From Gemmata palustris (lineage in GTDB: Bacteria; Planctomycetota; Planctomycetia; Gemmatales; Gemmataceae), in NCBI RefSeq assembly GCF_017939745.1, contig NZ_JAGKQQ010000001.1, positions 1,054,001 to 1,118,000 on the forward strand: a DNA stretch of 64,000 bases, given 5' to 3'. The first letter of the stretch is position 1. Each line of letters starts with the position of its first letter. The translations under genes were made by a program, and so were the position numbers. Of the stretch, positions 1-64,000 are shown one piece after another. The notes beneath the pieces were generated by a model. It saw nothing but the letters and a program-made list of their open reading frames with translations. It had not been told where the DNA came from and made no database searches.

Positions 1-2174
1 GGACCGCGCTCGATCAGCTCGGCGCCGCGGAACGCCTTTTGAGTGCGGCGATCCGGTTCCACGATTACGCGCGCGAGCGGAACATCCGCCGGGGCCGGGG
101 GTGGGACGAGATGCGGAAGCCGCTCGTGGACCGCTTGCGCGAAGTGCGCCTGCTCCAACTCAAGAGCGCGGTCGCGATCAGCGACTGGCTCCGGGTGCGC
201 GACTTCGGTAGCCGACTCATCCTCGCGTACCCGAAGGACGCGGAAGTTTCGACGGAGGTGGCCACCGCCCGCGTGCTGGAGTCCAAACGCTTGTTGGCGT
301 CCGACAAGCACTTCGACCACGTGAAGGCGCGGGAACTGCTCGACGAGTTTGAAGCGAGCTTCCCTGGCGGGGGCGGTGAACCGGTGCGCGCGATCCGCGT
401 CGAATTGACGCGCCGGGCGGGACTGGCGTTCGCACTTGCGAAGGAGCGGAAAGCGGCCAACGACACGTCCGGCGCACGCGACGCGCTCACGCGGGCCGTT
501 GCACTCGATCCCACGATCCCCGGCGCACGCGACCTGCAGCGCGAGCTAAAGACCGGCTACCAGACGCTCTACGTCGGCGTGCGGCAGTACCCGGAACTGA
601 TGTCGCCGAGCACCGCCCGCCTGGACAGTGAGAAGCAGGCGGTGGAGCTGATCTTCGAGGGACTGCTCGCAGAAGTGCCCGACGACGGGGGCGGGGCACG
701 GTACCGGCCCGCCGGCGCGATCGGGATGCCGGCCGTGGTGCCGGGGGCGCGGGAGTTCGCCCTTCGGACGTTCGACGCCGGGGCCACCGGGCGCTACGGG
801 TTCGAGTCTCACGACGTCGTCGGGACCATGAAGTTGATCGCCACGCGCCCGGACACGTGGGGGGCGTTCGCGCTGCCGTGGTTGGACGACCTGCCCACGC
901 CGCGGGACAACACGACTGTGCGGATGGCCTTCAAACAGGGCCACCCGGACCCGCGCGCGGCCCTCACGTTCAAGCTGCTCCCGGCGCGCTGGATGGAGTC
1001 CAAGAACATGGCGCTCGACGACCGCGGGTTCGCGGAGCAGCCGCTCGGCACCGGGCCGTTCAAGCTGCACGCGAACCCGCGGTCCGACGGCAACAGCCCG
1101 CGCGAAATGGTGTTCGTCGACAACCCGCTCTACGGGCGCTGGCGGGACCGCGCCAACCAGCCGTTCATCAAAGAGGTCCGCTTGCTCGAGGTCGCGAAGG
1201 TCCACAACGTGATCGAGGCGTTCCAGCAGGGCGGGTTGCACGTGCTCACGGACGTGCCCACGGCCGAGGTCGAGAAGTACCGCGCCGCGCTGGGCGGGAA
1301 GGTGAAGGACTACACCCCGACCAACTCCCGCCGCGTTCACATGCTGGCGGTGAACCAGCGCCGACCCGCGCTCCAGAGCAAGTTGCTGCGCCAGGGGCTG
1401 ATGCTCGCGATCGACCGCGAGGCGATTCTGAACGACGTGTACCGGGCCGGAAAAACTGAGTTCCACCGCGCGATGACCGGGCCGTTCCCGTCGCAGTGCT
1501 GGGCCACTCCGAAGGGATCGAACGGGCCGGGGGCGCCGCTCCTGAACCGCGACCTCGCGCTGACGCGGTTCAGGAACTACCTCTTCGATATGGGCGCGAA
1601 GGCCGAGATCGAACTGCTGTACCCCACCGACGACCCGCAGGCGGCCGTGGCGTGTACGAAGATCAAGGAGCAGGTCGAGTCGCTGTTCAAGGACGCCCCC
1701 GGCCGGAAGCTCACAATCAAGCTCGAACCCCTCGCGTTCCGCGAACTGATGCTCCGCGTCGAGGACGAGCACCGCTTCGACCTCGCCTACGTGCCGTTCG
1801 ACTACCCGGACGACTGGTACCCGTTCGCCTTGGGAGCGATGCTCGATCCGGCCGCGGGGGAGCGCGGCGGGCGCAACTGGACCGGGTTTCAAACGAAGAA
1901 CACCGCCGCTGATGCGGAAGACACGCGCCTGGGGCAACTGCTCAACGAACTGCGTGCCTACCGGGAGTTCAACTCCCTCGCCTCGAAAACGGGTGAGGTT
2001 CACAAGCTGTTCAACGAGTGCGTGCCGTTCATCCCGCTGTGGCAAATCGACCGCCACATGCTGTTCCACGAGAGCGTGAAGGTCTACATCGACGACTCCG
2101 ACACCCCCGTTAGCCCCCGTGTGCTCAACCCGACAACGCTGTTCCAGGGAATCGCACGCTGGCGCCTGGAGTGA
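1..2174 (+). CDS. TPR-like/ABC-type peptide-binding fusion protein, 5' end outside window
   Basis: The frame is open from the first bases, so the true start lies upstream; the first in-window start is a TTG at 39. About the first 170 visible residues are helical and TPR-like (ALTRAVALDPTIPGARDL). The rest resembles family 5 extracellular solute-binding proteins (oligopeptide/dipeptide SBP): a GTGPFKL motif, a central LAVNQRRPAL-type segment, AIDREAI and a C-terminal PLWQIDRH. Family members bind peptides or other small ligands for ABC importers. No permease or ATPase genes follow within the window, so a transport partner is not shown. The fusion to a TPR-like front suggests a regulatory or scaffold role, possibly continuing an upstream kinase or FHA-type protein; this is inference. 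The stop is TGA at 2172-2174. Confidence 0.75.
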   Translation, partial: TALDQLGAAERLLSAAIRFHDYARERNIRRGRGWDEMRKPLVDRLREVRLLQLKSAVAISDWLRVRDFGSRLILAYPKDAEVSTEVATARVLESKRLLASDKHFDHVKARELLDEFEASFPGGGGEPVRAIRVELTRRAGLAFALAKERKAANDTSGARDALTRAVALDPTIPGARDLQRELKTGYQTLYVGVRQYPELMSPSTARLDSEKQAVELIFEGLLAEVPDDGGGARYRPAGAIGMPAVVPGAREFALRTFDAGATGRYGFESHDVVGTMKLIATRPDTWGAFALPWLDDLPTPRDNTTVRMAFKQGHPDPRAALTFKLLPARWMESKNMALDDRGFAEQPLGTGPFKLHANPRSDGNSPREMVFVDNPLYGRWRDRANQPFIKEVRLLEVAKVHNVIEAFQQGGLHVLTDVPTAEVEKYRAALGGKVKDYTPTNSRRVHMLAVNQRRPALQSKLLRQGLMLAIDREAILNDVYRAGKTEFHRAMTGPFPSQCWATPKGSNGPGAPLLNRDLALTRFRNYLFDMGAKAEIELLYPTDDPQAAVACTKIKEQVESLFKDAPGRKLTIKLEPLAFRELMLRVEDEHRFDLAYVPFDYPDDWYPFALGAMLDPAAGERGGRNWTGFQTKNTAADAEDTRLGQLLNELRAYREFNSLASKTGEVHKLFNECVPFIPLWQIDRHMLFHESVKVYIDDSDTPVSPRVLNPTTLFQGIARWRLE

Positions 2175-2228
2175 TGGCAATCGCGCGATTCATTCACGTG
2201 AATCGGCCCGTCTTTAACATTTTTCGCG

Positions 2229-2262
2229 AATTCGCCAAATACTTCACGGTCTTTGGCGAATT
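2229..2262. terminator. Hairpin after the solute-binding gene
   Basis: A perfect 11-bp inverted repeat (AATTCGCCAAA and TTTGGCGAATT) with a 12-nt loop lies 55 bp after the stop codon. There is no clear T-run, so it is either a weak terminator or another structured element. Confidence 0.4.
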
Positions 2263-2391
2263 GCACGTTAACGGATACCGCACTCAAAAACTCCGAAAGA
2301 GCTGCCCGCGCCTTGGTTGGCAATAATTGCATCTTCGATTCGCTGCGGTTAATCTGTTCGGTGACACCCACGTCCGGCAGTGAGGCCGACC

Positions 2392-3411
2392 ATGAATCCC
2401 GAAGTCTCCGCGTTCCTGATCGCGAACGGTACCGCGGTGGTACTCGTTGTAGGCGCGCTGGCCGCGATCGGGCTCGTGCAGTGGCGGAAGATTCGGATCG
2501 CCGAGCAGGAACTGGAGTACAAACAGCGGCTCATCGAACAGGGGTTCCCGATCCCCGAAGTCGAACGCACGGTTAGCCCGCGCGTGCCCGTGCGCCGCGG
2601 ACTGATCGATCAGTTCGGCGCACTCAGCGGCGGAACGAAGGCCGGGATCATTGTGGGCTTCGTCATCGCGTTTACTGTGGGCGTATCGTGCATCGCCGGG
2701 GCGATTCACGGGGCCGCGTACTGGTCGAGTGTCCGTCACGCGCCCGTCGCTCAGCAGCCTTATCTGGAAGATCCGCTGTTGGGCGCACACGTCGATCCGA
2801 TTCGAGGGGACGCGATGGTCCTCGATCTGCAGTCGGTCGCGAACCAGCGATTGAACGCGGGAGTTGAGGGCGACCGGGGGCACTCGTTCGCGACGATGCC
2901 GCAGAAGCGCCAGGAGCTTCGCGGCGTGCCGTTTCAGATCGGGCCGGGCTACGTTCGGCTCCGCGGGAACAATCACCCGGAACTGCCGAGTGAGGCGAAG
3001 GGCATCCGTGTCGGGTTTAAGCTCGATAAACTGCATATCTTCCACGGGACCGAGTTCGGTGCGTTCGGCGACGCCACGCACCGCTTTCACGTTCCCGATG
3101 GGACGGAGATCGGCCAGTACCGCGTGCAGTTCGCCGACAAGAGCGAGCAGGTGATACCCGTCGTTTACGGCGAAGACGTGCGCGACGTGTGGAACTGGGA
3201 CCGGTCGCGGGCTACCAACCGCGGGGTGGTCGCGTGGACCGGAAGGAACACGTCTGCCACGCGCGAGGGAACCACACTGCGGGTGTACCTCACGACGTGG
3301 CCGAACCCGCGCCCCGAGGTCGAGATCGCGTCCATCGACTACGTTTCGGAGGGCACCACCGCGGCGACGCCGTTCTGCATCGCGCTCACCGCCGAACGTG
3401 CCCGGAAGTAA
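2392..3411 (+). CDS. Hypothetical membrane protein with two N-terminal TM segments
   Basis: I do not recognise a named family. The ATG at 2392 is preferred over the in-frame GTG at 2380. Residues about 8-26 form one membrane helix (LIANGTAVVLVVGALAAIGL). A charged, probably coiled linker follows (RIAEQELEYKQRLIEQG), then a second helix at about 82-106 (TKAGIIVGFVIAFTVGVSC). The remaining ~230 residues look like an exported beta-rich domain with galactose-binding-like or NPCBM-like spacing (KLHIFHGTEFGAF, IGQYRVQFADKS, VYLTTWPNPRPEVEI). The ending WPNPRPEVEIASIDYVS resembles planctomycete proteins in which this domain follows a sensor or anchor. Function is unknown. A histidine kinase gene follows after about 300 bp; no operon is evident. 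Confidence 0.65.
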   Translation: MNPEVSAFLIANGTAVVLVVGALAAIGLVQWRKIRIAEQELEYKQRLIEQGFPIPEVERTVSPRVPVRRGLIDQFGALSGGTKAGIIVGFVIAFTVGVSCIAGAIHGAAYWSSVRHAPVAQQPYLEDPLLGAHVDPIRGDAMVLDLQSVANQRLNAGVEGDRGHSFATMPQKRQELRGVPFQIGPGYVRLRGNNHPELPSEAKGIRVGFKLDKLHIFHGTEFGAFGDATHRFHVPDGTEIGQYRVQFADKSEQVIPVVYGEDVRDVWNWDRSRATNRGVVAWTGRNTSATREGTTLRVYLTTWPNPRPEVEIASIDYVSEGTTAATPFCIALTAERARK

Positions 3412-3580
3412 CTCCTCGCGCGTGCCGGAATTGTTTGTGGCTTTCTGTTCACTGGAGTATAATTTACCACACAAACGTGAGCGCTGAATATCATTTTCCA
3501 ATACAAGGGCACGTGCTAGGTAGTGAAGGCCGGGGCTCCCACGGAAACGCGCACTTCTGCGCTGGCACGATGTGAGCGAG

Positions 3581-3726
3581 ATGTTATCCGTTGTTAGCTG
3601 TCTGCAAAGGATTACTGTCGGGGGGTAAGGAATCAAAACCTCTGAAATATCAGTGGTTGATGCGTTTTGACCCCCGCATCGCTGCCCGTGCCGGCTCAGT
3701 GGCCAGAAATGTTAGCCATTGTTAGC
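3581..3726 (+). repeat. Paired TGTTAGC-motif intergenic repeat, copy 1
   Basis: Two 18-bp cores, ATGTTATCCGTTGTTAGC (3581-3598) and ATGTTAGCCATTGTTAGC (3709-3726), lie 128 bp apart. Between them is CAGTGGTTGATGCGTT (3651-3666), which is nearly the same as a block in the copy at 53612-53746. The second core overlaps the likely start of the histidine kinase gene. A third copy is at 23260-23394. Confidence 0.7.
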
Positions 3727-4902
3727 GTGGGGCGTTCACGAGCACGGCCGAACGCACCGGATACAGCTAGTATTTGGACATTTGGTGAGGTAAAGGCGAT
3801 CAACAATCTCGATCAGCTCGCGGCGCTCGTCATCCGGGAACGGGACACTCTGCTCTCGCGCTGGCGCGAACAGGTCCGAAAACTCCCGTCCGCGCGCCAC
3901 CTCGACACGCCGACGCTCAATGACCACATTCCCGCGTTCTTCGAGGAACTCGCACAGGCGCTCCGAACCCGGTCCGAAGAAACGATTCAGGACGCGGTGT
4001 GCGAGGGCACCCCGCCGGCCCACGGACTGCAGCGCGCCCAGGACGGCTTCGACATCGTGGAAGTGGTCGCCGAGTACAACATCCTCCGCGAGTGCATTCA
4101 CGACATCGCCGACGCGAACAAGCTGACCCTGCAAGGCCGGTCGTTCCACATCGTGAACCGCGTGCTCGACGGGGCCATCGGCTCGGCGGTCAAGACCTAC
4201 GCCACACAGAAGGCGCTCGAGGTGCAGCGGCGGCGCGAAGAGTACCTCTCGTTTGTCGCCCACGACCTGCGAACCCCGCTCAGTGCGATCTCGCTCGCCG
4301 CGAGCGTTTTGGAGGTGAAGCACGCGGGGGAGGATCCGGGTTCCTCGTCGGCCCGGATGGTCAAAACCCTGCGCCGGAACGTTCAGCACCTCGGCGCGCT
4401 CGTGAACAAGGTGCTCGAGGAGAACACCAACCTTCAAACCGAGGTCGGGGTTAAACTGGAGCGGCGCGACTTCGATCTGTGGCCGCTCGTGGAGTCGCTC
4501 GTTCACGACATCCACCCGGTCGCGGGCACGGACAGTACGAGGCTCGTCAACACGATCCCCGAAGACCTGGTCGTCTTCGCCGACGCGGGGCTCCTGAAGC
4601 GCGTGTTCCAGAACCTTATCGCGAACGCGATCAAGTACACGCCCCGCGGCGAGGTCGTGATTTCGGCCCGCCGAATGGACACCGGGTACGAGTGCGCGGT
4701 CCGCGACAACGGCGAGGGGATCGCGCCGGACCGGATCGACAAAGTGTTCGACCACTTCGAGACGGACCCCAACAAACAGGGCGGGATGGGGCTCGGGCTG
4801 GCCATCGTGAAGACGTTCGTCGAGGCGCACGGCGGTGCGGTGTCGGTCGAGAGCGCGGTCGGGGTCGGCTCCACGTTCACGTTCACGCTCCCGCCGAAGT
4901 AG
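3709..4902 (+). CDS. RsbRD-type sensor histidine kinase
   Basis: The N-terminal ~150 residues match the helical RsbRD-like sensor domain found in stress-type kinases (LLSRWREQVRKLP, then a conserved acidic segment FDIVEVVAEYNILREC). A HisKA dimerisation domain follows with the H-box FVAHDLRTPLSAI, then a HATPase_c domain with N-box NLIANAIKYTP, G1 DNGEGI, F-box-like VFDHFET and G2 GMGLGLAIVKTF, ending TFTFTLPPK. There are no membrane segments, so it should be a soluble kinase. No receiver domain or response regulator gene is adjacent, making it an orphan. The start is uncertain: ATG 3709 lies in the repeat core, GTG 3727 is next, TTG 3667 is further upstream, and coding resemblance only becomes clear near 3800. 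Confidence 0.88.
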   Translation: MLAIVSVGRSRARPNAPDTASIWTFGEVKAINNLDQLAALVIRERDTLLSRWREQVRKLPSARHLDTPTLNDHIPAFFEELAQALRTRSEETIQDAVCEGTPPAHGLQRAQDGFDIVEVVAEYNILRECIHDIADANKLTLQGRSFHIVNRVLDGAIGSAVKTYATQKALEVQRRREEYLSFVAHDLRTPLSAISLAASVLEVKHAGEDPGSSSARMVKTLRRNVQHLGALVNKVLEENTNLQTEVGVKLERRDFDLWPLVESLVHDIHPVAGTDSTRLVNTIPEDLVVFADAGLLKRVFQNLIANAIKYTPRGEVVISARRMDTGYECAVRDNGEGIAPDRIDKVFDHFETDPNKQGGMGLGLAIVKTFVEAHGGAVSVESAVGVGSTFTFTLPPK

Positions 4903-5023
4903 AGCGGGGCGACGTGAGCTCGATTCCCGGCGGATCGTAGGCACAAAATGCTACGGGCGGCGCCAGACAATTGGGTGTCCGGCCCCGCCCAGGAGTGCAA
5001 CCGACCGCCCGAACGAATCGGTG

Positions 5024-5965
5024 CTACTTCTCGCGCCGCGTGAGGGTGGTGGTTTCGGTCTGAGTGACTTTGTCGATCGTGAAGACGCGCGTGTGCTTGA
5101 CCGAGGTGATCCACCCGGCGGTTACGTCCACCACGTAGTCCGTGGCGTCGTTCACCTTGACTTCCGGGAGTTCGTCCGGGGCGGGTACGCCGGTTTTCTT
5201 GGCGAGATCCTCGACGAACTTCTGGACGTAGCGGGTCACGTCCTTCGGGTCCGGGGTCTGCTTGAACGAGATGTGTGCGATCCCCTTGTCTTTGTCGAAC
5301 TTGACCACGCACACGCCTTTGGCCGGGAACGGGTCGCCCCCGAGCGGGTTGGGCAGCTCGTCCTCGTACTCGAAGGGGGTACCAAGTTCGTAGCTCTTGC
5401 CGAAGGGTTTGAGAATCAACATCGGCTGGCGCGTGAAGGTCGCTTCGATCGTTTCCTTCGTGGCGAGCATTTTGTCTGTCGCGAGCCGGGCCATTTCGAT
5501 CGTGGCTTTGGGCGTGCCCGCTTTGCTCATCTGGCTCAGTACCTCGTCGCGGACCTTGGTCCCCGAGGTGCGGAGCGCCTTCCAGTTGCGCACCCCGGTG
5601 TAGTCGCCGTCCTCGTCGAGTTCGAGATCGAGATCGTTGTTCTTCAGGATCATGTTGATCGACTTGGCGAGCGGTTCGTTGTCCTGGTCCGGGTCTTCAA
5701 AGGTCGTGGTGCCCTGGGTCCACCGCAGGACGGACCCATCGGGGCCGGCGGAGACGACCTCGACGACGACCAGGGTGCGCGTCGAGACGTTGCGGACCTC
5801 CTTACCGTCCCGTTCGCGCACCTGGGTGCCGAGCATTTCGTACCGGACCGTGTCGCCCTTTTTCCACTTGGGGGCGAGATCGATCGACGTCGGATCGTCG
5901 GCCCGCACGGGAGCGGCCGCGAGCGCGACGAGGGCCAGAAGCATCAGCGAGCAACGGGGGCGCAT
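5024..5965 (-). CDS. Secreted hypothetical protein
   Basis: This is a 313-residue protein with a clear Sec signal peptide (MRPRCSLMLLALVALAA, cleavage probably after VRA). The ATG at 5965 was chosen because the signal peptide begins there; the frame is open further upstream. The mature part has repeated beta-strand-rich segments (KKGDTVRYEMLGTQV, GSVLRWTQGTTTFED, THTRVF-type C-terminal strands). It resembles the DUF6263 type of planctomycete periplasmic proteins, which carry paired beta repeats; that match is by overall pattern only. The downstream gene on the other strand is the histidine kinase, arranged convergently. Function is unknown. Confidence 0.65.
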   Translation of the reverse strand: MRPRCSLMLLALVALAAAPVRADDPTSIDLAPKWKKGDTVRYEMLGTQVRERDGKEVRNVSTRTLVVVEVVSAGPDGSVLRWTQGTTTFEDPDQDNEPLAKSINMILKNNDLDLELDEDGDYTGVRNWKALRTSGTKVRDEVLSQMSKAGTPKATIEMARLATDKMLATKETIEATFTRQPMLILKPFGKSYELGTPFEYEDELPNPLGGDPFPAKGVCVVKFDKDKGIAHISFKQTPDPKDVTRYVQKFVEDLAKKTGVPAPDELPEVKVNDATDYVVDVTAGWITSVKHTRVFTIDKVTQTETTTLTRREK

Positions 5966-6014
5966 AGCCGGGTCCGAATGTAGGGGAACGACGGAGCGAA
6001 AAGTTGGGCGGGAC

Positions 6015-7385
6015 TCAGTCACCGGTCCCATCGAACAGCGGGCGGATCACGTGGCCGCGGTTGAGCTGCACCGGCCGGCCCAGGCGGTCGCGGACCTCGG
6101 CGTGCGGATCGACCCCGAGGACCGAGTACACCGTCGCGCCGATGTCGTCGGGCGAGTACGGCGTCGTGGTCGGGTAGCCCGCATTCTTGTCGCTCTTGCC
6201 GATGACCTGACCGCCCCGCACGCCCGCGCCCGCGAACAGCCCGCTGAAGCACGGCGCCCAGTGCTCGCGCCCGCCCTCCTTGTTGATCTTCGGCTCGCGC
6301 CCGAACTCGCCGAGCACCATCACGAAGGTGTCTTCGAGCAACCCGCGGTCGCTCATGTCGTCGAGGAGCGCGGAGACGGCACTATCGAGCGGCGGGAGCA
6401 GGTCGTTCTTCAACCGCTTGAACAGCCCGCCGTGGCTGTCCCAGTTCTGGACGCGCCCCATGTTCGCCTGCACGACCGGCACGCCCGCTTCGATGAGCCG
6501 CCGGGCGAGCAGACACGACTGGCCGAAGGCGTGCCGGCCGTACTTGTCGCGGACCGCCGCGGGTTCCTTGTCGATATCGAACGCCTTCGCGACCCGGCCC
6601 GACGTCAGCACCGCGAGGGCCTGCTGTTGCTGGTCGGTCATCTTCTTGGTTTCGGACTGCTCCGCGAGCCACTTGCGCTGGTCGTTGACCGCGCTGAGAA
6701 GCGCCATCCGGTCCTTCATCTGCGTCACGTCCATGCCCGAGGCCGGCCGCAGGTTCTCGACCTTGAAGTCGGCGCGGTTCGGGTCTTGCGTGATCTGCAT
6801 GATGTCGTGCTTCGGCCCCAGGAACCCGGCGTACTGACCGGGCCAAAGCAGGGGGCCTTCCATCAGGTACGTCGGCAGGTTCACGCCGCACGGCGTCCCC
6901 TCCGGCGGACTGCGGTGGTAGCTCAACCCGCCGGCGTAGTTCGGGAAGTCGTCGCGGGACGCGATCTTGTCGAAGAACGCCCCCGGCTGCACGTGGCCGG
7001 TGAGCACGTGGTGCGTCGCGACGAGGTGGTTGTTCTCCCGGTGCGAGAGCGAGCGCACGACCGAGTACAGTTTCGAGCGCGCGGCGAGTTTGGGGATGTG
7101 CTCGCTCGCGAGGAGCCCGGGTGTTTGGGTCTGGATCGCCTTATATTCGCCGCGAATTTCCGGCGGCGCATCGGGCTTCGGGTCGAACGTTTCGTGGTGA
7201 CTGGCCGCCCCGGTGAGGAACACGATCAGAACCGACTTCGGTTTCTTACCTCGTGCCAGTGAGGGAGCATCTTTCGCGCGGGCGCCTGCGAACGACGACA
7301 AGCCCAACCCGAGCAGCCCGGAGTAACCGACTTGGAGGAGTTCGCGGCGGTTGATGCCGATGGTGTGGCGGTGTGTGACGGGCAA
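6015..7385 (-). CDS. DUF1501 family Tat-exported protein (sulfatase-like fold)
   Basis: DUF1501 proteins are abundant in planctomycetes, have an alkaline-phosphatase/sulfatase-like fold, and usually pair with DUF1549/DUF1553 cytochrome genes; their function is not established. The N-terminus carries a Tat signal (INRRELLQVG, then GLLGLGLSSFAGA). Family motifs seen are LIVFLTGAASHHETFDPKP, NWDSHGGLF, MVLGEFGREPKINKEGG-type and GREHWAP. TTG 7385 is chosen as the start: it has a GAGGGG Shine-Dalgarno 6 nt upstream and puts the twin arginines 12-13 residues from the N-terminus. The upstream ATG at 7487 would add 34 implausible residues. No DUF1549 partner is adjacent, so this is a stand-alone copy. 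Confidence 0.88.
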   Translation of the reverse strand: MPVTHRHTIGINRRELLQVGYSGLLGLGLSSFAGARAKDAPSLARGKKPKSVLIVFLTGAASHHETFDPKPDAPPEIRGEYKAIQTQTPGLLASEHIPKLAARSKLYSVVRSLSHRENNHLVATHHVLTGHVQPGAFFDKIASRDDFPNYAGGLSYHRSPPEGTPCGVNLPTYLMEGPLLWPGQYAGFLGPKHDIMQITQDPNRADFKVENLRPASGMDVTQMKDRMALLSAVNDQRKWLAEQSETKKMTDQQQQALAVLTSGRVAKAFDIDKEPAAVRDKYGRHAFGQSCLLARRLIEAGVPVVQANMGRVQNWDSHGGLFKRLKNDLLPPLDSAVSALLDDMSDRGLLEDTFVMVLGEFGREPKINKEGGREHWAPCFSGLFAGAGVRGGQVIGKSDKNAGYPTTTPYSPDDIGATVYSVLGVDPHAEVRDRLGRPVQLNRGHVIRPLFDGTGD

Positions 7386-7503
7386 GGGTGACCCCTCGGA
7401 AACGCGGAGGTTCGGCGGGATGAGTCTATTAGAGCATGTGCCCGTGCGGGGGCAAGCCCGTTCCCGGTTATCGGCACAGGGACTCATCCGCGTTTCACAG
7501 AAT

Positions 7504-7809
7504 TCAAGGCAACCGCCGGCGCCACGGCCGGCGGGCGCTCCGCGCGTGCGGAACAGAAAGGATCACGACCTCGGTGGCGGTGACCTCGTAGGTGATTGTG
7601 ACGAGGTACGGGTTCACCAGGCACGCGCGGATTTCTCGGTTCCGGGGTGCGCGGACCCGAGCTGCCGCGTGGGGCTGTGCCCCGATGTCGCGCGCCCGGG
7701 CTTCGACCGCGTCGGTGACCCGGCCGCCCAAGCCGGGTTGCCGATCTTCGTAGAAATCAGCGAGATCCAGGAGATCCAACAGAGCGAGGGCGAGAAAACG
7801 GTATCTCAT
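7504..7809 (-). CDS. ParE/RelE-family toxin
   Basis: This 101-residue protein fits the ParE/RelE toxin superfamily: an N-terminal helix with the pattern ALLDLLDLADFYEDRQPGLG, a central region with AAARVRAPRNREIRACLV, and a terminal beta strand VTITYEVTATEVVILSV followed by an arginine-rich tail (HARSARRPWRRR). Members either poison gyrase (ParE) or cleave mRNA on ribosomes (RelE); the sequence alone does not decide. It overlaps the antitoxin gene by four bases (ATGA), which supports translational coupling in the order antitoxin then toxin. Confidence 0.8.
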   Translation of the reverse strand: MRYRFLALALLDLLDLADFYEDRQPGLGGRVTDAVEARARDIGAQPHAAARVRAPRNREIRACLVNPYLVTITYEVTATEVVILSVPHARSARRPWRRRLP

Positions 7810-8069
7810 TGCTGCCGTTTCCGGCGCAGGTGCTCCCGCACGGCCGCGAACACGGTGTCCGCTTCGAGAAGTTCGGCCGTCCCGTTTTCAACGGACTCCA
7901 GTCGCCGTTCGAGTTCCACCTCGAACGCCGGATCTTCCGGTTCCTCGGCAGCCAACTTTTGCTGCGCGGCCTCGCTCAAACTCTCCCAGAGCCGATCGGC
8001 GATTGTGACGCGATCGGATTCGGGGAGTTGCAGGAGTTGGTCGAGCAACCGGGTCGCAGTTTCGCTCAT
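7806..8069 (-). CDS. Addiction-module antitoxin (TIGR02574 type)
   Basis: An 87-residue protein with the TIGR02574 pattern of putative addiction-module components: LLDQLLQLPESDRVTIADRL followed by WESLSEAAQQKL, then an acidic C-terminal half with two or three predicted helices (EVELERRLESVE, ADTVFAAVREHLRRKRQQ). Such proteins bind and neutralise a downstream ParE/RelE toxin and often repress their own promoter. The ATG at 8069 is preceded by AAGGAGAGC. The frame is open upstream, but those residues lie in the dehydratase 3' region and look non-coding. The dehydratase stop is 10 bp upstream, so the pair may be cotranscribed with it. Confidence 0.8.
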   Translation of the reverse strand: MSETATRLLDQLLQLPESDRVTIADRLWESLSEAAQQKLAAEEPEDPAFEVELERRLESVENGTAELLEADTVFAAVREHLRRKRQQ

Positions 8070-8079
8070 CGCGCTCTCC

Positions 8080-9648
8080 TTACAGGGTCGGGCCGATGGA
8101 CCACGGGGCGAACTCCTCTTCGCCGACGCCGTTGAGTTCGCTCTTGGTCTTCTCGCCGCTCGCGACCGACAGCACCTTCTCAAAGATCTCTTGGCCCACG
8201 GCCTCCACCGACACGCCGGTGAGAACTTTGCCCGCGTCGATGTCCATGTCGCCGATCATGTGCGTGTAGAGCGGGGTGTTCGTGGCGACCTTAACGCACG
8301 GGGCAGGTTTGCACCCGAACACGCTTCCGCGCCCGGTCGTGAATACGCACACGTTCGCGCCGCCGGCCACGATGCCGGTCATGCTCACCGGGTCGTAGCC
8401 CGGCGTGTCCATCACCACGAACCCCTTCGCCGTGACCGGTTCCGCGTAGCGGTAGACGTCCACCATCGCGGTACCGCCGGCCTTCGCGATCGCGCCCAGC
8501 GACTTCTCGTAGATCGTCGTGAGGCCGCCTTCCTTGTTGCCGGGGCTGGGGTTGTTGTTGATCTCGGCCCCGAACATCGACGTGTACCACTCCCACCACT
8601 TGATGCGCTCGACCAGCTTCTCGCCGACCTCCTTCGATACGGCCCGGCGCGTGAGGATGTGCTCGGCCCCGTAGATTTCGGTCGTTTCGCCCAGAACGCT
8701 CGTGCCGCCCTGCTGAACCATCATGTCGCTGGCGACGCCCAGGGCCGGGTTCGCGGTCACGCCGCTGTTGCCATCCGAGCCCCCGCAGTTCGTGCCCAAA
8801 ATGAGGTGCTTGGCGGGGAGCTGCACGCGGCGCACGTCGTTCACGCGCGGCAGCATCTCCGCGACCGCCTGAACGCCCGCTTCGACGGTTTTGCCGATCC
8901 CGCCGCACTCCTGGATCGAGAGCGCGAGCGGCGTGCCCTTCTTACCGTCGAGCTGGAGCAGGTTCAGCTTCTCGTTTTCGATCAGGTGGGACGCCTGAAC
9001 GATTTCGCACCCCAGTCCAACGAGCAGGTACGCCGCGACGTTAGGGTGACGGGCGAAGCCCGCGAGCGTCCGGTCGAGTTGCTGGTGGTCCGGGCCGTCG
9101 AACTGCATCCCGCAGCCCTGCCGGTGAACGATCGCGATCACGCCGTCCACGTTCGGGTAGTCCTTCAGCAGCCCCAGCGACCGGACGCGGTCCGCGATGT
9201 ACTTGCTCGTACTGGCGGAGCAGTTCACGGTGCTGATGACCGCGAGGTAGTTGCGCGTGCCGTAGCGCTGGTGCGGAGCTTTACCCGCGCCGCGGTCGAA
9301 ACCCATGAACGTGCGGTACTCGGCCGGCGGTGGCAACGGGGCGGGGATCTGGCTCGCGAAGGCGTAGTCGCGCTCGAACGCGCCGGCGGTGACGTTGTGA
9401 ACGTGGACGTGCTCGCCCGGCGCCACGTTTCGGCCCGCGAACCCGATCACCTGACCGTACTTGTGAATCGGGTCGCCTTCTTTGATCGCCACGAGCGCGA
9501 ACTTATGGCCCATCCCGATCCCCTTGGGGAGCGTGAACGTACCGCCATCGAAAGCGAACGTGGTGCCGGACGGGATCGGCTTGCGAGCGACCGCGACGTT
9601 ATCTTGTGGGCGAAGGTGAACGGCGAAATCACTGATCGGAACGGCCAT
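8080..9648 (-). CDS. uxaA: Altronate/galactarate dehydratase family protein (UxaA-like)
   Basis: The 522-residue protein matches the UxaA/GarD hydro-lyase family in length (E. coli UxaA is about 495) and architecture: an N-terminal SAF domain (GTTFAFDGG, GHKFALVAI, GEHVHVHN) and a large C-terminal catalytic part with RNYLAVISTVNCSAST, VHRQGCG, LGLGCE-like GLGCEIVQA, LGTNCGGSDG, NPSPGNKEGGLT and a conserved GCKPAPCVKVATNT ending. These enzymes dehydrate D-altronate or galactarate with a metal (Fe or Mg) in hexuronate breakdown. SDR and UxaE genes at 55-57 kb could act in the same route. Altronate is the natural first guess, but the sugar acid is not fixed by sequence. ATG 9648 puts the SAF domain at the N-terminus. 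Confidence 0.85.
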   Translation of the reverse strand: MAVPISDFAVHLRPQDNVAVARKPIPSGTTFAFDGGTFTLPKGIGMGHKFALVAIKEGDPIHKYGQVIGFAGRNVAPGEHVHVHNVTAGAFERDYAFASQIPAPLPPPAEYRTFMGFDRGAGKAPHQRYGTRNYLAVISTVNCSASTSKYIADRVRSLGLLKDYPNVDGVIAIVHRQGCGMQFDGPDHQQLDRTLAGFARHPNVAAYLLVGLGCEIVQASHLIENEKLNLLQLDGKKGTPLALSIQECGGIGKTVEAGVQAVAEMLPRVNDVRRVQLPAKHLILGTNCGGSDGNSGVTANPALGVASDMMVQQGGTSVLGETTEIYGAEHILTRRAVSKEVGEKLVERIKWWEWYTSMFGAEINNNPSPGNKEGGLTTIYEKSLGAIAKAGGTAMVDVYRYAEPVTAKGFVVMDTPGYDPVSMTGIVAGGANVCVFTTGRGSVFGCKPAPCVKVATNTPLYTHMIGDMDIDAGKVLTGVSVEAVGQEIFEKVLSVASGEKTKSELNGVGEEEFAPWSIGPTL

Positions 9649-10013
9649 TTCCGGCTCCAGGGGGGAGAACGTCCGGGAACATTCTCGAATGGTGTGTGAG
9701 TTCAACTTAGCGGTTCGCGAGCGGGTGTGTAAATGGAACCGCGGGGCGATTCCAGCTCAGGTTCCCGCGGTGGGGCATCTACCCGTTGTGTCGGGACTAA
9801 CGGTTGTAGCGCTCGCCCGGCGGCGAAAAGAAAACAGTGACACCCGAGCGGGAGGGGGCGCGTTGCGATAAGGCGGACGGGGGGTAGAATATCAAAACTC
9901 CGTAACCCCCACCGTGTCCGATCTCGGCGCGTCTTTCTATCTTGACGGCCAACACGGGGTTAGTTGTCATGGGCGCATTATCAATCGGCCGCGGGTCGCG
10001 GAAAGGTCGGGCG
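9649..10013. other. Divergent intergenic region
   Basis: This 365-bp gap separates the dehydratase (minus strand) and a small membrane protein gene (plus strand), so it should hold both promoters. No confident -35/-10 pair was found. A run of G followed by TAGAATATCAAAACTCCG (9887-9907) resembles a stretch at 3620-3645. There is no ORF I would support. Confidence 0.4.
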
Positions 10014-10199
10014 ATGGACAAGGCACTCTGCTTTGGGGCACTTGGTGTTGGTGCCCTCATGCTGTTGGTGTTCCTGCTCGATCTTGTCGCCAAGGTTCCG
10101 TTCGGCGGCGGGCCGTTCGTCATCGTCGATATTTTCGGCCTCATCGCGTCCGGGGTCGTGGTCTACCTCGGGTGGAACGCCGCACGCGATTTGAAATAG
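10014..10199 (+). CDS. Small two-helix membrane protein
   Basis: A 61-residue protein made almost wholly of two hydrophobic segments: FGALGVGALMLLVFLLDLVA and FVIVDIFGLIASGVVVYLGW, joined by KVPFGGGP, with a short C-terminal NAARDLK. Position 10014 has an upstream GAAAGG (Shine-Dalgarno-like). Longer in-frame starts exist from 9942, but the added residues look non-coding. Small proteins of this type recur in planctomycete genomes without known function. It is followed by a terminator hairpin, so it is probably transcribed alone. Confidence 0.65.
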   Translation: MDKALCFGALGVGALMLLVFLLDLVAKVPFGGGPFVIVDIFGLIASGVVVYLGWNAARDLK

Positions 10200-10230
10200 C
10201 CGGACCGCCGACGGGTTGGAGTTAAGGCCT

Positions 10231-10275
10231 AACAGGAAGAGAGCGCGAGTGGCTCTGCTTCCTGTTTCGTTTTTA
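10231..10275 (+). terminator. Intrinsic terminator, possibly bidirectional
   Basis: A stem of AACAGGAAG and CTTCCTGTT, with AGAGC/GCTCT pairing inside, is followed by TCGTTTTTA. It ends the small membrane gene on the plus strand and sits directly at the 3' end of the cobA-hemD gene on the minus strand. Confidence 0.75.
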
Positions 10276-11823
10276 CCGCTTGCCTTCCGCGAGCGCCAGT
10301 TCCACAACCGCTTGAATCAACCCGTCTTCGGTGAAAATTTTCGCCTCGGCCGCGACCGGGAGCCTCAGTTCGCGGATCGCGTTGCCGGTTTCCGGGCTGA
10401 TCGCGACGAGATGGATTTCGCCGCGCTCGACCCGCCCGCGAATCGTTTCGTCGAAGCTGTTAATCACCCCCCGCGCGATGTTGGAGCTGGGCAGCGTGAT
10501 GTATCGAATTTCTCCCCGCCGTAGTGCGTCGAGAACGGTCGTACTGGGTGCGGTCACGTCCACCTGATCGTACACAGCGATCTGGTCCACGGTCGCGACT
10601 TTCGCGAGTTCGTCACGCAACAGTTCGCGCCCGCGGTTGGCTCGCGCGAGCAGCACCCGCTGACCGGCAACGTGCGGCTTCAGTGCTTCGACCAGCCCTT
10701 CGGACGAAAAACTGGCCGGCGGGACGAGGTCGGCACGCAGCCGGTATTCGCGGAGCGCGTCGGCGGTTTTTGGGCCGATCGCTGCGAGTTTCACATGACC
10801 CCAGTCTCGCAGGTCGCGCCCGAGCGCGTCCAACCGCCGCAGGAGCGCGTGGACCCCGTTCGCGCTGGTGAAGACGAGCCAGTCCCATTCCCCGCGCCGG
10901 AGCTGCTCCAGTCCCCGATCAATAGGAGCAGCGTCCGCGCGGGCGCGGATCTCGACGGCGGGCATGCGCGAAACGACCGCGCCGAGGTGCTCGAGCTTCC
11001 GCACCATTCCCCCGGCCTGGTGCGTGGGCCGCGTGACCAGTACCCGGTGCCCGAACAGCGGCCGGGCCTCGAACCACGGGTGGTCCGCGCGGTGGGCGAC
11101 GGTTTCGCCGATGAGGATGAGGCCCGGCGCCTCCAGTCCCGCGTGCCGCCGGGCTTCTTCGAGGGCGCCCAGCGTCGCGTACACCGATCTCTGTTCGCCG
11201 AGTGACGCGCGCTCGACGATCGCCGCGGGCGTATCGGGAGCTTTCCCGTATTTGAGTAACTCCCCGACGATCACCGGGAGCCGGGCGATCCCCATGTAGA
11301 TCGCGAGCGTCCCGGGGAACGCGGCGAGGGCCTTCCAATCGAGCTTGTTGCCGGGCTTGTTGGGCAACTCGTGCCCGGTGACGAGGGCGATACTGCTCGC
11401 GTACATCCGGTGCGTGAGCGGGATCTCCAGGTACGCGCCGGCGGCGAGCGCCGCGGTGATGCCGGGCACGATCTCGTAAGCGAGCCCCGCGGCGCGGAGC
11501 GCTTCGGCTTCTTCCCCCCCGCGCCCGAAGATGAGCGGGTCGCCGCCCTTGAGCCGCACGACGGTCCGGCCCGCGCTCGCGGTCTCGATGAGTTTCTTGT
11601 GGATGTGCGGGTACTTGTCCGGGTGGCTCCCGGGGAGGTCGCGCACGCAGATGCGCTCCGCGTGCGCCGGCGCGAGGTCGAGCAAGCGCTCGGGAACGAG
11701 CTGGTCGTAGAGCACGAGGTCGGCGCGCCCCAGCACCTCGGCCCCGCGGACGGTGAGTAGTCCGGGGCTGCCGGGGCCGGCGCCGACGAGAAACACGAAC
11801 GGGTTCGCAGGGTCTTGGGTCAT
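10273..11823 (-). CDS. cobA-hemD: Fused uroporphyrinogen-III C-methyltransferase / uroporphyrinogen-III synthase
   Basis: The protein has 516 residues. Residues 1 to about 250 are SUMT (CobA): VGAGPGSPGLLTVRGAE, the Leu-Tyr-Asp stretch LVLYDQLV, RLKGGDPLIFGRGGEE, and VPGITAALAAGAYLEIPLTH; this domain methylates uroporphyrinogen III to precorrin-2 using S-adenosylmethionine. Residues about 255-516 are HemD, cyclising hydroxymethylbilane to uroporphyrinogen III, with VLVTRPTHQAGGM, DWLVFTSANGVHALLRRL, AIGPKTADALRE and a late TLPSSNIARGVI. Such fusions are known in many bacteria and link haem to sirohaem/cobalamin synthesis. The ATG at 11823 places the GAGPGSP loop near the N-terminus. tatC starts upstream with a 53-bp gap, so the two may be cotranscribed. 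Confidence 0.93.
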   Translation of the reverse strand: MTQDPANPFVFLVGAGPGSPGLLTVRGAEVLGRADLVLYDQLVPERLLDLAPAHAERICVRDLPGSHPDKYPHIHKKLIETASAGRTVVRLKGGDPLIFGRGGEEAEALRAAGLAYEIVPGITAALAAGAYLEIPLTHRMYASSIALVTGHELPNKPGNKLDWKALAAFPGTLAIYMGIARLPVIVGELLKYGKAPDTPAAIVERASLGEQRSVYATLGALEEARRHAGLEAPGLILIGETVAHRADHPWFEARPLFGHRVLVTRPTHQAGGMVRKLEHLGAVVSRMPAVEIRARADAAPIDRGLEQLRRGEWDWLVFTSANGVHALLRRLDALGRDLRDWGHVKLAAIGPKTADALREYRLRADLVPPASFSSEGLVEALKPHVAGQRVLLARANRGRELLRDELAKVATVDQIAVYDQVDVTAPSTTVLDALRRGEIRYITLPSSNIARGVINSFDETIRGRVERGEIHLVAISPETGNAIRELRLPVAAEAKIFTEDGLIQAVVELALAEGKR

Positions 11824-11876
11824 AGCGCTCAGAAGGCGGTCGGGGACGTGTCGCCCCCGTCGCTCTCCGCCTTCGA

Positions 11877-13064
11877 TTACACGGCCACTTCCTCGGCCGC
11901 TTCGGACTCGGTGTCTTCGCTCGGGTCGAAGCCGGGGAACTGGTGACAGATGAGGATGCCCACCATGTACAGCCCGAACATCGGTACGAACAGGTAGAGC
12001 ATCGTGATGACGTCGGGCGTGGGCGTGATGATCGCGGCGAAGAACGCGATGATGATGCACGCGTACCGCCACTTGGTGAGGTAGTCCTCGGCGCTAAAGA
12101 TCCCGATCCGGTTCAGGAACACCATCACGAGCGGGGTCTGGAACGAGACCCCGAACACCAGCGGCAGAATGATCGCGAGGCTGAGCCACTCGTTGAGGCG
12201 AATGTCCGGGTCGAACCCGAGCACCTCGTTGAACATCAACAGCGCTTTGACCGCCCCGGGCAAGACGATGAACTGGCAGAGCACCACGCCGGCGATGAAG
12301 AGCAGCACACTCGGCCCGAAGAAGAGGTACGCGTACCGCTTCTCGTGCGGGTACAACCCGGCCCCGACGAACGCCCAGAACTGGTACAAGATGAACGGGC
12401 ACGCGAGCACGACCCCGCACAGCATTTGGACCTTAAAGTACACCACGAACGCTTCTTGGGCGCTCAGCGTGGTGAGGTACTGTTTACTCTCGATCAGCGC
12501 TTGCCCCGTGTCGCTGAGCGAGCTGATCTCGGCGGGGTACACCTGAAGCACGAGCGACACTTCGTCGGGCGTGCCGGACTTGGCCGGTCCGAAAGCCGCT
12601 TCTAGCTGTTTCACCTTGAACGTCGTGCGCAGGTCGGCAGGCGCGCCGAGGTAACTCTCTCTCTCTTCCGATGTCAGCGCCGTCAGGTTGTTATCGTTAT
12701 CCTTCAGCTTTTGCCGAATGCGCGCAATTTCGGTCGGCTCGCCCTTGGTGATTTTTGCCAGCTTCTCGTCGGCGATCTTCATCGCCCGTCGGTAGTAGAA
12801 GTCGCGCGTCTGGGACTCGACCGGTTCGGTAATCACCTTGAGCATCGGTTTGCCGATGCCGACCTTCGGGTTCCCGATCGAGCCCCCGATGGCGTCCAGG
12901 ATGAAGCCCAGAACCAAGAACACCAGCAGCCACTTTAGCGCGTTGAGCATCCGGTACCGAAGTTCCTCGATGTGCTCGCCCAGGGACATCCGGGTGTCCT
13001 TGAACATGTCATCGGGGTACTCGTCGTACTTTTTCGCGAGCGTTTGAATCGCTTTGGTGGGCAT
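11877..13064 (-). CDS. tatC: Sec-independent protein translocase TatC with enlarged first periplasmic loop
   Basis: TatC is the Tat-translocon subunit that recognises twin-arginine signal peptides. The usual markers are present: HIEELRYRMLNALKWLLVFL at the first helix, YQFWAFVGAGLYPHEKR (with the conserved Glu), FGVSFQTPLVMVFLNRIGI, and the TPTPDVITM segment. At 395 residues it is about 140 longer than E. coli TatC. The extra length is between helix 1 and helix 2 (roughly residues 62-205): a charged, Lys/Glu-rich segment (FYYRRAMKIADEKLAKITKG). TatA/TatB are not in the window. ATG 13064 gives a short N-terminus before helix 1; the upstream frame runs into the IS. Tat-signal proteins in this window are its expected substrates. 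Confidence 0.93.
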   Translation of the reverse strand: MPTKAIQTLAKKYDEYPDDMFKDTRMSLGEHIEELRYRMLNALKWLLVFLVLGFILDAIGGSIGNPKVGIGKPMLKVITEPVESQTRDFYYRRAMKIADEKLAKITKGEPTEIARIRQKLKDNDNNLTALTSEERESYLGAPADLRTTFKVKQLEAAFGPAKSGTPDEVSLVLQVYPAEISSLSDTGQALIESKQYLTTLSAQEAFVVYFKVQMLCGVVLACPFILYQFWAFVGAGLYPHEKRYAYLFFGPSVLLFIAGVVLCQFIVLPGAVKALLMFNEVLGFDPDIRLNEWLSLAIILPLVFGVSFQTPLVMVFLNRIGIFSAEDYLTKWRYACIIIAFFAAIITPTPDVITMLYLFVPMFGLYMVGILICHQFPGFDPSEDTESEAAEEVAV

Positions 13065-13264
13065 GACGCCGAACCCCGCGCTGGGGATAACCCAACCCGA
13101 GGCGAAGGTGCCCGACCGGTTGGCAAAAGTGGGTGAATGCGGAAGGTCACGGATCATCGTATGGAGCGCGGCACGAGTACACAAGACGGGTGTCCCTGTA
13201 GATTTTGGCAGGCGGTAGTGGTTAGGCTGTTGGTCCTTGCACTTTTTGACTCTGGGAGGCACGG

Positions 13265-13534
13265 ATGCCGACGCTAACCATCGAGTACCAGACCGACGCG
13301 GAACGACTGATTTTGGAGCAGGCGCTGGCGTTTTTCGCTCAGATGCGACACGTCGGTGCCACCGCTCCCGATGGTACGGTACTGGCCGCTTGTGAACGAG
13401 TCGCCCTCGACTCCGGACGCGAACTCGTCCGCGACACGTTGGCTTCCGCCGTCCAGAGTCGCGCCGACACCACCGATGCTTCCCAAAAAAGTCGGGCAGC
13501 AGGCTCAAAGGACGACGCCCCCGCTGGCTCTTGA
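13265..13534 (+). CDS. ISKra4 transposase, upstream frame (OrfA)
   Basis: An 89-residue N-terminal portion beginning MPTLTIEYQTDAERLILEQA, typical of the start of ISKra4 transposases. It runs past the run of six A at 13485-13490 and then ends at a TGA. A -1 slip on A_AAA_G there would continue into the second frame, which is open back to 13483 and has the family-like residues KKSGSRLKGRRPRWLLTALG. The tail after the slip site in this frame (QKSRAAGSKDDAPAGS) would then be the non-shifted product only. Confidence 0.8.
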   Translation: MPTLTIEYQTDAERLILEQALAFFAQMRHVGATAPDGTVLAACERVALDSGRELVRDTLASAVQSRADTTDASQKSRAAGSKDDAPAGS

Positions 13535-14568
13535 CGGCACTCGGGCGCATCCGCCTCCGCCGTCAGTACGCCATCCGCGCCGATGGCGGAGCGTTCCCGG
13601 CCGATGCCGTTCTGGGAGCCGAGGGGTATGTAACGACCGCCGCACAGCGGATGGCGGTTCTGGCCGGTGCGAGGGATTCCTTTGCGCGTGCGGAAGTAAC
13701 GCTGCGTGAGTTGGCCGGTTGGGAGTTAGACGACGAGGTGATTCGCCAACTCACACACGCCGCCGCGAAGAGTCTGAGGGCCTCCCGCGAGCATCGCGCC
13801 GACGCCGAACGATTCGCAACGGCCGGGGGAGTCGTCGAGGTGCAAATCGACGCCGGGAAGGTGAACACCACGACCGGATGGCGGGACATCAAGTTGGGCG
13901 TGGTTTGCAAGCGAGAGCGGGGGAAGTCCGCGACGCCCGAAAAGTGGAGCGACCGCGTGTTGCCGCCCCCAACGATTCGGACCGTGGTGGCCAACGTCGA
14001 GGGCGCGAGCATTTTCGCGGAGCGCGTGCGAGCGGAGGCGGATCGCCTGAAGGTGACCACCGCCAGCGACGTGACGGTATTGGGTGACGGCGCGGAGTGG
14101 ATCTGGAATCTGGCGGCCGATGTGTTGCCCCAGGCCGCCGGTGTATTGGACGTGTATCACGCGATCGAGCACATCGGGACTGCGGTGAAGGCGATCTGGG
14201 GTGAGACGGCGGAGGCGACCGCTCGTCGGCAGAGCGCCTTGTTGGCCGTGGTGACGGATGGGAAAGCCGGGATCGAGCGGTGGATCGCCGATACGTTCGG
14301 CGCGTTGCCGTCGGAATCCAACGGAGACGTGTTGCGGGCGTTGGCGCGTTACCTCGGCTCGCACCCGACGCGGTTGGGCTACGCGCAACGGCTGGCAAAT
14401 GGTCGGAGTATCGGCAGCGGGTTAATCGAGGGTTCGGTGAAGCAGTTGGTGAATCGCCGGATGAAACTAACCGGCGCGCGGTGGCGCGTGGAACACGTCG
14501 GGCCGCTGGTGGAACTGGCGGCCGTCATCGAGACCCCAGACTGGCACGACTTCTGGACCGCCGCTTGA
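13531..14568 (+). CDS. ISKra4 transposase, downstream frame (OrfB), catalytic domain
   Basis: The 345-residue frame carries a DDE-type catalytic core: Asp in VEVQIDAGKVNTTTGW, Asp in VTVLGDGAEWIWNLA, and Glu in GSGLIEGSVKQLVNRRMK. Its TTG at 13531 overlaps the OrfA stop. The same frame is open upstream to 13483 at the six-A run, so the real product is most likely a frameshift fusion with OrfA. No internal damage is seen, so the transposase appears functional. Confidence 0.88.
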   Translation: MTALGRIRLRRQYAIRADGGAFPADAVLGAEGYVTTAAQRMAVLAGARDSFARAEVTLRELAGWELDDEVIRQLTHAAAKSLRASREHRADAERFATAGGVVEVQIDAGKVNTTTGWRDIKLGVVCKRERGKSATPEKWSDRVLPPPTIRTVVANVEGASIFAERVRAEADRLKVTTASDVTVLGDGAEWIWNLAADVLPQAAGVLDVYHAIEHIGTAVKAIWGETAEATARRQSALLAVVTDGKAGIERWIADTFGALPSESNGDVLRALARYLGSHPTRLGYAQRLANGRSIGSGLIEGSVKQLVNRRMKLTGARWRVEHVGPLVELAAVIETPDWHDFWTAA

Positions 14569-14785
14569 GCGTTGCCAAAATCTACAGGGACACCCCACAA
14601 GACGGGCTTGAAAGGGCGCGAATGAAGATGGGGAAGGTGCGCTGGGTAACCGGCGCGAGTCGTTCCGGTCGCGCGGGCGCTGTGCGGTACCGTGGGGGGC
14701 GGGGCGCGACCACGGAGTAGAGTGGCTATGGACCCGGGTGCGATAATGCTCTTGCGAACGGATTCGTGCGTTCCAGGAGCTTCTC

Positions 14786-15019
14786 ATGCGCCGGCGCTTA
14801 CTCGTGTTGTCACTGATCGCGTTGGCCGGCTGTAACCGGTTCTCGGGACCACGGGAAACCCGTCAGTTGGACCGCGCCGACGGGCGCGCGCCAGACGGTA
14901 CCCGTTACTCGATCGAAGAACAAAAGGTTCGCGGCCGCGAACGGCTCTCGATCTCGGAAGATGACTTCCGCATCGGGCCGAAGGGTTACATTGATCGCCC
15001 CAGCCCTATCGGGCGCTAA
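14786..15019 (+). CDS. Small lipoprotein
   Basis: This 77-residue protein begins MRRRLLVLSLIALAGCNRFS, a type II signal peptide with the lipobox LAGC; the mature protein would be anchored by Cys16. The remainder is polar with no recognisable domain (RYSIEEQKVRGRERLSISED). The upstream GGAGCTT at about 14776 is a plausible ribosome binding site. The next gene, an ADP-ribosylglycohydrolase, starts 22 bp downstream, so the two may form a pair. Function unknown. Confidence 0.6.
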   Translation: MRRRLLVLSLIALAGCNRFSGPRETRQLDRADGRAPDGTRYSIEEQKVRGRERLSISEDDFRIGPKGYIDRPSPIGR

Positions 15020-15041
15020 CCGGCGCTGGTAGAATTGCCGC

Positions 15042-16118
15042 ATGCCCCCCGACCGCGACGCAATTACCGGTTCCATGCTCGGACTCGCGGTCGGCGACGC
15101 GCTGGGCTTGCCGTGCGAGAACTTGTCTCCCCGGCGCGCGAAGAAGCTGTTTCCGCACCTCGATCGTTACCAATTTTTCTTTCGCCGCGGGTTGTTCTCC
15201 GACGACACCGAGCACGCCTGTCTAACCGGCCAGGCGCTGCTCGTTTCCGGCGGCGACGCAGCGGAATTTCAGCACGACCTCGCGCGCCGACTTCGCTGGT
15301 GGTCTGCGGGGGTTCCTGCGGGGACCGGGCGCGCCACGATCCGCGCGTGCGCGAAGCTGTGGCTCGGCTGGTCGCCTGAGCACAGCGGCGTGTTTTCCGC
15401 CGGTAACGGCCCCGCGATGCGCGCGCCGATTCTGGGCCTCTGTTTCGGCTCCGATCCTGCGCGATTGAAGCACTTCGCGCGCATTTCCACTCGCCTCACA
15501 CACACTGATCCCAAAGCCGAAGTTGGCGCACTTGCGGTCGCGTGGGCGGCTCATCGTGCGGCCGAAACGCGAACGGGCACTTTGCCAGAACCTGCGCAAT
15601 TCTTAGCGGAACTCCGCGAACTACTCGGTACCGAGCCGGCCTCGGGGCCGTTACTCGAGACGCTCGAAGGTGCGGTGAAGAGCCTGCTTTTAGAGCGAAC
15701 CACAGAAGAGTTCGCGCTCGATCTCGGATTAAAGCGCGGCGCCACCGGCTACATGTACCACACGGTTCCGGTATCGCTGTACGCGTGGCTGCGGTACCCA
15801 GATAATTTCCGCACGGCGGTTCAGTCAGCGATCCGATGCGGCGGGGACACGGACACGGTTGCGGCGATTGCCGGCGCGCTCGTCGGCGCGCGAGTCGGCA
15901 AAGCGGGCATCCCGGCGGAGTGGCTCCGCGGTGCGATTGATTGGCCGCGCTCGGTGCGCTGGGTGGAGAAACTCGCCGGGCGCGTCGCCGAGGGAGCGTG
16001 GCTGAGTGCGCCCCAATGCGCCGAACCGCTCGCCGTGTGGGTGCTACCGGCGCGGAACGCGGCGTTCTTCGCGTGGGTACTCGTTCACGCCGCCCGACGA
16101 CTGCTCCCCCCGTATTGA
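15042..16118 (+). CDS. ADP-ribosylglycohydrolase family protein
   Basis: The family (ARH/DraG) removes ADP-ribose from proteins or small molecules using two Mg ions. Motifs visible: GSMLGLAVGDALGLPCE at the N-terminus, SDDTEHACLTGQALL for the metal-binding acidic triad, and CGGDTDTVAAIAGALVGAR near the C-terminus. The 358-residue length fits. The typical ARH substrate (ADP-ribosyl-Arg, -Ser or -DNA) cannot be told from this alone. No DarT or ADP-ribosyltransferase gene is adjacent, so it is unlikely to be part of a toxin-antitoxin pair here. The start ATG 15042 follows GGTAGAATTGCC, a weak ribosome site. Confidence 0.88.
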   Translation: MPPDRDAITGSMLGLAVGDALGLPCENLSPRRAKKLFPHLDRYQFFFRRGLFSDDTEHACLTGQALLVSGGDAAEFQHDLARRLRWWSAGVPAGTGRATIRACAKLWLGWSPEHSGVFSAGNGPAMRAPILGLCFGSDPARLKHFARISTRLTHTDPKAEVGALAVAWAAHRAAETRTGTLPEPAQFLAELRELLGTEPASGPLLETLEGAVKSLLLERTTEEFALDLGLKRGATGYMYHTVPVSLYAWLRYPDNFRTAVQSAIRCGGDTDTVAAIAGALVGARVGKAGIPAEWLRGAIDWPRSVRWVEKLAGRVAEGAWLSAPQCAEPLAVWVLPARNAAFFAWVLVHAARRLLPPY

Positions 16119-16238
16119 CCGGCCGGTTCGGTCGCTCGGGAGAAATGTGGCCCGGACAAGGATTTCGTTGCCTTCTTACAGTGCGGCGCGCACCATGAGC
16201 GTATCCGCTGCACGTCACTCGTTAGCCGGAGGTCCGTC

Positions 16239-17378
16239 ATGGGGCTGCGTGATTGGGTGTCGGGTCAGTTCATCGACATCATCGAGTGGACCGAGCCGAG
16301 CCAGAACGAGATCCTCGCGCACCGGTTCACGCGCCACAAGAACGAGATCAAGAACGGCGCCAAACTCGTCGTGCGCGAGGGGCAGGCCGCCGGGTTCGTG
16401 AAGGAGGGGCAGCTCGCGGACGTGAAAGTGCCGGGCATGTACACGCTCGACACGAAGAACATGCCCATCCTCTCGACCATCCTCGGCTGGAAGTACGGCT
16501 TCGAGTCGCCGTTCAAGTGCGAGGTGTACTTCATCTCCACGCGCCAGTGGACGAACCAGAAGTGGGGCACGCAGAACCCGATCATGTACCGCGACCCGGA
16601 GTTCGGTCCGGTGCGGCTGCGGGCGTTCGGGAGCTACGCCTTCAAGGTCACCGATCCGGGCACGTTCCTGAAAGAGCTCGTCTCGACCGACCCGTCGTTC
16701 GAGCTGTACGAGATCTCCGCGCAGTTCCGCAACGTGGTCGTGTCGCGCTTCATTGACGCGCTCGGTGCGTCGCGCATCCCGATGCTGGACCTCGCGGGGA
16801 ACTACGAGAAGGTCGGGAAGATCGCGCTCGAGCGCATTGCGCCGGAAATGGCGAAGATGGGCGTGTCGCTCACGCAGTTCTTCGTCGAGAACATTTCGCT
16901 CCCGCCCGAAGTCGAAGCGGCCCTCGACAAGCGCTCGCAGATGTCGGTACTCGGCAACCTCGACCAGTACACGAAGTTCCAGACCGCGGAGGCCATTCCC
17001 ACAGCGGCGGCGAACCCGGGCGGGCTGGCCGGAATGGGCGCGAGCCTCGGTGCGGGGCTTGCCGTAGGTCAACAAATGGGTGGCGCGTTCGCGGGTGCGG
17101 CCGGGGCGCCGGGCGTTGTGACCCCCGCGAACACCGCTCCGCCGGCCGGAGCGAGCGCGCCGCCGCCGCTCCCGACCGCGGTCACCTTCCACGCGGCGAT
17201 CAACGGCGCTCAGGCCGGGCCGTTCGATCTGGCGGCGCTCGCGGCACACATCAACTCGGGCACTATCAACCGCACCTCGCTAGTGTGGAGGGCGGGCATG
17301 GCGGGCTGGGCCGCCGCCGAAACCGTGCCGGAACTGGCATCACTCTTCGCCGCGGTACCGCCGCCGCTTCCCAGTTGA
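16239..17378 (+). CDS. SPFH-domain protein with C-terminal GYF_2 domain (YdjI-like)
   Basis: Residues about 1-245 form an SPFH (stomatin/prohibitin-like) domain of the 'virion core protein' subgroup: FIDIIEWTEPSQNEILAHRF, KNGAKLVVREGQAAGFV, MYTLDTKNMPI and RLRAFGSYAFKVTDPGTFL. A Gly/Ala-rich stretch follows (GGLAGMGASLGAGLAVGQQM), then a Pro-rich linker and a GYF_2/DUF4339 domain at about 315-370 (NGAQAGPFDLAALAAHI, VWRAGMAGWAAAETVPEL). In Bacillus the related YdjI works with zinc-ribbon YdjG and recruits PspA to the membrane. The next gene here is a zinc-ribbon membrane protein, but no PspA is seen. The stop codon's last base is the first base of a palindromic repeat. Confidence 0.85.
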   Translation: MGLRDWVSGQFIDIIEWTEPSQNEILAHRFTRHKNEIKNGAKLVVREGQAAGFVKEGQLADVKVPGMYTLDTKNMPILSTILGWKYGFESPFKCEVYFISTRQWTNQKWGTQNPIMYRDPEFGPVRLRAFGSYAFKVTDPGTFLKELVSTDPSFELYEISAQFRNVVVSRFIDALGASRIPMLDLAGNYEKVGKIALERIAPEMAKMGVSLTQFFVENISLPPEVEAALDKRSQMSVLGNLDQYTKFQTAEAIPTAAANPGGLAGMGASLGAGLAVGQQMGGAFAGAAGAPGVVTPANTAPPAGASAPPPLPTAVTFHAAINGAQAGPFDLAALAAHINSGTINRTSLVWRAGMAGWAAAETVPELASLFAAVPPPLPS

Positions 17379-17496
17379 GGCGAACGGCCGGTGTGAGCCG
17401 GCCGGTGACCGACCCCAGCGGTTAATTCATACTCATGACGGCTCGCGGCGTGGGGCGCGAGCGTCTCACCAGCCGGCTCGCGCCGGCCGTTCGCCT
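17378..17496. repeat. Palindromic repeat starting AGGCGAACGGCCGG, copy 1
   Basis: Inverted arms of about 31 bp (17378-17408 and 17466-17496) begin AGGCGAACGGCCGG and end CCGGCCGTTCGCCT. The first base is the A of the SPFH gene stop TGA. A second copy is at 55948-56088, also touching a stop codon. Confidence 0.75.
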
Positions 17497-17506
17497 GGAC
17501 TTGCGC

Positions 17507-18922
17507 ATGTCCCAACCTCCTCCGCTCCCGTCGTCCGATCCGCCCCCGCTGCCCCCCGCGACCCAACCGCAGGTGGACAAGGAGCCGACGGTTTCGAGCG
17601 CGCCCCCGAAGGGCAAACTCTTTCCGTGCTTGAACTGCGGGGCGAAAGTCGAGTTCGACCCGCGCTCGCGCGCGCTCAAGTGCCCGTACTGCGGGCACAC
17701 GTCGGACGTCGAAGAGGGCGGGGCGGAGGTCGAGGAGCGCGACTTCAACGAGTACGCCAGCAAGCTCGTGAAGGGCAACGTCGGCGGGATCGCGGGGCGC
17801 TCCACGCAGACGAAGTGCAGCGGGTGCGGGGCGATGGTGCTCCTCGAGGACAAGGTCGTCACGGACACCTGTCCGTTCTGCAGCACGCACCTGGAGAACA
17901 AGCCCGAAGTCGTTGAAGGGATGCTCCCGCCGGAGTCGGTGATCCCGTTCGCGGTGGACTTACGGGCCGCCCGCGAGTCGTTCGACACGTGGCTCCACGG
18001 GCTCTGGTTCGCCCCCACGGAGCTGAAGAAGCTCGCGAACCTCGGTCAGCTCGCCGGCGTGTACCTGCCGTACTGGACTTACGACGCGATGACGTACACG
18101 CGGTACCGCGGGATGCGCGGCGACAACTACCAGGAAACGGAGTATTACACCGAGAAAGATAACAACGGGAACGAGGTCGAGCGCAGTCGCACGGTGACGA
18201 AAACGAACTGGTACCCGGTTACCGGCGAGGTGCAACACTTCTTCGACGACGTGCTCGTGTGCGGGTCGAAGAGCATTCCCGGGCACCTCATCAGCGGGCT
18301 CGAACCGTGGGATACGGGGGAACTCGAGCCTTTTCAGGATTCGTTCCTCGCGGGTCTGAAGACGGAACGGTACGCGGTGGATCTGAAGGCCGGCTTGGTG
18401 GTCGCGAAGGAGATGATGGAGCCGAAGATCCGCCACCTCATCGTGCGGGACATTGGCGGCGACCACCAGCGCATCGAGACGACCGATACGCGGTACCTCG
18501 GTATCACGTTCAAGCACTGTCTGCTTCCCGTGTGGTTGGCCAATTACCACTACCAACAGAAGCTGTTCCAGATCCTCATTAACGGGCGGTCGGGCAAGGT
18601 CTCTGGCGAACGGCCGTGGAGCTTCTGGAAGATCTTCCGGCTCGTCGCGGCTATTTTGATCGTCATCGGGGTGATTGCCGCCGTGGTGATGGCGACGAAG
18701 AAGGGCGGGCGCGACCCCGCGCCAAAGGCCCTGCAAAACCAGAAGGCAGCGCTGGAAACACTGCCGCCCGCGTTCGCACTTGTTGACGCGCACACCGGGC
18801 ACCGAAGTTTACCAAGTTCGAGGAGGCGACATGGCGGGGCGGATCGGGATGCGGACGGGCGAGGCACTGGTCGAGGGCGACAAGGATTACCTCTGCGCCG
18901 AACCGGAAATCGTCATCGGTGA
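17507..18922 (+). CDS. Zinc-ribbon membrane protein (YdjG-like)
   Basis: The protein begins with a Pro-rich leader (MSQPPPLPSSDPPPLPPATQ). Two zinc ribbons follow, with CxxC pairs in PCLNCGAKVEF/KCPYCGHTSD and KCSGCGAMVL/TCPFCSTHLE. A ~200-residue region resembles the TFIIB-type zinc-ribbon proteins next to SPFH genes (YLPYWTYDAMTYTRYRGMRG, VCGSKSIPGHL). A single membrane helix (IFRLVAAILIVIGVIAAVVM) ends the domain near residue 400. It starts 10 bp after a palindromic repeat that follows the SPFH gene. The last ~50 residues read out of frame with the next gene over 92 bp and look non-conserved (SSRRRHGGADRDADGRGTGR), suggesting a shifted or unusual C-terminus. Its job as membrane anchor for the SPFH partner is inference. 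Confidence 0.75.
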   Translation: MSQPPPLPSSDPPPLPPATQPQVDKEPTVSSAPPKGKLFPCLNCGAKVEFDPRSRALKCPYCGHTSDVEEGGAEVEERDFNEYASKLVKGNVGGIAGRSTQTKCSGCGAMVLLEDKVVTDTCPFCSTHLENKPEVVEGMLPPESVIPFAVDLRAARESFDTWLHGLWFAPTELKKLANLGQLAGVYLPYWTYDAMTYTRYRGMRGDNYQETEYYTEKDNNGNEVERSRTVTKTNWYPVTGEVQHFFDDVLVCGSKSIPGHLISGLEPWDTGELEPFQDSFLAGLKTERYAVDLKAGLVVAKEMMEPKIRHLIVRDIGGDHQRIETTDTRYLGITFKHCLLPVWLANYHYQQKLFQILINGRSGKVSGERPWSFWKIFRLVAAILIVIGVIAAVVMATKKGGRDPAPKALQNQKAALETLPPAFALVDAHTGHRSLPSSRRRHGGADRDADGRGTGRGRQGLPLRRTGNRHR

Positions 18923-19385
18923 ATTAGACGGCCCGGTGGGAACGGCACTCGCCACGCTCGTCGGCGATCAGACGAAGGGACACACGAAGGTGTTCGCGAT
19001 CCTGAACAGCGACGTTCAGGTGCGCCCCGCGACGCTGATGGTGAGCAAGGTGACGGTGACCAGTTCGCGGTACACGAACATCCTCATGGGGAGCGTCCAG
19101 GCGGGCATCGCCAACGGCGTTTTGGACGCGGTCCGCGCGGGGATCATTCCGAAGGAAAGTGCCAACGATCTGGGCATCATTTACTCGGTCTGGCTCGACC
19201 CCGCGGTCCTCGCCGTCGACCCCAAGGAGGTCGATTATCAAGGGCTTTTCGATGTCAACCGGGAAGCGACCGTCAAGGCGATCCGCAAAGCGCTGGCAAA
19301 CGAACCGAGCATCGATTGGCTCCTCGAAAACCAGGACAAAGTGACCCACTACTTCCACCAACTCGGGGTCGACGGGAAACTGTAA
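18831..19385 (+). CDS. fae: Formaldehyde-activating enzyme (Fae) homologue with replaced catalytic His
   Basis: Fae condenses formaldehyde with tetrahydromethanopterin (H4MPT). The 184-residue protein has family landmarks: RTGEALVEGD, IVIGELDGPVGTALATLV, VRPATLMVSKVTV, GIANGVLDAVRAGIIPKESA and a C-terminal EATVKAIRKALANEP. It starts at ATG 18831 with a strong GAGGAGG ribosome site 6 nt upstream. In M. extorquens Fae the active-site His17 is in AHID; here the aligned residues are AEPE, so His is Glu. Activity as a true Fae is therefore doubtful; a binding or C1-related role is possible. It overlaps the zinc-ribbon gene by 92 bp in another frame. Planctomycetes are known to carry H4MPT-linked C1 genes and divergent Fae copies. 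Confidence 0.88.
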   Translation: MAGRIGMRTGEALVEGDKDYLCAEPEIVIGELDGPVGTALATLVGDQTKGHTKVFAILNSDVQVRPATLMVSKVTVTSSRYTNILMGSVQAGIANGVLDAVRAGIIPKESANDLGIIYSVWLDPAVLAVDPKEVDYQGLFDVNREATVKAIRKALANEPSIDWLLENQDKVTHYFHQLGVDGKL

Positions 19386-19631
19386 ACCCGAGGGATCGGT
19401 GGGGATTTTCTGAGCGCTGCACGCTCCGGGTGTGATGGTTTTCGCTCGTTGAAGCGTGCCGCCGCCACCATGTCCAAGAAGCCCGCGGAAGGGTTTTGTG
19501 AGTGGGACGGGTCTGTCGCACGCGCAAGTGAATAGCCGCGGGCTTCTGTCGCCCGCCTCGTTTCGGGATTATCCTAACGGGTTGGACGAACCGCTCCCTG
19601 TGGTCGCGGTTCGTTCCAGAGCCTGAACCGG

Positions 19632-19660
19632 CCTAATGCCCGAACACGTCGGGCATTAGG
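19632..19660. terminator. Convergent hairpin between fae and pheT
   Basis: A perfect 12-bp stem (CCTAATGCCCGA / TCGGGCATTAGG) with a 5-nt loop lies in the 326-bp gap between convergent genes. A second smaller stem, CGAACCGC/GCGGTTCG, is at about 19587-19612, and GCGGGC/GCCCGC is at 19538-19555. No coding ORF is supported in 19386-19711. Confidence 0.5.
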
Positions 19661-19711
19661 TCCGCTACCTCGCACGTCGGCCTTTCGGCTCCGATCACGG
19701 GCGCCTCCCCA

Positions 19712-22345
19712 TCACGCCAGGTCTTTGCCGCGGATCTGCGCCTTCAGCACGTGGCGCAGCCGGCCCTCGACCTTCTCGTGGGCCTTCACGATCTCCTTCT
19801 CGCCGAGCGTGCGGTCCGGGGCCTGATACGTCAGCGCGAACGCGAGGCTCTTCGTGCCGTCCGGCAAGCCGGTCCCGCGGTACACGTCGAAGAGGGTCGC
19901 GTCGGTGAGCAGATCCCCCCCGCCGGCGCGGATCTCGGCCAGCACCGCTTCCGCCGGCGTCGCGTCCGCGACCACGACCGCCACGTCGCGCTTCGCGGGC
20001 GGGAACGTGCTGAACGGCTTGTACCCGTAGCGCGCGGGAACGGCCGCGAGGACCGCTTCGAGGTCGAGTTCCGCCACCTGAACGGCGCGGTCCCCGAGTA
20101 AGAAGTTCGCCGCGACCTTCGGGTGCAGTTCGCCGAACACGCCGACCGCGGTACCGTTCACGCGCAGTTCCGCGGCGCGCATCGGGTGCAACCACGGTAC
20201 GGTTTGCACGGCCGCGAACGTGACGCCGGGCAGGTGCAGGTCACCGGCGAGCGATTCCACCACGCCCTTGAGGTCGTAGAAGTCGTAGCGCGCCGGCGCC
20301 GCGCCCTGCGGGTCGTCCCACGCGGCTCCCGTCCGCCGACCGCTCAGCACGAGTGCGAGCTTCCGCGGTTCGCTCGGCAATCGCTCGTCGGCCTTCGGCA
20401 AATACACGAACCCGAGTTCGTACATGGCTACGCTGTCGGTCGCTTCGAGATTCTTCTGCACCACCGCGAGCAAGCCGGGAAGCAGCGTGCGCCGCATTAC
20501 CGCGCGTTCCGGCGACAGCGGGTTCATGAGGGCGACGAAATCGTCGGGGGAAGAACCTAACCCCCCAACCCCCTTCCCTAGGAAGGAAGGGGGAGCAGAG
20601 CCATCGGCGGTTTTAAGCCCCTCTCCGTTTAGGGGAGGGGTTGGGGAGGGGTTCTTTTCTGCTGCCAGTTTCGTCTCCGCTTCCACACTACTCAGCGAAT
20701 ACGTGATCGCTTCCTGCAACCCCTGATCGGCGAGCAAGTTGCGAACGCGGTCCTCGCCCTCGATATCGCGGTTACCCTTCGGTTCCGGTAGCTCGAGCGG
20801 GAGCAGGCGCTCTTTCAGGTTGTCGTACCCGTACACACGGGCCAGTTCTTCAATGAGGTCCGCGGTGCCGGCCTGGATGTCGAGCCGCGTTTGCGGGGTC
20901 GTTACGGTCCATGCGTCCTCGCCGTCCGGTTCCACCTGAAACTGGAGCGCGGTCAGCACGCGGACGACCTCGGCACTCGGGATATCGAAACCCAGAAGGC
21001 GCCGAATTTCCGCTTGGTCCAGGTCGATGACTTGCGGCGGCAGCGGCGCGGGGTACGCATCTACAACCCCGGCCAGCACTTCGCCCCCGGCGTGGTCGCG
21101 GAACAGTTGCGCGGCACGAACCGCGGCCGGCAGCGCCTGTTCCGGGTGAATGCCGCGGCTGAACCGCGTGCTCGCCTCGCTGAACAGGTTGAACTGCCGG
21201 GCGGTCTTGCGCACGCTGACGAAATCGAAGCACGCGCTCTCGAGCAGAATCGTCGTGGTCGCGGCGCTCACTTCGGTTTCCGCGCCGCCCATGACGCCGG
21301 CCAGCGCGATCGGTCCCGCCGTGTCCGCGATCACGAGGTTGTCCGGCGACAGTTCGCGGTCCTGGCCGTCGAGCGTTTTGAGCATCTCCCCGGCCTTCGC
21401 CGGGCGCACGAGGATCGTCGGGGCTTTACCACCGGCGCGCTTCACGAGCACGTCGTAGTCAAAGGCGTGCAGCGGTTGCCCGTGTTCGAGCATCACGTAG
21501 TTGGTGATGTCCACCGCGTTGCTGATGGGCCGCATCCCGGCGTAGTGCAGGCGCGAACACATCCACCGCGGGGCCGCTTTGAGCGTCACGTTGCGAACGA
21601 TGGTCGCGGTGTAGCGTGAACACAGTTTGGGGTCGGCGATCTCGACGCGCACTTTGCCGTCGATCGTCTCCGCGACCGTCTCCACCTTCGGCTCGGCGAT
21701 GGTCGCGTTCGCGCCGGTGAGCGCGGCCACCTCGCGCGCGATGCCGATCATCGAGAGGCACCGGGCCATGTTCGGCAGGATGTCGAGTTCGACGACGATC
21801 TCGCCGAGCACGTCCTGGGCCGGGGTGCCCGGGACCGCGTCCGCGTCGTCGAGAATGATGATGCCCTCACTCTCCTCCGCGATGCCCAACTCGAAGTCAG
21901 ACATGCACATCGCGTCGTTCGGGAGGCCGCGCAACTCCTTCGGCGCCAGCGTCATGACGGTCTTCTTGCCGTCCTTGCCGGTGAAGAAATATTGCGACCC
22001 GCACAGCCCGAGGATGATCTTCATCCCGCTCTGACCGACAGCGATGTTTTCGGCCCCGGTAATCACGGTCTTCGGCTCGCCCGTGCCGAGGTCGAGTTTG
22101 ACGAGTTTGAGGGTGTCGGCGTTCGGGTGCTTGGTGATCTCGAGCACCTGCGCGACCACGAGTTTGTCGCGCTCCCACACCAGGCCCGCGTCCTCCGGTT
22201 TCACCCGGAGCGTTCCTCGCACCGGCAGCCCAAAAACTTTCACCCCGGAAGATTCCAACCCGGCGATGGTCAGTCGCTCGACGAGCGCGCCCGGATCGGC
22301 CGGGAGCGGGACATAATCTTTGAGCCAGGACAGCGGAACGAGCAT
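19712..22345 (-). CDS. pheT: Phenylalanine-tRNA ligase beta subunit, with internal in-frame repeat insertion
   Basis: The beta chain of the alpha2-beta2 synthetase that charges tRNA-Phe. Domains in order: N-terminal MLVPLSWLKDYVPL; tRNA-binding (EMAP-like) region with HPNADTLKLVKLDLG and PNDAMCMSDFELGI; B3/B4 editing domain (ISNAVDITNYVMLEHGQPLH, TRFSRGIHPEQ); B5 (RLLGFDIPSAEV, DIQAGTADLIEELARVYGYD); the catalytic-like core (MNPLSPERAVMRRTLLPGLL); and C-terminal FDX-ACB (STFPPAKRDVAVVV, RTLGEKEI). At 877 residues it is longer than usual (about 800). About 35 residues near 563-599 (NPSPTPPLNGEGLKT...) come from a mobile palindromic repeat. ATG 22345 was chosen over an in-frame ATG at 22366 because the family begins there. 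pheS is not in the window. Confidence 0.95.
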   Translation of the reverse strand: MLVPLSWLKDYVPLPADPGALVERLTIAGLESSGVKVFGLPVRGTLRVKPEDAGLVWERDKLVVAQVLEITKHPNADTLKLVKLDLGTGEPKTVITGAENIAVGQSGMKIILGLCGSQYFFTGKDGKKTVMTLAPKELRGLPNDAMCMSDFELGIAEESEGIIILDDADAVPGTPAQDVLGEIVVELDILPNMARCLSMIGIAREVAALTGANATIAEPKVETVAETIDGKVRVEIADPKLCSRYTATIVRNVTLKAAPRWMCSRLHYAGMRPISNAVDITNYVMLEHGQPLHAFDYDVLVKRAGGKAPTILVRPAKAGEMLKTLDGQDRELSPDNLVIADTAGPIALAGVMGGAETEVSAATTTILLESACFDFVSVRKTARQFNLFSEASTRFSRGIHPEQALPAAVRAAQLFRDHAGGEVLAGVVDAYPAPLPPQVIDLDQAEIRRLLGFDIPSAEVVRVLTALQFQVEPDGEDAWTVTTPQTRLDIQAGTADLIEELARVYGYDNLKERLLPLELPEPKGNRDIEGEDRVRNLLADQGLQEAITYSLSSVEAETKLAAEKNPSPTPPLNGEGLKTADGSAPPSFLGKGVGGLGSSPDDFVALMNPLSPERAVMRRTLLPGLLAVVQKNLEATDSVAMYELGFVYLPKADERLPSEPRKLALVLSGRRTGAAWDDPQGAAPARYDFYDLKGVVESLAGDLHLPGVTFAAVQTVPWLHPMRAAELRVNGTAVGVFGELHPKVAANFLLGDRAVQVAELDLEAVLAAVPARYGYKPFSTFPPAKRDVAVVVADATPAEAVLAEIRAGGGDLLTDATLFDVYRGTGLPDGTKSLAFALTYQAPDRTLGEKEIVKAHEKVEGRLRHVLKAQIRGKDLA
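20551..20656. repeat. Mobile palindromic element inside pheT
   Basis: The element is bounded by AAGAACC (20551-20557) and GGTTCTT (20650-20656). It contains the inner palindromes CTTCCCTAGGAAGG and CCCTCTCCGTTTAGGGGAGG. A clear second copy is at 63248-63371. It is read in-frame within pheT, in the loop between the B5 domain and the catalytic-like core. Confidence 0.85.
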
Positions 22346-22486
22346 GGCGGGAGCCTTGTGTTTCACTGAAGATCGAATGCGGACATCGTATGGAGACGGG
22401 TCCGTTGGCGTCAGTGGTTCGGGCTCCGGCGCGAACCGGGGCGCAAAATCGTGTGTCCGAGAGGTGAAGTTTTCGGCGAAGCCCCC

Positions 22487-22518
22487 TTGAATGGCGGGGT
22501 CGGATTTCCCAAGATAAT
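22487..22518 (+). promoter_or_regulatory. Possible tRNA promoter
   Basis: TTGAAT at 22487-22492 and AAGATA/GATAAT at 22511-22518, spaced 18-20 bp, lie just before the tRNA start at 22528. This is the best sigma-70-like match near the tRNA. Confidence 0.4.
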
Positions 22519-22527
22519 AAGCAGTTA

Positions 22528-22600
<73 letters not shown>

Positions 22601-22622
22601 CTTAGCAAGGTCTGAAATAGCA

Positions 22623-22660
22623 AGGGGTTCCGGTGAAAACCGGAACCCCTCATTTTTTTA
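22623..22660 (+). terminator. Rho-independent terminator after tRNA-Lys
   Basis: A 12-bp stem (AGGGGTTCCGGT / ACCGGAACCCCT) with a GAAA loop is followed by CATTTTTTTA. It is a strong terminator for the tRNA transcript. Confidence 0.93.
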
Positions 22661-23508
22661 TCCCCAGAATCGCCACATTATCGCCACACTATTTTTCGGA
22701 CGGTGGGGGCTGCTCTGGCGGAAATAGCAAACAGGCGGCCCCTTGAGGGTATCCCACCGGTCTGACGCCCTCACTGCGTCGAGGTAGTGTCAGGTGGTGG
22801 GGATCATAACGTGTATGCTGCTTGTGATGAACAACTTGCCGCTTCGGAGTCGGCACAGAGAGCTGAAGAAGAGATGAAGTAAGTCCACTTACTTCGAGAC
22901 ATATTTGGCAATCCCCTCTGCCCCATCACATTTGACTCCGTGTGGCTTACCGCCACCGCGCCCTCGCGACGGGTATCTACAGCGAGAGCGCGTTCGGCCG
23001 CCTCCCATTCCGGCCGACGCGATTCAGGGCGCCGAATGCGATAACGACAACCTCCGGAACCACTTGCGATGCGCGGGGCCGCGCGTTGGAGTTGGTACTG
23101 GGCAAATCGTAACGCTGCGCGCGGCATTACACAAATCCCAGAAATGACACTTAGATCACTAGTGGAACGCGATATAAGTCAGCGGGCGGAATTTGTGCAT
23201 TTCCGGGCACCGGGATCGCGGTAGCACACTCCGCGAGGCGAAGTCGGATGAGAGCCAAAATGTCAGCGAATGTTAGCCGCGCGTCGCGGGAGAACGAGGA
23301 TGTGCGGCGATTTTCAGTGTGAGAATGAGTCGGCACGCGCTGAGGTATTTGCCACTGTAACGCTCGCGGGCCGAAAATGTTAGAGAATTTTAGCCCGAAC
23401 GCACTGGTAAGGAGGCGGAGCCGATGCTGCTGGACGCCAACCGAGGTTTCAAACGTTCGACAACGCCTCATTCCGGGCTGTGTTTTCCTGACGCGGAAGA
23501 GGTGCATT
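22661..23508. other. Gene-poor region after tRNA-Lys
   Basis: About 850 bp holds no gene I can support on either strand. It contains a tandem ATCGCCACA pair (22671-22688) and the paired TGTTAGC repeat at 23260-23394. A short frame with a good AAGGAGG site (ATG 23424) overlaps the legC 3' end and is not convincing. The position next to a tRNA fits a degraded island, but no integrase is seen. Confidence 0.4.
23260..23394 (+). repeat. Paired TGTTAGC-motif intergenic repeat, copy 2
   Basis: Cores ATGTCAGCGAATGTTAGC (23260-23277) and ATGTTAGAGAATTTTAGC (23377-23394) are 117 bp apart, the same spacing as the copy at 53612-53746. The inner part is more diverged than in the other two copies. Confidence 0.65.
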
Positions 23509-24702
23509 TTATGCGGTCGCTCGCTCGCTCCGCCAGAACGCGCTTATTGTGGCGAGCACTTGCTCCCGCTGCTGTGGTGTCAAACCGACCGAACACGGGA
23601 GGCTGAGCGATTCGCGGTACAAGCGGTCCGCGACCTCGACGCGGTACGATTGGCGGCCCGCGTGCGCCGGCGAGCAGTGGAGCGGCTGCCACAGCGGGCG
23701 CGTCTGGATGCGGTGCGCGTCCAGGTGGCGCATCAGCGGGCGACTTTGATCTCTCCCGACCCTCACCGTGTACATCCAGGACGTGCTGAACGCCCACGGC
23801 GCTTCCGCGAACGGCTCGATCATCGGTACGTCCCGGAACGCCGCGTCGTACACCGCCGCGGTCGCCCGTTTTGCACCGACGAACTGGTCCAGCAGTTCCA
23901 TCTGGGCGCAGCCGAGAGCGGCCTGCAGGCTCGTCAGTCGGTAGTTGAACCCGACCTCTCCGTGGACGTACTCTAGGGGGTCGTCTTTTGCCTGCGTGGT
24001 CAGGTACCGCGCGCGCTCCGCCAGGCGGGGATCGTCGGTGACGATCATTCCGCCGCCGCCGCACGTCAACAGCTTGTTCCCGTTGAAACTGAAGCACGCG
24101 GCCGCGCCGAACCGACCGACCGGCCGGCCCTTGTATTTCGCGCCGAGCGCTTCCGCCGCGTCCTCAATGATCGCGAGGCCGAACCGCTCAGCCACTTCGC
24201 ACACCGGGTCCATATCGACCGGGTGGCCGAGCACGTGAACCGGCAGCACCACGCGAACGGTCCGCCCCGTTGTGCGGTTGACGAGAGCGCCCCCGCGGGA
24301 GGTGCATTCGCGTTCCAGGAAGTCCGTCAGTTTTTGCGGGTCGAGTTGGCCGTGGACCGGTTCGGCGTCGAGGAACACGGGCCACGCCCCGGCGTACCGG
24401 ACCGCGTTCGCCGTCGCGATGAACGTGAGCGCGGGGACCAGCACCTCGTCGTCGGGCCGGACGCCCGCGGCGAGGAGCGCGACGTGCAGGGCCGCGGTGC
24501 CGTTTACGGTGGCGACGCCGTACTTCGCGCCGGCGCTCCCCGCGACCATTTGCTCGAACCGGTCCACGAACGGTCCGGCGGTCGAGACCCAATTACTGTC
24601 GAGACACTGCTTGACGTAGTCCCAGGCGTTACCGCGAATTTCCGGTACGCAGAGCGGGACGAAGCCGGTCGGCGCGGAGCCGGGTTCACTTGACGTAGAC
24701 AC
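23509..24702 (-). CDS. legC: LegC-family PLP-dependent sugar aminotransferase
   Basis: A DegT/DnrJ/EryC1/StrS aminotransferase that transfers an amino group to a nucleotide keto-sugar. The N-terminus FVPLCVPEIRGNAWDYVKQC and DSNWVSTAGPFVDRFE is typical of the LegC subgroup. Other features are NGTAALHVALLAAGV, PVHVLGHPVDMDPV, IEDAAEALGAKYKGRPVG and the PLP-lysine segment ACFSFNGNKLLTCGGGGMIV. The C-terminal SWMYTVRV and TRPLWQPLH complete the fold. It overlaps the legB-like gene by 17 bp, so they are translationally linked. In legionaminic acid synthesis LegB makes the 4-keto sugar and LegC aminates it. The assignment of the sugar remains inference because downstream LegH/LegG/LegI genes are not seen here. 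Confidence 0.9.
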   Translation of the reverse strand: MSTSSEPGSAPTGFVPLCVPEIRGNAWDYVKQCLDSNWVSTAGPFVDRFEQMVAGSAGAKYGVATVNGTAALHVALLAAGVRPDDEVLVPALTFIATANAVRYAGAWPVFLDAEPVHGQLDPQKLTDFLERECTSRGGALVNRTTGRTVRVVLPVHVLGHPVDMDPVCEVAERFGLAIIEDAAEALGAKYKGRPVGRFGAAACFSFNGNKLLTCGGGGMIVTDDPRLAERARYLTTQAKDDPLEYVHGEVGFNYRLTSLQAALGCAQMELLDQFVGAKRATAAVYDAAFRDVPMIEPFAEAPWAFSTSWMYTVRVGRDQSRPLMRHLDAHRIQTRPLWQPLHCSPAHAGRQSYRVEVADRLYRESLSLPCSVGLTPQQREQVLATISAFWRSERATA

Positions 24703-25669
24703 CGGGCCGGTACCTCTCGATGTGATCGCGGACCCACGCGATGGTCCGCCGCAGGCCCTCTTCCAGTCCGATCGCGGGCGCCCAATCGAGCAGCTCGCGA
24801 GCGCGGCGGTTGTCGGCCAGGAGGCGCTCGACCTCGCTCCCGGTGGGCCGCAACCGCTGCGGGTCGCACTCGACCGTTACCGGGCGCCCGGCGAGTTCGC
24901 CGATGAGTTGTGCCAGCGCGCCGATGCTGATCTCGCGCCCGCTGCCGAGGTTGATGGTCTGCCCGACCGCACCGGGCGCGGACGCGGCCCGCACGAACCC
25001 GTCCACCGTATCGGTAACGAAGTTCAGGTCGCGCGTCGGTGTCAGGCTCCCCAGACGGACCGCCGACCCGGTCAGGCACTGCGTGATGACGGTCGGGATC
25101 ACGGCGCGGGCCGACTGCCGCGGCCCGAACGTGTTGAACGGGCGCACGGTCACCACCGGCACTTCAAAAGAGCAGGCGAACGCCTCCGCCATCTTGTCCG
25201 CGCCGATTTTGCTAGCGGAGTACGGCGACTGCCCTTGTAACGGGTGCGCCTCATCGATCGGGACGTAGCGCGCGGTGCCGTACACTTCACTCGTCGAAGT
25301 GTGGACGACGCGCTCGACGCCGAGTTCGTGTGCGGCCTGGAGGACGTGCAGCGTGCCGGTCACGTTGGTGCGCACGTAGGACGCGGGCGCCTGGTACGAG
25401 TACGGGATGGCGATCAGTGCCGCGAGGTGGAAAACGACTTCGGTCCCGGTCACCGCGTGGCGCACGCTGTCGCGGTCGGTCACGTCGCCCGCGACCACTT
25501 CGACGTTTTCGCGCACTGAGGCGTCGTTTAACCACCCGCGGCTCTCGAGCGCGTTGTAGTGGACCAGTGCGCGGACGCGGGCGCCCTCGTTAACCAGGCG
25601 CTCGACGAGGTGGCTGCCGATGAACCCGCCCGCGCCGGTGACCAGCACGCGCTTGCCGTTCCAGTTCAA
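24686..25669 (-). CDS. legB: LegB-like NAD-dependent nucleotide-sugar 4,6-dehydratase
   Basis: An extended SDR enzyme: the N-terminal VLVTGAGGFIGSHLVERLV Rossmann motif, VRALVHYNALESRGWL typical of LegB, HLAALIAIPYSYQAP, and the catalytic YxxxK in SPYSASKIGADKMAE. A VVTVRPFNTFGPRQSAR segment and a substrate-binding NFVTDTVDGFV complete it. It should convert a UDP-GlcNAc or GDP-GlcNAc-type sugar to its 4-keto-6-deoxy form. The start is TTG at 25669, giving a TTGA overlap with the preceding nucleotidyltransferase stop; the longer upstream frame is a shadow of that gene. It lies between the nucleotidyltransferase and the aminotransferase in one operon. Confidence 0.9.
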   Translation of the reverse strand: MNWNGKRVLVTGAGGFIGSHLVERLVNEGARVRALVHYNALESRGWLNDASVRENVEVVAGDVTDRDSVRHAVTGTEVVFHLAALIAIPYSYQAPASYVRTNVTGTLHVLQAAHELGVERVVHTSTSEVYGTARYVPIDEAHPLQGQSPYSASKIGADKMAEAFACSFEVPVVTVRPFNTFGPRQSARAVIPTVITQCLTGSAVRLGSLTPTRDLNFVTDTVDGFVRAASAPGAVGQTINLGSGREISIGALAQLIGELAGRPVTVECDPQRLRPTGSEVERLLADNRRARELLDWAPAIGLEEGLRRTIAWVRDHIERYRPGVYVK

Positions 25670-26760
25670 GCCGCGTACCTCCCGGTGCGAACGTCCTGCT
25701 GCGCCTGCTCGTAGTCCGGTTGCTGGCCGATGTCGAGCCAGTACTCGACGATCGGGAAGCTGACGACCGAGTGCCCCTCGGCGATGAGGATCGTAATCAG
25801 GTCGGTCATGTCGAACCGGCGGTCGGCGGGGATGAGCCGGTGGGCCGACGGTTCCAGTACGTAAATGCCGGCGTTCACGAAGAACTGCAGGGCCGGCTTC
25901 TCCACGACGCGGCGCACGAGCGGCCCGTCGGCCTCGATGACGCCGTAAGGAACCTTCATCTCGTAAGCGCGGACGCCCACCGTCAGCGCGGCGGCGTGCT
26001 CCGTGTGGTACGCGAGCATCGCCCGGAAATCGACCCGGGTCAGGATGTCGCCGTTCATGACCAGGCACCGCTCGGTCAGCGGCCCCATGAGCCCGAGCGC
26101 GCCGGCGGTGCCGAGCGGCGTTTCTTCGCGCAGGTAAGTGAACTCTACGCCGAAGTCGCGCCCGTCGCCGAAGTGATCGACGATCTTTTCTGCGAGGTAG
26201 TGCGTGCTGATGTTCACGCGCCGGATGCCCGCCGCCCGGAGCTGCCGGACGGTGCGCTCCAGCAGCGGCGTGTCGCCGACCGGGAGCATCGGCTTGGGCG
26301 TGTCGTCGGTGTACGGGCGCAGGCGCGTGCCGAACCCTCCGGCCATAATAACCGCCTGCGCGTCCGGCAGTACGTTGGGCAGGAGCTCGTCGAGTGTGGT
26401 CAACCCGGTCACGCGCCCGGCGGCATCGAGTAGCGGAACCTGCCGGACGCCGTGCTCCCGCATGAGTCGCAGCAGCGTGTCGGAACTGGTGCCAGCGGGC
26501 GCGGTGACCGGGCGCGCGGCCGCGGTCTTGCCCGCGAGCAGGTCGCGCACCGGGTGCGCGACCGTCAGCCCCGCGAGGATGCCCCGGCGGATGTCGCCGT
26601 CGGTGATGGTGCCTTCGAGCCGCCCGTCGGTGTCGACGACCAGAACGATACCCTTCCCGGTCCGGTCGAGTTGCGCGAGCGCCTGCCGCAGGGACACGTT
26701 CGCCGATAATCGCAGGCCGTCCGTTGTGGGGGCGGGCGCTGCGCTGTCCCGAGGTGGCAT
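25666..26760 (-). CDS. CBS-domain sugar-1-phosphate nucleotidyltransferase (PtmE-like)
   Basis: Residues about 10-125 are a CBS pair (GKGIVLVVDTDGRLEGTITD, GVRQVPLLDAAGRVTGL). Residues about 130-364 are an NTP_transferase domain with the signature VIMAGGFGTRLRPYTDDTPK and PMLPVGDTPLLERTV, LGTAGALGLM, and MNGDILTRVDF with the metal Asp. In Campylobacter, PtmE of this build makes GDP-GlcN for legionaminic acid. The gene starts at ATG 26760 and overlaps legB by four bases. A 102-bp gap separates it from the amidotransferase upstream. Nucleotide and sugar specificity are not determined by the sequence. Confidence 0.88.
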   Translation of the reverse strand: MPPRDSAAPAPTTDGLRLSANVSLRQALAQLDRTGKGIVLVVDTDGRLEGTITDGDIRRGILAGLTVAHPVRDLLAGKTAAARPVTAPAGTSSDTLLRLMREHGVRQVPLLDAAGRVTGLTTLDELLPNVLPDAQAVIMAGGFGTRLRPYTDDTPKPMLPVGDTPLLERTVRQLRAAGIRRVNISTHYLAEKIVDHFGDGRDFGVEFTYLREETPLGTAGALGLMGPLTERCLVMNGDILTRVDFRAMLAYHTEHAAALTVGVRAYEMKVPYGVIEADGPLVRRVVEKPALQFFVNAGIYVLEPSAHRLIPADRRFDMTDLITILIAEGHSVVSFPIVEYWLDIGQQPDYEQAQQDVRTGRYAA

Positions 26761-26862
26761 GGGAGTGCGTCCCCTTTGGGGCCTCAAGTCTGGAGGGCAC
26801 GGTGCGCGCGGTCGGTACCCGGGGCCGTGCGCGGCGCCCCCGCTTCGGCGCGCGGACCCCTA

Positions 26863-28113
26863 TTAAGCCGCTCGGTGTTCTTCATCGACCGCCCCGATCG
26901 CGTGTCTTAACTTCCATTCTCCCCCGTCCTTCTTCCACAAGTGGGGCGAGCGGAACCGGTCGCACAAACCGAGGAAGTGGTCGGGCTCCATTTCGAGCGC
27001 GTCCATGATCTCCTGGAAGTATTTCTTCGGGAACTCTCCGTCGAACTTCCGCACCAGGGCGACGCCGTCCTCGCGCGTCAGGTGGCGGTTCCGGATCTCC
27101 TGACTGGAGTCGTAGGTCGCGCGCCCCAGCCCGAACTTGATGAACGTCGTGTAATAGTGGAACCCGTCGATCTTGTCGTCCAGGCTGTTGTATTTACTGT
27201 ACGTCCCCTCCGTGCGGAAGGCGTTCGCCTCGAACCCGCAGTGCTCGGCCGCGTAGTAGTAGCACTCCTGGGGCGTCCACTTCAGGTAGTAGCCGAGGTA
27301 GCGGACCTCGATGTTCGACCGCTCCAGTTCGTTGTGGTCGGCCGGGAGGAACGGGCGCAGGTCGGCGCGCTTCAGCCCGTAGCGCCCGATCAACTCGGAC
27401 ACCGGCAGCCCGGCGAGGGACATGTCGTCGACGTTCTGCGCGGTGAAGTACGACCGGTCGCGGAGCGAGGTGCTGTTGTCGGCCAGCGGGTTGCCGTACT
27501 CGGCCTCGTTCTCGCCGTAGAAAATCAGTTTGATGTCGTGCTGCAGTGCGACCTTCGGCGCGAGGTTCTTCTGGCCCAGGATGAACGTCTGGAACGGGTG
27601 CAGCAGGTTCTCGATGGCGAGTTTCGTGAGCAGCCGCATCACGCGCCCGTTCGGCTTGAACGTGACGTTGTCGAACCCGCCGACCTCGCACCAGTTGCGG
27701 AAGTTCTTCCACCCGATGTCGGTGTACAGGATCGGCGGCCACGTGCAGGTCAGCGGGTGCATGCCGTACTTGTACTTGAGGACGTGCGCCTGGTACGCGC
27801 TGTCCTTGCCGCCGCTGCCGGGCACGAGACAGTCGTAACTGCCGTCCGCGCTCCGGTGGGCGTCGAGCAGTTGGAGCAGTTCGGCCTCCCGCGCGCCCCA
27901 GTCGATGCGGAACTTGTGCTCGGCGTGCCGGCAGGCGTCGCAGACGCCCTCGGCGTCGAGGTGCAGGGTGACCTTCTTGCTGGCCGGGGTGTGCCGGAAC
28001 TCCGGGGTCGACGCGGGGCGCTGGTTCGACATCGTGCAGCGCGCGCAGAACCGCACCTGCTCCGGCAGCCCGTAGTACGCTTCCAGGTTCTCAGGCGGCA
28101 CGTGGCACCTCAT
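26863..28113 (-). CDS. N-acetyl sugar amidotransferase (WbpG/PseA family)
   Basis: This family installs an acetamidino group on an N-acetyl nucleotide sugar, working with HisH and HisF-like partners in Pseudomonas (WbpG). The PP-loop is LVPGSGGKDSAYQAHVL. An N-terminal zinc-like site is formed by CARCTMSNQRP and CDACRHAEHK. Further family segments are IFYGENEAEYGNPLAD and YLGYYLKWTPQECYYYA, then a C-terminal FGLGRATYDSSQEIRNRHL. The 416-residue length is normal (about 380-420). The ATG at 28113 overlaps the hisH stop by 23 bp. Its position in a Leg-type operon supports a modified nonulosonic acid, which is inference. Confidence 0.9.
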   Translation of the reverse strand: MRCHVPPENLEAYYGLPEQVRFCARCTMSNQRPASTPEFRHTPASKKVTLHLDAEGVCDACRHAEHKFRIDWGAREAELLQLLDAHRSADGSYDCLVPGSGGKDSAYQAHVLKYKYGMHPLTCTWPPILYTDIGWKNFRNWCEVGGFDNVTFKPNGRVMRLLTKLAIENLLHPFQTFILGQKNLAPKVALQHDIKLIFYGENEAEYGNPLADNSTSLRDRSYFTAQNVDDMSLAGLPVSELIGRYGLKRADLRPFLPADHNELERSNIEVRYLGYYLKWTPQECYYYAAEHCGFEANAFRTEGTYSKYNSLDDKIDGFHYYTTFIKFGLGRATYDSSQEIRNRHLTREDGVALVRKFDGEFPKKYFQEIMDALEMEPDHFLGLCDRFRSPHLWKKDGGEWKLRHAIGAVDEEHRAA

Positions 28114-28786
28114 CGGAGCGGCCGCGCGCGAGCGCGGCAATAGTGTGATAAACCCGCATCCCCTCCGGGCCGCTGCGCTCCGGGTGGAACTGGAACGCGA
28201 ACGTGTTCCCGGCGCGGAGCGCGGAGCAGAACTCGGTGCCCCCGTACCGGCCCCAGGCGAGGACCACGCGCGGGTCCGCGGGGCGCGCGTAGAACGAGTG
28301 AACGAAGTACATCGCGGTCCCGTCGGGCAGCCCGGCGAGCGGCGACCCGGCCCAGGGGTCGCCGGCGCCCGCGGGGCGCCGGACGCGGTCCCAGCCGACG
28401 TGCGGTACCTTCACCGGTCGGCCGGCGCGGTCCGTTTCGGCGAACCGCACCACGTCTCCCTCGATTAGGCCCAACCCGCGGTGCCGCCCGAACTCGTGGC
28501 TCTCGGTCATCAGGAGCTGCTGTCCCAGGCAGATCCCGACCACGAGCCGGCCCGCGCGCGAGCGCTCGCGGAGCGGCTCGACCAGCCCGCGCTCCCGGAG
28601 GCGGTCCATTGCGTCGCCGAACGCGCCGACGCCCGGTAGCAGGACGGCGTCGGCGGACGCGACGTCGGCGGGGCGGTCCGTGACGAACGCGCCCATCTCG
28701 GCGCGCTCACAGGCGTGGCACACGCTGAACAGGTTGCCCATGCCGTAATCGACCACGGCGACCGTGGGTCGTGTCGGAACGCTCAT
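28091..28786 (-). CDS. hisH: HisH-like glutamine amidotransferase subunit
   Basis: A class I glutaminase of the HisH type, providing ammonia from glutamine. The nucleophile Cys is in VGICLGQQLL, His and Glu in FQFHPERSG, and the N-terminal VAVVDYGMGNLFSVCHAC is typical. The central LIEGDVVRF, KVPHVGWDRV and YFVHSFYA follow the family. In acetamidino-sugar pathways a second HisH-HisF pair serves WbpG/PseA instead of histidine synthesis; its place in front of the amidotransferase supports that role. A matching hisF is not in the window. ATG 28786 follows AGGAGAG. The ISL2 element lies about 150 bp upstream. Confidence 0.9.
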   Translation of the reverse strand: MSVPTRPTVAVVDYGMGNLFSVCHACERAEMGAFVTDRPADVASADAVLLPGVGAFGDAMDRLRERGLVEPLRERSRAGRLVVGICLGQQLLMTESHEFGRHRGLGLIEGDVVRFAETDRAGRPVKVPHVGWDRVRRPAGAGDPWAGSPLAGLPDGTAMYFVHSFYARPADPRVVLAWGRYGGTEFCSALRAGNTFAFQFHPERSGPEGMRVYHTIAALARGRSDEVPRAA

Positions 28787-28935
28787 CTCTCCTGCCCGCC
28801 GTGCGTGTCGGTTTCGCCGTGTGGATACCACGCGCCCGGAATCGTTGCAAGGTGAAAAACGTCGCCGGATTCCACAATCGCATGTGTGCGTGATCGATCG
28901 GGCAGACGGGGTGGAACGCTGCTTCCTCACCCAAT

Positions 28936-29975
28936 AGACCTCATTCACGATAGCAGTTGATTCGTAGGATGTCGGGACGAATCTTGCCCTGTCGGATGAT
29001 GCCGATGATCGCGCGCCTTGAGAACCTGCGGAAGTCCTCGGTCGTTTTTGGTCACCTGACCGGGTTGACCGTTGCCGCGTTCGATGCGTTGGCGGCTGAT
29101 GTGGTCCCGGCCGTTGAAGCCGCGCACAAGAAGGCACTCGAGCGGCCCAACCGACAACGGGCGGTCGGAGGAGGCGACGACTTCGACCTGTCGACCGCCG
29201 ATCAGGTGCTGCTGACGGTCATCTGGCTGCGCCAGTACCCGACCAATGAGGTACTCGGGTTCCTGTTCGGGGTGTCCGACTCGACGGCCAGCCGCGCCCG
29301 CACCCGGTGCCTGCCGGCACTGGAGCAAGCGGGCCGGGACACGATGCGCACGCCCGACCCCGGCACGGCCCGGCGCAAGCGGTTGCCGGCGTTGCTCGCC
29401 GGCACGCCCGGTCTGGCGGTGGTAATCGACTCGTTCGAGCAAAGGACCCCGCGCCCGAAGCGCCGTCCGCGGGCGTACTATTCGGGGAAGAAGAAGGCCC
29501 ACACGCTCAAGAGCCAAGTGGCCGTAGATGAGGAGTCCGGGGCCATCGTGGACGTCTCGGACTCGGTGCCGGGGCCGTGGGCGGACATCAAACGGCTCAA
29601 GAAGTCGCGGCTCATGAAGCGGCTCCCGAAGGGGGTCGGCGGGATCGGCGATCTGGGTTACGTCGGGATGGGCGAACTGCACCCAACGGGGTTGGGCGCG
29701 GCCCCGCGACGCAAGCCGCGCGGGAAGGACCGTCCGCCAGAAGACCGGAAGTACAACCGCGCGTTCAGCCGGCGCCGGATCGTAGTGGAACACGCGATCG
29801 GGCGGTTGCGCCGGTTCCGGGCGGTGGCGCACTTAAACCGACACCCGCGACCGAGGCACGCGATGCGGGTCCGGGCCATTGCCGGGTTGGTCAACCGGAT
29901 GCTCAAACACCGAGCCTCCTGAACCGGCTCTGGGGAAGGGGCAGAACACTCGACCCGCTATCGTGAATAAGGTCT
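28936..29975 (+). mobile_element. IS5-family (ISL2 group) insertion sequence
   Basis: A 1040-bp element is bounded by inverted repeats AGACCTCATTCACGATAGC (28936-28954) and, read on the minus strand, AGACCTTATTCACGATAGC (29957-29975), with one mismatch. The 3-bp duplication AAT lies at 28933-28935 and 29976-29978, as expected for ISL2. It carries one transposase gene. Confidence 0.88.
28969..29922 (+). CDS. IS5-family (ISL2) transposase
   Basis: The 317-residue transposase has an N-terminal helix-turn-helix of the HTH_Tnp_4 type (LSTADQVLLTVIWLRQYPTN, LGFLFGVSDSTASRARTR). It then has a DDE core with Asp in LAVVIDSFEQRTPRP, Asp in GIGDLGYVGMGEL and Glu in RRIVVEHAIGRLRRFR. The YSGKKKAHTLKSQVAVDE segment is typical. 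It appears intact. Starts at 28969 and 29008 are both possible; 29008 gives a methionine right before IARLENLRK. Confidence 0.9.
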   Translation: MSGRILPCRMMPMIARLENLRKSSVVFGHLTGLTVAAFDALAADVVPAVEAAHKKALERPNRQRAVGGGDDFDLSTADQVLLTVIWLRQYPTNEVLGFLFGVSDSTASRARTRCLPALEQAGRDTMRTPDPGTARRKRLPALLAGTPGLAVVIDSFEQRTPRPKRRPRAYYSGKKKAHTLKSQVAVDEESGAIVDVSDSVPGPWADIKRLKKSRLMKRLPKGVGGIGDLGYVGMGELHPTGLGAAPRRKPRGKDRPPEDRKYNRAFSRRRIVVEHAIGRLRRFRAVAHLNRHPRPRHAMRVRAIAGLVNRMLKHRAS

Positions 29976-30079
29976 AATAACTATTTCGCAGCGCGTCTAT
30001 TGACTTCAAGAAACTCACGAAGTGACGTGGGTCGGGCGTTCCCACATACGGGCCCGGTCGGCGTAAGAAGCGAAAATCA

Positions 30080-30134
30080 AAAACGACCCGGGGCGCCCGA
30101 TCAACTTGATTGATCGGGCGCCCCGGGTCGTTTT
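30080..30134. terminator. Long perfect hairpin, bidirectional terminator
   Basis: A 25-bp perfect inverted repeat with a 5-nt loop has AAAA at one end and TTTT at the other, so it can act in both directions. The stem begins AAAACGACCCGGGGCGCCCG. It lies 90 bp past the cadherin gene stop and just beyond the IS. No gene is seen in 29976-30223. Confidence 0.85.
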
Positions 30135-30223
30135 ATTCGTTCGACGACCGCGCAGAACCTCACATTTCGTTCAATGCCGACCCCCGACGGGACTTGGGCA
30201 GTTCCATCGGGGTGGGGCTGGAC

Positions 30224-33103
30224 TTACGTGACGACGATCGTGAGGGCTTGGCTATCGGTCAGGGTGCCGGTACCGTTGTCGGTCACCACCACGGTCACGT
30301 TGTACGTGCCCGGTGTCGAGGTCGAATTGAAGGTCAGAACCCCGGTCGAGGAACCAATGCCGAACATGGCGGCGTCTGCACCGGTGATGCTGTACGTGAG
30401 CGTTTGCGCGGGCAGGTCTTCGTCGGTGGCGGTAACTGTGGTGACCGCGGTTCCGCCCGCCGTGAGCGGGATGTTGGCCGTGCCCGTTCCTCCGTTGCTG
30501 GTGATCGTGGGTGCGTCGTTGATGTCCGTAACGGTAACCGCGATCGCTTGCACGTCGGTGAGCGTGCCGTCGGACGCGCGCACGATGACGTCGTAGACGT
30601 TGTTGGCGCCCGCGTCGGTCGGGCTCTCGAAGTTGGGCGCGGCCAGGAAGATCAGAACTCCCGTAGTGGGGTTGATGCTGAACAGAGCGGCATCGGCCCC
30701 GCCAATAATGGTGTACGCCAGCGTGTCCCCGGGCAGATCGGCGTCGGTGGCGGTGACGGTGGTGACCGCGGTCTGGTTCTCGGTAACGCTAACGGTTGCG
30801 GTCGCGCCGCCGCTGTTGCTCGTGATGACGGGGTTGTTGTCGTTGACACCGGTGATGGTGACGGCGATAGCTTGGGCGTCGGTGAGCGTGCCGTCGGACA
30901 CCGTGACGATCACGTCGTAGACGTTGTCGGCGCCCGCGTCGGTCGGCACTTCGCGGTCGCGGGCACTGACGAAGGTCAGCACCCCGGTCGCTCCATTGAT
31001 GGTGAAGAGGGCCATGTCCGCCCCACCGGTGATGGTGTAGGTCAGCGTGGTGCCGGCGTCCGGGTCGGTGGCGGTGACGGTGGTGACCGCGGTCTGGTTC
31101 TCGGCCGCGTTCACCGAGGCGGTCGGCCCGCCGCTATCGCTAGTGATGGTCGGGGCCTCGTTCACGTTGGTCACCGTGACGGCGATGGCTTTGGTCGCGG
31201 TCGCGGTCCCGTCGGACACCTGCACGATGACATCGTAGACGTTATTGGCACCCGCGTCGGCCGGGCTCTCGAAGTTGGGCGGGGCCAGGAAGGTCAGAAC
31301 CCCCGTAGTGGGGTTGATGGTGAACAGGGCCATATCCGCCCCGCCGGTGATGGAGTAGGCCTGAGTGGCGCCCGCGTCTTCGTCGGTGGCGGTGACGGTG
31401 GTGACCGCGGTCTGGTTCTCGGCCGCGTTCGCGGTGCCGCCGCTCGTGATTACGGGCGCGTCGTTGGCGTCGGTGACGGTGACACTCAGATCCTGCGTAT
31501 CGGTCATGGTTCCGTCGGACACCGTGACGGTCACGTCGTAGACGTTGTTACCGCCCACGTCGCCCGGAACCTCGAAATTCGGGGCGACCAGGAAGGTCAG
31601 GACGCCGGTGGTGGCGTTGATGGCGAACTTCGAGGCATCGGGGCCGGTGATGCTGTAGGTCAGGGTACCGCCGGCACCGGTATCGGCGTCGGTGGCGGTG
31701 ACGGTGGTAACCGCGGTCTGGTTCTCGGCCGCGTTGATCGGCGCGATCGTGCCCCCGCCGTTGCTCGTGATTACGGGTGCGAACTCGCTCACGCCGGTGA
31801 CCGTGATCGAGACGTCCTTGGTCGCGGTGAGGAACCCGTCGGACACTCGGACGGTGATCTCGTAGACGTTGTTCGTGTTCGCGTCGGTCGGGGTCTCGGC
31901 GTCGGGCGCGGCGAGGAACGTGACCACACCGGTGGCGGCGTCGATGGCGAACTTGGCGGCGTCGGCCCCGCCGGTGATGCTGTAGGTGAGGGTCTGCGCG
32001 GGCAGGTCCGCGTCGGTAGCGACGACCGTGTAGGCCGCGGTCTGGTTCTCCGCGGCGCTGGCGGTCGCGCTGGAGGTGATGACCGGCGCCTCATTGGGGT
32101 TGGATGGGGTGGCGATCGCGCTCAGCGTCCGGCCGGTCGCGGTGCTGGTCAGTTGCGCCTGGGTGGTGCCATCGAAGGTCTTGACGTGCGAGGTGCCGAC
32201 GGCGCCCGTTACGATGTCCCCGTCCGCGTTGACGCCCACCAGAACCCCGCCCTTGAAGTTCTGATCGTAGGCGAAGAAGCTGGCGATCTGGCTCCCGTCG
32301 GCGCCGCTGAACGCCTTCACGTGCGGGGAAACGCCCGGCCCGGAGCCGGTGACGATGTCGGCCTTGCCGTCCCCGTCCACGTCCCCGACCGCGACATTAA
32401 CGCCGCCGTTGAACCCGGGGTAGGCGAAGAAGCTGCGGGTCTCGGCTCCGGTGGCCCCGCTGAACACCTTCACGTGCCCGCCGGCACCCGGCCCGGAGCC
32501 GGTGACGATGTCGGCCTTGCCGTCCCCGTCCACGTCCCCGACCGCGACCCGGACCCCCCCGGTGAACCCCGCGTCGTAGGCGAAGAAGCTGCTCAGCAGA
32601 GTGCCGTCGGCCCCGCTGAACGCCTTCACGTGCGGAGCCCCCGCGCCCGCCACGGCCGCCACGATGTCGGCCTTACCGTCGCCATCAATGTCGCCCGCGG
32701 CCACGTTCACGCCGCCGGGGAACCCGCTGAACGCGAGGAAGCTGCGGACTTCCTGGAACGTCGAGCCGTCGAACACTTTGACGTGCGTGGTTCCGGTCGC
32801 GGTTCCGGTGATGATGTCCGCGACGCCGTCCCCGGTCACGTCCCCGAGGGCCACGTTGATGCCCCCGGTGAACCCGCCGCCGTAAGCGGTAATGGCCGCG
32901 ACCTGTTGTTGCGTGTCCGCGTCGAACACGCGCACGATCGGGGCGTCCCCGACCGCGACCCCGGTGGCGAAGTTCGCCGCCAAGTTGAGTCGGTCTTCCA
33001 GAACCTCGACCCAGAACTTACCGCGGGGCGCGGCGGGCGCTGTGCTCCGGAGAGAGCGGGCGGGTTTGGCGAGCAGGCTTTTCATCCAGCGTGCGAGTTG
33101 CAT
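30224..33103 (-). CDS. FG-GAP and cadherin-repeat surface protein
   Basis: The N-terminus carries a planctomycete-type motif (VEVLEDRLNLAANFATG). About five FG-GAP/VCBS-like repeats follow (residues ~50-290), each with a Ca-binding loop such as LGDVTGDGVADIITG and VGDVDGDGKADIVTG. The remainder, to 959 residues, has six tandem cadherin-like domains of about 105 residues, each with AENQTAVTTVTATDxD, a LTYSITGGAD-type strand and a NNVYDVIVxVSDGT end. Both domain types bind calcium and mediate adhesion. It is probably exported to the cell surface. ATG 33103 was chosen because the LEDR motif lies close behind; ATG 33130 is also in-frame. The gene is GC-rich and repeat-rich, so the number of repeats may vary between strains. 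Confidence 0.85.
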   Translation of the reverse strand: MQLARWMKSLLAKPARSLRSTAPAAPRGKFWVEVLEDRLNLAANFATGVAVGDAPIVRVFDADTQQQVAAITAYGGGFTGGINVALGDVTGDGVADIITGTATGTTHVKVFDGSTFQEVRSFLAFSGFPGGVNVAAGDIDGDGKADIVAAVAGAGAPHVKAFSGADGTLLSSFFAYDAGFTGGVRVAVGDVDGDGKADIVTGSGPGAGGHVKVFSGATGAETRSFFAYPGFNGGVNVAVGDVDGDGKADIVTGSGPGVSPHVKAFSGADGSQIASFFAYDQNFKGGVLVGVNADGDIVTGAVGTSHVKTFDGTTQAQLTSTATGRTLSAIATPSNPNEAPVITSSATASAAENQTAAYTVVATDADLPAQTLTYSITGGADAAKFAIDAATGVVTFLAAPDAETPTDANTNNVYEITVRVSDGFLTATKDVSITVTGVSEFAPVITSNGGGTIAPINAAENQTAVTTVTATDADTGAGGTLTYSITGPDASKFAINATTGVLTFLVAPNFEVPGDVGGNNVYDVTVTVSDGTMTDTQDLSVTVTDANDAPVITSGGTANAAENQTAVTTVTATDEDAGATQAYSITGGADMALFTINPTTGVLTFLAPPNFESPADAGANNVYDVIVQVSDGTATATKAIAVTVTNVNEAPTITSDSGGPTASVNAAENQTAVTTVTATDPDAGTTLTYTITGGADMALFTINGATGVLTFVSARDREVPTDAGADNVYDVIVTVSDGTLTDAQAIAVTITGVNDNNPVITSNSGGATATVSVTENQTAVTTVTATDADLPGDTLAYTIIGGADAALFSINPTTGVLIFLAAPNFESPTDAGANNVYDVIVRASDGTLTDVQAIAVTVTDINDAPTITSNGGTGTANIPLTAGGTAVTTVTATDEDLPAQTLTYSITGADAAMFGIGSSTGVLTFNSTSTPGTYNVTVVVTDNGTGTLTDSQALTIVVT

Positions 33104-33544
33104 CGGTGCTTCCACTAGGTGCGGGGGCATATTCTCGCGGGCTCGACCGGGCCGACGAGGGTAAACAGAGGAGCTGCACAGCCAGAACGCCCGGGGCGCG
33201 GTCAGCACCCCCCTCGGCGGTTCGGCGCGCTGTGCTCTTGAGCCACATCTAAGGGCGTCAACGACTTAAGTCAATTCATATCTCGACGTAAACTGCCCAA
33301 AATATCCATATTAACAGTCTGTAGGAATAATGAGGGTTTAGCGGAATCAAGGATCCGAGCCGCGACACGGCGCACGGATGGGCACTCGCTCGGAAATTCG
33401 CTCATTGTGATCGCGATTCGGTCGGGCCATGCTATCGACGCTCGCCTCCTTCGCGCGTGACAACCGCGCGCGGATCGGGTCTAATGGCGCGAGTGACACC
33501 TTGGCCTCGCCCGTCCCTTTCCCCTCCTGCCGGAGCGCGTCCCC
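33104..33544. promoter_or_regulatory. Divergent intergenic region with AT-rich core
   Basis: This 441-bp region separates the cadherin gene (minus) and a DUF3500 gene (plus). An AT-rich stretch at about 33250-33345 (ATATCCATATTAACAGTC) stands out in a GC-rich setting and probably holds the promoters. No reliable -35/-10 pair was assigned. A palindromic-looking CGCGCGTGACAACCGCGCGCG lies near 33451-33471. Confidence 0.35.
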
Positions 33545-34633
33545 ATGATGCCCGCCGAACAGAACCCGTCGTGCCCCGATTGCGAATCCGCGCCCGTTCC
33601 TTCAACTCCGGGCTCTGCGGAACCAAGCGTTTCGCTCCGCGGCCCGTTTCTGGCCCGTCGCGACTTCATCCGCGTGCTCGGTACCACGGCCGCTGTTGCC
33701 GTGACCGGTGGCCTGACCCCGCTCCAAAAGGCCCGCGCCGCCCGTGCCGAGAAGCAGGCCCAGGCCGAAGCGATGATCTTCGATCTGTTCAAGTCGATGG
33801 ACGCGGACCAGAAGAAGAAACTGGTGCGCGCGTGGGACCACGGCGTGGTGAACGGGAAGGGCACCCCCGCCCGGCTCCTGACCCACAACGCCGCCGACGG
33901 CAAATCCCGGATCGGCGACGAGTACACCAAGAAGCAGGTCGAGTTGCTCGACCGGATCTTCCGGGCGATTGGTAGTGGGGAAGAGGGGTACAAGCAACTG
34001 AGCCGCAACGGGCGGTTCGATGCGAGCAACGACTTCGAGACCATCGGCGCGCTGATCTACGGCGAAGCGGCCGAGGGCAAGAAGTTCTCGCTGGTGTTCT
34101 GCGGGCACCACCTCACGGTCCGGTGCGACGGTAACTCCGAAGAGAAAACCGCGTTCGGCGGCCCGCTGTACTACGGCCACAGCCCGAGCGGGTACGCGAC
34201 CACCAACGTGTTCTACCGGCAGACCAAGACCGCGAACGAACTGTTCAGCGCCCTCAGCACGGAGCAGCGCAAGACCGCGGTGATGCCGGGTAAGTGGAAG
34301 GACGAGCACACCGGCGTGCCGGTACCGGGCAAGAATTCGACCGTTCCGGGACTCGGCTACGCTGACATGAGCCGGGAGCAGAAGGAACTGACCCAAAAGG
34401 TGATGACGGAACTGGTCGGCCCGTACCGCAAAGAAGACGGCGACGAGGTGATGGAGATCATCAAGGCGAACGGCGGGATGGAGAAGCTGGCGATGGCCTT
34501 CTACCAGGAGGGGAAGACGAACGACAAGGAGCCGTGGAGCCACTGGCGGCTGGAAGGCCCGGGCTTCGTGTGGAGCTTCCGCGCACTGCCGCACGTCCAC
34601 ACGTTCGTGAACGTCACCAGCAAATTGAGCTAA
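33545..34633 (+). CDS. DUF3500 family Tat-exported protein
   Basis: DUF3500 proteins are exported proteins of unknown function. The family end is clear: KFSLVFCGHHLTVRCDGNSE, FGGPLYYGHSPSGY and WSHWRLEGPGFVWSFRALPH then VHTFVNV. A Tat signal is present (LARRDFIRVLGTTAAVAVTG) after a longer polar N-terminal leader of about 38 residues. ATG 33545 or 33548 is the start; the Cys-rich leader CPDCESAPVP before the twin arginines is unusual but in-frame with no better start. It is followed by a terminator at 34650 and probably transcribed alone. Tat export would use the TatC at 11877-13064. Confidence 0.82.
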   Translation: MMPAEQNPSCPDCESAPVPSTPGSAEPSVSLRGPFLARRDFIRVLGTTAAVAVTGGLTPLQKARAARAEKQAQAEAMIFDLFKSMDADQKKKLVRAWDHGVVNGKGTPARLLTHNAADGKSRIGDEYTKKQVELLDRIFRAIGSGEEGYKQLSRNGRFDASNDFETIGALIYGEAAEGKKFSLVFCGHHLTVRCDGNSEEKTAFGGPLYYGHSPSGYATTNVFYRQTKTANELFSALSTEQRKTAVMPGKWKDEHTGVPVPGKNSTVPGLGYADMSREQKELTQKVMTELVGPYRKEDGDEVMEIIKANGGMEKLAMAFYQEGKTNDKEPWSHWRLEGPGFVWSFRALPHVHTFVNVTSKLS

Positions 34634-34649
34634 CCAACTCGGAACGCGA

Positions 34650-34683
34650 ACACGGGCCGCGCCAATGGTGGCGCGGCCCGTGT
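34650..34683 (+). terminator. Intrinsic terminator after DUF3500 gene
   Basis: A 15-bp perfect stem (ACACGGGCCGCGCCA / TGGCGCGGCCCGTGT) with an ATGG loop is followed by CGTTTGTGG. The GC-rich stem lies 16 bp after the stop codon. Confidence 0.8.
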
Positions 34684-34716
34684 CGTTTGTGGTCGCAGCC
34701 CCATGAGGACCAGAGC

Positions 34717-35997
34717 ATGTCCGCGGACGCACCCCGGTTGGAGAACCCGGAACTTCTGGCAGCGATCATTGCCACCCCGGACGAAGACACCCCGCGCCTG
34801 ATGTACGCGGACTGGCTCCAGGAGAACGGCAACGACGCCCGCGCCGAGTTCATCCGCCTCCACATCGAATGGGACCGGCGCCCGCACTACGCGCCTCCGA
34901 ACGAAGACTTGAAGCGCAGGTTGATCGCCGCGTGGGAGGCCGCCGGGTTGAAGACAGAAGGCGCGATTTTCGAGCGCGGCTTCGATTCGGTGGCGGCGTT
35001 CAGAGAATGTTCTGACTTGCGCGAGCACGGCGCGAGCGTATTCGGCTCAAAACCTGTTCGAGTTCTATATCTGGACGAGGGCTGGTTAACGACTGAAGAA
35101 GATGACAACGAGCGCGCCCAAGCCTTTGCAGAATTGCTTCCTATTCTCGGAGGCTTGACTGGATTGGGCGCGTCCGATAATCGTTATGTTCTCGCTGATT
35201 TTGCCGAAGAGCTTCTTCAGTCGCCTCGCGCGTCTGCTCTGCGTATGCTCGACTTTGGACCGTGCGCGGGCGTTTGGGACTGTGAACGGATCGCGACCGC
35301 GAAAGATCTCACGAGCCTCCTCGTCCTGGATTGCTCTGCCGCGTGGGAATTTGACTGCAAAGCGACGGTCGGTCCGTTGGTTGGGGCCGCACATTTGCGA
35401 TCGCTCGTGGCTCTTCGTTTCGGTATGGCCAACGACGTGGAAGGTTTCATCGGGCCCGACGAGATTCAGACTCTGGTTCAGTCTCCGTGCTTCACGAATC
35501 TGCGCCAACTCGTTCTGAACGGCCAAGTTCTATTCGATGACGAGGCAGTGCGGCGCTTGCTGCATTGGGGCCACATCGGACAACTCGAAGTGCTTGAGAT
35601 ATCCCGAACACAAGTTGGCGCGGAAGGGTTGCTCGAATTAAGCCGCTGCCGCCAACTCACGAATCTCCGCCGGCTTGTGATCGAAGGTTATAAACTCGAA
35701 CCGCAAGCAATCGCGCGTCTGCTTGACTCGCCGCATCTTCGCGGTTTGCGCGAGTTGTACATCCACAGCTTAGAAGAACAGCAGTTGCCAGAGGAGTTGA
35801 GCGAGAGGCTCGCGGATCGTTTCGGAACGTTCACCGTGGAAGGGATGATTCACGATCCGCCACCGGTCTGCGTCGAGGATCGGATTCGTGGTCGTTACCG
35901 ATTGATGGACGGTAGCGGGTATCACTATCTCGGTCGGGATTCCAACCGCGATCCGAAGACGAATCAAATCCTTCACCCCGAATACGCGATCCTGTGA
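34717..35997 (+). CDS. TIGR02996 repeat-companion domain protein with LRR-like repeats
   Basis: TIGR02996 is a short N-terminal domain common in Gemmata-type planctomycetes, usually joined to leucine-rich repeats. It is seen here as LLAAIIATPDEDTPRLMYAD followed by WLQENGNDARAEFIRL. The rest of the 426-residue protein has imperfect leucine-rich repeats (LRQLVLNGQVLFDDEAVRRL, LEVLEISRTQVGAEGLLEL, LRRLVIEGYKLEPQ). The central part, 35000-35800, has visibly lower GC than its neighbours, suggesting acquired or fast-evolving sequence. ATG 34717 gives the domain at residue 10. The stop is one base away from the stop of the convergent 2059-aa gene. Function unknown. Confidence 0.85.
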   Translation: MSADAPRLENPELLAAIIATPDEDTPRLMYADWLQENGNDARAEFIRLHIEWDRRPHYAPPNEDLKRRLIAAWEAAGLKTEGAIFERGFDSVAAFRECSDLREHGASVFGSKPVRVLYLDEGWLTTEEDDNERAQAFAELLPILGGLTGLGASDNRYVLADFAEELLQSPRASALRMLDFGPCAGVWDCERIATAKDLTSLLVLDCSAAWEFDCKATVGPLVGAAHLRSLVALRFGMANDVEGFIGPDEIQTLVQSPCFTNLRQLVLNGQVLFDDEAVRRLLHWGHIGQLEVLEISRTQVGAEGLLELSRCRQLTNLRRLVIEGYKLEPQAIARLLDSPHLRGLRELYIHSLEEQQLPEELSERLADRFGTFTVEGMIHDPPPVCVEDRIRGRYRLMDGSGYHYLGRDSNRDPKTNQILHPEYAIL

Positions 35998-35998
35998 C

Positions 35999-38900
35999 CT
36001 ACTCGCCCTCGGCCGGTTCCTTCGGTTGGTGCCCACGGCGCTTCTCCAGGTACGCGAACAGCGCCAGCACCACCACACCCAGCACGATCCCCGATGCGTA
36101 CCAGACCCACGTTTGCTCCAGGTTCACGGCCGCGTGCCAGATCATCGAGAAGATGTCCAGTAGCAGGAACCCGACGCCGAGGTAAATGAACGCGCGCACC
36201 CGCAGGAGAATCCCCGCCAGCACGCCGCACACGCAGAACACGGCGAGCACCACCGGGAGCCACGTGGACGCGCCGACGCCCGCGATGAACATGTCCGCGG
36301 CCGACGCGACGTAGATCATCGAAACGCCCGCGTACCGCATCGCGTTGGAAACGTCCGCGGAGAGCCGGTTCCGGTTGATGTGCTCGGACGCCAGAATAAT
36401 GAGCGCGAGCGGGATCACCCACGCCTGCGGGTGAACGAAGAACGGTACCTCGTGGTGTACGAGCAGTGCCCACATTGCCGCGTTGGTCGCGAGTGCGGCG
36501 AGCAGTGCCCAACCGAACGACTTCTTCGAGAGCGCGACCAGCCCGTACACGCCGCCCGCGAGGAACCACAGCCACGCATACGCATCGAAGTGCTGGGGCA
36601 ACTTCTCGAGGTAGCCGAGGAGCGGAATCAGGCCGGGGGCCGTGTCGCGCGCGAACTCGCTCACGAACACTGGCGGCTTCGCCCAGAACGCGATCAGCGG
36701 GATCAGCGGGAGCAGCACCCCGGTGCGCCGGAGCGGGAGGGCCAGCACATCGATCTTCTTCCGCTCGAACAGTTCCGCGAGGCCGATGCCGGCATACGCG
36801 AGGCCCATCACCGCGAACGTCCAGAGTTTCGCGACGTCGCCGCGGAACAGTTCCGGCACGTTGAACTTGACCTGCGTGAAGAACAGCACGATCAGCACTT
36901 CGGCGAGGTAGACGTAAGCGGTTTTGCGCGCGGGCCGCAGTCGGAACGGGTCGCGATCGGCTTTGAGTGCGAACCGCAGCGCGAGCACGAACAGCCCCGC
37001 GATTCCCGCGAGCATCGAGAGCGATTCCACGCGCGTGAGTGGCGTGCGCCGGTCGGCCGGGCTGAACGCCGGGACTTGCTGGAACAGATTGAGGCACAGT
37101 ACCGCGAGGGCCGCGATCGAGGTCCAACCCGCGACCCGGCGCACGGACCGGCGCCAGTCGGCACCAAAACGCGGCGCGCCTTCACTCCCACCGATGGCAG
37201 CGGCGGCCAGTGCGACGAACAGCCACGCATTCCGGTGCAACCAGACAAATGGGTCGTTCGGGTCCGGGGCTGCCCAGGCCAGAGTCGCGAGGGAAAGCAC
37301 TCCCAGTGTCGCGCTGAGCGTGCGCAAAGAATCGCGGACCGGCTCCGGGTACACGCGGGCCACTACCGCGAATGCGAGCGCGAAGAGCGCGACTCCGGCC
37401 GGGCTCGCGAGTCGGTCCCATAGGTCGGGCGCGGTCAACTCGGTACGCAGCCCGAGCGCGCACGCGAACACTGCGAGAATCGCTAACCCCCCGATTAACC
37501 ACGGCCACAAATCGCCGCGCTCGGGCATTCCGAGGAGTGGCGTTGGGCGGCGTGAATGCACGAGTGCGATGCACGCGACGCCTAACGCATAAGCCGCGAG
37601 TGCGAGGGAGGTCGCGGGGACGTCCCAAACGGTTCGCGGATCGGCTTCCGCGATGACGAGCAGCGCGGCGAGTACACCGACCCCGAATAGCCCGGGCCGC
37701 GAAAACACGGCAACGCGGTCCCACAACGCGACTCCACACGCGACCGCGACGGCGACCAGCGCGCCCCACGTCAGCAAGCGCGGGTCGGTGCGCGGGTCGT
37801 CGAAGGTGGGGCCTAAACCGAGTGCCAGCAGGATCAGGGCCAGGATGCTCGCCACGTCGAGGGACTCGAGCCACGTTCGGCCCACCGGCGCCCTCTGTTG
37901 CCGAATGCGAACCAGTGTCCAGCAACTTGCCGCGATCGCGATCCCCGCGGCGTTCGTAAGTGCGAACCCGGAGGTCGAATCCGGTCCCCATGCGATCCCC
38001 GCGAAGATGCCGGCGAGATTCACCGTCAAGCCGGAGATGATGGCGAACCCTTCGGCCCGCGTGCGCAGCGCGATTCCGCCGAAAAACAGCGCCGTCGCGA
38101 GCGCGAGCCCGGCCGGGAACCAGGGCCGCCACGGATCGTGCCACCCGGCGCGCAGCGCGCACAGCACCAGCACTGATGCAAAGCTCCCGACGATCCAGGG
38201 GCCGAACCGCACGCGATTCAGGACCGCGAGAAAACCAAAACCCACCGCGACCCACACGAGCGCCATCGCGTGGAACGAAACCCACCGGCCGGGTTCGTCC
38301 CAACCGCGCGCGCCGACCGCGACCAAAACTCCCGCGACCGCGCCCGCCGACGCCAGGACAAGCCACTCCAGATTGGGCGCCAACCGGCGGGCGTGCCAAC
38401 AGTTCGCACCGGCGACGAGCGCGAGCGCGCCCCAACCGAACATTTCAAGTGGAGCAAATGCGGCCGGGAGTTGATCGTAAGGCTTCGCCAAAGAGTAGGC
38501 AGCGGGCGCGAGACACGCGAACGCGAGCGCGCTGCCTCCGATCAGCACCTGGAGTGTGAGCGGAACGCCGCCCGGTACGCGCTTCTCGCACCCGAGCCAC
38601 AGGAGCGCCCACACTGCGGCGCTGCTCGCAACGATGAGTAGGAGCCGCATTTGCTCCGCGCCATCGAGCGGTTTCCCGGCCGTGACGACCGACAGGGCGT
38701 ACCCCGCGGTGAGAGTGGCCACGAACACCAGCCCGCCGGAGAGCGCGTACCCGGACGAGCGCTCGCGCCCGGCGGTCGCTGCGAGGCCGGTCACGACTAG
38801 TGCAAGCGGCACGAGGTTCGACGCCATCACCCCCATCCGGGCGAACACGGATTCCGCGCGCGGGCCACTGGGCACCAAGCGATTCAGCCCCAGTTCCGCA

Positions 38901-41900
38901 ACGTTCGCGGAGAGGACGACCACCACACCCGCCGCGGCCGCAAACAACCCGAGCACCCACAGCTTGGTCCACGGGTCCGGCCGTACCACGAAACCGAGTG
39001 CCTCCGCGCCTCGGCGTGCCGGAACGCGCAGCGCTACGAGTGCCGAACCCGCGACGAACACGAGCGCCGTTCCCCACCGCAGTGCGGACGCGGATGCGAC
39101 ATCGACCGCGTACCCCCCGGCCCACACGACCGGGGCCGCGAGAGCGAGCAGCACGAGGCCGATCGCGTGAACGTCGGTGTCGTAAGGCAGTTTCGACAGC
39201 CGCCACGAGAGCGCCACCGCGCTCACAAGTAATCCGAGCAGTACCCACGCACTTGGTCCGAATGCGTGAGCGTACTCCGGCACCGGCACGAACGCCGGGA
39301 TCACGGACGCGCGCCACCCGATGGGCGTCAGTTCGGCACGAACATCCGGCAACACCGCGACTACATTGAGGATCAGGAACGCGCCCACGACCGTACCGAG
39401 CACGAGTCGATCGAGCGACGATGCGTCGTCGCACCAGAGTTCTCGGGCACGCGCGTTTGCCCGTAGCGTGCGCCGAGCGACGGCCCACACCAGCGCGAGG
39501 GCGCCGAGCGCGAGGCCGAATGTATGTAGGGCGCGCGGATCGTAGAGCACGAGCTTCGTTGTTCGCCACCAGTCTTGTTGTTCGATCCAACCGAACGCAG
39601 CGAGCAAAGCCCCAAGTGTGATTGCCGCCTGGAACCCCGAGAACGCGCCCTTCTCGCGCCACACCAGCACGAACGCGAGCCACAGCGCCCCGAGCCACAC
39701 CGCGAATCCGGCGCACGCGAGTGCCCATCCTTCTGCCGGGAAGAACAGCAGCGGCACGCCGAGAACTGTTGAGAGCCGGGCGGCCCAGTAGAGCGGATCA
39801 CCGAAGACGCGGGCTTGTCTGCGGCAGAGAATCGCTGCGAGCATGGCGAGCGTCGCGTGTGAGAGGATCGCAATTTCGACCGCGCGCGTTTCCGGCTTCA
39901 CGTCCCAAGTGAAAACGCCGAGGTGCAAGAGCCCGAGCAACGCGACACTCGATCCGCCCCACGTGAGCACCGCGTTGCCGGTGAGTCGTGCGAGCGCGAA
40001 GCTCGTGGCCGCGAGCGCGAAGAGCGTGCCGGTGTGCCACGGGCTCAGGTGCGTGAGCGAGGTCGCAGCAATGGCGACCGCGAGCACGCAAGCGGCGAAC
40101 GACACGTCGCGCCCGGCGCGGCGGAGCAGGGCGGTTGCGCCTCGGTGTACCCCGCGCAGCGCGAGCGCGACGGACGTGAAACCGAGCGCTTCCAGGGCGA
40201 TTGCGAATCCCCATAAGTCGGGTTGTCGCGGGGCCTGCCACCAGAGCGCCCACATCGTCGCCGCGAGGACGAGCCACAACCCGCCGTGCGCGAGCGCGCG
40301 TGTTTTCCACCGGTAGTTGCTCGCGAGGAGCCCGATCGCGCCCGCAACGTGTGCGCACGCAGCGGTGGCGGGGAACTGGGTGCCGTGCCAGTTCACAACG
40401 AGCAGCCCGAGTGCCCCGGCGCAGAGCGCACCGATCGCGTAGCTCAACGTTTGAGTCGATGTGCGCCGGGCCAGGAACTCGGCGAGAAGGGCCAGTACGA
40501 GCGCGAATCCCGTCAGAACCGCGCCGCTCGCGGGGGAACCGAGCGTTTCGTTCAACGCAGTCGGTGCGGTCCAGTTTCCCACGATGCCGTGAAAACCGAG
40601 CACGACCGCGAAGGCGAGGAGCGAGACCGCGCCGACATGTACCCACGGGAGCCGCTCGCGGAACGCGACCCGCGTGAGGAACAGGCCCGTTGCGGTGGAC
40701 ACGAGCAAGAGCGCGAGCGGGTCCGGCCAGGCCAGCGCGAGGCCCGTCGTGATGGTCGCGAACCCGGCCAGCGCGACTGCGGTGCCCATCGTTCGCAACC
40801 CGGCGGACGTGACGCGCCGGAGCACGAGCACGCCGGCTTCCACGACGGGCACGCCCGCGAGCGCCAGTGGAACCGCGAGCCCGGCAAGTCGAGCAGCCAG
40901 TTGCGCGGGATCACGGACGACGAACAGCCCCCACACGGCCACCAGCGCGAACGCCGCGAGCCCTACGAACATCAGGAGCGCGGTCCCGCTCTTGTCGGCG
41001 ATCGGTTCGCGGCGCTGAGCGGGGTGGTACCACGACAGCCCGCCGAGCGTCGCGCCGCACGCCAACACGAAGCACGCCAGCGGTAACCACGCCGACGCCA
41101 GTTCCGCGGGCAGGAGCTGCGTTCCGGTCGCACCGACCACTGCGAGTGAAAGCAGCCAGCGCCGGTCGACGGGGCCGGGGAGGTGCTCGGTGCCGATCAG
41201 GTCGCGCCCGCCGGTGCGCACCACCCCCACGAACGCCGCGAGCGCGACAATTTTCACGGCGACGTCGGGGGCGCCTTGTGTCCCTTCGGTGAACGGCGGC
41301 GCGAGCAGGAGCAGCGTGAGTGGCGTCAGCAGCATTGATATGACGAGCATCCCGCGGCTCGTCCCGGTCAGCTTCCACCGGTGCAGCGTGTACTGCCCCA
41401 CGCCGAAGAGGGCGAGCGTGACCGCGGCCGACAGTACAAACCGGAAGTACGGAATCGCTTCGATCGCTTGCCGCAGTGTGACGACGAGCGCGATGGAACA
41501 CCCGACGATGAGCAACCCGCCGACCAGTTCGCCCCAAAGGATGTTGTGTTCTTCGAGGAACCCGGAGACCCTGCGCTTCGTCGGCGTTGGGGGTGCGGGT
41601 GGGGATTGCGGCGCAGGTGTTGACTCCGGTCCGGGAACGGGCTGCGGCGCGATGCGCTCGTTCGTTTCGCGCGCGGCGAGCGCCGGCGCGAGTGGTTCGG
41701 GAACCACCTCGGGAGCAGCTTCTTGTTCCGGCGAAGAGATCAGTTCCACTGCGTCGGCGGGCGCGGTGGGCTGCGTGACGGGTGTTGCTCGTGGGAGCGG
41801 CTTGGCCTTTTCGACCTGCAGCCCTTGCAGCGTTCGCGCGCGGGCCTTGAGCTGATTCAGTACGCGCTCGGCCGTGTCCGGATCGAGTTCGGCCCGATCG

Positions 41901-42178
41901 AGGAGACCGGTGATCTCGCGTTCGGCCGTGGTGACGCGGTGCAAACTGCGCGCGAGTACTCCATCGAGTTCGATCTCGCATTGCGGGCAGTCGCGGTCGC
42001 GCTCTTCGGTTTCAGCCCCGCACGCCGGGCAATAGCGGTAGGGTCGGTGCGTGCGACCAGCGGGCGGGTGTTCGTTGCCGAAGGCGGCCCTAAAGATGGC
42101 CGCGACCGCCACCCAAGCGAAGTGGCCGACAGTGGCAACAAAAACCAGACCGCAGATTAGCGCGCAGAGCCATTCCAT
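35999..42178 (-). CDS. Giant 2059-aa polytopic membrane protein
   Basis: I do not recognise a named family with certainty. It starts with one membrane helix (residues 5-30) and a zinc ribbon (YCPACGAETEERDRDCPQCE, residues about 48-68), then a coiled helical segment (EREITGLLDRAELDPDTAER) and a Pro/Ala/Glu-rich linker (PEPLAPALAARETNERIAP). From about residue 215 the protein is almost only hydrophobic helices to the end, by rough count more than 50. Repeats of alanine-rich helices suggest internal duplication. DUF2339 proteins (large polytopic proteins with an N-terminal soluble part) are the closest analogy. It faces the LRR gene convergently, and nothing in the context gives a function. A role in membrane or envelope structure is a guess only. 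Confidence 0.8.
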   Translation of the reverse strand: MEWLCALICGLVFVATVGHFAWVAVAAIFRAAFGNEHPPAGRTHRPYRYCPACGAETEERDRDCPQCEIELDGVLARSLHRVTTAEREITGLLDRAELDPDTAERVLNQLKARARTLQGLQVEKAKPLPRATPVTQPTAPADAVELISSPEQEAAPEVVPEPLAPALAARETNERIAPQPVPGPESTPAPQSPPAPPTPTKRRVSGFLEEHNILWGELVGGLLIVGCSIALVVTLRQAIEAIPYFRFVLSAAVTLALFGVGQYTLHRWKLTGTSRGMLVISMLLTPLTLLLLAPPFTEGTQGAPDVAVKIVALAAFVGVVRTGGRDLIGTEHLPGPVDRRWLLSLAVVGATGTQLLPAELASAWLPLACFVLACGATLGGLSWYHPAQRREPIADKSGTALLMFVGLAAFALVAVWGLFVVRDPAQLAARLAGLAVPLALAGVPVVEAGVLVLRRVTSAGLRTMGTAVALAGFATITTGLALAWPDPLALLLVSTATGLFLTRVAFRERLPWVHVGAVSLLAFAVVLGFHGIVGNWTAPTALNETLGSPASGAVLTGFALVLALLAEFLARRTSTQTLSYAIGALCAGALGLLVVNWHGTQFPATAACAHVAGAIGLLASNYRWKTRALAHGGLWLVLAATMWALWWQAPRQPDLWGFAIALEALGFTSVALALRGVHRGATALLRRAGRDVSFAACVLAVAIAATSLTHLSPWHTGTLFALAATSFALARLTGNAVLTWGGSSVALLGLLHLGVFTWDVKPETRAVEIAILSHATLAMLAAILCRRQARVFGDPLYWAARLSTVLGVPLLFFPAEGWALACAGFAVWLGALWLAFVLVWREKGAFSGFQAAITLGALLAAFGWIEQQDWWRTTKLVLYDPRALHTFGLALGALALVWAVARRTLRANARARELWCDDASSLDRLVLGTVVGAFLILNVVAVLPDVRAELTPIGWRASVIPAFVPVPEYAHAFGPSAWVLLGLLVSAVALSWRLSKLPYDTDVHAIGLVLLALAAPVVWAGGYAVDVASASALRWGTALVFVAGSALVALRVPARRGAEALGFVVRPDPWTKLWVLGLFAAAAGVVVVLSANVAELGLNRLVPSGPRAESVFARMGVMASNLVPLALVVTGLAATAGRERSSGYALSGGLVFVATLTAGYALSVVTAGKPLDGAEQMRLLLIVASSAAVWALLWLGCEKRVPGGVPLTLQVLIGGSALAFACLAPAAYSLAKPYDQLPAAFAPLEMFGWGALALVAGANCWHARRLAPNLEWLVLASAGAVAGVLVAVGARGWDEPGRWVSFHAMALVWVAVGFGFLAVLNRVRFGPWIVGSFASVLVLCALRAGWHDPWRPWFPAGLALATALFFGGIALRTRAEGFAIISGLTVNLAGIFAGIAWGPDSTSGFALTNAAGIAIAASCWTLVRIRQQRAPVGRTWLESLDVASILALILLALGLGPTFDDPRTDPRLLTWGALVAVAVACGVALWDRVAVFSRPGLFGVGVLAALLVIAEADPRTVWDVPATSLALAAYALGVACIALVHSRRPTPLLGMPERGDLWPWLIGGLAILAVFACALGLRTELTAPDLWDRLASPAGVALFALAFAVVARVYPEPVRDSLRTLSATLGVLSLATLAWAAPDPNDPFVWLHRNAWLFVALAAAAIGGSEGAPRFGADWRRSVRRVAGWTSIAALAVLCLNLFQQVPAFSPADRRTPLTRVESLSMLAGIAGLFVLALRFALKADRDPFRLRPARKTAYVYLAEVLIVLFFTQVKFNVPELFRGDVAKLWTFAVMGLAYAGIGLAELFERKKIDVLALPLRRTGVLLPLIPLIAFWAKPPVFVSEFARDTAPGLIPLLGYLEKLPQHFDAYAWLWFLAGGVYGLVALSKKSFGWALLAALATNAAMWALLVHHEVPFFVHPQAWVIPLALIILASEHINRNRLSADVSNAMRYAGVSMIYVASAADMFIAGVGASTWLPVVLAVFCVCGVLAGILLRVRAFIYLGVGFLLLDIFSMIWHAAVNLEQTWVWYASGIVLGVVVLALFAYLEKRRGHQPKEPAEGE

Positions 42179-42311
42179 ACGGACGCTCGCCGGAACCCGG
42201 TGCCGGGTTCGTACCGCAGACGGGAAGGTGGCTCCGTCGGGCGGCCACCGGTAGTTATCCTCATCGACGCCGGCAGAGCGGAATTATTCCCGGAAGTGTT
42301 GTGTGGCCCGC

Positions 42312-43238
42312 TCACACGTCGCAAAGAGTCACGGCCTGTTTCAATCCCGCGAGCGGGTCGCGCGTCGGGATGAACTCGTGTCCGATGTAGCCGGTGTAAC
42401 CCACATCGATCAGCTTCTTGATGACGGCCGGGTAGTTCACTTCCTGGAGGTCGTCGAGTTCCCCGCGCCCCGGTGCGCCGGCCGTGTGAACGTGGCCGAT
42501 CAGGTCTTTCGTTTGGTCGATGCGGCGGAGCAAATCGCCGTGCATCACTTGAACGTGATAAATGTCGAAGAGCAGCTTGATGCGCGGGCTGCCGACCTTT
42601 TTGAGCACGCGCGCCACGAAATCGAGGTCGTCGCCTTGGTACCCGGGGTGGCCCTTCATCGGGTCCGAGTCGTCGCGCGTGTTGAGGTGCTCGAGGCACA
42701 CCGTCACGCCCTTCTTCTCGGCGTGGAGCGCGAGCTTTTTCAGCCCCGTCACACAGTTCGCGAACGCATCGTCGGTGGAGATCGCGGCCGATTTCGGGTC
42801 GTCCGGGTTCGTCCACTTGTACCCCACGAACGCGATCACGTTCGGGTACTTAGCATCTGCGCACGCATCGATGGTCTTGCCCGTGCGCTCGATGATCTCG
42901 TCGTGGAACTTCTCGTTGTTGAACCCGCGCATGAACGGCGCGCCGGGCATCCCGTTGGGCGCGATCGCGCACACCAAGCCGTGCTTCTTGAGGGCGCCCC
43001 AATCTTCCGGCGCGATCAGTTCGACCGATTTGCAGCCCAGATCCTTCGTAACCGCGCACACCTTCTCGGTGTTCCACTTTTCGCCGCGCGCGTTGAAGCA
43101 CCAGAACGCGACCGACTGGTTCGTGCGGCCCTTGAGCTTGGGCTTCGATTCTTCGGCGTGAGTCATGGTGTGAACCGTTGAGGCGGTGAGCGCGGACGCA
43201 GCGACCGCGCCTTTGAGGATCTGTCGGCGACTGTGCAT
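42312..43238 (-). CDS. Tat-exported xylose-isomerase-like TIM barrel (hydroxypyruvate isomerase-like)
   Basis: A sugar-phosphate isomerase/epimerase TIM barrel. The N-terminus has a Tat signal (MHSRRQILKGAVAASALTAS). The barrel shows metal-ligand positions in VCLEHLNTR (Glu), LLFDIYHVQVM (Asp and His), GHVHTAGAPGR (His) and YIGHEFIPTRD (Glu). It is most like hydroxypyruvate isomerase (Hyi), which interconverts hydroxypyruvate and tartronate semialdehyde, but the export signal is typical of planctomycete paralogues of unknown substrate. ATG 43238 fixes the Tat signal. It lies downstream of nuoM beyond a large palindrome and may not share the nuo transcript. Confidence 0.82.
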   Translation of the reverse strand: MHSRRQILKGAVAASALTASTVHTMTHAEESKPKLKGRTNQSVAFWCFNARGEKWNTEKVCAVTKDLGCKSVELIAPEDWGALKKHGLVCAIAPNGMPGAPFMRGFNNEKFHDEIIERTGKTIDACADAKYPNVIAFVGYKWTNPDDPKSAAISTDDAFANCVTGLKKLALHAEKKGVTVCLEHLNTRDDSDPMKGHPGYQGDDLDFVARVLKKVGSPRIKLLFDIYHVQVMHGDLLRRIDQTKDLIGHVHTAGAPGRGELDDLQEVNYPAVIKKLIDVGYTGYIGHEFIPTRDPLAGLKQAVTLCDV

Positions 43239-43314
43239 GGTGTGACTCCCGTGGAGAAAAAGGAGCCACCGGAGTGTATCGCGCCGCAAAGTGCGTGTCA
43301 CGCGCGGTCGGGTG

Positions 43315-43432
43315 CAAGAGTTTTCACCGCAGAGGGCACGAGAGGGCGCGGAGAAAAGCAAAGACCGGAAGATCCATGCTCAACCCGGTCTTTCTCTGCG
43401 CCCTCTCGTGCCCTCTGCGGTGAAAACTCTTG
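43315..43432. repeat. 118-bp near-perfect palindrome
   Basis: The 42-bp arms at 43315-43356 and 43391-43432 match with one mismatch. Inside, AAAGACCGG and CCGGTCTTT pair again. The arms begin CAAGAGTTTTCACCGCAGAG. It lies between nuoM and the isomerase gene, and is a transcript-sized hairpin. Confidence 0.9.
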
Positions 43433-43448
43433 TCTGGATCTGAACGAC

Positions 43449-45326
43449 TCAGGGCTTCAGTGGGGCCAGGTTCTCGATCCAACCGGCCACACTCGGGTCC
43501 ATCCAGTTGAACAGCAGCAGGCCCGGTACGACACCCAGCCCGATCGCGAGCAGCGCGAAGGGGAGTAAACACACGGCCTCGCGCGGTGACAACTCGGGGA
43601 AGTTCTTCGTAGCGGCGTTCGTGCCGAGGTAGACCCGCTGCCACGTCCAGAGCAGGTACGCCGCGGTGAGAATCACGCTCGCCACGGCCGGGATCGCGAG
43701 TGCCGGGGAGAAGTTCCACGCGCCGATGAACACGCAGAACTCGCCGACGAACCCGCACAAACCCGGCAACCCCATCGAGGCGAAGAACAGAATCGCGCTC
43801 AGGCCCGCGTAGAGCGGCATCGGTTCCTTCAACCCGCCGAACCGGTTGAGGTCGCGGTGGTGGGCGCGGTCGTACACCACGCCGACAATGAAGAACAGCG
43901 CCGAGGCGGTGATCCCGTGCGCGACCATCTGGAACATCGCGCCGTCAACGCCCCACTGCCAGTATTGCGAGCGCGACGCGCTGCCCCAACTCGCCAGCCC
44001 GAGCACCACGAACCCCATGTGACTGACGGACGAGTACGCGAGCAACTTTTTGAAGTCGGTTTGCCCCATCGCGACGAGCGCGCCGTAAACGATGCCCACG
44101 ACCCCGACCAACCCCACCCACCACGCGAGTTCGGACGCCGCCCACGGGCACACCGGGAAGGCCACGCGGATCAGTCCGTAGCCCCCGAGTTTCAGCAATA
44201 CGCCCGCGAGGATCATGCTGACGGGCGTCGGGGCCTCGACGTGTGCGTCCGGCAGCCACGAGTGCAGCGGAACGATGGGTACTTTTACCGCGAAGCCGAG
44301 GAACAGCAGCGCGAACACGAAATACTGGAACTGCTTCGTGCATACCGGTTGAGCCTTCAAACGCGCGAGGGCCGCGTCGCGGTCCACACCCGGCGCGAAG
44401 AGCTTCACCTTGTTCGCATCGTCTCCCTTACTCGGCTCCTCTACTACGGCCGTTTTCACCGCGAGGCGGTCTTCCTGGCCGCTGAGAACGAGTGACGCGG
44501 CGCGGCCGACCTTCGACAGCGTAACGAAGTCGAAGGTGTGAACTTCGACCTGGTTCGCGGCATCTTCGGCAGTGAGGTGCGGATTCTTCTTCTGGAAATC
44601 GAACGCGCGCTGTTTCACTTCGGCCTGGTCCACGAAGTCGCGTGCGTTCACGGAATAGAGCGCGAGCATCGCGACCAGCAAACACACGCCGCCGAGCAGT
44701 GTGTAGATGACGAACTTGAGTGCGGCATATTTGCGGTTACCGCCGCCCCATAACCCGATGAGGACGTACATCGGGAGCAGCATCAGTTCATACGAGACGT
44801 AGAAGAGGAAGAAATCGAGCGCGAGGAACGCGCCGATCACGCCCGTTTCCAGAAGCAGTATCAGCGCGAGGTACCCGCGCACGGATTCCTGGATCTTCCA
44901 ACTCGCGACGATCGCGAGCAGCACCACGAGGGCGGTGAGCACCACGAGCGGCAAACTGATGCCGTCCACGCCGAGCGCGTACTGGATGTTAAAGAGCGAG
45001 ATCCAGGCCCGGCGCGCGACCCAATCGTTCGGGTCGAGTTTCTTCGGGATCGGTTGCGCCGCGCCGCTGGCGGCCTTGTCCGCGCGGTTGTCGAGCCGCG
45101 TGTGAACGGAGTGCCCCGGTTTGCCGTTCGCGTCAATGCGCCGGTCGAGAAGGTTGTAATACCCGACGACGACGCACAGCGCAATGGACAGCGTCCCGGC
45201 CGCGCCGAACGTGGCCCACCACCGCATCGCCTCCGTCCACTTCGACGGGAACGCGAGCAACCCGGCCGCACACACCGCCGGTAAGAACACGAGAATGGAT
45301 AGCCAGGTGAGGTCCGACTCGGGCAT
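43449..45326 (-). CDS. nuoM: NADH-quinone oxidoreductase subunit M
   Basis: A proton-pumping antiporter-like membrane subunit of Complex I. Key residues are present: Glu in YVSYELMLLPMYVLIGLWGG, Lys in FAVKVPIVPLHSWLPDAHVE, and His/Lys helices later (FKKLLAYSSVSHMGFVVLGL). Length is 625 residues, against about 510 in E. coli. The extra stretch is a charged loop at roughly residues 218-310 (VDQAEVKQRAFDFQKKNPH, KGDDANKVKLFAPGVDRDAA), which sits before the conserved TM block with the pump lysine. nuoN, expected next, does not follow; the neighbour is an isomerase gene. It is downstream of nuoL with a palindromic repeat in the gap. Confidence 0.95.
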   Translation of the reverse strand: MPESDLTWLSILVFLPAVCAAGLLAFPSKWTEAMRWWATFGAAGTLSIALCVVVGYYNLLDRRIDANGKPGHSVHTRLDNRADKAASGAAQPIPKKLDPNDWVARRAWISLFNIQYALGVDGISLPLVVLTALVVLLAIVASWKIQESVRGYLALILLLETGVIGAFLALDFFLFYVSYELMLLPMYVLIGLWGGGNRKYAALKFVIYTLLGGVCLLVAMLALYSVNARDFVDQAEVKQRAFDFQKKNPHLTAEDAANQVEVHTFDFVTLSKVGRAASLVLSGQEDRLAVKTAVVEEPSKGDDANKVKLFAPGVDRDAALARLKAQPVCTKQFQYFVFALLFLGFAVKVPIVPLHSWLPDAHVEAPTPVSMILAGVLLKLGGYGLIRVAFPVCPWAASELAWWVGLVGVVGIVYGALVAMGQTDFKKLLAYSSVSHMGFVVLGLASWGSASRSQYWQWGVDGAMFQMVAHGITASALFFIVGVVYDRAHHRDLNRFGGLKEPMPLYAGLSAILFFASMGLPGLCGFVGEFCVFIGAWNFSPALAIPAVASVILTAAYLLWTWQRVYLGTNAATKNFPELSPREAVCLLPFALLAIGLGVVPGLLLFNWMDPSVAGWIENLAPLKP

Positions 45327-45352
45327 TCCTTAGCCTTAATAGATGAGGCGGA

Positions 45353-45440
45353 GAAGAGTTTTTGACAGGACTAACAGGATCGAATACCGCGTTCTTTCTT
45401 GATCCCGTTTATCCGATTCTTCCGGTCAAAAATTCTTTTC
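45353..45440. repeat. Imperfect inverted repeat between nuoL and nuoM
   Basis: TTTTTGACAGGACTAACAGG (left side) and ATCCGATTCTTCCGGTCAAAAA (right side, paired in part) form an imperfect hairpin of about 88 bp. The pattern with TTGACAGGA and ...GGTCAAAAATTC is of the kind repeated in planctomycete intergenic regions. It could lower downstream expression. Confidence 0.6.
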
Positions 45441-45450
45441 GCCGTTTTCT

Positions 45451-47916
45451 TCATTTCGCCAGAACCGCGAGCATCCCCAACAACAGCGCAGCAGTCAAGG
45501 CCAGCGCGAGGACGTAAGACCGGATCAACCCGGTTTGCGCCCCGCGGAGCACCCGTCCCAGCGCCCCCGCGGACTGGCCGATTGCGTTCAAAATGCCGTC
45601 GAGCGTGAAGAAATCGAACCGTTTCGATTGCGGCTCCGGTTCGTCGCGGTGCGCCTGTTCCGTGGGACGCTTGTCCGCGGCGGCGGCGGCGTGTGCGAGT
45701 CGCAGCGTCGGGTTCACAATCGCCTCGTCGTAGGCCTCGTCGAAGTACCACTTCCGCAGGAGGAACCGGTACCACGCGGGTCCGCGTGCGTAGAGCGCTT
45801 CGGTTGAGGGGACTTTCTGGTAGAAGGCACTGAACGCGAGATACGCCCCCATCGTTGCCAGCCCCAGTGCGACCGCCCCGGCGTACAGGTGGACGTGGTG
45901 CTCCTGGACCTTCTCCGCGGCGAAGCCGATGCTCACGCTGATCGGCTCGACTTTGTGCAACACGTGGCCGAGGTAACTCGCTTCGACTTCCCACACCGGC
46001 CAGCCCCACGCGATTCCCACGCTAAACACCGCGAGGGCGACCAGCGGAACCGTCATCACCGCGGGCGATTCGTGTGCGTGCTCGTGAACGTGCCGGTCGC
46101 GTGGCGCGCCGGTGAACGCGAGGAACCAGAGCCGGAACATGTAGTACGCGGTCATCCCCGCGGTCAGCGCCGGGAGCACAAACAGGAGCGCGTGTTCCCG
46201 GTGTACGCTGACGTACCCCAGTGCGGCGGCGAGGATCATATCCTTGCTGTACCACCCGCTCAGAAGTGGCGCCCCGGAGATCGCCAGCACGCCGATCAGC
46301 ATCGTGAACGCGGTGACCGGCATCTTCGATTTCAGGCCGCCCATCTTCCTCAAATCTTGTTCGTGATGGCACCCGTGTATGACGCTGCCGGAGCACAGGA
46401 ACAGCAGCGCTTTGAAGAAGGCGTGCGTGGTGAGGTGCAGCAGACCCGCGACCCACCCGCCGACGCCGAGCGCGAGCATCATGAAACCGAGTTGACTGCA
46501 CGTGGAGTACGCGAGTACGCGCTTGATGTCCGTTTGCACCAGGGCGATTGTTGCGCTAATAAAGAGTGTGATCGCGCCGATGTACGCGATGGTGAGTAGC
46601 ACCTCGGGCGCGAACAGCGGGTGGCACCGGCCGACGAGGTACACCCCGGCCGCGACCATCGTAGCCGCGTGGATGAGCGCGCTCACGGGCGTCGGGCCTT
46701 CCATTGCGTCCGGGAGCCACGTTTGTAGTGGAATTTGTGCGCTCTTGCCCGCGCACCCCATGAAAATGCCGACCCCCATCACCACGAACAGCCAGTACGG
46801 GATCACGCCGTAGGTCGTGTACGTGGCGACCGGCGGTACGGGCGCTTTGCCCTCCTTGTGCCCGCCGGCCTGGATGCCGTCAAAGTGCCCCGGTTTCACG
46901 ATCGGGAACAGCGCGAGGTGCGAGCCGTCCCCCTGCTTGGGCAGTGTGTACTGCGGGACGCCGTAGCGGTCGCGCTCGTCCGAGGGGTTCACGCGGACGA
47001 ACTGATTGGCACTACTCAGGCGCGTGTGGCTGTCGCGCTCCGGGGACCGCACGCGGCGGTTCATTTCGTCGAAGTTCAGTGTGCCGAGGTACGTCCATGC
47101 GATCAATATTCCGACCAGGAACCCCGCGTCCCCGATGCGGTTCACGATGAACGCCTTGTTCGCCGCGCGCGCCGCGCTCGGGCGCTCGTAGTAGAAGCCG
47201 ATGAGGAAGAACGAGCACACGCCGACGAGTTCCCAGCTCACGAACACCTGAAACAGGTTGTCCGCGATCACCAGGTTCAGCATCGAGAAGCAGAACAGCG
47301 ACAGGTACAGGAAGAACCGCCCGAACCGCCCGCGCCGGTGAAAGTGCTCGGCGTGGGGAGCGAGAGCCACGGAATGGTCGTCCACCGTTTTCTGCGTCTC
47401 GTCCCTCATGTACCCGAGCGAGAAGACGAAGATCAGTGTCCCGATTACGGTGACCATTGCGAACACAACGGCCGTGAGCGCGTCGATTTTGTACCCGAGT
47501 TCCAGCGCCAGTGCGGGCTTCGGGGTGGGCAGCGTCCGGTCCGCGTCGTGCTGCTTTTCCCAAACGGGCGGGGAAGCCGAATCGAGCGGCCCCAGGCGAA
47601 TCCAGTCGACGCGCTCGCTCCACCGTGCGGACCGCTGTTCACCGACGGACGGGTCGGCCAGGAAGTTCGCCAGACCGGTGATACCGAGGGCCGCGGAACA
47701 GGCCATGAACGCGGTCGCGAAGTACGCACCGGTTTTCAGCGGGGTGTCGCCACCAAGCGCCCAATACAGTTTGCTCGCGAACCCGCCGTGTTCGCGGAAC
47801 GGCCGGCACAGTGCGCGCGCCCCGCCCGCGACGAGCAACAGTGCGAACGCCGCGAGCGGTAGCAGCGTGCTGACAACGTACAAGCGCCCGGGAACGGCTT
47901 GGAACCAGTCGAGCAT
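45451..47916 (-). CDS. nuoL: NADH-quinone oxidoreductase subunit L
   Basis: The largest antiporter-like Complex I subunit. Expected motifs are present: FVSWELVGVCSFFLIGFYYE with the pump Glu, NKAFIVNRIGDAGFLVGILI, FMGCAGKSAQIPLQTWLPDA with Lys, AMEGPTPVSALIHAATMVAA and HAFFKALLFLCSGSVIHG. Length is 821 residues, longer than about 613 in E. coli. Additional soluble loops include PLDSASPPVWEKQHDADRTL near residue 110 and VRSPERDSHTRLSSANQFVR near 305-325. ATG 47916 follows a short repeat region downstream of nuoK. The operon order is J-K-L-M. Confidence 0.95.
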   Translation of the reverse strand: MLDWFQAVPGRLYVVSTLLPLAAFALLLVAGGARALCRPFREHGGFASKLYWALGGDTPLKTGAYFATAFMACSAALGITGLANFLADPSVGEQRSARWSERVDWIRLGPLDSASPPVWEKQHDADRTLPTPKPALALELGYKIDALTAVVFAMVTVIGTLIFVFSLGYMRDETQKTVDDHSVALAPHAEHFHRRGRFGRFFLYLSLFCFSMLNLVIADNLFQVFVSWELVGVCSFFLIGFYYERPSAARAANKAFIVNRIGDAGFLVGILIAWTYLGTLNFDEMNRRVRSPERDSHTRLSSANQFVRVNPSDERDRYGVPQYTLPKQGDGSHLALFPIVKPGHFDGIQAGGHKEGKAPVPPVATYTTYGVIPYWLFVVMGVGIFMGCAGKSAQIPLQTWLPDAMEGPTPVSALIHAATMVAAGVYLVGRCHPLFAPEVLLTIAYIGAITLFISATIALVQTDIKRVLAYSTCSQLGFMMLALGVGGWVAGLLHLTTHAFFKALLFLCSGSVIHGCHHEQDLRKMGGLKSKMPVTAFTMLIGVLAISGAPLLSGWYSKDMILAAALGYVSVHREHALLFVLPALTAGMTAYYMFRLWFLAFTGAPRDRHVHEHAHESPAVMTVPLVALAVFSVGIAWGWPVWEVEASYLGHVLHKVEPISVSIGFAAEKVQEHHVHLYAGAVALGLATMGAYLAFSAFYQKVPSTEALYARGPAWYRFLLRKWYFDEAYDEAIVNPTLRLAHAAAAADKRPTEQAHRDEPEPQSKRFDFFTLDGILNAIGQSAGALGRVLRGAQTGLIRSYVLALALTAALLLGMLAVLAK

Positions 47917-47923
47917 CAGGTCA

Positions 47924-47949
47924 GTTCCGAGTTCCAGGTTCCGAGTTCC
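47924..47949. repeat. Short tandem repeat in the nuoK-nuoL gap
   Basis: The 12-mer GTTCCGAGTTCC appears at 47924-47935 and 47938-47949. It lies directly before the nuoL start on the minus strand. This is a low-copy tandem motif without obvious function. Confidence 0.5.
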
Positions 47950-48012
47950 GGTTGCAAGCTAAAACACCGCGCCGAAATCGCTTGTTTTTCGGCAGGGAAC
48001 CGGATTTCGGAA

Positions 48013-48327
48013 CTACCCTTTGAGGTCCTTCGCTTCGTCCACGTCCACGGTGGCGTGGTTGTTGTAAAAGTTCAGGATGATGGCCAGCGCGACGGCCGCT
48101 TCCGCGGCGGCCAGCACCACGACCATGAGTGCGAACACTTGCCCTTCGAGCCGGAACCCGGTGTTGAACCGCGCGAACGCGACTAGGTTCACGTTGGCCG
48201 CGTTCAGGATCAGTTCGACGCCCATGAGGATGCCGATCGCGTTCCGCTTGGACGCGACGCACACCGCGCCACACGCGAACAGGAACGCACCGAGGAGCAG
48301 GAACGGTGTCAGCCCGATTTCGTTCAT
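48013..48327 (-). CDS. nuoK: NADH-quinone oxidoreductase subunit K
   Basis: A small Complex I membrane subunit of 104 residues with three helices. The conserved glutamates are in ILMGVELILNAANVNLVAF and VVLAAAEAAVALAIIL. It starts at ATG 48327 with a four-base overlap with the nuoJ stop, showing translational coupling. Its C-terminus ends NFYNNHATVDVDEAKDLKG. Length and motifs are normal. Confidence 0.95.
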   Translation of the reverse strand: MNEIGLTPFLLLGAFLFACGAVCVASKRNAIGILMGVELILNAANVNLVAFARFNTGFRLEGQVFALMVVVLAAAEAAVALAIILNFYNNHATVDVDEAKDLKG

Positions 48328-48902
48328 GGTTTCACGCGCTTGCGCTTCGCGCGAGCAAGGTACGCGGCCCCGACCAGAACCACGAGCAGGTGGACCGACA
48401 CGATCTCGAACGGCAGCAGGTACGCGACGGGCGTGCGCGCCGGCGGGGTGCCGGCCGGAACCCCGCTAACTGGCCCCTTCGGGCTGGTCTCGGTCACACC
48501 CAGGAAGCTCAGACCGAGCGGCCCCGGCCCCGGGAGCGCATCGTCCTCGGGTGGGGGCGAGCCGATTTCGAGCGACACCACCGCGAGCAGCGCGAACAGG
48601 GCCGCGCCGAGCGCGCACCCGACGATCCACTCCACTCGCTTCGTGCGCAACTCGCGCAGCGGGCCGTGGGCCGTGAGCATGACGCCGAACACGACCAGAA
48701 CGAGCGTCCCGCCGACGTACACAATGAGCTGCGCCGCGCCCGCGAACTCGGCCCCGAGCAAGAAGTAGACGAGCGCGACGCCGGTGAGCGTGAAGAGGAG
48801 CCAGACCGCCATCCGCACCACGTTACGGGACGCGACCACCCCGACCGCAGAAACGCACGTTGCGGTGGCGACCAGAACGAACAAAATGAGCGGTAGCGAC
48901 AT
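48324..48902 (-). CDS. nuoJ: NADH-quinone oxidoreductase subunit J
   Basis: A Complex I membrane subunit, five helices in the family. Seen here: LPLILFVLVATATCVSAVGV, VRMAVWLLFTLTGVALVYFL, AAQLIVYVGGTLVLVVFGVM, and a last helix FEIVSVHLLVVLVGAAYLA. The conserved TM3 VYVGG motif is present. A loop with PPPEDDALPGPGPLG and a Pro-rich stretch is longer than in E. coli. ATG 48902 was chosen because the upstream frame contains no conserved residues. No nuoI or nuoH lies directly upstream; the next gene is an opposite-strand LRR gene, and nuoH is 2.9 kb away. Confidence 0.92.
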   Translation of the reverse strand: MSLPLILFVLVATATCVSAVGVVASRNVVRMAVWLLFTLTGVALVYFLLGAEFAGAAQLIVYVGGTLVLVVFGVMLTAHGPLRELRTKRVEWIVGCALGAALFALLAVVSLEIGSPPPEDDALPGPGPLGLSFLGVTETSPKGPVSGVPAGTPPARTPVAYLLPFEIVSVHLLVVLVGAAYLARAKRKRVKP

Positions 48903-49024
48903 CGGACGGGTCGTGTGGAGAGGGCCGGCACGTTGGGAAAAGAATAGGGATAAGTCGCCGCGTGTCCGCCCGCAAGAATATTCCCGCACGAACGCGCGTT
49001 CGCATCTTTAAGAGGTAGCCGACC

Positions 49025-50464
49025 GTGACGCCGCGTTTCGCCCCGCCGTCGCCGCTGAACCCGGACCTGCTCGCGCTGCTCGCGAGTTGCCGGTCGGCGC
49101 CGGCCGATGACACGCCGCGCCTGGTGCTCGCGGACTGGCTCGAGGAGAACGCGGACGTTTCCGGGCTGCCCTCCGCGGACGACGCGCGGGCACGGGCGGC
49201 GCTGATTCGCGTGCAAGTGGAACTCGCGCGCCCGACTTCGGACGTTGGGCGCGTGGCCCAGCTCCAATCGATCGAACAGCGGCTCATCGCGGTCCACTCG
49301 GAGCGGTGGCTCGGCACCCTCGCACGCCGGTTCTTCGAGCTGGGCCACCGCCCGTTCGGGTTCGCCATGCACCTGACCACCACGACCCCGCCCGTGTACT
49401 CGTTCGAGCCGTTTTCACCGCGCAATCGGTGGCGATTCACGCGCGGGCTGTTGAGCATCGAACTGGCCGCTGGCGAACAGCGCGACCTGGAACTCGATGC
49501 GTGGTTCTCTTCGCCGCTGGCCGCGTGGGTGGAGGGGGCGAGCATCACACTCGGTGGCGTGGCCGCTCTGGAGCGGCTCTCCGCGGGCGCCGGGCTCCGG
49601 CCGTACCTGGGCGTGCGGTACGCGGTCGGCGCGACCGCGTTCCCGACGCTGCGGAACGTGCGCCCCGAACAGGAGGAGATGACGGAACGGCGCTGCAAGC
49701 GGCTCCTGAGGTCCGCGAACTTCGCCCTCGTCCGCGAACTCACACTATACGGCCCGGCCGTCGAGGTCGGCTTCCCGCGCATGATGGCCGGTGCGCGCGC
49801 GACCGGCGTGCGCCGACTCACGGTGAAAGCCACTCTGAGTGACACGGACGCCGCGTTTCTCGCGTCCGCGCCGCTGGTCAATCTCTCGGCGCTTGACGTG
49901 TCCGCGACCGAACTCACGGCCGACGGGATGCGGTTCCTCGTCGAGTCACCGCACCTGAAACGACTGGTTTCGCTGTCCGCGTACCGCAACCGGTTCGGGT
50001 GCGCCGGGCTCGTCGCGCTGGCCGAGTCCCCGCTGGCGAACACGCTGAACGTGCTCGAACTTCAGAATACCGGAATCGGGAACCGTGGGGTGGCGGCACT
50101 TGCGCAGTCGCCGATTTTGGGCCGACTGAACGGGCCGACGCTGAACCTGTCCATGAACGGGATCGGGAACGCGGGCGTACAGGCGCTTGCCGCGTGCGAG
50201 CACCTGGAGCGGTTCACGGAACTGGTCCTGCGCGCCTGTTCCGTGTCGAACGTCGGGGCGCGTGCGCTGGCGCGGTCGCCGCACGTCTGTAACCTCGCGT
50301 ACCTCGACTTGTGGAACAACCGCGTCGGCGACGTGGGGGCACGCGCGCTGGCCGGTTCCCCTCACCTCGAAGACGTGCGCCACCTGAGCGTTCGCGACAA
50401 CAACATCACCGCCGCGTGCGCGCGGGCGCTTCGTGCGCGTTTCACGGATCGGGTGCGGGTGTAA
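49025..50464 (+). CDS. TIGR02996 domain protein with leucine-rich repeats (RNI-like)
   Basis: The N-terminal TIGR02996 companion domain is seen in LNPDLLALLASCRSAPADDT and PRLVLADWLEENADVSGLPS. Ribonuclease-inhibitor-like leucine-rich repeats follow in the C-terminal half (LKRLVSLSAYRNRFGCAGLV, LNVLELQNTGIGNRGVAALA, LAYLDLWNNRVGDVGARALA, then SVRDNNITAACARALR). The GTG at 49025 has GAGG upstream (TTAAGAGGTAGCC). The gene sits between nuoJ and a YfhO-like gene on the other strand, breaking the nuo gene order. Such LRR proteins probably bind other proteins; a partner is not evident. It is the second TIGR02996 gene in the window. Confidence 0.87.
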   Translation: MTPRFAPPSPLNPDLLALLASCRSAPADDTPRLVLADWLEENADVSGLPSADDARARAALIRVQVELARPTSDVGRVAQLQSIEQRLIAVHSERWLGTLARRFFELGHRPFGFAMHLTTTTPPVYSFEPFSPRNRWRFTRGLLSIELAAGEQRDLELDAWFSSPLAAWVEGASITLGGVAALERLSAGAGLRPYLGVRYAVGATAFPTLRNVRPEQEEMTERRCKRLLRSANFALVRELTLYGPAVEVGFPRMMAGARATGVRRLTVKATLSDTDAAFLASAPLVNLSALDVSATELTADGMRFLVESPHLKRLVSLSAYRNRFGCAGLVALAESPLANTLNVLELQNTGIGNRGVAALAQSPILGRLNGPTLNLSMNGIGNAGVQALAACEHLERFTELVLRACSVSNVGARALARSPHVCNLAYLDLWNNRVGDVGARALAGSPHLEDVRHLSVRDNNITAACARALRARFTDRVRV

Positions 50465-50477
50465 ACTATGACACCGG

Positions 50478-51785
50478 CTATGGTTTGAGAGGTTCGGACA
50501 GAACCGGTGCGGGATTCAATTCTGCTCGGGGCTTCACCGCGGGAAGCACGGCAATCGGCGCGACGAGATCGGCGAGCAGAACCGCGAGCCACAGCCCCGT
50601 TCGTGTTCGCACGCGCACGGTTTGGTTCTGAAGAACGCGGATGAACAGTGGGAGCACGAGTACCGCTGTGGTCCAGTAAGCAATGAACGCCCACCACACT
50701 TGCCCGGCCGCGAACCACATGCCGACGATCGCCGGTACGCCGACGAAGATCACCACGCGGCGGAACCCGCGCGCCAGCGCCGAGCGCGTTTCGAGGGACC
50801 AAGTGGATTGCGTGAGCGCGTGAGTGGTCGCTCCCGCGAGGAACGCGAGCGGAAACGCGGCGACGAGGAGCATTCGCGTCGGAACGCGGAACAGGTTGAA
50901 AACGGGTAGCCAGTCGATCAGCGCTGCGCCCCCGAGCGCGAACACGACCAGTCCGCACAATACCCCGAACTGCCAGCGTGCGCGCTTTCCCGCGATCAGG
51001 GGTGCCGCAACCGCCGCCGCGAGCCAATACACACCGAAGACGCCCTGCATCTCCCACGAATACGGCGGCGAGTACGACAGTGACGGCCCCAGGAGTGCCA
51101 GTGCGGTCGGCAGCCCGATGTTCAGTGCGCCATTTGCTTCGAGATTTCCGCTGCGCACCGACCACTGCCCGGCTTCCAATTGTACCGTCGATAGCGCCGC
51201 CGCAATGCCGACCGCACCGGCCCAGCACAAGAGCCACCGAGGGACGCGGGCGCGCTCCCGCGGAAGCGTCCACGCGACCGCGAACACGACCGCGTAGAAG
51301 GCCCACTGCGGGTGCGTGCCGAGCGTAAGCAGCGCGAGCGTGACTCCTGTATACAGCACCGGCCACGAACTTTGCCGCGTGATTCCGCGCTCCGCGAACA
51401 GCAGCACAAGTGGCAGCCACGCGAGGCCTGCGGCGACGGCGTGGCCCGCGAGCAGGAGGTGCGTCATCCACTTCGACGACAGCATGAACCCCGTGGCCGC
51501 AACGACACTTCCGACTTCGTTCAAATCGTGCGATCGCGCGTAGCAGTAGGCGAACGCGCCGGCCGCAAGAACGTGGAGCGCAACGACCCAACTGGGTACA
51601 GCACCGATGGCACTTTCGGGAATGCGGTGGAAGAGCGCCTTCGCCGGTGGATGTTCGGTGAGTTGGTCGAAATCCAGCGCGCGCAGTGTCTGCGCGGGGT
51701 GCAGGATCAGCGGGTGAAAATAGAGCGCCCAGAGCAAGAGCAGGACGAGGTAGGGGCGGAGGGTCGGTCTGGCTTCTGCGCTCAT
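50478..51785 (-). CDS. YfhO-like polytopic membrane protein, C-terminus short
   Basis: The protein resembles YfhO-type membrane glycosyltransferase-like proteins. An N-terminal helix is YLVLLLLWALYFHPLILHPA, then a loop with DFDQLTEHPPAKALFHRIPE, and about ten more hydrophobic helices (AGLAWLPLVLLFAERG, VFGVYWLAAAVAAPLIA). YfhO proteins are usually about 800 residues with an extracytoplasmic C-terminal domain; this one has 435 residues and ends soon after the last helix (LLADLVAPIAVLPAVKP). It may be truncated. ATG 51785 overlaps the nuoH stop by four bases, so it is cotranscribed with nuoH. Substrate unknown. Confidence 0.65.
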   Translation of the reverse strand: MSAEARPTLRPYLVLLLLWALYFHPLILHPAQTLRALDFDQLTEHPPAKALFHRIPESAIGAVPSWVVALHVLAAGAFAYCYARSHDLNEVGSVVAATGFMLSSKWMTHLLLAGHAVAAGLAWLPLVLLFAERGITRQSSWPVLYTGVTLALLTLGTHPQWAFYAVVFAVAWTLPRERARVPRWLLCWAGAVGIAAALSTVQLEAGQWSVRSGNLEANGALNIGLPTALALLGPSLSYSPPYSWEMQGVFGVYWLAAAVAAPLIAGKRARWQFGVLCGLVVFALGGAALIDWLPVFNLFRVPTRMLLVAAFPLAFLAGATTHALTQSTWSLETRSALARGFRRVVIFVGVPAIVGMWFAAGQVWWAFIAYWTTAVLVLPLFIRVLQNQTVRVRTRTGLWLAVLLADLVAPIAVLPAVKPRAELNPAPVLSEPLKP

Positions 51786-53005
51786 CGCCGCCCCGGGAGC
51801 GTCGAGGGCTGCCCGCCCCAAGCGCCGGGGAGTTGGCCCACCGGGACCGAGGCCGTCCCCGCCGAGCGGAACAGGCTCGCGAACACCCCGAGCGGAACAC
51901 CCACGCTCACGAACGCGAGCGCGTACTTCACCGCGAGTGCCACGGGTGCTGGCACCACCAACTGCCACAAGCACACGCCAACGAGCAAGACGCAGCTAAT
52001 CGGCAGGAAATACTTCAGGCACGTCATCATCACCTGATCGATGCGGAGTCGGGGGAAACTCCAACGGACCCAAATCATCACCAGGACGAGCGCCCAGCAC
52101 TTACCCACGAACACCGCGAGGTTCAGCAGGTTACCTGCCCAAAAGCCCAAGTGTTCCGCTGCGGACGGCTCGAACGGCAAGAATCCTGTGTGCCACCCCC
52201 CGAGGAAGAGCAGGGCGGCCAATCCACTGACGGCGAACATGCTGCCGTATTCCGCGAGGAAGAAGTACGACCACCGGATGCCGCTGTACTCCGTGTGGAA
52301 CCCCGCGACCAACTCACTCTCGGCTTCCGCCAGGTCGAACGGCGCGCGCTTGCAACTCGCCGTGCTCGTGATGAAGAAGATGAAGAACCCGACGAACGTG
52401 AACGGGTCGTGGAACAGGTTCCAGTTCCAGAACCCGCCCACCTGTTGCGCGCCGATCGTGTTCAGGTTCAGCGTCCCGGCGACGCACACTGGCACGACCA
52501 CACACATTGCCCGGGGGACTTCGTAGCTCACCACTTGAGCTGCTTCGCGCACCCCACCGAACAGCGACCACTTGCTCGCCGAAGCGTACCCGGCCAGCAC
52601 GATGCCGAACACCTCGCTCGACAGAACCGCGAGCGTGAAGAACACGCCCACGCTCAAATCCTGCGCGACCAACCCGGCCCCGAACGGCAGCGCGAGGAAC
52701 CCGCAGAAACTTGCACAGAACGCGAGGTACGGCGCGAGCCGAAACAGGAGCTTGTCGGACCCCGCGGGCGCGACATCTTCCTTCACGATGAGTTTGACGC
52801 CGTCCGCGAGCGATTGGAGCAGCCCGAACGGGCCGACGCGGGTCGGGCCGGCACGGTCCTGCATCCGCGCGGACACTTTTCGTTCCGCCCAGATACCAAA
52901 GAACGCCGACAGGCCGATGAACCCGAACAGCGCCCCCGCCGCAACCGTGCCGGTGGCGATCAGGTTCCACGGGTGCGGCAGAAATTCGGACCACACGTCG
53001 GGCAC
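51782..53005 (-). CDS. nuoH: NADH-quinone oxidoreductase subunit H
   Basis: The Complex I subunit near the quinone site. Motifs: FFGIWAERKVSARMQDRAGP, TRVGPFGLLQSLADGVKLIV, and SCKRAPFDLAEAESELVAGF followed by HTEYSGIRWSYFFLAEY. An N-terminal helix and seven or so further helices give the usual fold. Length is 407 residues, against 325 in E. coli; the loops and C-terminal tail (SAGTASVPVGQLPGAWG) are longer. The gene is first in its short operon with the YfhO-like gene. It is separated from nuoJKLM by the LRR gene. Confidence 0.95.
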   Translation of the reverse strand: MPDVWSEFLPHPWNLIATGTVAAGALFGFIGLSAFFGIWAERKVSARMQDRAGPTRVGPFGLLQSLADGVKLIVKEDVAPAGSDKLLFRLAPYLAFCASFCGFLALPFGAGLVAQDLSVGVFFTLAVLSSEVFGIVLAGYASASKWSLFGGVREAAQVVSYEVPRAMCVVVPVCVAGTLNLNTIGAQQVGGFWNWNLFHDPFTFVGFFIFFITSTASCKRAPFDLAEAESELVAGFHTEYSGIRWSYFFLAEYGSMFAVSGLAALLFLGGWHTGFLPFEPSAAEHLGFWAGNLLNLAVFVGKCWALVLVMIWVRWSFPRLRIDQVMMTCLKYFLPISCVLLVGVCLWQLVVPAPVALAVKYALAFVSVGVPLGVFASLFRSAGTASVPVGQLPGAWGGQPSTLPGRR

Positions 53006-53814
53006 GGTACGTCACCTGGGGAGAAGGAGCCACCCGGCCGGGGTACTGACTCGCTGCCGGAGATTAGAGCGAATCGGGGTCTTAACCAGTAAGACCCCGC
53101 GAGCTTCTGGAAGGCACAATTCGTTACCGCCCGCGGCGTAGCGCCGCAGAGTTCGCTACCTTCGTTCCGGCCGGTGGCGTTTGGGGAGTGTACCGAATGC
53201 AAATGCAGTGTGCCACATCGGGAGAGAAATGAAACAGGGGCGACACAGTTAATAAAACGACTCGCGTTCGATTTTAATCATTTTTGTCATGTTAATTCTG
53301 TCAAGAATTATCCTAGCTATTCCAGGTGACCCGCGCCGGCTGTGCGCACCGAATGCCGCGATCAGCGCGCGCCGGACGAAATGTTATCGAGTTACGGCCC
53401 GGTGTGGATTGTGTCTCCAGTCCAGTCGCGAACGCAAAACTTGTTTGTATTCTTGTGTCCACTAGCGTAAAATTTGGCATTGGTGAACTAGGTGTCGAAT
53501 CCTTCGGAGTGGCGGGTGCTGGTTTCGGCCCCATCGAGCCGGTGAAATTCAGCCGAGAGATGGTAACTGCGTTAGCCGGAAGCGAGCAGAACGGCCGCCC
53601 AGAAGCCGGAAATGTTAGTCATTGTCAGCCCGTGGTGCTGGTCCGCGAAGAGCGAAAATGTCGTTAAGTCATTGAAGTGCCAGTAGTTGGTGCGTTGCCG
53701 CGTCGGAACGAACTTGTACGGGGCCAAAGTGTTAGCAATTGTTAGCCAGGCCATTATCGACGAACTGATTCCCAGGTAACTGCGGTCGTCCCGACAAGCG
53801 AGGAGCGTTCGCCC
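53006..53814. other. Gene-poor region with AT-rich patch and repeat
   Basis: About 800 bp upstream of nuoH on the minus strand and downstream of a lipoprotein gene (also minus). No ORF is convincing. An AT-rich stretch at 53245-53315 (TTAATCATTTTTGTCATG) may be a promoter area for nuoH. The paired TGTTAGC repeat is at 53612-53746; an extra related word, AATGTTATCGAGTTACG, is at about 53381-53397. Confidence 0.45.
53612..53746 (+). repeat. Paired TGTTAGC-motif intergenic repeat, copy 3
   Basis: Cores ATGTTAGTCATTGTCAGC (53612-53629) and GTGTTAGCAATTGTTAGC (53729-53746) are 117 bp apart. Between them CAGTAGTTGGTGCGTT (53681-53696) matches CAGTGGTTGATGCGTT of copy 1 at 3651-3666 at 14 of 16 positions. 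Confidence 0.7.
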
Positions 53815-54684
53815 TCACTTCGGAAGGGTCAGGTTCGCGAGTGCGGTGCGACCGGGTGCGACCACCACCGGGCGCGAGCTTTCCAACGGCGGCCCGTACA
53901 CCATGCGGTTCACGAGACCGGTTTCAGGGTTCCGCTCCTTCGCGGTGATCGCCCAGTTCGGGTGCCACGCGACGAGGTCGTAGGTTCCTTCGGGAACCTG
54001 TGTGAACTGGAACCTGCCGTCCGCGTCTGAAACGGCGTAGTACGGGTGATCGCAGACGAACAGGTCCGCCGCGTGCCAGGGGAACCCGGCGGCGCTCGTC
54101 AGTTCAATACGGCCGAAGGTGTCGAATTGGCGCTCGAGCGGTGCGTCGGCGTCGGGCAACGGTAGCGCGAAGAAGGCGGCCCCGCGCCCGCGCAGGACGT
54201 GGAACACCGGCTCGCGCGATTGCGCCTTCACCGACTCTCCGCGGCGCACGAACCCCACGCGCGCGGACAGCCGATCGCCCTGGTTGACTACGATTCGCGC
54301 GTCGCGGATCTCAACGCCGACGGGGGGCAAGTCCCATGGCTTCGCGCGGGCCGGATTCACTTCGCGCAGGTACACGACGGCCCCGCCGAGAGCGCGTGTG
54401 AACTGATCGATGTGGGGCGCGTAGGGGTGAGGGAGCGTTCGCGTTTCGAGACCGGGGCCGTCGGCACGCGGGCGCACGTCTGTTACCGGCGGCACCGCGG
54501 GAACCGCCCCGGCCCACGTCACGAACCCCGTGACCTTTCCGCACGCGGCGGGTTGAAAGTCCGAAGGCTTATCGCTCGCGGTCGTCGAAGTTTGTGACGA
54601 GCCCGCAACGGCCGGCGGTTCGGAGCCGCACCCGACTGCGAACAGCGCGAGCGGCACGAGTGAGCAGAGCAGGGGGCGCGGCAC
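53815..54684 (-). CDS. Lipoprotein with carboxypeptidase-regulatory-like domain
   Basis: This 289-residue lipoprotein has a signal peptide and lipobox (LVPLALFAVGCGSEPP). The middle part looks like a cupredoxin or plastocyanin-like sandwich (VVYLREVNPARAKPW, VEIRDARIVVNQGDRLS, ARVGFVRRGESVKAQSREPV). The C-terminal part is a carboxypeptidase-regulatory-like beta sandwich (YYAVSDADGRFQFTQVPEGT, YDLVAWHPNWAI). It starts at GTG 54684 with a GAGAGGATC ribosome site. Proteins of this type in planctomycetes are of unknown role. The cupin gene is divergent, 64 bp away, so both promoters lie in that small gap. Confidence 0.7.
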   Translation of the reverse strand: MPRPLLCSLVPLALFAVGCGSEPPAVAGSSQTSTTASDKPSDFQPAACGKVTGFVTWAGAVPAVPPVTDVRPRADGPGLETRTLPHPYAPHIDQFTRALGGAVVYLREVNPARAKPWDLPPVGVEIRDARIVVNQGDRLSARVGFVRRGESVKAQSREPVFHVLRGRGAAFFALPLPDADAPLERQFDTFGRIELTSAAGFPWHAADLFVCDHPYYAVSDADGRFQFTQVPEGTYDLVAWHPNWAITAKERNPETGLVNRMVYGPPLESSRPVVVAPGRTALANLTLPK

Positions 54685-54748
54685 GTTGAGATCCTCTCGA
54701 AGCCGGGTGCGGGCCGGTGACGTTGTGTTCACGCTGAGGAGCCGATGT

Positions 54749-55105
54749 ATGCAGACCACAACGGCCGGGCTCGTGGTGCGGAAACTGGCGGAGGCGCCGA
54801 GTGTCCCGTGCCCGTGCGGGGTGAGCACGCGCCCGCTCACAGCGGCCGACGGCGCCCCGTGTTCGCTCCACGTCACCGCGATCACCGATTCCGCCCGGCA
54901 CTATCACCGGGAAACCACGGAGGTTTACTACATTCTGGAGGGAACGGGCAAGATCGAGTTGAACTGGATCTGGCACGAACTGGAACCCGGAACCGTGATC
55001 TGGATCGAACCGGGCACGCGGCACCGTGTTGTGAGCGGTGCCGGGTTGAGGACGATCGTCTTCGCGCTCCCGGCCTTCAATGCCGCGGACGAATGGTTCG
55101 ACTGA
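54749..55105 (+). CDS. Small cupin-domain protein
   Basis: A single cupin barrel of 118 residues. Motif 1 is seen in ARHYHRETTEVYYILEGTGK (metal-binding His-x-His and Glu), and motif 2 in PGTVIWIEPGTRHRV (His). Such proteins may be isomerases, dioxygenases or ligand-binding proteins. ATG 54749 has GAGGAGC upstream. The gene lies between the divergent lipoprotein gene and a convergent SDR gene. A sugar-related role is suggested only by the adjacent uronate genes. Confidence 0.8.
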   Translation: MQTTTAGLVVRKLAEAPSVPCPCGVSTRPLTAADGAPCSLHVTAITDSARHYHRETTEVYYILEGTGKIELNWIWHELEPGTVIWIEPGTRHRVVSGAGLRTIVFALPAFNAADEWFD

Positions 55106-55127
55106 TCGGGAGCGGGTTGCGATTTCA

Positions 55128-55937
55128 CTAGATCGTGACCGACGAGAACCCGCCGTCCACGACGATGTTCTGGCCGGTCACGAACCCGGACGCGCGCTGG
55201 GAGGCGAGCCAGATTACGGCGCCGGCCAGTTCTTCCGCGCTCCCGAAGCGGCCCATCGGCGTGTGGCTCACGATGGCCTGACCGCGCTCGGTGTACGTGC
55301 CGTCGTCTTTGAGCAGCATGCGCCGGTTCTGTTCGGCCGGGAAGAACCCCGGGCTGATCGCGTTCACGCGCACGCCCTTCGTGGCCCACTCGCGCGCGAG
55401 CCAGAGCGTGAGGTTCAGTACCGCGGCCTTCGACGCGGAGTACGCGACCACGCGCGAGAGCGGGGTGATGCTCGCCATCGACGCGATATTGACGACGCTC
55501 CCGCGCCCGGCCGCGACCATCTTCTCGCCGAAAATCTGGCACGGGAGCAGCGTTCCGCCGACGAGGTTCAGGTCGAAGACCGCGCTCCAGCCCTCGATCC
55601 CCATTTTGCAGAAGTCGCCCCCGGGCGCAACGGTTGCTTCGGGCTTGTTGCCGCCGGCGCCGTTAATGAGGACCGTCACGTTGCCGAGTTTCGCAATGAT
55701 CGCGTCGCGCGCGGCAACGAGCGATTCGCGACTCATCGCGTCCGCGCTTTGGAAGATCGCCTTACCGCCGGCTTTTTCGATGGCGCGGACGCGCTCCAGC
55801 CCGCGCTCCTCGCTGCGCCCCACGACGGCGACGGTCGCGCCGGCCGCGGCCAGAGCGTCGGCCATTGCTCCGCCGAGCACGCCCGTGCCGCCGAGAACCG
55901 CCGCCACTTCGCCCTTGAGATTAAAGAGATCGGTCAT
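55128..55937 (-). CDS. SDR-family oxidoreductase, likely fructuronate/mannonate type
   Basis: A classical short-chain dehydrogenase of 269 residues. The nucleotide-binding motif is GGTGVLGGAMADALAAAGA, NGAGGNKPEAT is the NAG-like motif, the catalytic Ser is in NIASMASITPLSR and the YxxxK in VAYSASKAAVLNLTL. The C-terminal half has VNAISPGFFPAEQNRRML and SGFVTGQNIVVDGGFS. SDR-type D-mannonate oxidoreductases (fructuronate reductase) have this pattern, and the upstream gene on the same strand is UxaE, which makes fructuronate, so fructuronate reduction is a reasonable guess. ATG 55937 has GAGGAAG upstream. A palindromic repeat fills most of the gap between uxaE and this gene. Confidence 0.85.
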   Translation of the reverse strand: MTDLFNLKGEVAAVLGGTGVLGGAMADALAAAGATVAVVGRSEERGLERVRAIEKAGGKAIFQSADAMSRESLVAARDAIIAKLGNVTVLINGAGGNKPEATVAPGGDFCKMGIEGWSAVFDLNLVGGTLLPCQIFGEKMVAAGRGSVVNIASMASITPLSRVVAYSASKAAVLNLTLWLAREWATKGVRVNAISPGFFPAEQNRRMLLKDDGTYTERGQAIVSHTPMGRFGSAEELAGAVIWLASQRASGFVTGQNIVVDGGFSSVTI

Positions 55938-55947
55938 GGCTTCCTCA

Positions 55948-56088
55948 AGGCGAACGGCCGGCGTGAGCCGGCTGGTAACTCGCACTGGCCGTTCGCGGAT
56001 CGTTCTCAGGTCAGATCGTTGTGGACATTTCGTGGTGTTCGCGCGGCACAAATTTCCCACCAGCGCGGCTCGCGCCGGCCGTTCGCCT
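55948..56088. repeat. Palindromic repeat starting AGGCGAACGGCCGG, copy 2
   Basis: The arms AGGCGAACGGCCGGCGTGAG (55948-) and the complement ending CGCGCCGGCCGTTCGCCT (to 56088) enclose a unique centre. The last two bases of the element are part of the uxaE stop codon (56087-56089, TAG on the minus strand). The first copy at 17378-17496 also touches a stop codon. Confidence 0.75.
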
Positions 56089-57337
56089 ACCCGATGAACA
56101 GCGGTTTCAGGTGGCGATCGAACAGGTTACTCGTGACGTTGCGCGACACGGCCGCTTCGCACGTCTTCAGCATCTGAAGGTACTGCTCGCCCATCTGCGC
56201 CGCGATCTTGAACCCGACGTGAACGAGTTGTCGGAGCGACGGGTTGAACTGTGAGTTCGCGGGATCGTGCCGGAGGGCGCTCACGAACTGTTCCGAGTTC
56301 CACTCGTACACTTCGTCCGAGGTCGGGAGCTTCGAGGCCTCGATGTCGATCACGGTTGCGTAGGGGGCACAGAGCTCGCTCTTCTTCGTGAGCGCTTTTG
56401 CGTAAATGACTTTCGCCAGGTCCAGGCCCGGGCCGCCGGATTCCGCGAGGCCGATCACTTCTTCCAGCCAGGTCGTACCGGCCGTCTTCAGGTGAAGGCC
56501 GGCCCCGGTGTCGCGGAGCGCGCGCTGGATCGGGCCGTACAGCGAGAACTTGTCGCTGCCCGAGTGTACGCTCAGTTTCAGGTTGGCCGGGAGCCGGAAC
56601 TTCTTCACCGCGTAGGCGATCACCGCGAGGTCGTCGCGGAACTCGCGCTCGAACTGCGCCACGTCGCCCACGTAGTCCACGCCCTTGTTGAACCGCCCGG
56701 TGAACTTCGGCGCGATGGTTTGGACGGGCACGCCCTCGTCGGCGAGTGCGGCGAGAATGAGGAGCAGCTCCTGGGGCGACTGCGGCGTCTCGGTCTCGTC
56801 CATCGACACTTCGGTGATGAAGTTGTCGGAGCCCTTGGCCCACGCGATCTTGTGGTAGATCGCGCTAGCGTCCTTGACGGCCTTGAGGTACTTCCCGACG
56901 ACGCGCTCGATGTCCGCGGGGGTCGTCGTGAACGGTTCGGCCGTGCCCGGGATCGAGAGCGTACCGAGCAACTCCGGGTGCCGGGTCGTAAAGATCTTGA
57001 CCGCGTTCGCGTTCGTCGGCTGGCCGATGGAGTCGGCCACGTCGATCGTGTAGAAGTCGCACGACGGGAGGAAGCGCTCGACCGTATCGAGTCTGATGTG
57101 GTCGGCGTCAACGTGGTAGGGCTTGGCCCACTTCAGTTCGCGCACCGCGGCGTCGGCGGCGCCCCGCACGCTCGCGGGTTCGGACCCGATGATGGTGTGC
57201 TCGCGGTTCGACTTGTTCCACACCGGGATGACTTCGACACCGCTCTTCGCCGCGAGGACGCACGCCTGGAGCTGCGCCTTGGCCTGGTGCGCGAACCGGT
57301 CACCGACCCCGATCGAATACTTGCCGAGTGTGAGCAT
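56087..57337 (-). CDS. uxaE: Tagaturonate/fructuronate epimerase
   Basis: UxaE catalyses C4 epimerisation of D-tagaturonate to D-fructuronate in hexuronate catabolism. The N-terminus LGKYSIGVGDRFAHQAKAQL, VEVIPVWNKSNREHTIIG, PYHVDADHIRLDTVERF and FYTIDVADSIGQPT fit the family. Later come NLKLSVHSGSDKFSLYGPIQ and GLHLKTAGTTWLEEVIGLAE, and the end is RNVTSNLFDRHLKPLFIG. Length is 416 residues, as usual. ATG 57337 follows AAAGGTTCCGGCCCC, a moderate ribosome site. It precedes the SDR gene on the same strand; the UxaA-like dehydratase is at 8.1-9.6 kb. Confidence 0.9.
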   Translation of the reverse strand: MLTLGKYSIGVGDRFAHQAKAQLQACVLAAKSGVEVIPVWNKSNREHTIIGSEPASVRGAADAAVRELKWAKPYHVDADHIRLDTVERFLPSCDFYTIDVADSIGQPTNANAVKIFTTRHPELLGTLSIPGTAEPFTTTPADIERVVGKYLKAVKDASAIYHKIAWAKGSDNFITEVSMDETETPQSPQELLLILAALADEGVPVQTIAPKFTGRFNKGVDYVGDVAQFEREFRDDLAVIAYAVKKFRLPANLKLSVHSGSDKFSLYGPIQRALRDTGAGLHLKTAGTTWLEEVIGLAESGGPGLDLAKVIYAKALTKKSELCAPYATVIDIEASKLPTSDEVYEWNSEQFVSALRHDPANSQFNPSLRQLVHVGFKIAAQMGEQYLQMLKTCEAAVSRNVTSNLFDRHLKPLFIG

Positions 57338-57421
57338 GGGGCCGGAACCTTTGTTGTGTTGTGGGGAGTTGTTGTATCGGAGCGGAGCGCAGATTGCGAC
57401 GTTGAGTGGCACCGCGCGGGC

Positions 57422-57672
57422 CGCGTGAAAGGAGAAGAAATGTGCCGCGGATGAGCACCGATAACATGGATTAAAACCAAATCCTATTGGCCGCAAAAAA
57501 GCACAAAGGGCACAAAAGAAGACATGAAGAGAGAGAACGAATTTGAACCAGTTCTGCTCGTGGTTTTCTTTTGTGCCCTTTGTGCTTTTTTGTGGCCAAT
57601 CTGCCTTCTGCTTTGTGTCTGATCCGTGTTTTCTGTGTTCATCCGCGGCGCATTTCTTCTCCTTTCACGCGG
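57422..57672. repeat. Nested 250-bp palindromic element
   Basis: The outer arms, around 57422-57471 and 57622-57672, carry GTGAAAGGAGAAGAAATG and CATTTCTTCTCCTTTCAC. The inner arms (35 bp, one mismatch) are 57486-57520 and 57566-57600 and contain GCACAAAGGGCACAAAAGAA. The outer right arm covers the stop codon of the ceramidase-like gene (57665-57667). Confidence 0.8.
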
Positions 57673-58420
57673 CCGCTTTTTCCCCCTCGACCTTGTAGAA
57701 GAACTGGATCACCAGCGCGGTGCTGATCGCCCCGAACGTGTGCCAGAGCCAGTGGCTCCCCATCGGGAGCGTCGAGCCGATCTCGCGGTCCACGAGCCGG
57801 AAGCACCACGCCATCGCGAAGCTGATGACCCCGGCAACCACCCACCCGCCGTGCCGGAACCGGGTGCGCCACAAGACGAGCGCGATCGGCAACAGGACGA
57901 CGAGCGCGAGCGCGGCGTAGGACAGGTTCACGCTCCACTGCTCGTTTACGGGAGCGATCGCACGGAACAGTACCCGGTTCACCACGATGTAGAACAGGCC
58001 GACGCCGGGCAAAAAGTAGGTCCACGATCTGCGGCCCCACAGCCTGTAAGCCATGAACAGCGAACCGGCCAAACCCAGGAGCGAGATCGGCACCACATCG
58101 AGCAGAAAGTACGCGACCCGAGTGCGGGTGCCGTGGAACAGTACCCCGCCGATCGCGCCGGCGAGCAGGATCGGCATGCACGCCGTCAGAAACGGGAAAT
58201 CTTGGTACCGCCCGCGGACGCGCCAGACAAACGCGAGCGCGATGAATACGAAGAAGGTCGCGGTGACCGTGTTCCACGGTTCGGCAACGAACGGTGCGTC
58301 GGGGCTGAAGGGGTCGGGCGGGGTCTCGGTGTACAGCGGCCCCCAGTCCGGCATCCGCCCGTTTTTGATCAGGAGCCAATCGGGTTGGGTCGCGGGAGCG
58401 TCCCCGTCGGGTGTCGGCAT
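57665..58420 (-). CDS. Ceramidase-like (CREST superfamily) membrane protein
   Basis: A 251-residue protein with about seven membrane helices. An alkaline-ceramidase-like active site is visible: FVAEPWNTVTATFFVFIAL (Glu-x2-Asn), GGVLFHGTRTRVAY (His), and a late LPMGSHWLWHTFGAI with the paired His. An Asp is in CFRLVDREIGS. CREST hydrolases use zinc to cut amides of lipids such as ceramides. The sphingolipid link in planctomycetes is unproven. ATG 58420 was chosen because the longer upstream frame is unconserved. The stop lies inside the palindromic repeat. Confidence 0.8.
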   Translation of the reverse strand: MPTPDGDAPATQPDWLLIKNGRMPDWGPLYTETPPDPFSPDAPFVAEPWNTVTATFFVFIALAFVWRVRGRYQDFPFLTACMPILLAGAIGGVLFHGTRTRVAYFLLDVVPISLLGLAGSLFMAYRLWGRRSWTYFLPGVGLFYIVVNRVLFRAIAPVNEQWSVNLSYAALALVVLLPIALVLWRTRFRHGGWVVAGVISFAMAWCFRLVDREIGSTLPMGSHWLWHTFGAISTALVIQFFYKVEGEKAAA

Positions 58421-58801
58421 CGGATCTCCGGGTTCCCTCTTGGAGCGGACAAAAAAGATTATAAGAAATGCCGCGAACCGTGACACAAAGCCAGATTTTC
58501 TAGGCCTTTACTGAACTTTAGAAACTTCGGAATGAGCGCTTGACACCCTCGGAATCTGTCCCTAAGAAGCGCCTACCTTTGACCGCACTTGAGGACGCGC
58601 CCTCGCGGTTCAATACTTGATTCATGCGCCCTGTGAACCTGTGTGAGTTCTGACCGCTCTACCGACCGAAGCACTAACACCGCCGCGGGAACCGGTGCCC
58701 ACCCGCGAACGGGTTTGAAAATTGGATTTCGGGTCGGCGGACGCCGATAGCAGTGGGCTATCCGGTCCACCGGCCGTCACCCGTACACGAGGATCGACCG
58801 C
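58421..58801. other. Intergenic region between ceramidase-like and Asp-rich genes
   Basis: A 381-bp divergent gap. An AT-rich part (58450-58540) includes AAAAAAGATTATAAGAAATG. A TTGACA at 58540-58545 is followed 17 bp later by TAAGAA, the nearest to a sigma-70 pair for the plus-strand gene. No ORF is supported. Confidence 0.4.
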
Positions 58802-59167
58802 ATGGCTGCCTGCGCCCTGTTTCCTTTGGAGTTCGCCGCACCGGAGGAGCCGCTGTCGTGGCTCGACCGGCTCCTCGCGCCGGTGCTCTCGGCCGACGAC
58901 GAAGACGACGAGTTCGATGACGACGATGACGATGATGACGACGACGACGACGACGACGACCTCGACGACGACCTCGACGATGACCTCGACGATGACCTCG
59001 ACGACGACCTCGACGACGACGACCTCGACGACGAGTTCGACGACGACGAGTTCGACGACGACCTCGATGACGAGGATGAAGACGACGAGGACGATGAAGA
59101 CGATGAGGAAGAAGGGGACGAGGACGACGAGAAGCCCCAGCCGCCGAAGAAGGGGCCGAAGAAGTAG
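58802..59167 (+). CDS. Asp/Glu-rich low-complexity protein
   Basis: A 121-residue protein. The first ~30 residues are ordinary (MAACALFPLEFAAPEEPLSW, then LDRLLAPVLSADDE). Residues about 32-110 are nearly all Asp with regularly spaced Leu or Phe (DDLDDDLDDD repeats) and then Glu-rich. The end is basic (KPQPPKKGPKK). It would be a very acidic polymer, possibly a calcium or polycation buffer; function is unknown. The coding reality is supported by an ATG with GAGGATCG upstream and a terminator after the stop. The GAC/GAT repeat tract is a replication-slippage candidate. Confidence 0.6.
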   Translation: MAACALFPLEFAAPEEPLSWLDRLLAPVLSADDEDDEFDDDDDDDDDDDDDDDLDDDLDDDLDDDLDDDLDDDDLDDEFDDDEFDDDLDDEDEDDEDDEDDEEEGDEDDEKPQPPKKGPKK

Positions 59168-59194
59168 TCGTGCCGGGTGCTGACCACTCTCAGT

Positions 59195-59230
59195 CACGGG
59201 GCGGGCTTTGGCTCGCCCCGTGGTTGTTTT
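59195..59230 (+). terminator. Intrinsic terminator after Asp-rich gene
   Basis: A stem of CACGGGGCG (59195-59203) and CGCCCCGTG (59214-59222) is followed by GTTGTTTTTG. It lies 28 bp after the stop codon. Confidence 0.8.
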
Positions 59231-59318
59231 TGAAGACTTTGAATCTTCAAGTCGCACGCGCCCTCAAAGTTTGGCCTAGAATCATCTGGGTCGAGTTTTT
59301 TCCGAGGGCGCGTTCTTC

Positions 59319-60233
59319 ATGATTCCTTCCCTCGTTCACCAGTCCCCGCGCCGTGTTTATGGTGCAAATCTGCCGCCGGGGCCACACGGTTCTATCGGTG
59401 GCCGGTTAGCGCGTTTTGTGGGCCAGAACTGGGCGCGCCTGGGGTACGCGTATCACGTCGAACCGACCTGGCTCGCGGTGAATCGTGTTACTTTGCCGGT
59501 TCGCGGGCTACCGACCGCACTCGCGGGCACGCGAATCGCTCAACTGAGTGATTTCCACTGTGGCGCACACATTCCTGCGGGATACCTCGAAAGCGCCATT
59601 GAACGCGCTGCAGAGGAGCGCGCCGACCTCATCGCACTGACGGGTGACTTTATCGACCGCGGCCCGCACCACGCCGCGAGCGCTGCGAAGCTGTTCCGAC
59701 ACCTGAAGGCCCCACTCGGCGTGTTCGCGGTGCTCGGGAACCACGATTTTTCGGTTCACACGGCGCGCGGCGCGCGGCGCCACCCGGGTTTGGACCGGGT
59801 AATTACGGACGCGCTCGGAGCCGAGGGTGTTAACGTGCTGCGGAACCGGTCCGTGCGCGTCGAACGCGGTGGGGCCGGCTTGCTCGTCGCGGGCGTCGAT
59901 GATCTCTGGAGCGGTGAAGCCGATTTGAAGGCCGCCCTCGGCAGCGCGTGCGAGAAAACTCCCCGGGTTCTTCTGGCGCACAACCCGCACACGGTCGAAC
60001 ACCTCGACGGCCACCGCGCGGACGTCATCCTCAGTGGTCACACGCACGGCGGACAAATCAACTGGCCCGGGGTCGGGCGCCTCCTTTTGAATAAAAACGC
60101 CCGGCGCTGGGCCGCCGGGCTGTACCCGGTTCGCGACGGGCACCTCTACGTGAACACCGGCGTGGGTTTCGGTTGGCGGTTCCGGTTCGGGGTCCGGCCC
60201 GAACTCGCGGTCTTCACGCTGCAGCCGGCGTAG
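59319..60233 (+). CDS. Calcineurin-like metallophosphoesterase (YkuE-like)
   Basis: A binuclear metallophosphatase. Motifs in order: IAQLSDFHCGAHIPAG (Asp-x-His), LIALTGDFIDRGPHH (Gly-Asp), FAVLGNHDFSVHTARGA (Asn-His-Asp), and LLAHNPHTVEHLDG and ILSGHTHGGQINWP. The family includes YkuE and UDP-2,3-diacylglucosamine pyrophosphatase relatives; the substrate is not fixed. The 304-residue length is normal. No membrane helix is clear. ATG 59319 lies 11 bp after a GAGGGCGCG stretch. The next gene starts 92 bp downstream. Confidence 0.88.
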   Translation: MIPSLVHQSPRRVYGANLPPGPHGSIGGRLARFVGQNWARLGYAYHVEPTWLAVNRVTLPVRGLPTALAGTRIAQLSDFHCGAHIPAGYLESAIERAAEERADLIALTGDFIDRGPHHAASAAKLFRHLKAPLGVFAVLGNHDFSVHTARGARRHPGLDRVITDALGAEGVNVLRNRSVRVERGGAGLLVAGVDDLWSGEADLKAALGSACEKTPRVLLAHNPHTVEHLDGHRADVILSGHTHGGQINWPGVGRLLLNKNARRWAAGLYPVRDGHLYVNTGVGFGWRFRFGVRPELAVFTLQPA

Positions 60234-60324
60234 ACGGTAACCGCAGCGTTGATTAGGGTGAGGAAAGTCGACACCGGCCGCGGCGGGTGGTCAACGTGTA
60301 CTTTCCTCATGCGCACACCACATT

Positions 60325-61290
60325 ATGTCTGAGCTTTCACTCGTGACCGGCGGCGCCGGGTTCATCGGTTCGCACCTCGTCGAAGAACTCGTGCGCCGCG
60401 GATCTCCCGTTCGCGTACTCGACGACTTCAGCACCGGTTTGCGGAGCAACATCTCCCAACACCCCAACGTCGAAGTTATCGAAGGCAGTCTGACCGATTC
60501 GGACGCCGTCGCACGCGCGGCAAACGGCGCGGGGGTGATTTACCACCTCGGCGCTCTCGCGTCGGTCGCTCGGAGTGTCGAGTCCCCCACCGTCACGCAC
60601 GCGGCCTGTGCCACCGGGACGCTGAACCTGCTGGATGCCGCGCGAAAGTCCGGCGTTCGGCGCGTCGTGTTTGCCGCCAGTTCCAGCGCCTATGGCGGGA
60701 ACTCATCTTCGGCCGGGCAGACGGAAGACCTGCCGATGGTGGCGAAATCACCTTACGCGGCCGCGAAACTCGCGGGCGAACTGTACATGCAGGCGTTCGC
60801 GCACACTTACGGCCTGGAAACCGTGCGCTTGCGGTTCTTCAACATCTTCGGCCCGCGCCAGCGCTCCGACAGCCCGTACTCGGGCGTCATCGCGCTGTTT
60901 ACCGCGGCAATGGCCGCCGGTCGCGCGCCGAGCATTCAGGGGGACGGCACCCAATCGCGCGACTTCACGTTCGTCGCGAACGCGGTGCAGGCTCTCACGC
61001 GCGCCGCGGTCGCCCCGAACGTTTCCGGTAACGTCTACAACGTCGGCACCGGTCGGAGTGTGACACTGCTTCAACTGGTCGAGGCGCTGAACCACATCTT
61101 CGGAACGAGCCTCGCCCCGACTTTTGCTCCCGCGCGCGCGGGTGATGTGAAGTTCTCGCAGGCCGACATCAGCCGTACTCGTGCCGACCTGGGCTACGAC
61201 CCGGCCGTCACCTTCGAGGACGGACTACGCACCACGGTTGATGCCTTCCTCGTGACAAGCGGTCGAAGTGCGGTGACGGGTACGCGCTAA
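60325..61290 (+). CDS. NAD-dependent sugar epimerase/dehydratase (GalE/WbpP-like)
   Basis: An extended SDR enzyme. N-terminal VTGGAGFIGSHLVEELVRRG, VLDDFSTGLRSNI, IYHLGALASVARSVESP, catalytic Ser in FAASSSAYGGNSSS, YxxxK in SPYAAAKLAGELYM, and FFNIFGPRQRSDSPYSGVIA. This pattern fits UDP-glucose or UDP-GlcNAc 4-epimerases (GalE, WbpP). It stands apart from the Leg operon, 32 kb away, so a shared pathway is only possible. Length is 321 residues. A good terminator follows. Confidence 0.88.
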   Translation: MSELSLVTGGAGFIGSHLVEELVRRGSPVRVLDDFSTGLRSNISQHPNVEVIEGSLTDSDAVARAANGAGVIYHLGALASVARSVESPTVTHAACATGTLNLLDAARKSGVRRVVFAASSSAYGGNSSSAGQTEDLPMVAKSPYAAAKLAGELYMQAFAHTYGLETVRLRFFNIFGPRQRSDSPYSGVIALFTAAMAAGRAPSIQGDGTQSRDFTFVANAVQALTRAAVAPNVSGNVYNVGTGRSVTLLQLVEALNHIFGTSLAPTFAPARAGDVKFSQADISRTRADLGYDPAVTFEDGLRTTVDAFLVTSGRSAVTGTR

Positions 61291-61310
61291 TCGCGACGCG
61301 GATCGGAATA

Positions 61311-61345
61311 CGACCCCGGCGGGCACATTCCGCCGGGGTCGTTCG
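61311..61345 (+). terminator. Terminator after the epimerase gene
   Basis: A 12-bp perfect stem (CGACCCCGGCGG / CCGCCGGGGTCG) with a 7-nt loop is followed by TTCGC. It is also just past the EF-hand gene stop on the minus strand, so it may serve both. Confidence 0.75.
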
Positions 61346-61362
61346 CTTCAGGAGTGTCCCGA

Positions 61363-63384
61363 TCACTTTTTCAGCGGTTCCCGCTCCGTTTTGGGATCGG
61401 GTTTCGGTGGGCTGGGCTTCTCTTTCTCGCTGTTCTCACGCATCTTCTTGTCGAAGGCTTCCGCTTCGGTCAGGCTGATGAGGTCGTCGTGGTCCGCGTC
61501 GATCACGTCGAACTCTTCCTTGGTCCCCACGTACTCGGTGCGGGACACGTCGCCGTCCCCGTTGCGGTCCATCTTGCGGAACCACAGCGGCCCCTTCGTG
61601 GGCACGATCACCTGGTTCGGGTTCCCGTTGAACGGCTGGACCGCCGCCTGTTGGATGTAGAACCGGTCGAAGGTGCGCGCGAGCCGCAGCGCGACCGAGG
61701 GCTGAATGATGTTCTTGGTGAGCACCTCGGCCCCCGGTTCTTCGAGCACGACGAGCCGGGTCCAGGCCGTCCGCAGCTCGCGCACGCTGAGGCGCCCGTC
61801 GCGGTTCTCGTCGAGCAACTGGAACAGCGTGGGCGTTTGCACCGCGGGCGTCAGGCTCAGGCTGATGTTGCGGAAGCTGTCCTGGAGGTCGAAGTACGCA
61901 TCGAACTCGTCTTTGGTCATCTTCCCGTCGCCGTCGCGGTCGGCGGTGTCGAAGAGCACGCGCACGAACTGGAACTGGACCGCGTTCGGGCCGGTCAGGT
62001 CTTTCTCCTCAATGTACTTCTTCCCGCCCGCGGCTTGGGTGAAGAGGTACGCGTACTGCTGCTTCAGTGTGCCCTGCGAATACTGCGCGACGGGGGCGAA
62101 GGCCCAGAAGTCGATCGGCTGCCGGCCGACGTGGAGCACGACACGCCCGTTTTCGACCTGTTTGATTACGAATCCGCGGGCCGCAGCGCCCTTTTCGTCG
62201 CTCAACTTCGCGACGCAATCAACAGCTTTCGGCGCGAGTGAAAGGGTGAGGTCGAGGTCCGGCGCACCGGTCCGCCACACGTCCAGTTCTTCGCCATCGA
62301 GCGTGCCGTTGCCGTCCTTGTCCAGCGCCCGGAACGTCAAGTCGTCGAAGCCGACTTCGGCCTTCGTCAGTTCAAAGTCGCCGTTCTTGTCGTACCGTTT
62401 GATGACCTGTTGCGTGATCGTCCCGGGAATCCGCCCGGACCGGTACAGCACGACCATCTGGGTACTCGCCCCGGTGGGGTACGCGCCGTTCGGTGGTTGT
62501 GCGACTTGAACCTGCTGGAACCCGCCGAAGGCCGGGTTGTACAGTTCGGGCGCGAGTTCCTGCATGTTCAGGCACTCGTCTTCGTCCGCGTCGCGGGTGG
62601 CGAGCAGCTTCTCGACCGCCTTGACTTCGTCCTTCGTCAGCTTCCCGTCGCCGTTGGCGTCGAGCATCTTGAAGATGGCTTCCGTCACGGACACGTTTTG
62701 GGCATTGTCCGGTTGGACCGGCTGCTCGCGCATGAGCTGCTCGGCGGTCCGCTTGTAGTAGGTGACGAATTCCTCGAACGAGACCTTCCCGTCCCCGTCC
62801 TTGTCCAGCGCGCTGAGCGTGGGCGCGCCGGTCGCGCCCGGCTGGTAGAAACCGTTCGCGAGCAGTTGCGACATCCCCTGATCGGAGAAGACGAACCGTG
62901 TTTCCTTTTCGCTGATGAACCCGTCGCCGTCGCGGTCACAAAAATCGAACGCCTTCTGTAACCGGTCGCGCCACAACTCCCCGATCGCCTTTCCTTCTTG
63001 GAGGATGGCCACGCGAACGCGGACCGGGCGCGGGTTGGTGAAGACCAGAACTTCAAAAGAGTCGCTCAATTTCGGCGCAACGAACTTGGGCGCGCTGGGT
63101 CGCGGGGCGGGAGCGAGCGTCGGTGCCTCCGGCTTCGGCGCGCCGACTTTGGACAGTTTCCCTCTGGGCGCGGGGGCGAGGGCCGGGGCATCGGGCACGG
63201 CGAGAACCGTACCTGCCAGCCCCACCACACCGAAGAGAGCGAGGACGAAGAACCTAACCCCCCCGCCCCCTTCCCTAGGAAGGAAGGGGGAGCAAAACCA
63301 TAAATGACGGAGCGCTCGTGTTTTTGCTTTAGCCCCTCCCTTCTTAGGGGAGGGGGCGGGGAGAGGTTGTTTTACGGCACTCAC
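61363..63384 (-). CDS. EF-hand protein with repeat-derived N-terminus
   Basis: About ten EF-hand loops are visible, for example DRDGDGFISEKE, DKDGDGKVSFEEF, DANGDGKLTKDE, DKNGDFELTKAE, DKDGNGTLDGEE, DRDGDGKMTKDE, DENRDGRLSVRE and DRNGDGDVSRTE. The protein should bind calcium and be exported, because VRFFVLALFGVVGLAGTVLA is a signal-type helix. The in-frame GTG at 63384 overlaps the DUF1501 stop (GTGA). About 40 residues before that helix (AVKQPLPAPSPKKGG...) are translated from the mobile element at 63248-63371. The ancestral start was probably directly before the helix. Whether the extended form is exported is unknown. Confidence 0.8.
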   Translation of the reverse strand: MSAVKQPLPAPSPKKGGAKAKTRALRHLWFCSPFLPREGGGGVRFFVLALFGVVGLAGTVLAVPDAPALAPAPRGKLSKVGAPKPEAPTLAPAPRPSAPKFVAPKLSDSFEVLVFTNPRPVRVRVAILQEGKAIGELWRDRLQKAFDFCDRDGDGFISEKETRFVFSDQGMSQLLANGFYQPGATGAPTLSALDKDGDGKVSFEEFVTYYKRTAEQLMREQPVQPDNAQNVSVTEAIFKMLDANGDGKLTKDEVKAVEKLLATRDADEDECLNMQELAPELYNPAFGGFQQVQVAQPPNGAYPTGASTQMVVLYRSGRIPGTITQQVIKRYDKNGDFELTKAEVGFDDLTFRALDKDGNGTLDGEELDVWRTGAPDLDLTLSLAPKAVDCVAKLSDEKGAAARGFVIKQVENGRVVLHVGRQPIDFWAFAPVAQYSQGTLKQQYAYLFTQAAGGKKYIEEKDLTGPNAVQFQFVRVLFDTADRDGDGKMTKDEFDAYFDLQDSFRNISLSLTPAVQTPTLFQLLDENRDGRLSVRELRTAWTRLVVLEEPGAEVLTKNIIQPSVALRLARTFDRFYIQQAAVQPFNGNPNQVIVPTKGPLWFRKMDRNGDGDVSRTEYVGTKEEFDVIDADHDDLISLTEAEAFDKKMRENSEKEKPSPPKPDPKTEREPLKK
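63248..63371. repeat. Mobile palindromic element, second copy
   Basis: Same family as 20551-20656: it starts AAGAACCTAACCCCC, contains CTTCCCTAGGAAGGAAGGGG and TCCCTTCTTAGGGGAGGG, and ends GAGAGGTTGTTTT. It is longer (124 bp) because of a different centre (63300-63330). It lies between the DUF1501 stop and the EF-hand signal helix and is open in the EF-hand frame. Confidence 0.85.
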
Positions 63385-64000
63385 GCGAGCACCTCCGAGA
63401 CGGGCTTGGCGCCCTTGTCGACGATGCGGATCGGGCGCCCGACGTTCGACATGTTCTGCTTCTCGAAGTCGATGCCCACCGCCGAGCACACCGTCGCGAG
63501 GAAGTCCACTGCCGGGGTGACGCGCTCTTCGACCGTGGTGCCGTCCTTGCTCGTCTTCCCGACCGCCTGACCGCCCTTGACGCCGCCGCCCGCGATGACC
63601 GTGCTCCAGGCGTTCGGGTAGTGGTCGCGGCCCTTGCCCTGGTTGATCTTCGGCGTCCGGCCGAACTCGCCGGCCCACACGATTGTGGTGGTCTCGAGCA
63701 GCCCGCGGTCCTTGAGGTCGTCCATCAGCGCGGCCCAGGCCGCGTCGAGCGTGCCGCACAAGCCCTTCACGAGATCGAAGTTCTGGCCGTGCGTGTCCCA
63801 GTTGCCGAGCGTGACTTCGATAAACGGCACGCTCTTTTCGACCAAGCGGCGGGCGAGCAAGCACCCCTGGCCGAACAGGTTGCGGCCGTACTTGTCGCGG
63901 GTTTCGTTCTTTTCTTGTGTCAGGTCGAACACCTTACCGCCCTCGGACTGCATGAGGCGGATGGCGCGGTCGTAGGCGGCGGCGTGGCTCTTCGCCATCG
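63381..64000 (-). CDS. DUF1501 family protein, 5' end outside window
   Basis: The C-terminal half of a DUF1501 protein. Visible segments: RDKYGRNLFGQGCLLARRLV, VTLGNWDTHGQNFDLVKG, TTIVWAGEFGRTPKINQGKG, GRDHYPNAWSTVIAGGGVKG, and a C-terminal VGRPIRIVDKGAKPVSEVLA. The frame is open to the window end, so the start and Tat signal lie upstream. The TGA stop overlaps the GTG start of the EF-hand gene, so these two genes are translationally linked. Compared with the copy at 6015-7385 it retains the NWDTHG and GEFGRTP motifs. Confidence 0.9.
   Translation of the reverse strand, partial: MAKSHAAAYDRAIRLMQSEGGKVFDLTQEKNETRDKYGRNLFGQGCLLARRLVEKSVPFIEVTLGNWDTHGQNFDLVKGLCGTLDAAWAALMDDLKDRGLLETTTIVWAGEFGRTPKINQGKGRDHYPNAWSTVIAGGGVKGGQAVGKTSKDGTTVEERVTPAVDFLATVCSAVGIDFEKQNMSNVGRPIRIVDKGAKPVSEVLA

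Follow-up and report, generated by a model that had tools for sequence, protein, structure and literature searches.

The Gemmata palustris genome contains a palindromic element that is dispersed in dozens of copies, mostly in frame within genes and at sites of variable length. One copy lies in the essential gene encoding the beta chain of phenylalanyl-tRNA synthetase (PheT), at a site from which the full element is absent in relatives. The PheT open reading frame (ORF) spans 19712 to 22366 of the window (the whole 64,000-nucleotide stretch analyzed) on the minus strand and encodes 884 residues, as supported by the ORF call and by the Pfam domains B3/4, B5, CLM, FDX-ACB, and tRNA_bind. Full-length pheT was found in one place in this genome (G000; 30 of the 82 candidates scored), the other listed matches there being element-sized stretches. 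As the earlier note had described, the element occupies 20551 to 20656 (no strand assigned; the site is shorter in L073 and L074), with the end AAGAACC (20551 to 20557, plus strand) pairing in the folds with the end GGTTCTT (20650 to 20656, plus strand). Codons 571 to 605 (20552 to 20656) add 35 residues in frame, KNPSPTPPLNGEGLKTADGSAPPSFLGKGVGGLGS, in agreement with the approximate count given in that note. The placement of the insert in the linker between the B5 and catalytic-like domains has to be revised: the Pfam CLM match (460 to 698 in the numbering of the L033 ORF, where the element is at 499 to 534) spans the insert, which is thus inside the catalytic-like domain and not ahead of it. 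The unit scan and the homology of the consensus halves define a left hairpin unit (20569 to 20592, plus strand) and a right unit (20618 to 20640, plus strand) that is inverted and diverged relative to the first. Between them, the alignment places a spacer at approximately 20593 to 20616 (plus strand), which differs in length and sequence among copies. Compared with dinucleotide shuffles, the fold of this copy had z-scores of −2.7 as DNA (4 of 200 shuffles were as good) and −2.8 as RNA, and the RNA hairpin of the element reached −56 kcal/mol. A tRNA was the single Rfam match in the window.

The same element was found again at 63248 to 63371 (no strand assigned; sequence and genome matches), between two minus-strand ORFs, of which one spans 63381 to 63998 and the other ends at 61363. 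This copy is a variant with the right end GGAGAGGTT, its hairpin units lie at 63266 to 63289 and 63333 to 63355 (unit scan, both plus strand), and its DNA fold (z = −5.9) is far better than that of the PheT copy. Both its identity and the different frame in which it would be read if translated, as proposed earlier, were borne out by the matches and the frame analysis. In the whole genome (9,228,281 bases in 3 contigs), blastn gave at least 51 matches (40 of the 89 candidates scored). A covariance model built from 30 copies, whose consensus fold lacks two-sided compensatory change, gave at least 48 full-length copies at 80 bits or more (150 of 2,345 candidates scored). These 48 places were kept from 141 model rows at that threshold; weaker rows, including many matches of a second family on both strands, were left uncounted. 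Since part of the candidates were scored, the copy counts are lower bounds. The copies are about 105 or 129 bp long (104 to 132 bp for those in frame) and up to 95% identical in DNA sequence. Among the 31 genomes searched, 15 had a match: our own, 13 of 18 from the same genus, none of 7 from the same order, and 1 of 5 from the same class (E = 6.8e−4). Genome G006 had one weak match alone, and G008 had 59 copies at 80 bits or more. Across 294 genomes of the phylum (no more than 3 candidates of each listed genome scored), partial matches of at most 38 bases occurred in 2 of the 293 others. The family is therefore, at present, essentially one of a single planctomycete genus. The alternative that no further copies exist, which would have made the PheT insert an ordinary loop, thus disagrees with the plentiful copies in this genome and in relatives.

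The two halves of the element are homologous. In the consensus, aligning the left half to the reverse-complemented right half gave a score of 19 (maximum of 1,000 shuffles, 8.5). This makes the element a doublet of hairpin units, inverted and diverged from each other, each about 45 to 50 nt long, with a variable spacer in between. The bases outside AACC and GGTT differ from copy to copy. Some copies are in tandem, and some are chained, with about 8 bases from the GGTT of one to the AACC of the next (by eye). An exact hairpin pattern search was too strict and returned one place, in two orientations. A second palindrome family is longer (about 135 bp) and has the same build, an inverted doublet of hairpin units, with CTAC/GTAG at the outer side alone, the wrong side of the hairpin. 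In the frame test described below, the second family showed a weaker pattern (20 loci; same frame in 12 of 20, and also stop-free in 11 of 20).

Insertion in frame within genes is the rule for copies of the element, as predicted from codon usage around them. The host frame was taken as the best codon-usage frame in 240 nt on each side, with usage learned from 31 ORFs of the window. By this statistical test, the best host frame agrees between the two sides for 39 of the 48 copies, in all of which the element is stop-free; at L056 the codon-usage frame differs from that of the ORF with the aminotransferase domain, and at L032 the flank scores are negative on both sides. In the strict set, where both flank scores are positive, 32 of 32 copies are stop-free. 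As a control, we simulated 4,000 insertions of these elements in the window; the frame agreed between the two sides in 66.6% of the cases, of which 32.1% were stop-free. The pattern was found again in G008, where, among the best 30 of the 59 copies, 24 were in the same frame and 23 were also stop-free (strict set, 18 of 18). Copy length is divisible by three for 44 of the 48 copies and for 50 of the 59 of G008. Open frames exist on both strands in 46 of the 48 copies, compared with 37% of shuffles, and the main open frames of the two strands are present in 45 and 44 copies, respectively. Since one frame per strand is usually open, either orientation of insertion is tolerated. The peptides differ accordingly between the orientations, NPSPTPPLNGEG... 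for one and PNPLTPFPKKEGG...LSPSPFRGGVGEGL for the other. The frame was inconsistent for nine copies (L055, L099, L100, L102, L103, L105, L108, L111, and the window copy at 63248), four of which (L100, L105, L108, and 63248) have the right end GGAGAGGTT. Two neighboring copies, L035 and L038, lie within one ORF.

A Pfam family was identified at an E value of 1e−5 or better in 27 of the 30 ORFs running through copies, the exceptions being L053, L107, and L049; the sole family of L045 is weak. The hosts include, besides PheT, putative Mfd-type TRCF, CCA/poly(A) polymerase, UPF1-like helicase, MgsA, CobW, PP-loop (TilS-like), QueG, UvrA, SelB, MobA-like, U32 peptidase, and RecD2 proteins, names that, beyond those of Pfam, are our own reading. 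In three hosts of the PSD1/DUF1553 type, the insert comes shortly past the DWLA motif. L044 and L052, outside the 30 scanned ORFs, resemble this group. We searched the protein flanks of 22 sites in G002, G013, and G017, relatives with few or no copies. At 17 of the 22 sites (30 loci), an element-poor relative spans the site in one alignment, with the element absent by eye. In the best alignment per site, 19 gap openings lie at most 10 residues from the junctions and 3 elsewhere (15 of the 17 sites), a count inflated by extra insert-like stretches in some of our own flanks.

The PheT site itself was compared across the genus and beyond. PheT was found in 30 of the 31 genomes, and 29 relatives' loci were aligned, of which 27 cover the site (all except L078 and L093). 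The element residues are present in none of these 27, so the loop residues are not shared by orthologous PheT proteins, as they would be in an ordinary conserved loop. In the two closest relatives, G008 and G010 (92% identical over PheT residues 1 to 569), PheT is shorter at this site and the full element is absent. The distance between anchors is 144 nt in both and 240 nt here, a net difference of 96 nt at the one empty site closely examined at the DNA level. The site corresponds to a loop of varying length among relatives, which leaves a margin of several bases for the insertion point. The same protein loop in G015 contains a perfect inverted repeat of 28 bp around an 8-nt loop (z = −12.8), which is repeated in its own genome (at least 93 matches, counting both strands, with 40 of 81 candidates scored) and has weak matches in G000 (12) and G018 (4). 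It belongs to a family unrelated to the element, in the same loop. The G006 PheT insert looks by eye like a half-unit of the second family, with a fold that is not significant (z = −0.36), and the palindromicity of the stretch in G002 PheT is not beyond chance (z = −0.87). In G015 and G016, the PheT loop ends in GAGGTTCTT, which by eye is similar to the element end. This could be a remnant of such an end, and the site may thus have been occupied earlier in the genus.

Among listed records, which may omit near-identical ones, the nearest named species by PheT is Limnoglobus roseus (69%). The insert is unaligned in both structures compared: in 3pco_B, query residues 561 to 610 are opposite 13 residues (518 to 530), and in 2rhs_B, residues 574 to 610 are opposite one residue. 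An AlphaFold model from 23 sequences (the input took 22 of 80 loci, and some of the omitted rows had stop codons) has a mean pLDDT of 84.5. In this model, residues 572 to 605 are below 50, as are residues 519 to 530, and the ten-residue blocks flanking the insert are at 72 to 88. A low pLDDT was to be expected anyway, since no aligned sequence carries the insert. The insert is probably a disordered, floppy loop, in keeping with its very low confidence in the model.

Comparison of 20 sites with G008 revealed that 10 have a match in the same orientation with a score of at least 100 (L034, L041, L047, L048, L051, L053, L057, L058, L106, and L107). At two others (L036 and L109), the match runs in the opposite orientation, and since the spacers there differ, a resident copy is unlikely to have simply inverted. 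The remaining 8 sites have a weak or partial match, and most of them hold some other stretch. At the L045, L059, and L011 sites, G008 seems by eye to contain another repeat family. G010 was given less weight, with its N runs and its frameshifts in GC-rich stretches that are probably assembly errors. Relative to G008, dN/dS was 0.46 in the inserts (313 codons) and 0.14 in the flanks (712 codons) of 8 sites; these were picked from the 20 for their same-orientation matches, and gene conversion could distort the values. The ratio suggests that the inserts are under relaxed constraint.

We consider it likely that the element is a small, non-autonomous mobile palindrome, built as an inverted doublet like REPINs, mobilized in trans, and inserted broadly before selection acts. 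A trans-acting enzyme would copy the element, perhaps on single-stranded hairpins, and selection would then purge those disrupting a reading frame or a fold. In a gene-dense genome, the best survivors would be lineages with a length that is a multiple of three and open on both strands, and we propose that this is how in-gene insertion became the main niche. The PheT loop would then be a tolerated passenger, with no functional gain. That the insert is instead an ordinary Pro/Gly-rich loop produced by drift, similar to others by convergence of low-complexity peptides, is practically ruled out. The length of the PheT loop does vary among relatives, as this would predict, but the likeness extends to nucleotide copies elsewhere in the genome, up to 95% identical and giving different peptides in the sense and antisense frames, and none of the 27 covering relatives has the residues. 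A useful function of the inserts in their host proteins, as an mRNA hairpin or a linker, is highly improbable. The strong RNA hairpin and the retention of open frames on both strands would fit it, but the hosts are unrelated and accept either orientation, dN/dS is above that of the flanks, and an unrelated palindrome family has settled in the same PheT loop of G015. No movement of the element was observed in the genome comparisons. Spread and turnover mainly by recombination, in which gene conversion or template switching swaps copies at one loop with little transposition, seems rather unlikely. It could produce the other copies or orientations held by the same loops in relatives (10, 2, and 8 sites in the G008 comparison, the two with another spacer) as well as the tandem and chained copies. 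It does not account for how new genes were first entered, the full PheT element seen in this species alone being an example, or for the 17 of 22 sites where element-poor relatives lack the element. Some of the turnover of a mobile palindrome probably comes from resident copies recombining with each other.

As for the enzyme, a GTAG-type REP doublet moved by a RAYT (a Y1 HUH transposase) would account for the inverted hairpin doublet, the variable spacer, and the absence of a target duplication. Y1_Tnp (PF01797) is found in 16 of the 19 genomes of the genus, in matches that may be RAYTs or other PF01797 proteins. Yet the element-rich G008 has no Y1_Tnp match at an E value of 0.001 (5 candidates scored), G009, G013, and G014 have Y1 without an element match, and none of the 13 Y1 loci scanned (all 3 of our own genome and 10 of relatives) is flanked by the element, one having a copy about 3 kb away. 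By eye, the GTAG tag is also missing from the consensus ends of the element family (family A), AACCTAACC/GGGGTT. The link to RAYTs is thus supported neither by presence across the 19 genomes nor by adjacency at the 13 loci, and we regard it as unlikely. A classical MITE whose ends, AAGAACC/GGTTCTT, are recognized by a DDE transposase is very unlikely, although the terminal inverted repeats and the size would agree with it. The ends could be placed in 39 of the 48 copies, and in these 39, no direct repeat of at least 5 bases was seen on either side of the element (0.8 expected), while 4-base repeats were seen 5 times (3.0 expected; maximum in shuffles, 8). Moreover, the bases beyond AACC/GGTT vary, and neighboring partial blastn matches are 2 to 146 bases apart and therefore leave no room for a transposase gene between them. 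We put forward tentatively a more far-reaching possibility: gene interiors may be the main habitat of this mobile DNA, which would have become compatible with coding in its length and on both its strands. Flexible loops already present would serve as landing places, where several families replace each other between species and steadily add disordered segments to core enzymes of a bacterium with a large genome, and the mover would be an enzyme not yet known.

The best-described palindromes within genes are those of Rickettsia, where, in our view, a reduced genome and weak selection offer an easy explanation. A presumably free-living host of 9 Mb with mostly in-frame copies would show that genome reduction is unnecessary. 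The system also supplies numerous naturally matched enzymes that do or do not carry an insert. It opens two questions to experiment, namely by what such elements are moved and whether new disordered loops in proteins regularly arise from selfish DNA. With RPEs and intragenic REPs published, the kind of element is already known. Absent from the literature searched are this family, its design compatible with coding on both strands, and its density in genes of a planctomycete. In the excerpts covered by that search, no such elements are reported in Gemmata or other planctomycetes, save a mention of REPs in Planctomycetes (PMC3733652), and the corresponding text of the Gemmata massiliana genome paper applies "palindromic" solely to CRISPR (PMC4672568).

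Among the known systems, REPINs share the architecture of the element: two related hairpin units, inverted relative to each other and separated by a variable spacer. As far as the sections available describe them, such doublets are the replicating unit and are mostly extragenic, with 14 of 1,067 occurrences of the commonest 16-mers overlapping genes (PMC3116915). The element differs from them in being mostly within genes (39 of 48 copies in a consistent frame) and in its lack of association with RAYTs, no Y1 gene flanked by it being found at the 13 loci. From DDE-transposon MITEs it is set apart by the missing target-site duplication (39 copies). Intragenic REPs offer another parallel, and one of their hosts, O. 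terrae, is an Opitutus. The available parts of the relevant study describe REP units and dimers of the GTAG and CGTC superfamilies inside ORFs of O. terrae, R. conorii, and others, in several phyla including this PVC relative (PMC3733652). Many lie in genes for DNA repair, uvrA and those of the recBCD type among them, and some in tRNA synthetases; in the same excerpts, most REPs are intergenic, and CGTC-type REPs are described without a dedicated transposase (PMC3733652). Unlike GTAG/CGTC REPs, our element has by eye no unpaired head tag, and its units are longer and unequal.

The similarity to Rickettsia RPEs, suggested in the earlier note for a family in planctomycetes, is supported by length and by in-frame insertion in genes. 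As portrayed in the sections available, RPEs are palindromes of 105 to 146 bp, inserted in frame in unrelated conserved genes and tolerated there (PMC2229807, PMC10969869), and nearly half of the 44 RPEs of R. conorii are within ORFs (PMC10969869). The in-frame copies here measure 104 to 132 bp, a likeness at the level of description, they lie in genes of conserved proteins, and orthologous sites without the insert exist for PheT and for 17 of 22 others. In contrast to RPEs, a single family is present here in 48 or more full-length copies, usually with one open frame per strand, and the host frame is consistent for 39 of these copies. In contrast to Rickettsia, the host has a large genome (9.2 Mb), a size that suggests that it is not obligately intracellular. 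By analogy, the element would work like RPEs and intragenic REPs, a resemblance in behavior from which we claim membership in neither group.

The PheT loop, the length-variable site where the G. palustris protein carries the element (residues 571-605), also holds a palindrome in a relative. In the pheT gene of genome G015 (locus L070, 2352-2415), a perfect 28-bp palindrome, unrelated to the element and repeated across the G015 genome, lies in-frame in this same loop. The loop DNA of pheT in both G015 and G016 (L070 and L079, respectively) terminates in GAGGTTCTT, which resembles the end of the element. These ends are possibly remnants of earlier copies.

In the paralogous PSD1/DUF1553 genes at L043, L021, and L104, the element falls at comparable points of the encoded proteins, which suggests either a common tolerant loop or copying between paralogues. 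Judged by eye, L044 and L052 appear to belong with them, and L104 seems to contain two inserts side by side.

The G. palustris genome also has a second family of palindromes, roughly 135 bp long (loci L119-L138, e.g., L123 and L131). Its arms match strongly (AACCTACCCCCC...GGGGGGTAGGTT), the spacer between them is long and variable, and the repeat is in-frame and stop-free at 11 of the 20 loci. The window itself contains inverted repeats of different sequence at 57419-57674 (where the nested arms measure 63 and 38 nt) and 43315-43432 (where the arm is 42 nt long and 98% complementary), another palindromic repeat (AGGCGAACGGCCGG...) at 17373-17501 with a partial copy 38 kb off (55945-55990), and a GACGAC-rich tandem repeat with 9-15-nt steps (58870-59157).

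In the draft genome G010, the GC-homopolymer-rich inserts (L199-L218) include N runs and apparent frameshifts, probably reflecting assembly error, and automated annotation of genes with such inserts may be unreliable.

The second copy of the element (63248-63383 region) starts 9 bases past the stop of one ORF and extends toward the next. A GTG overlaps that stop; read as a candidate start, it could give a protein with an element-encoded N-terminus followed by a hydrophobic stretch.
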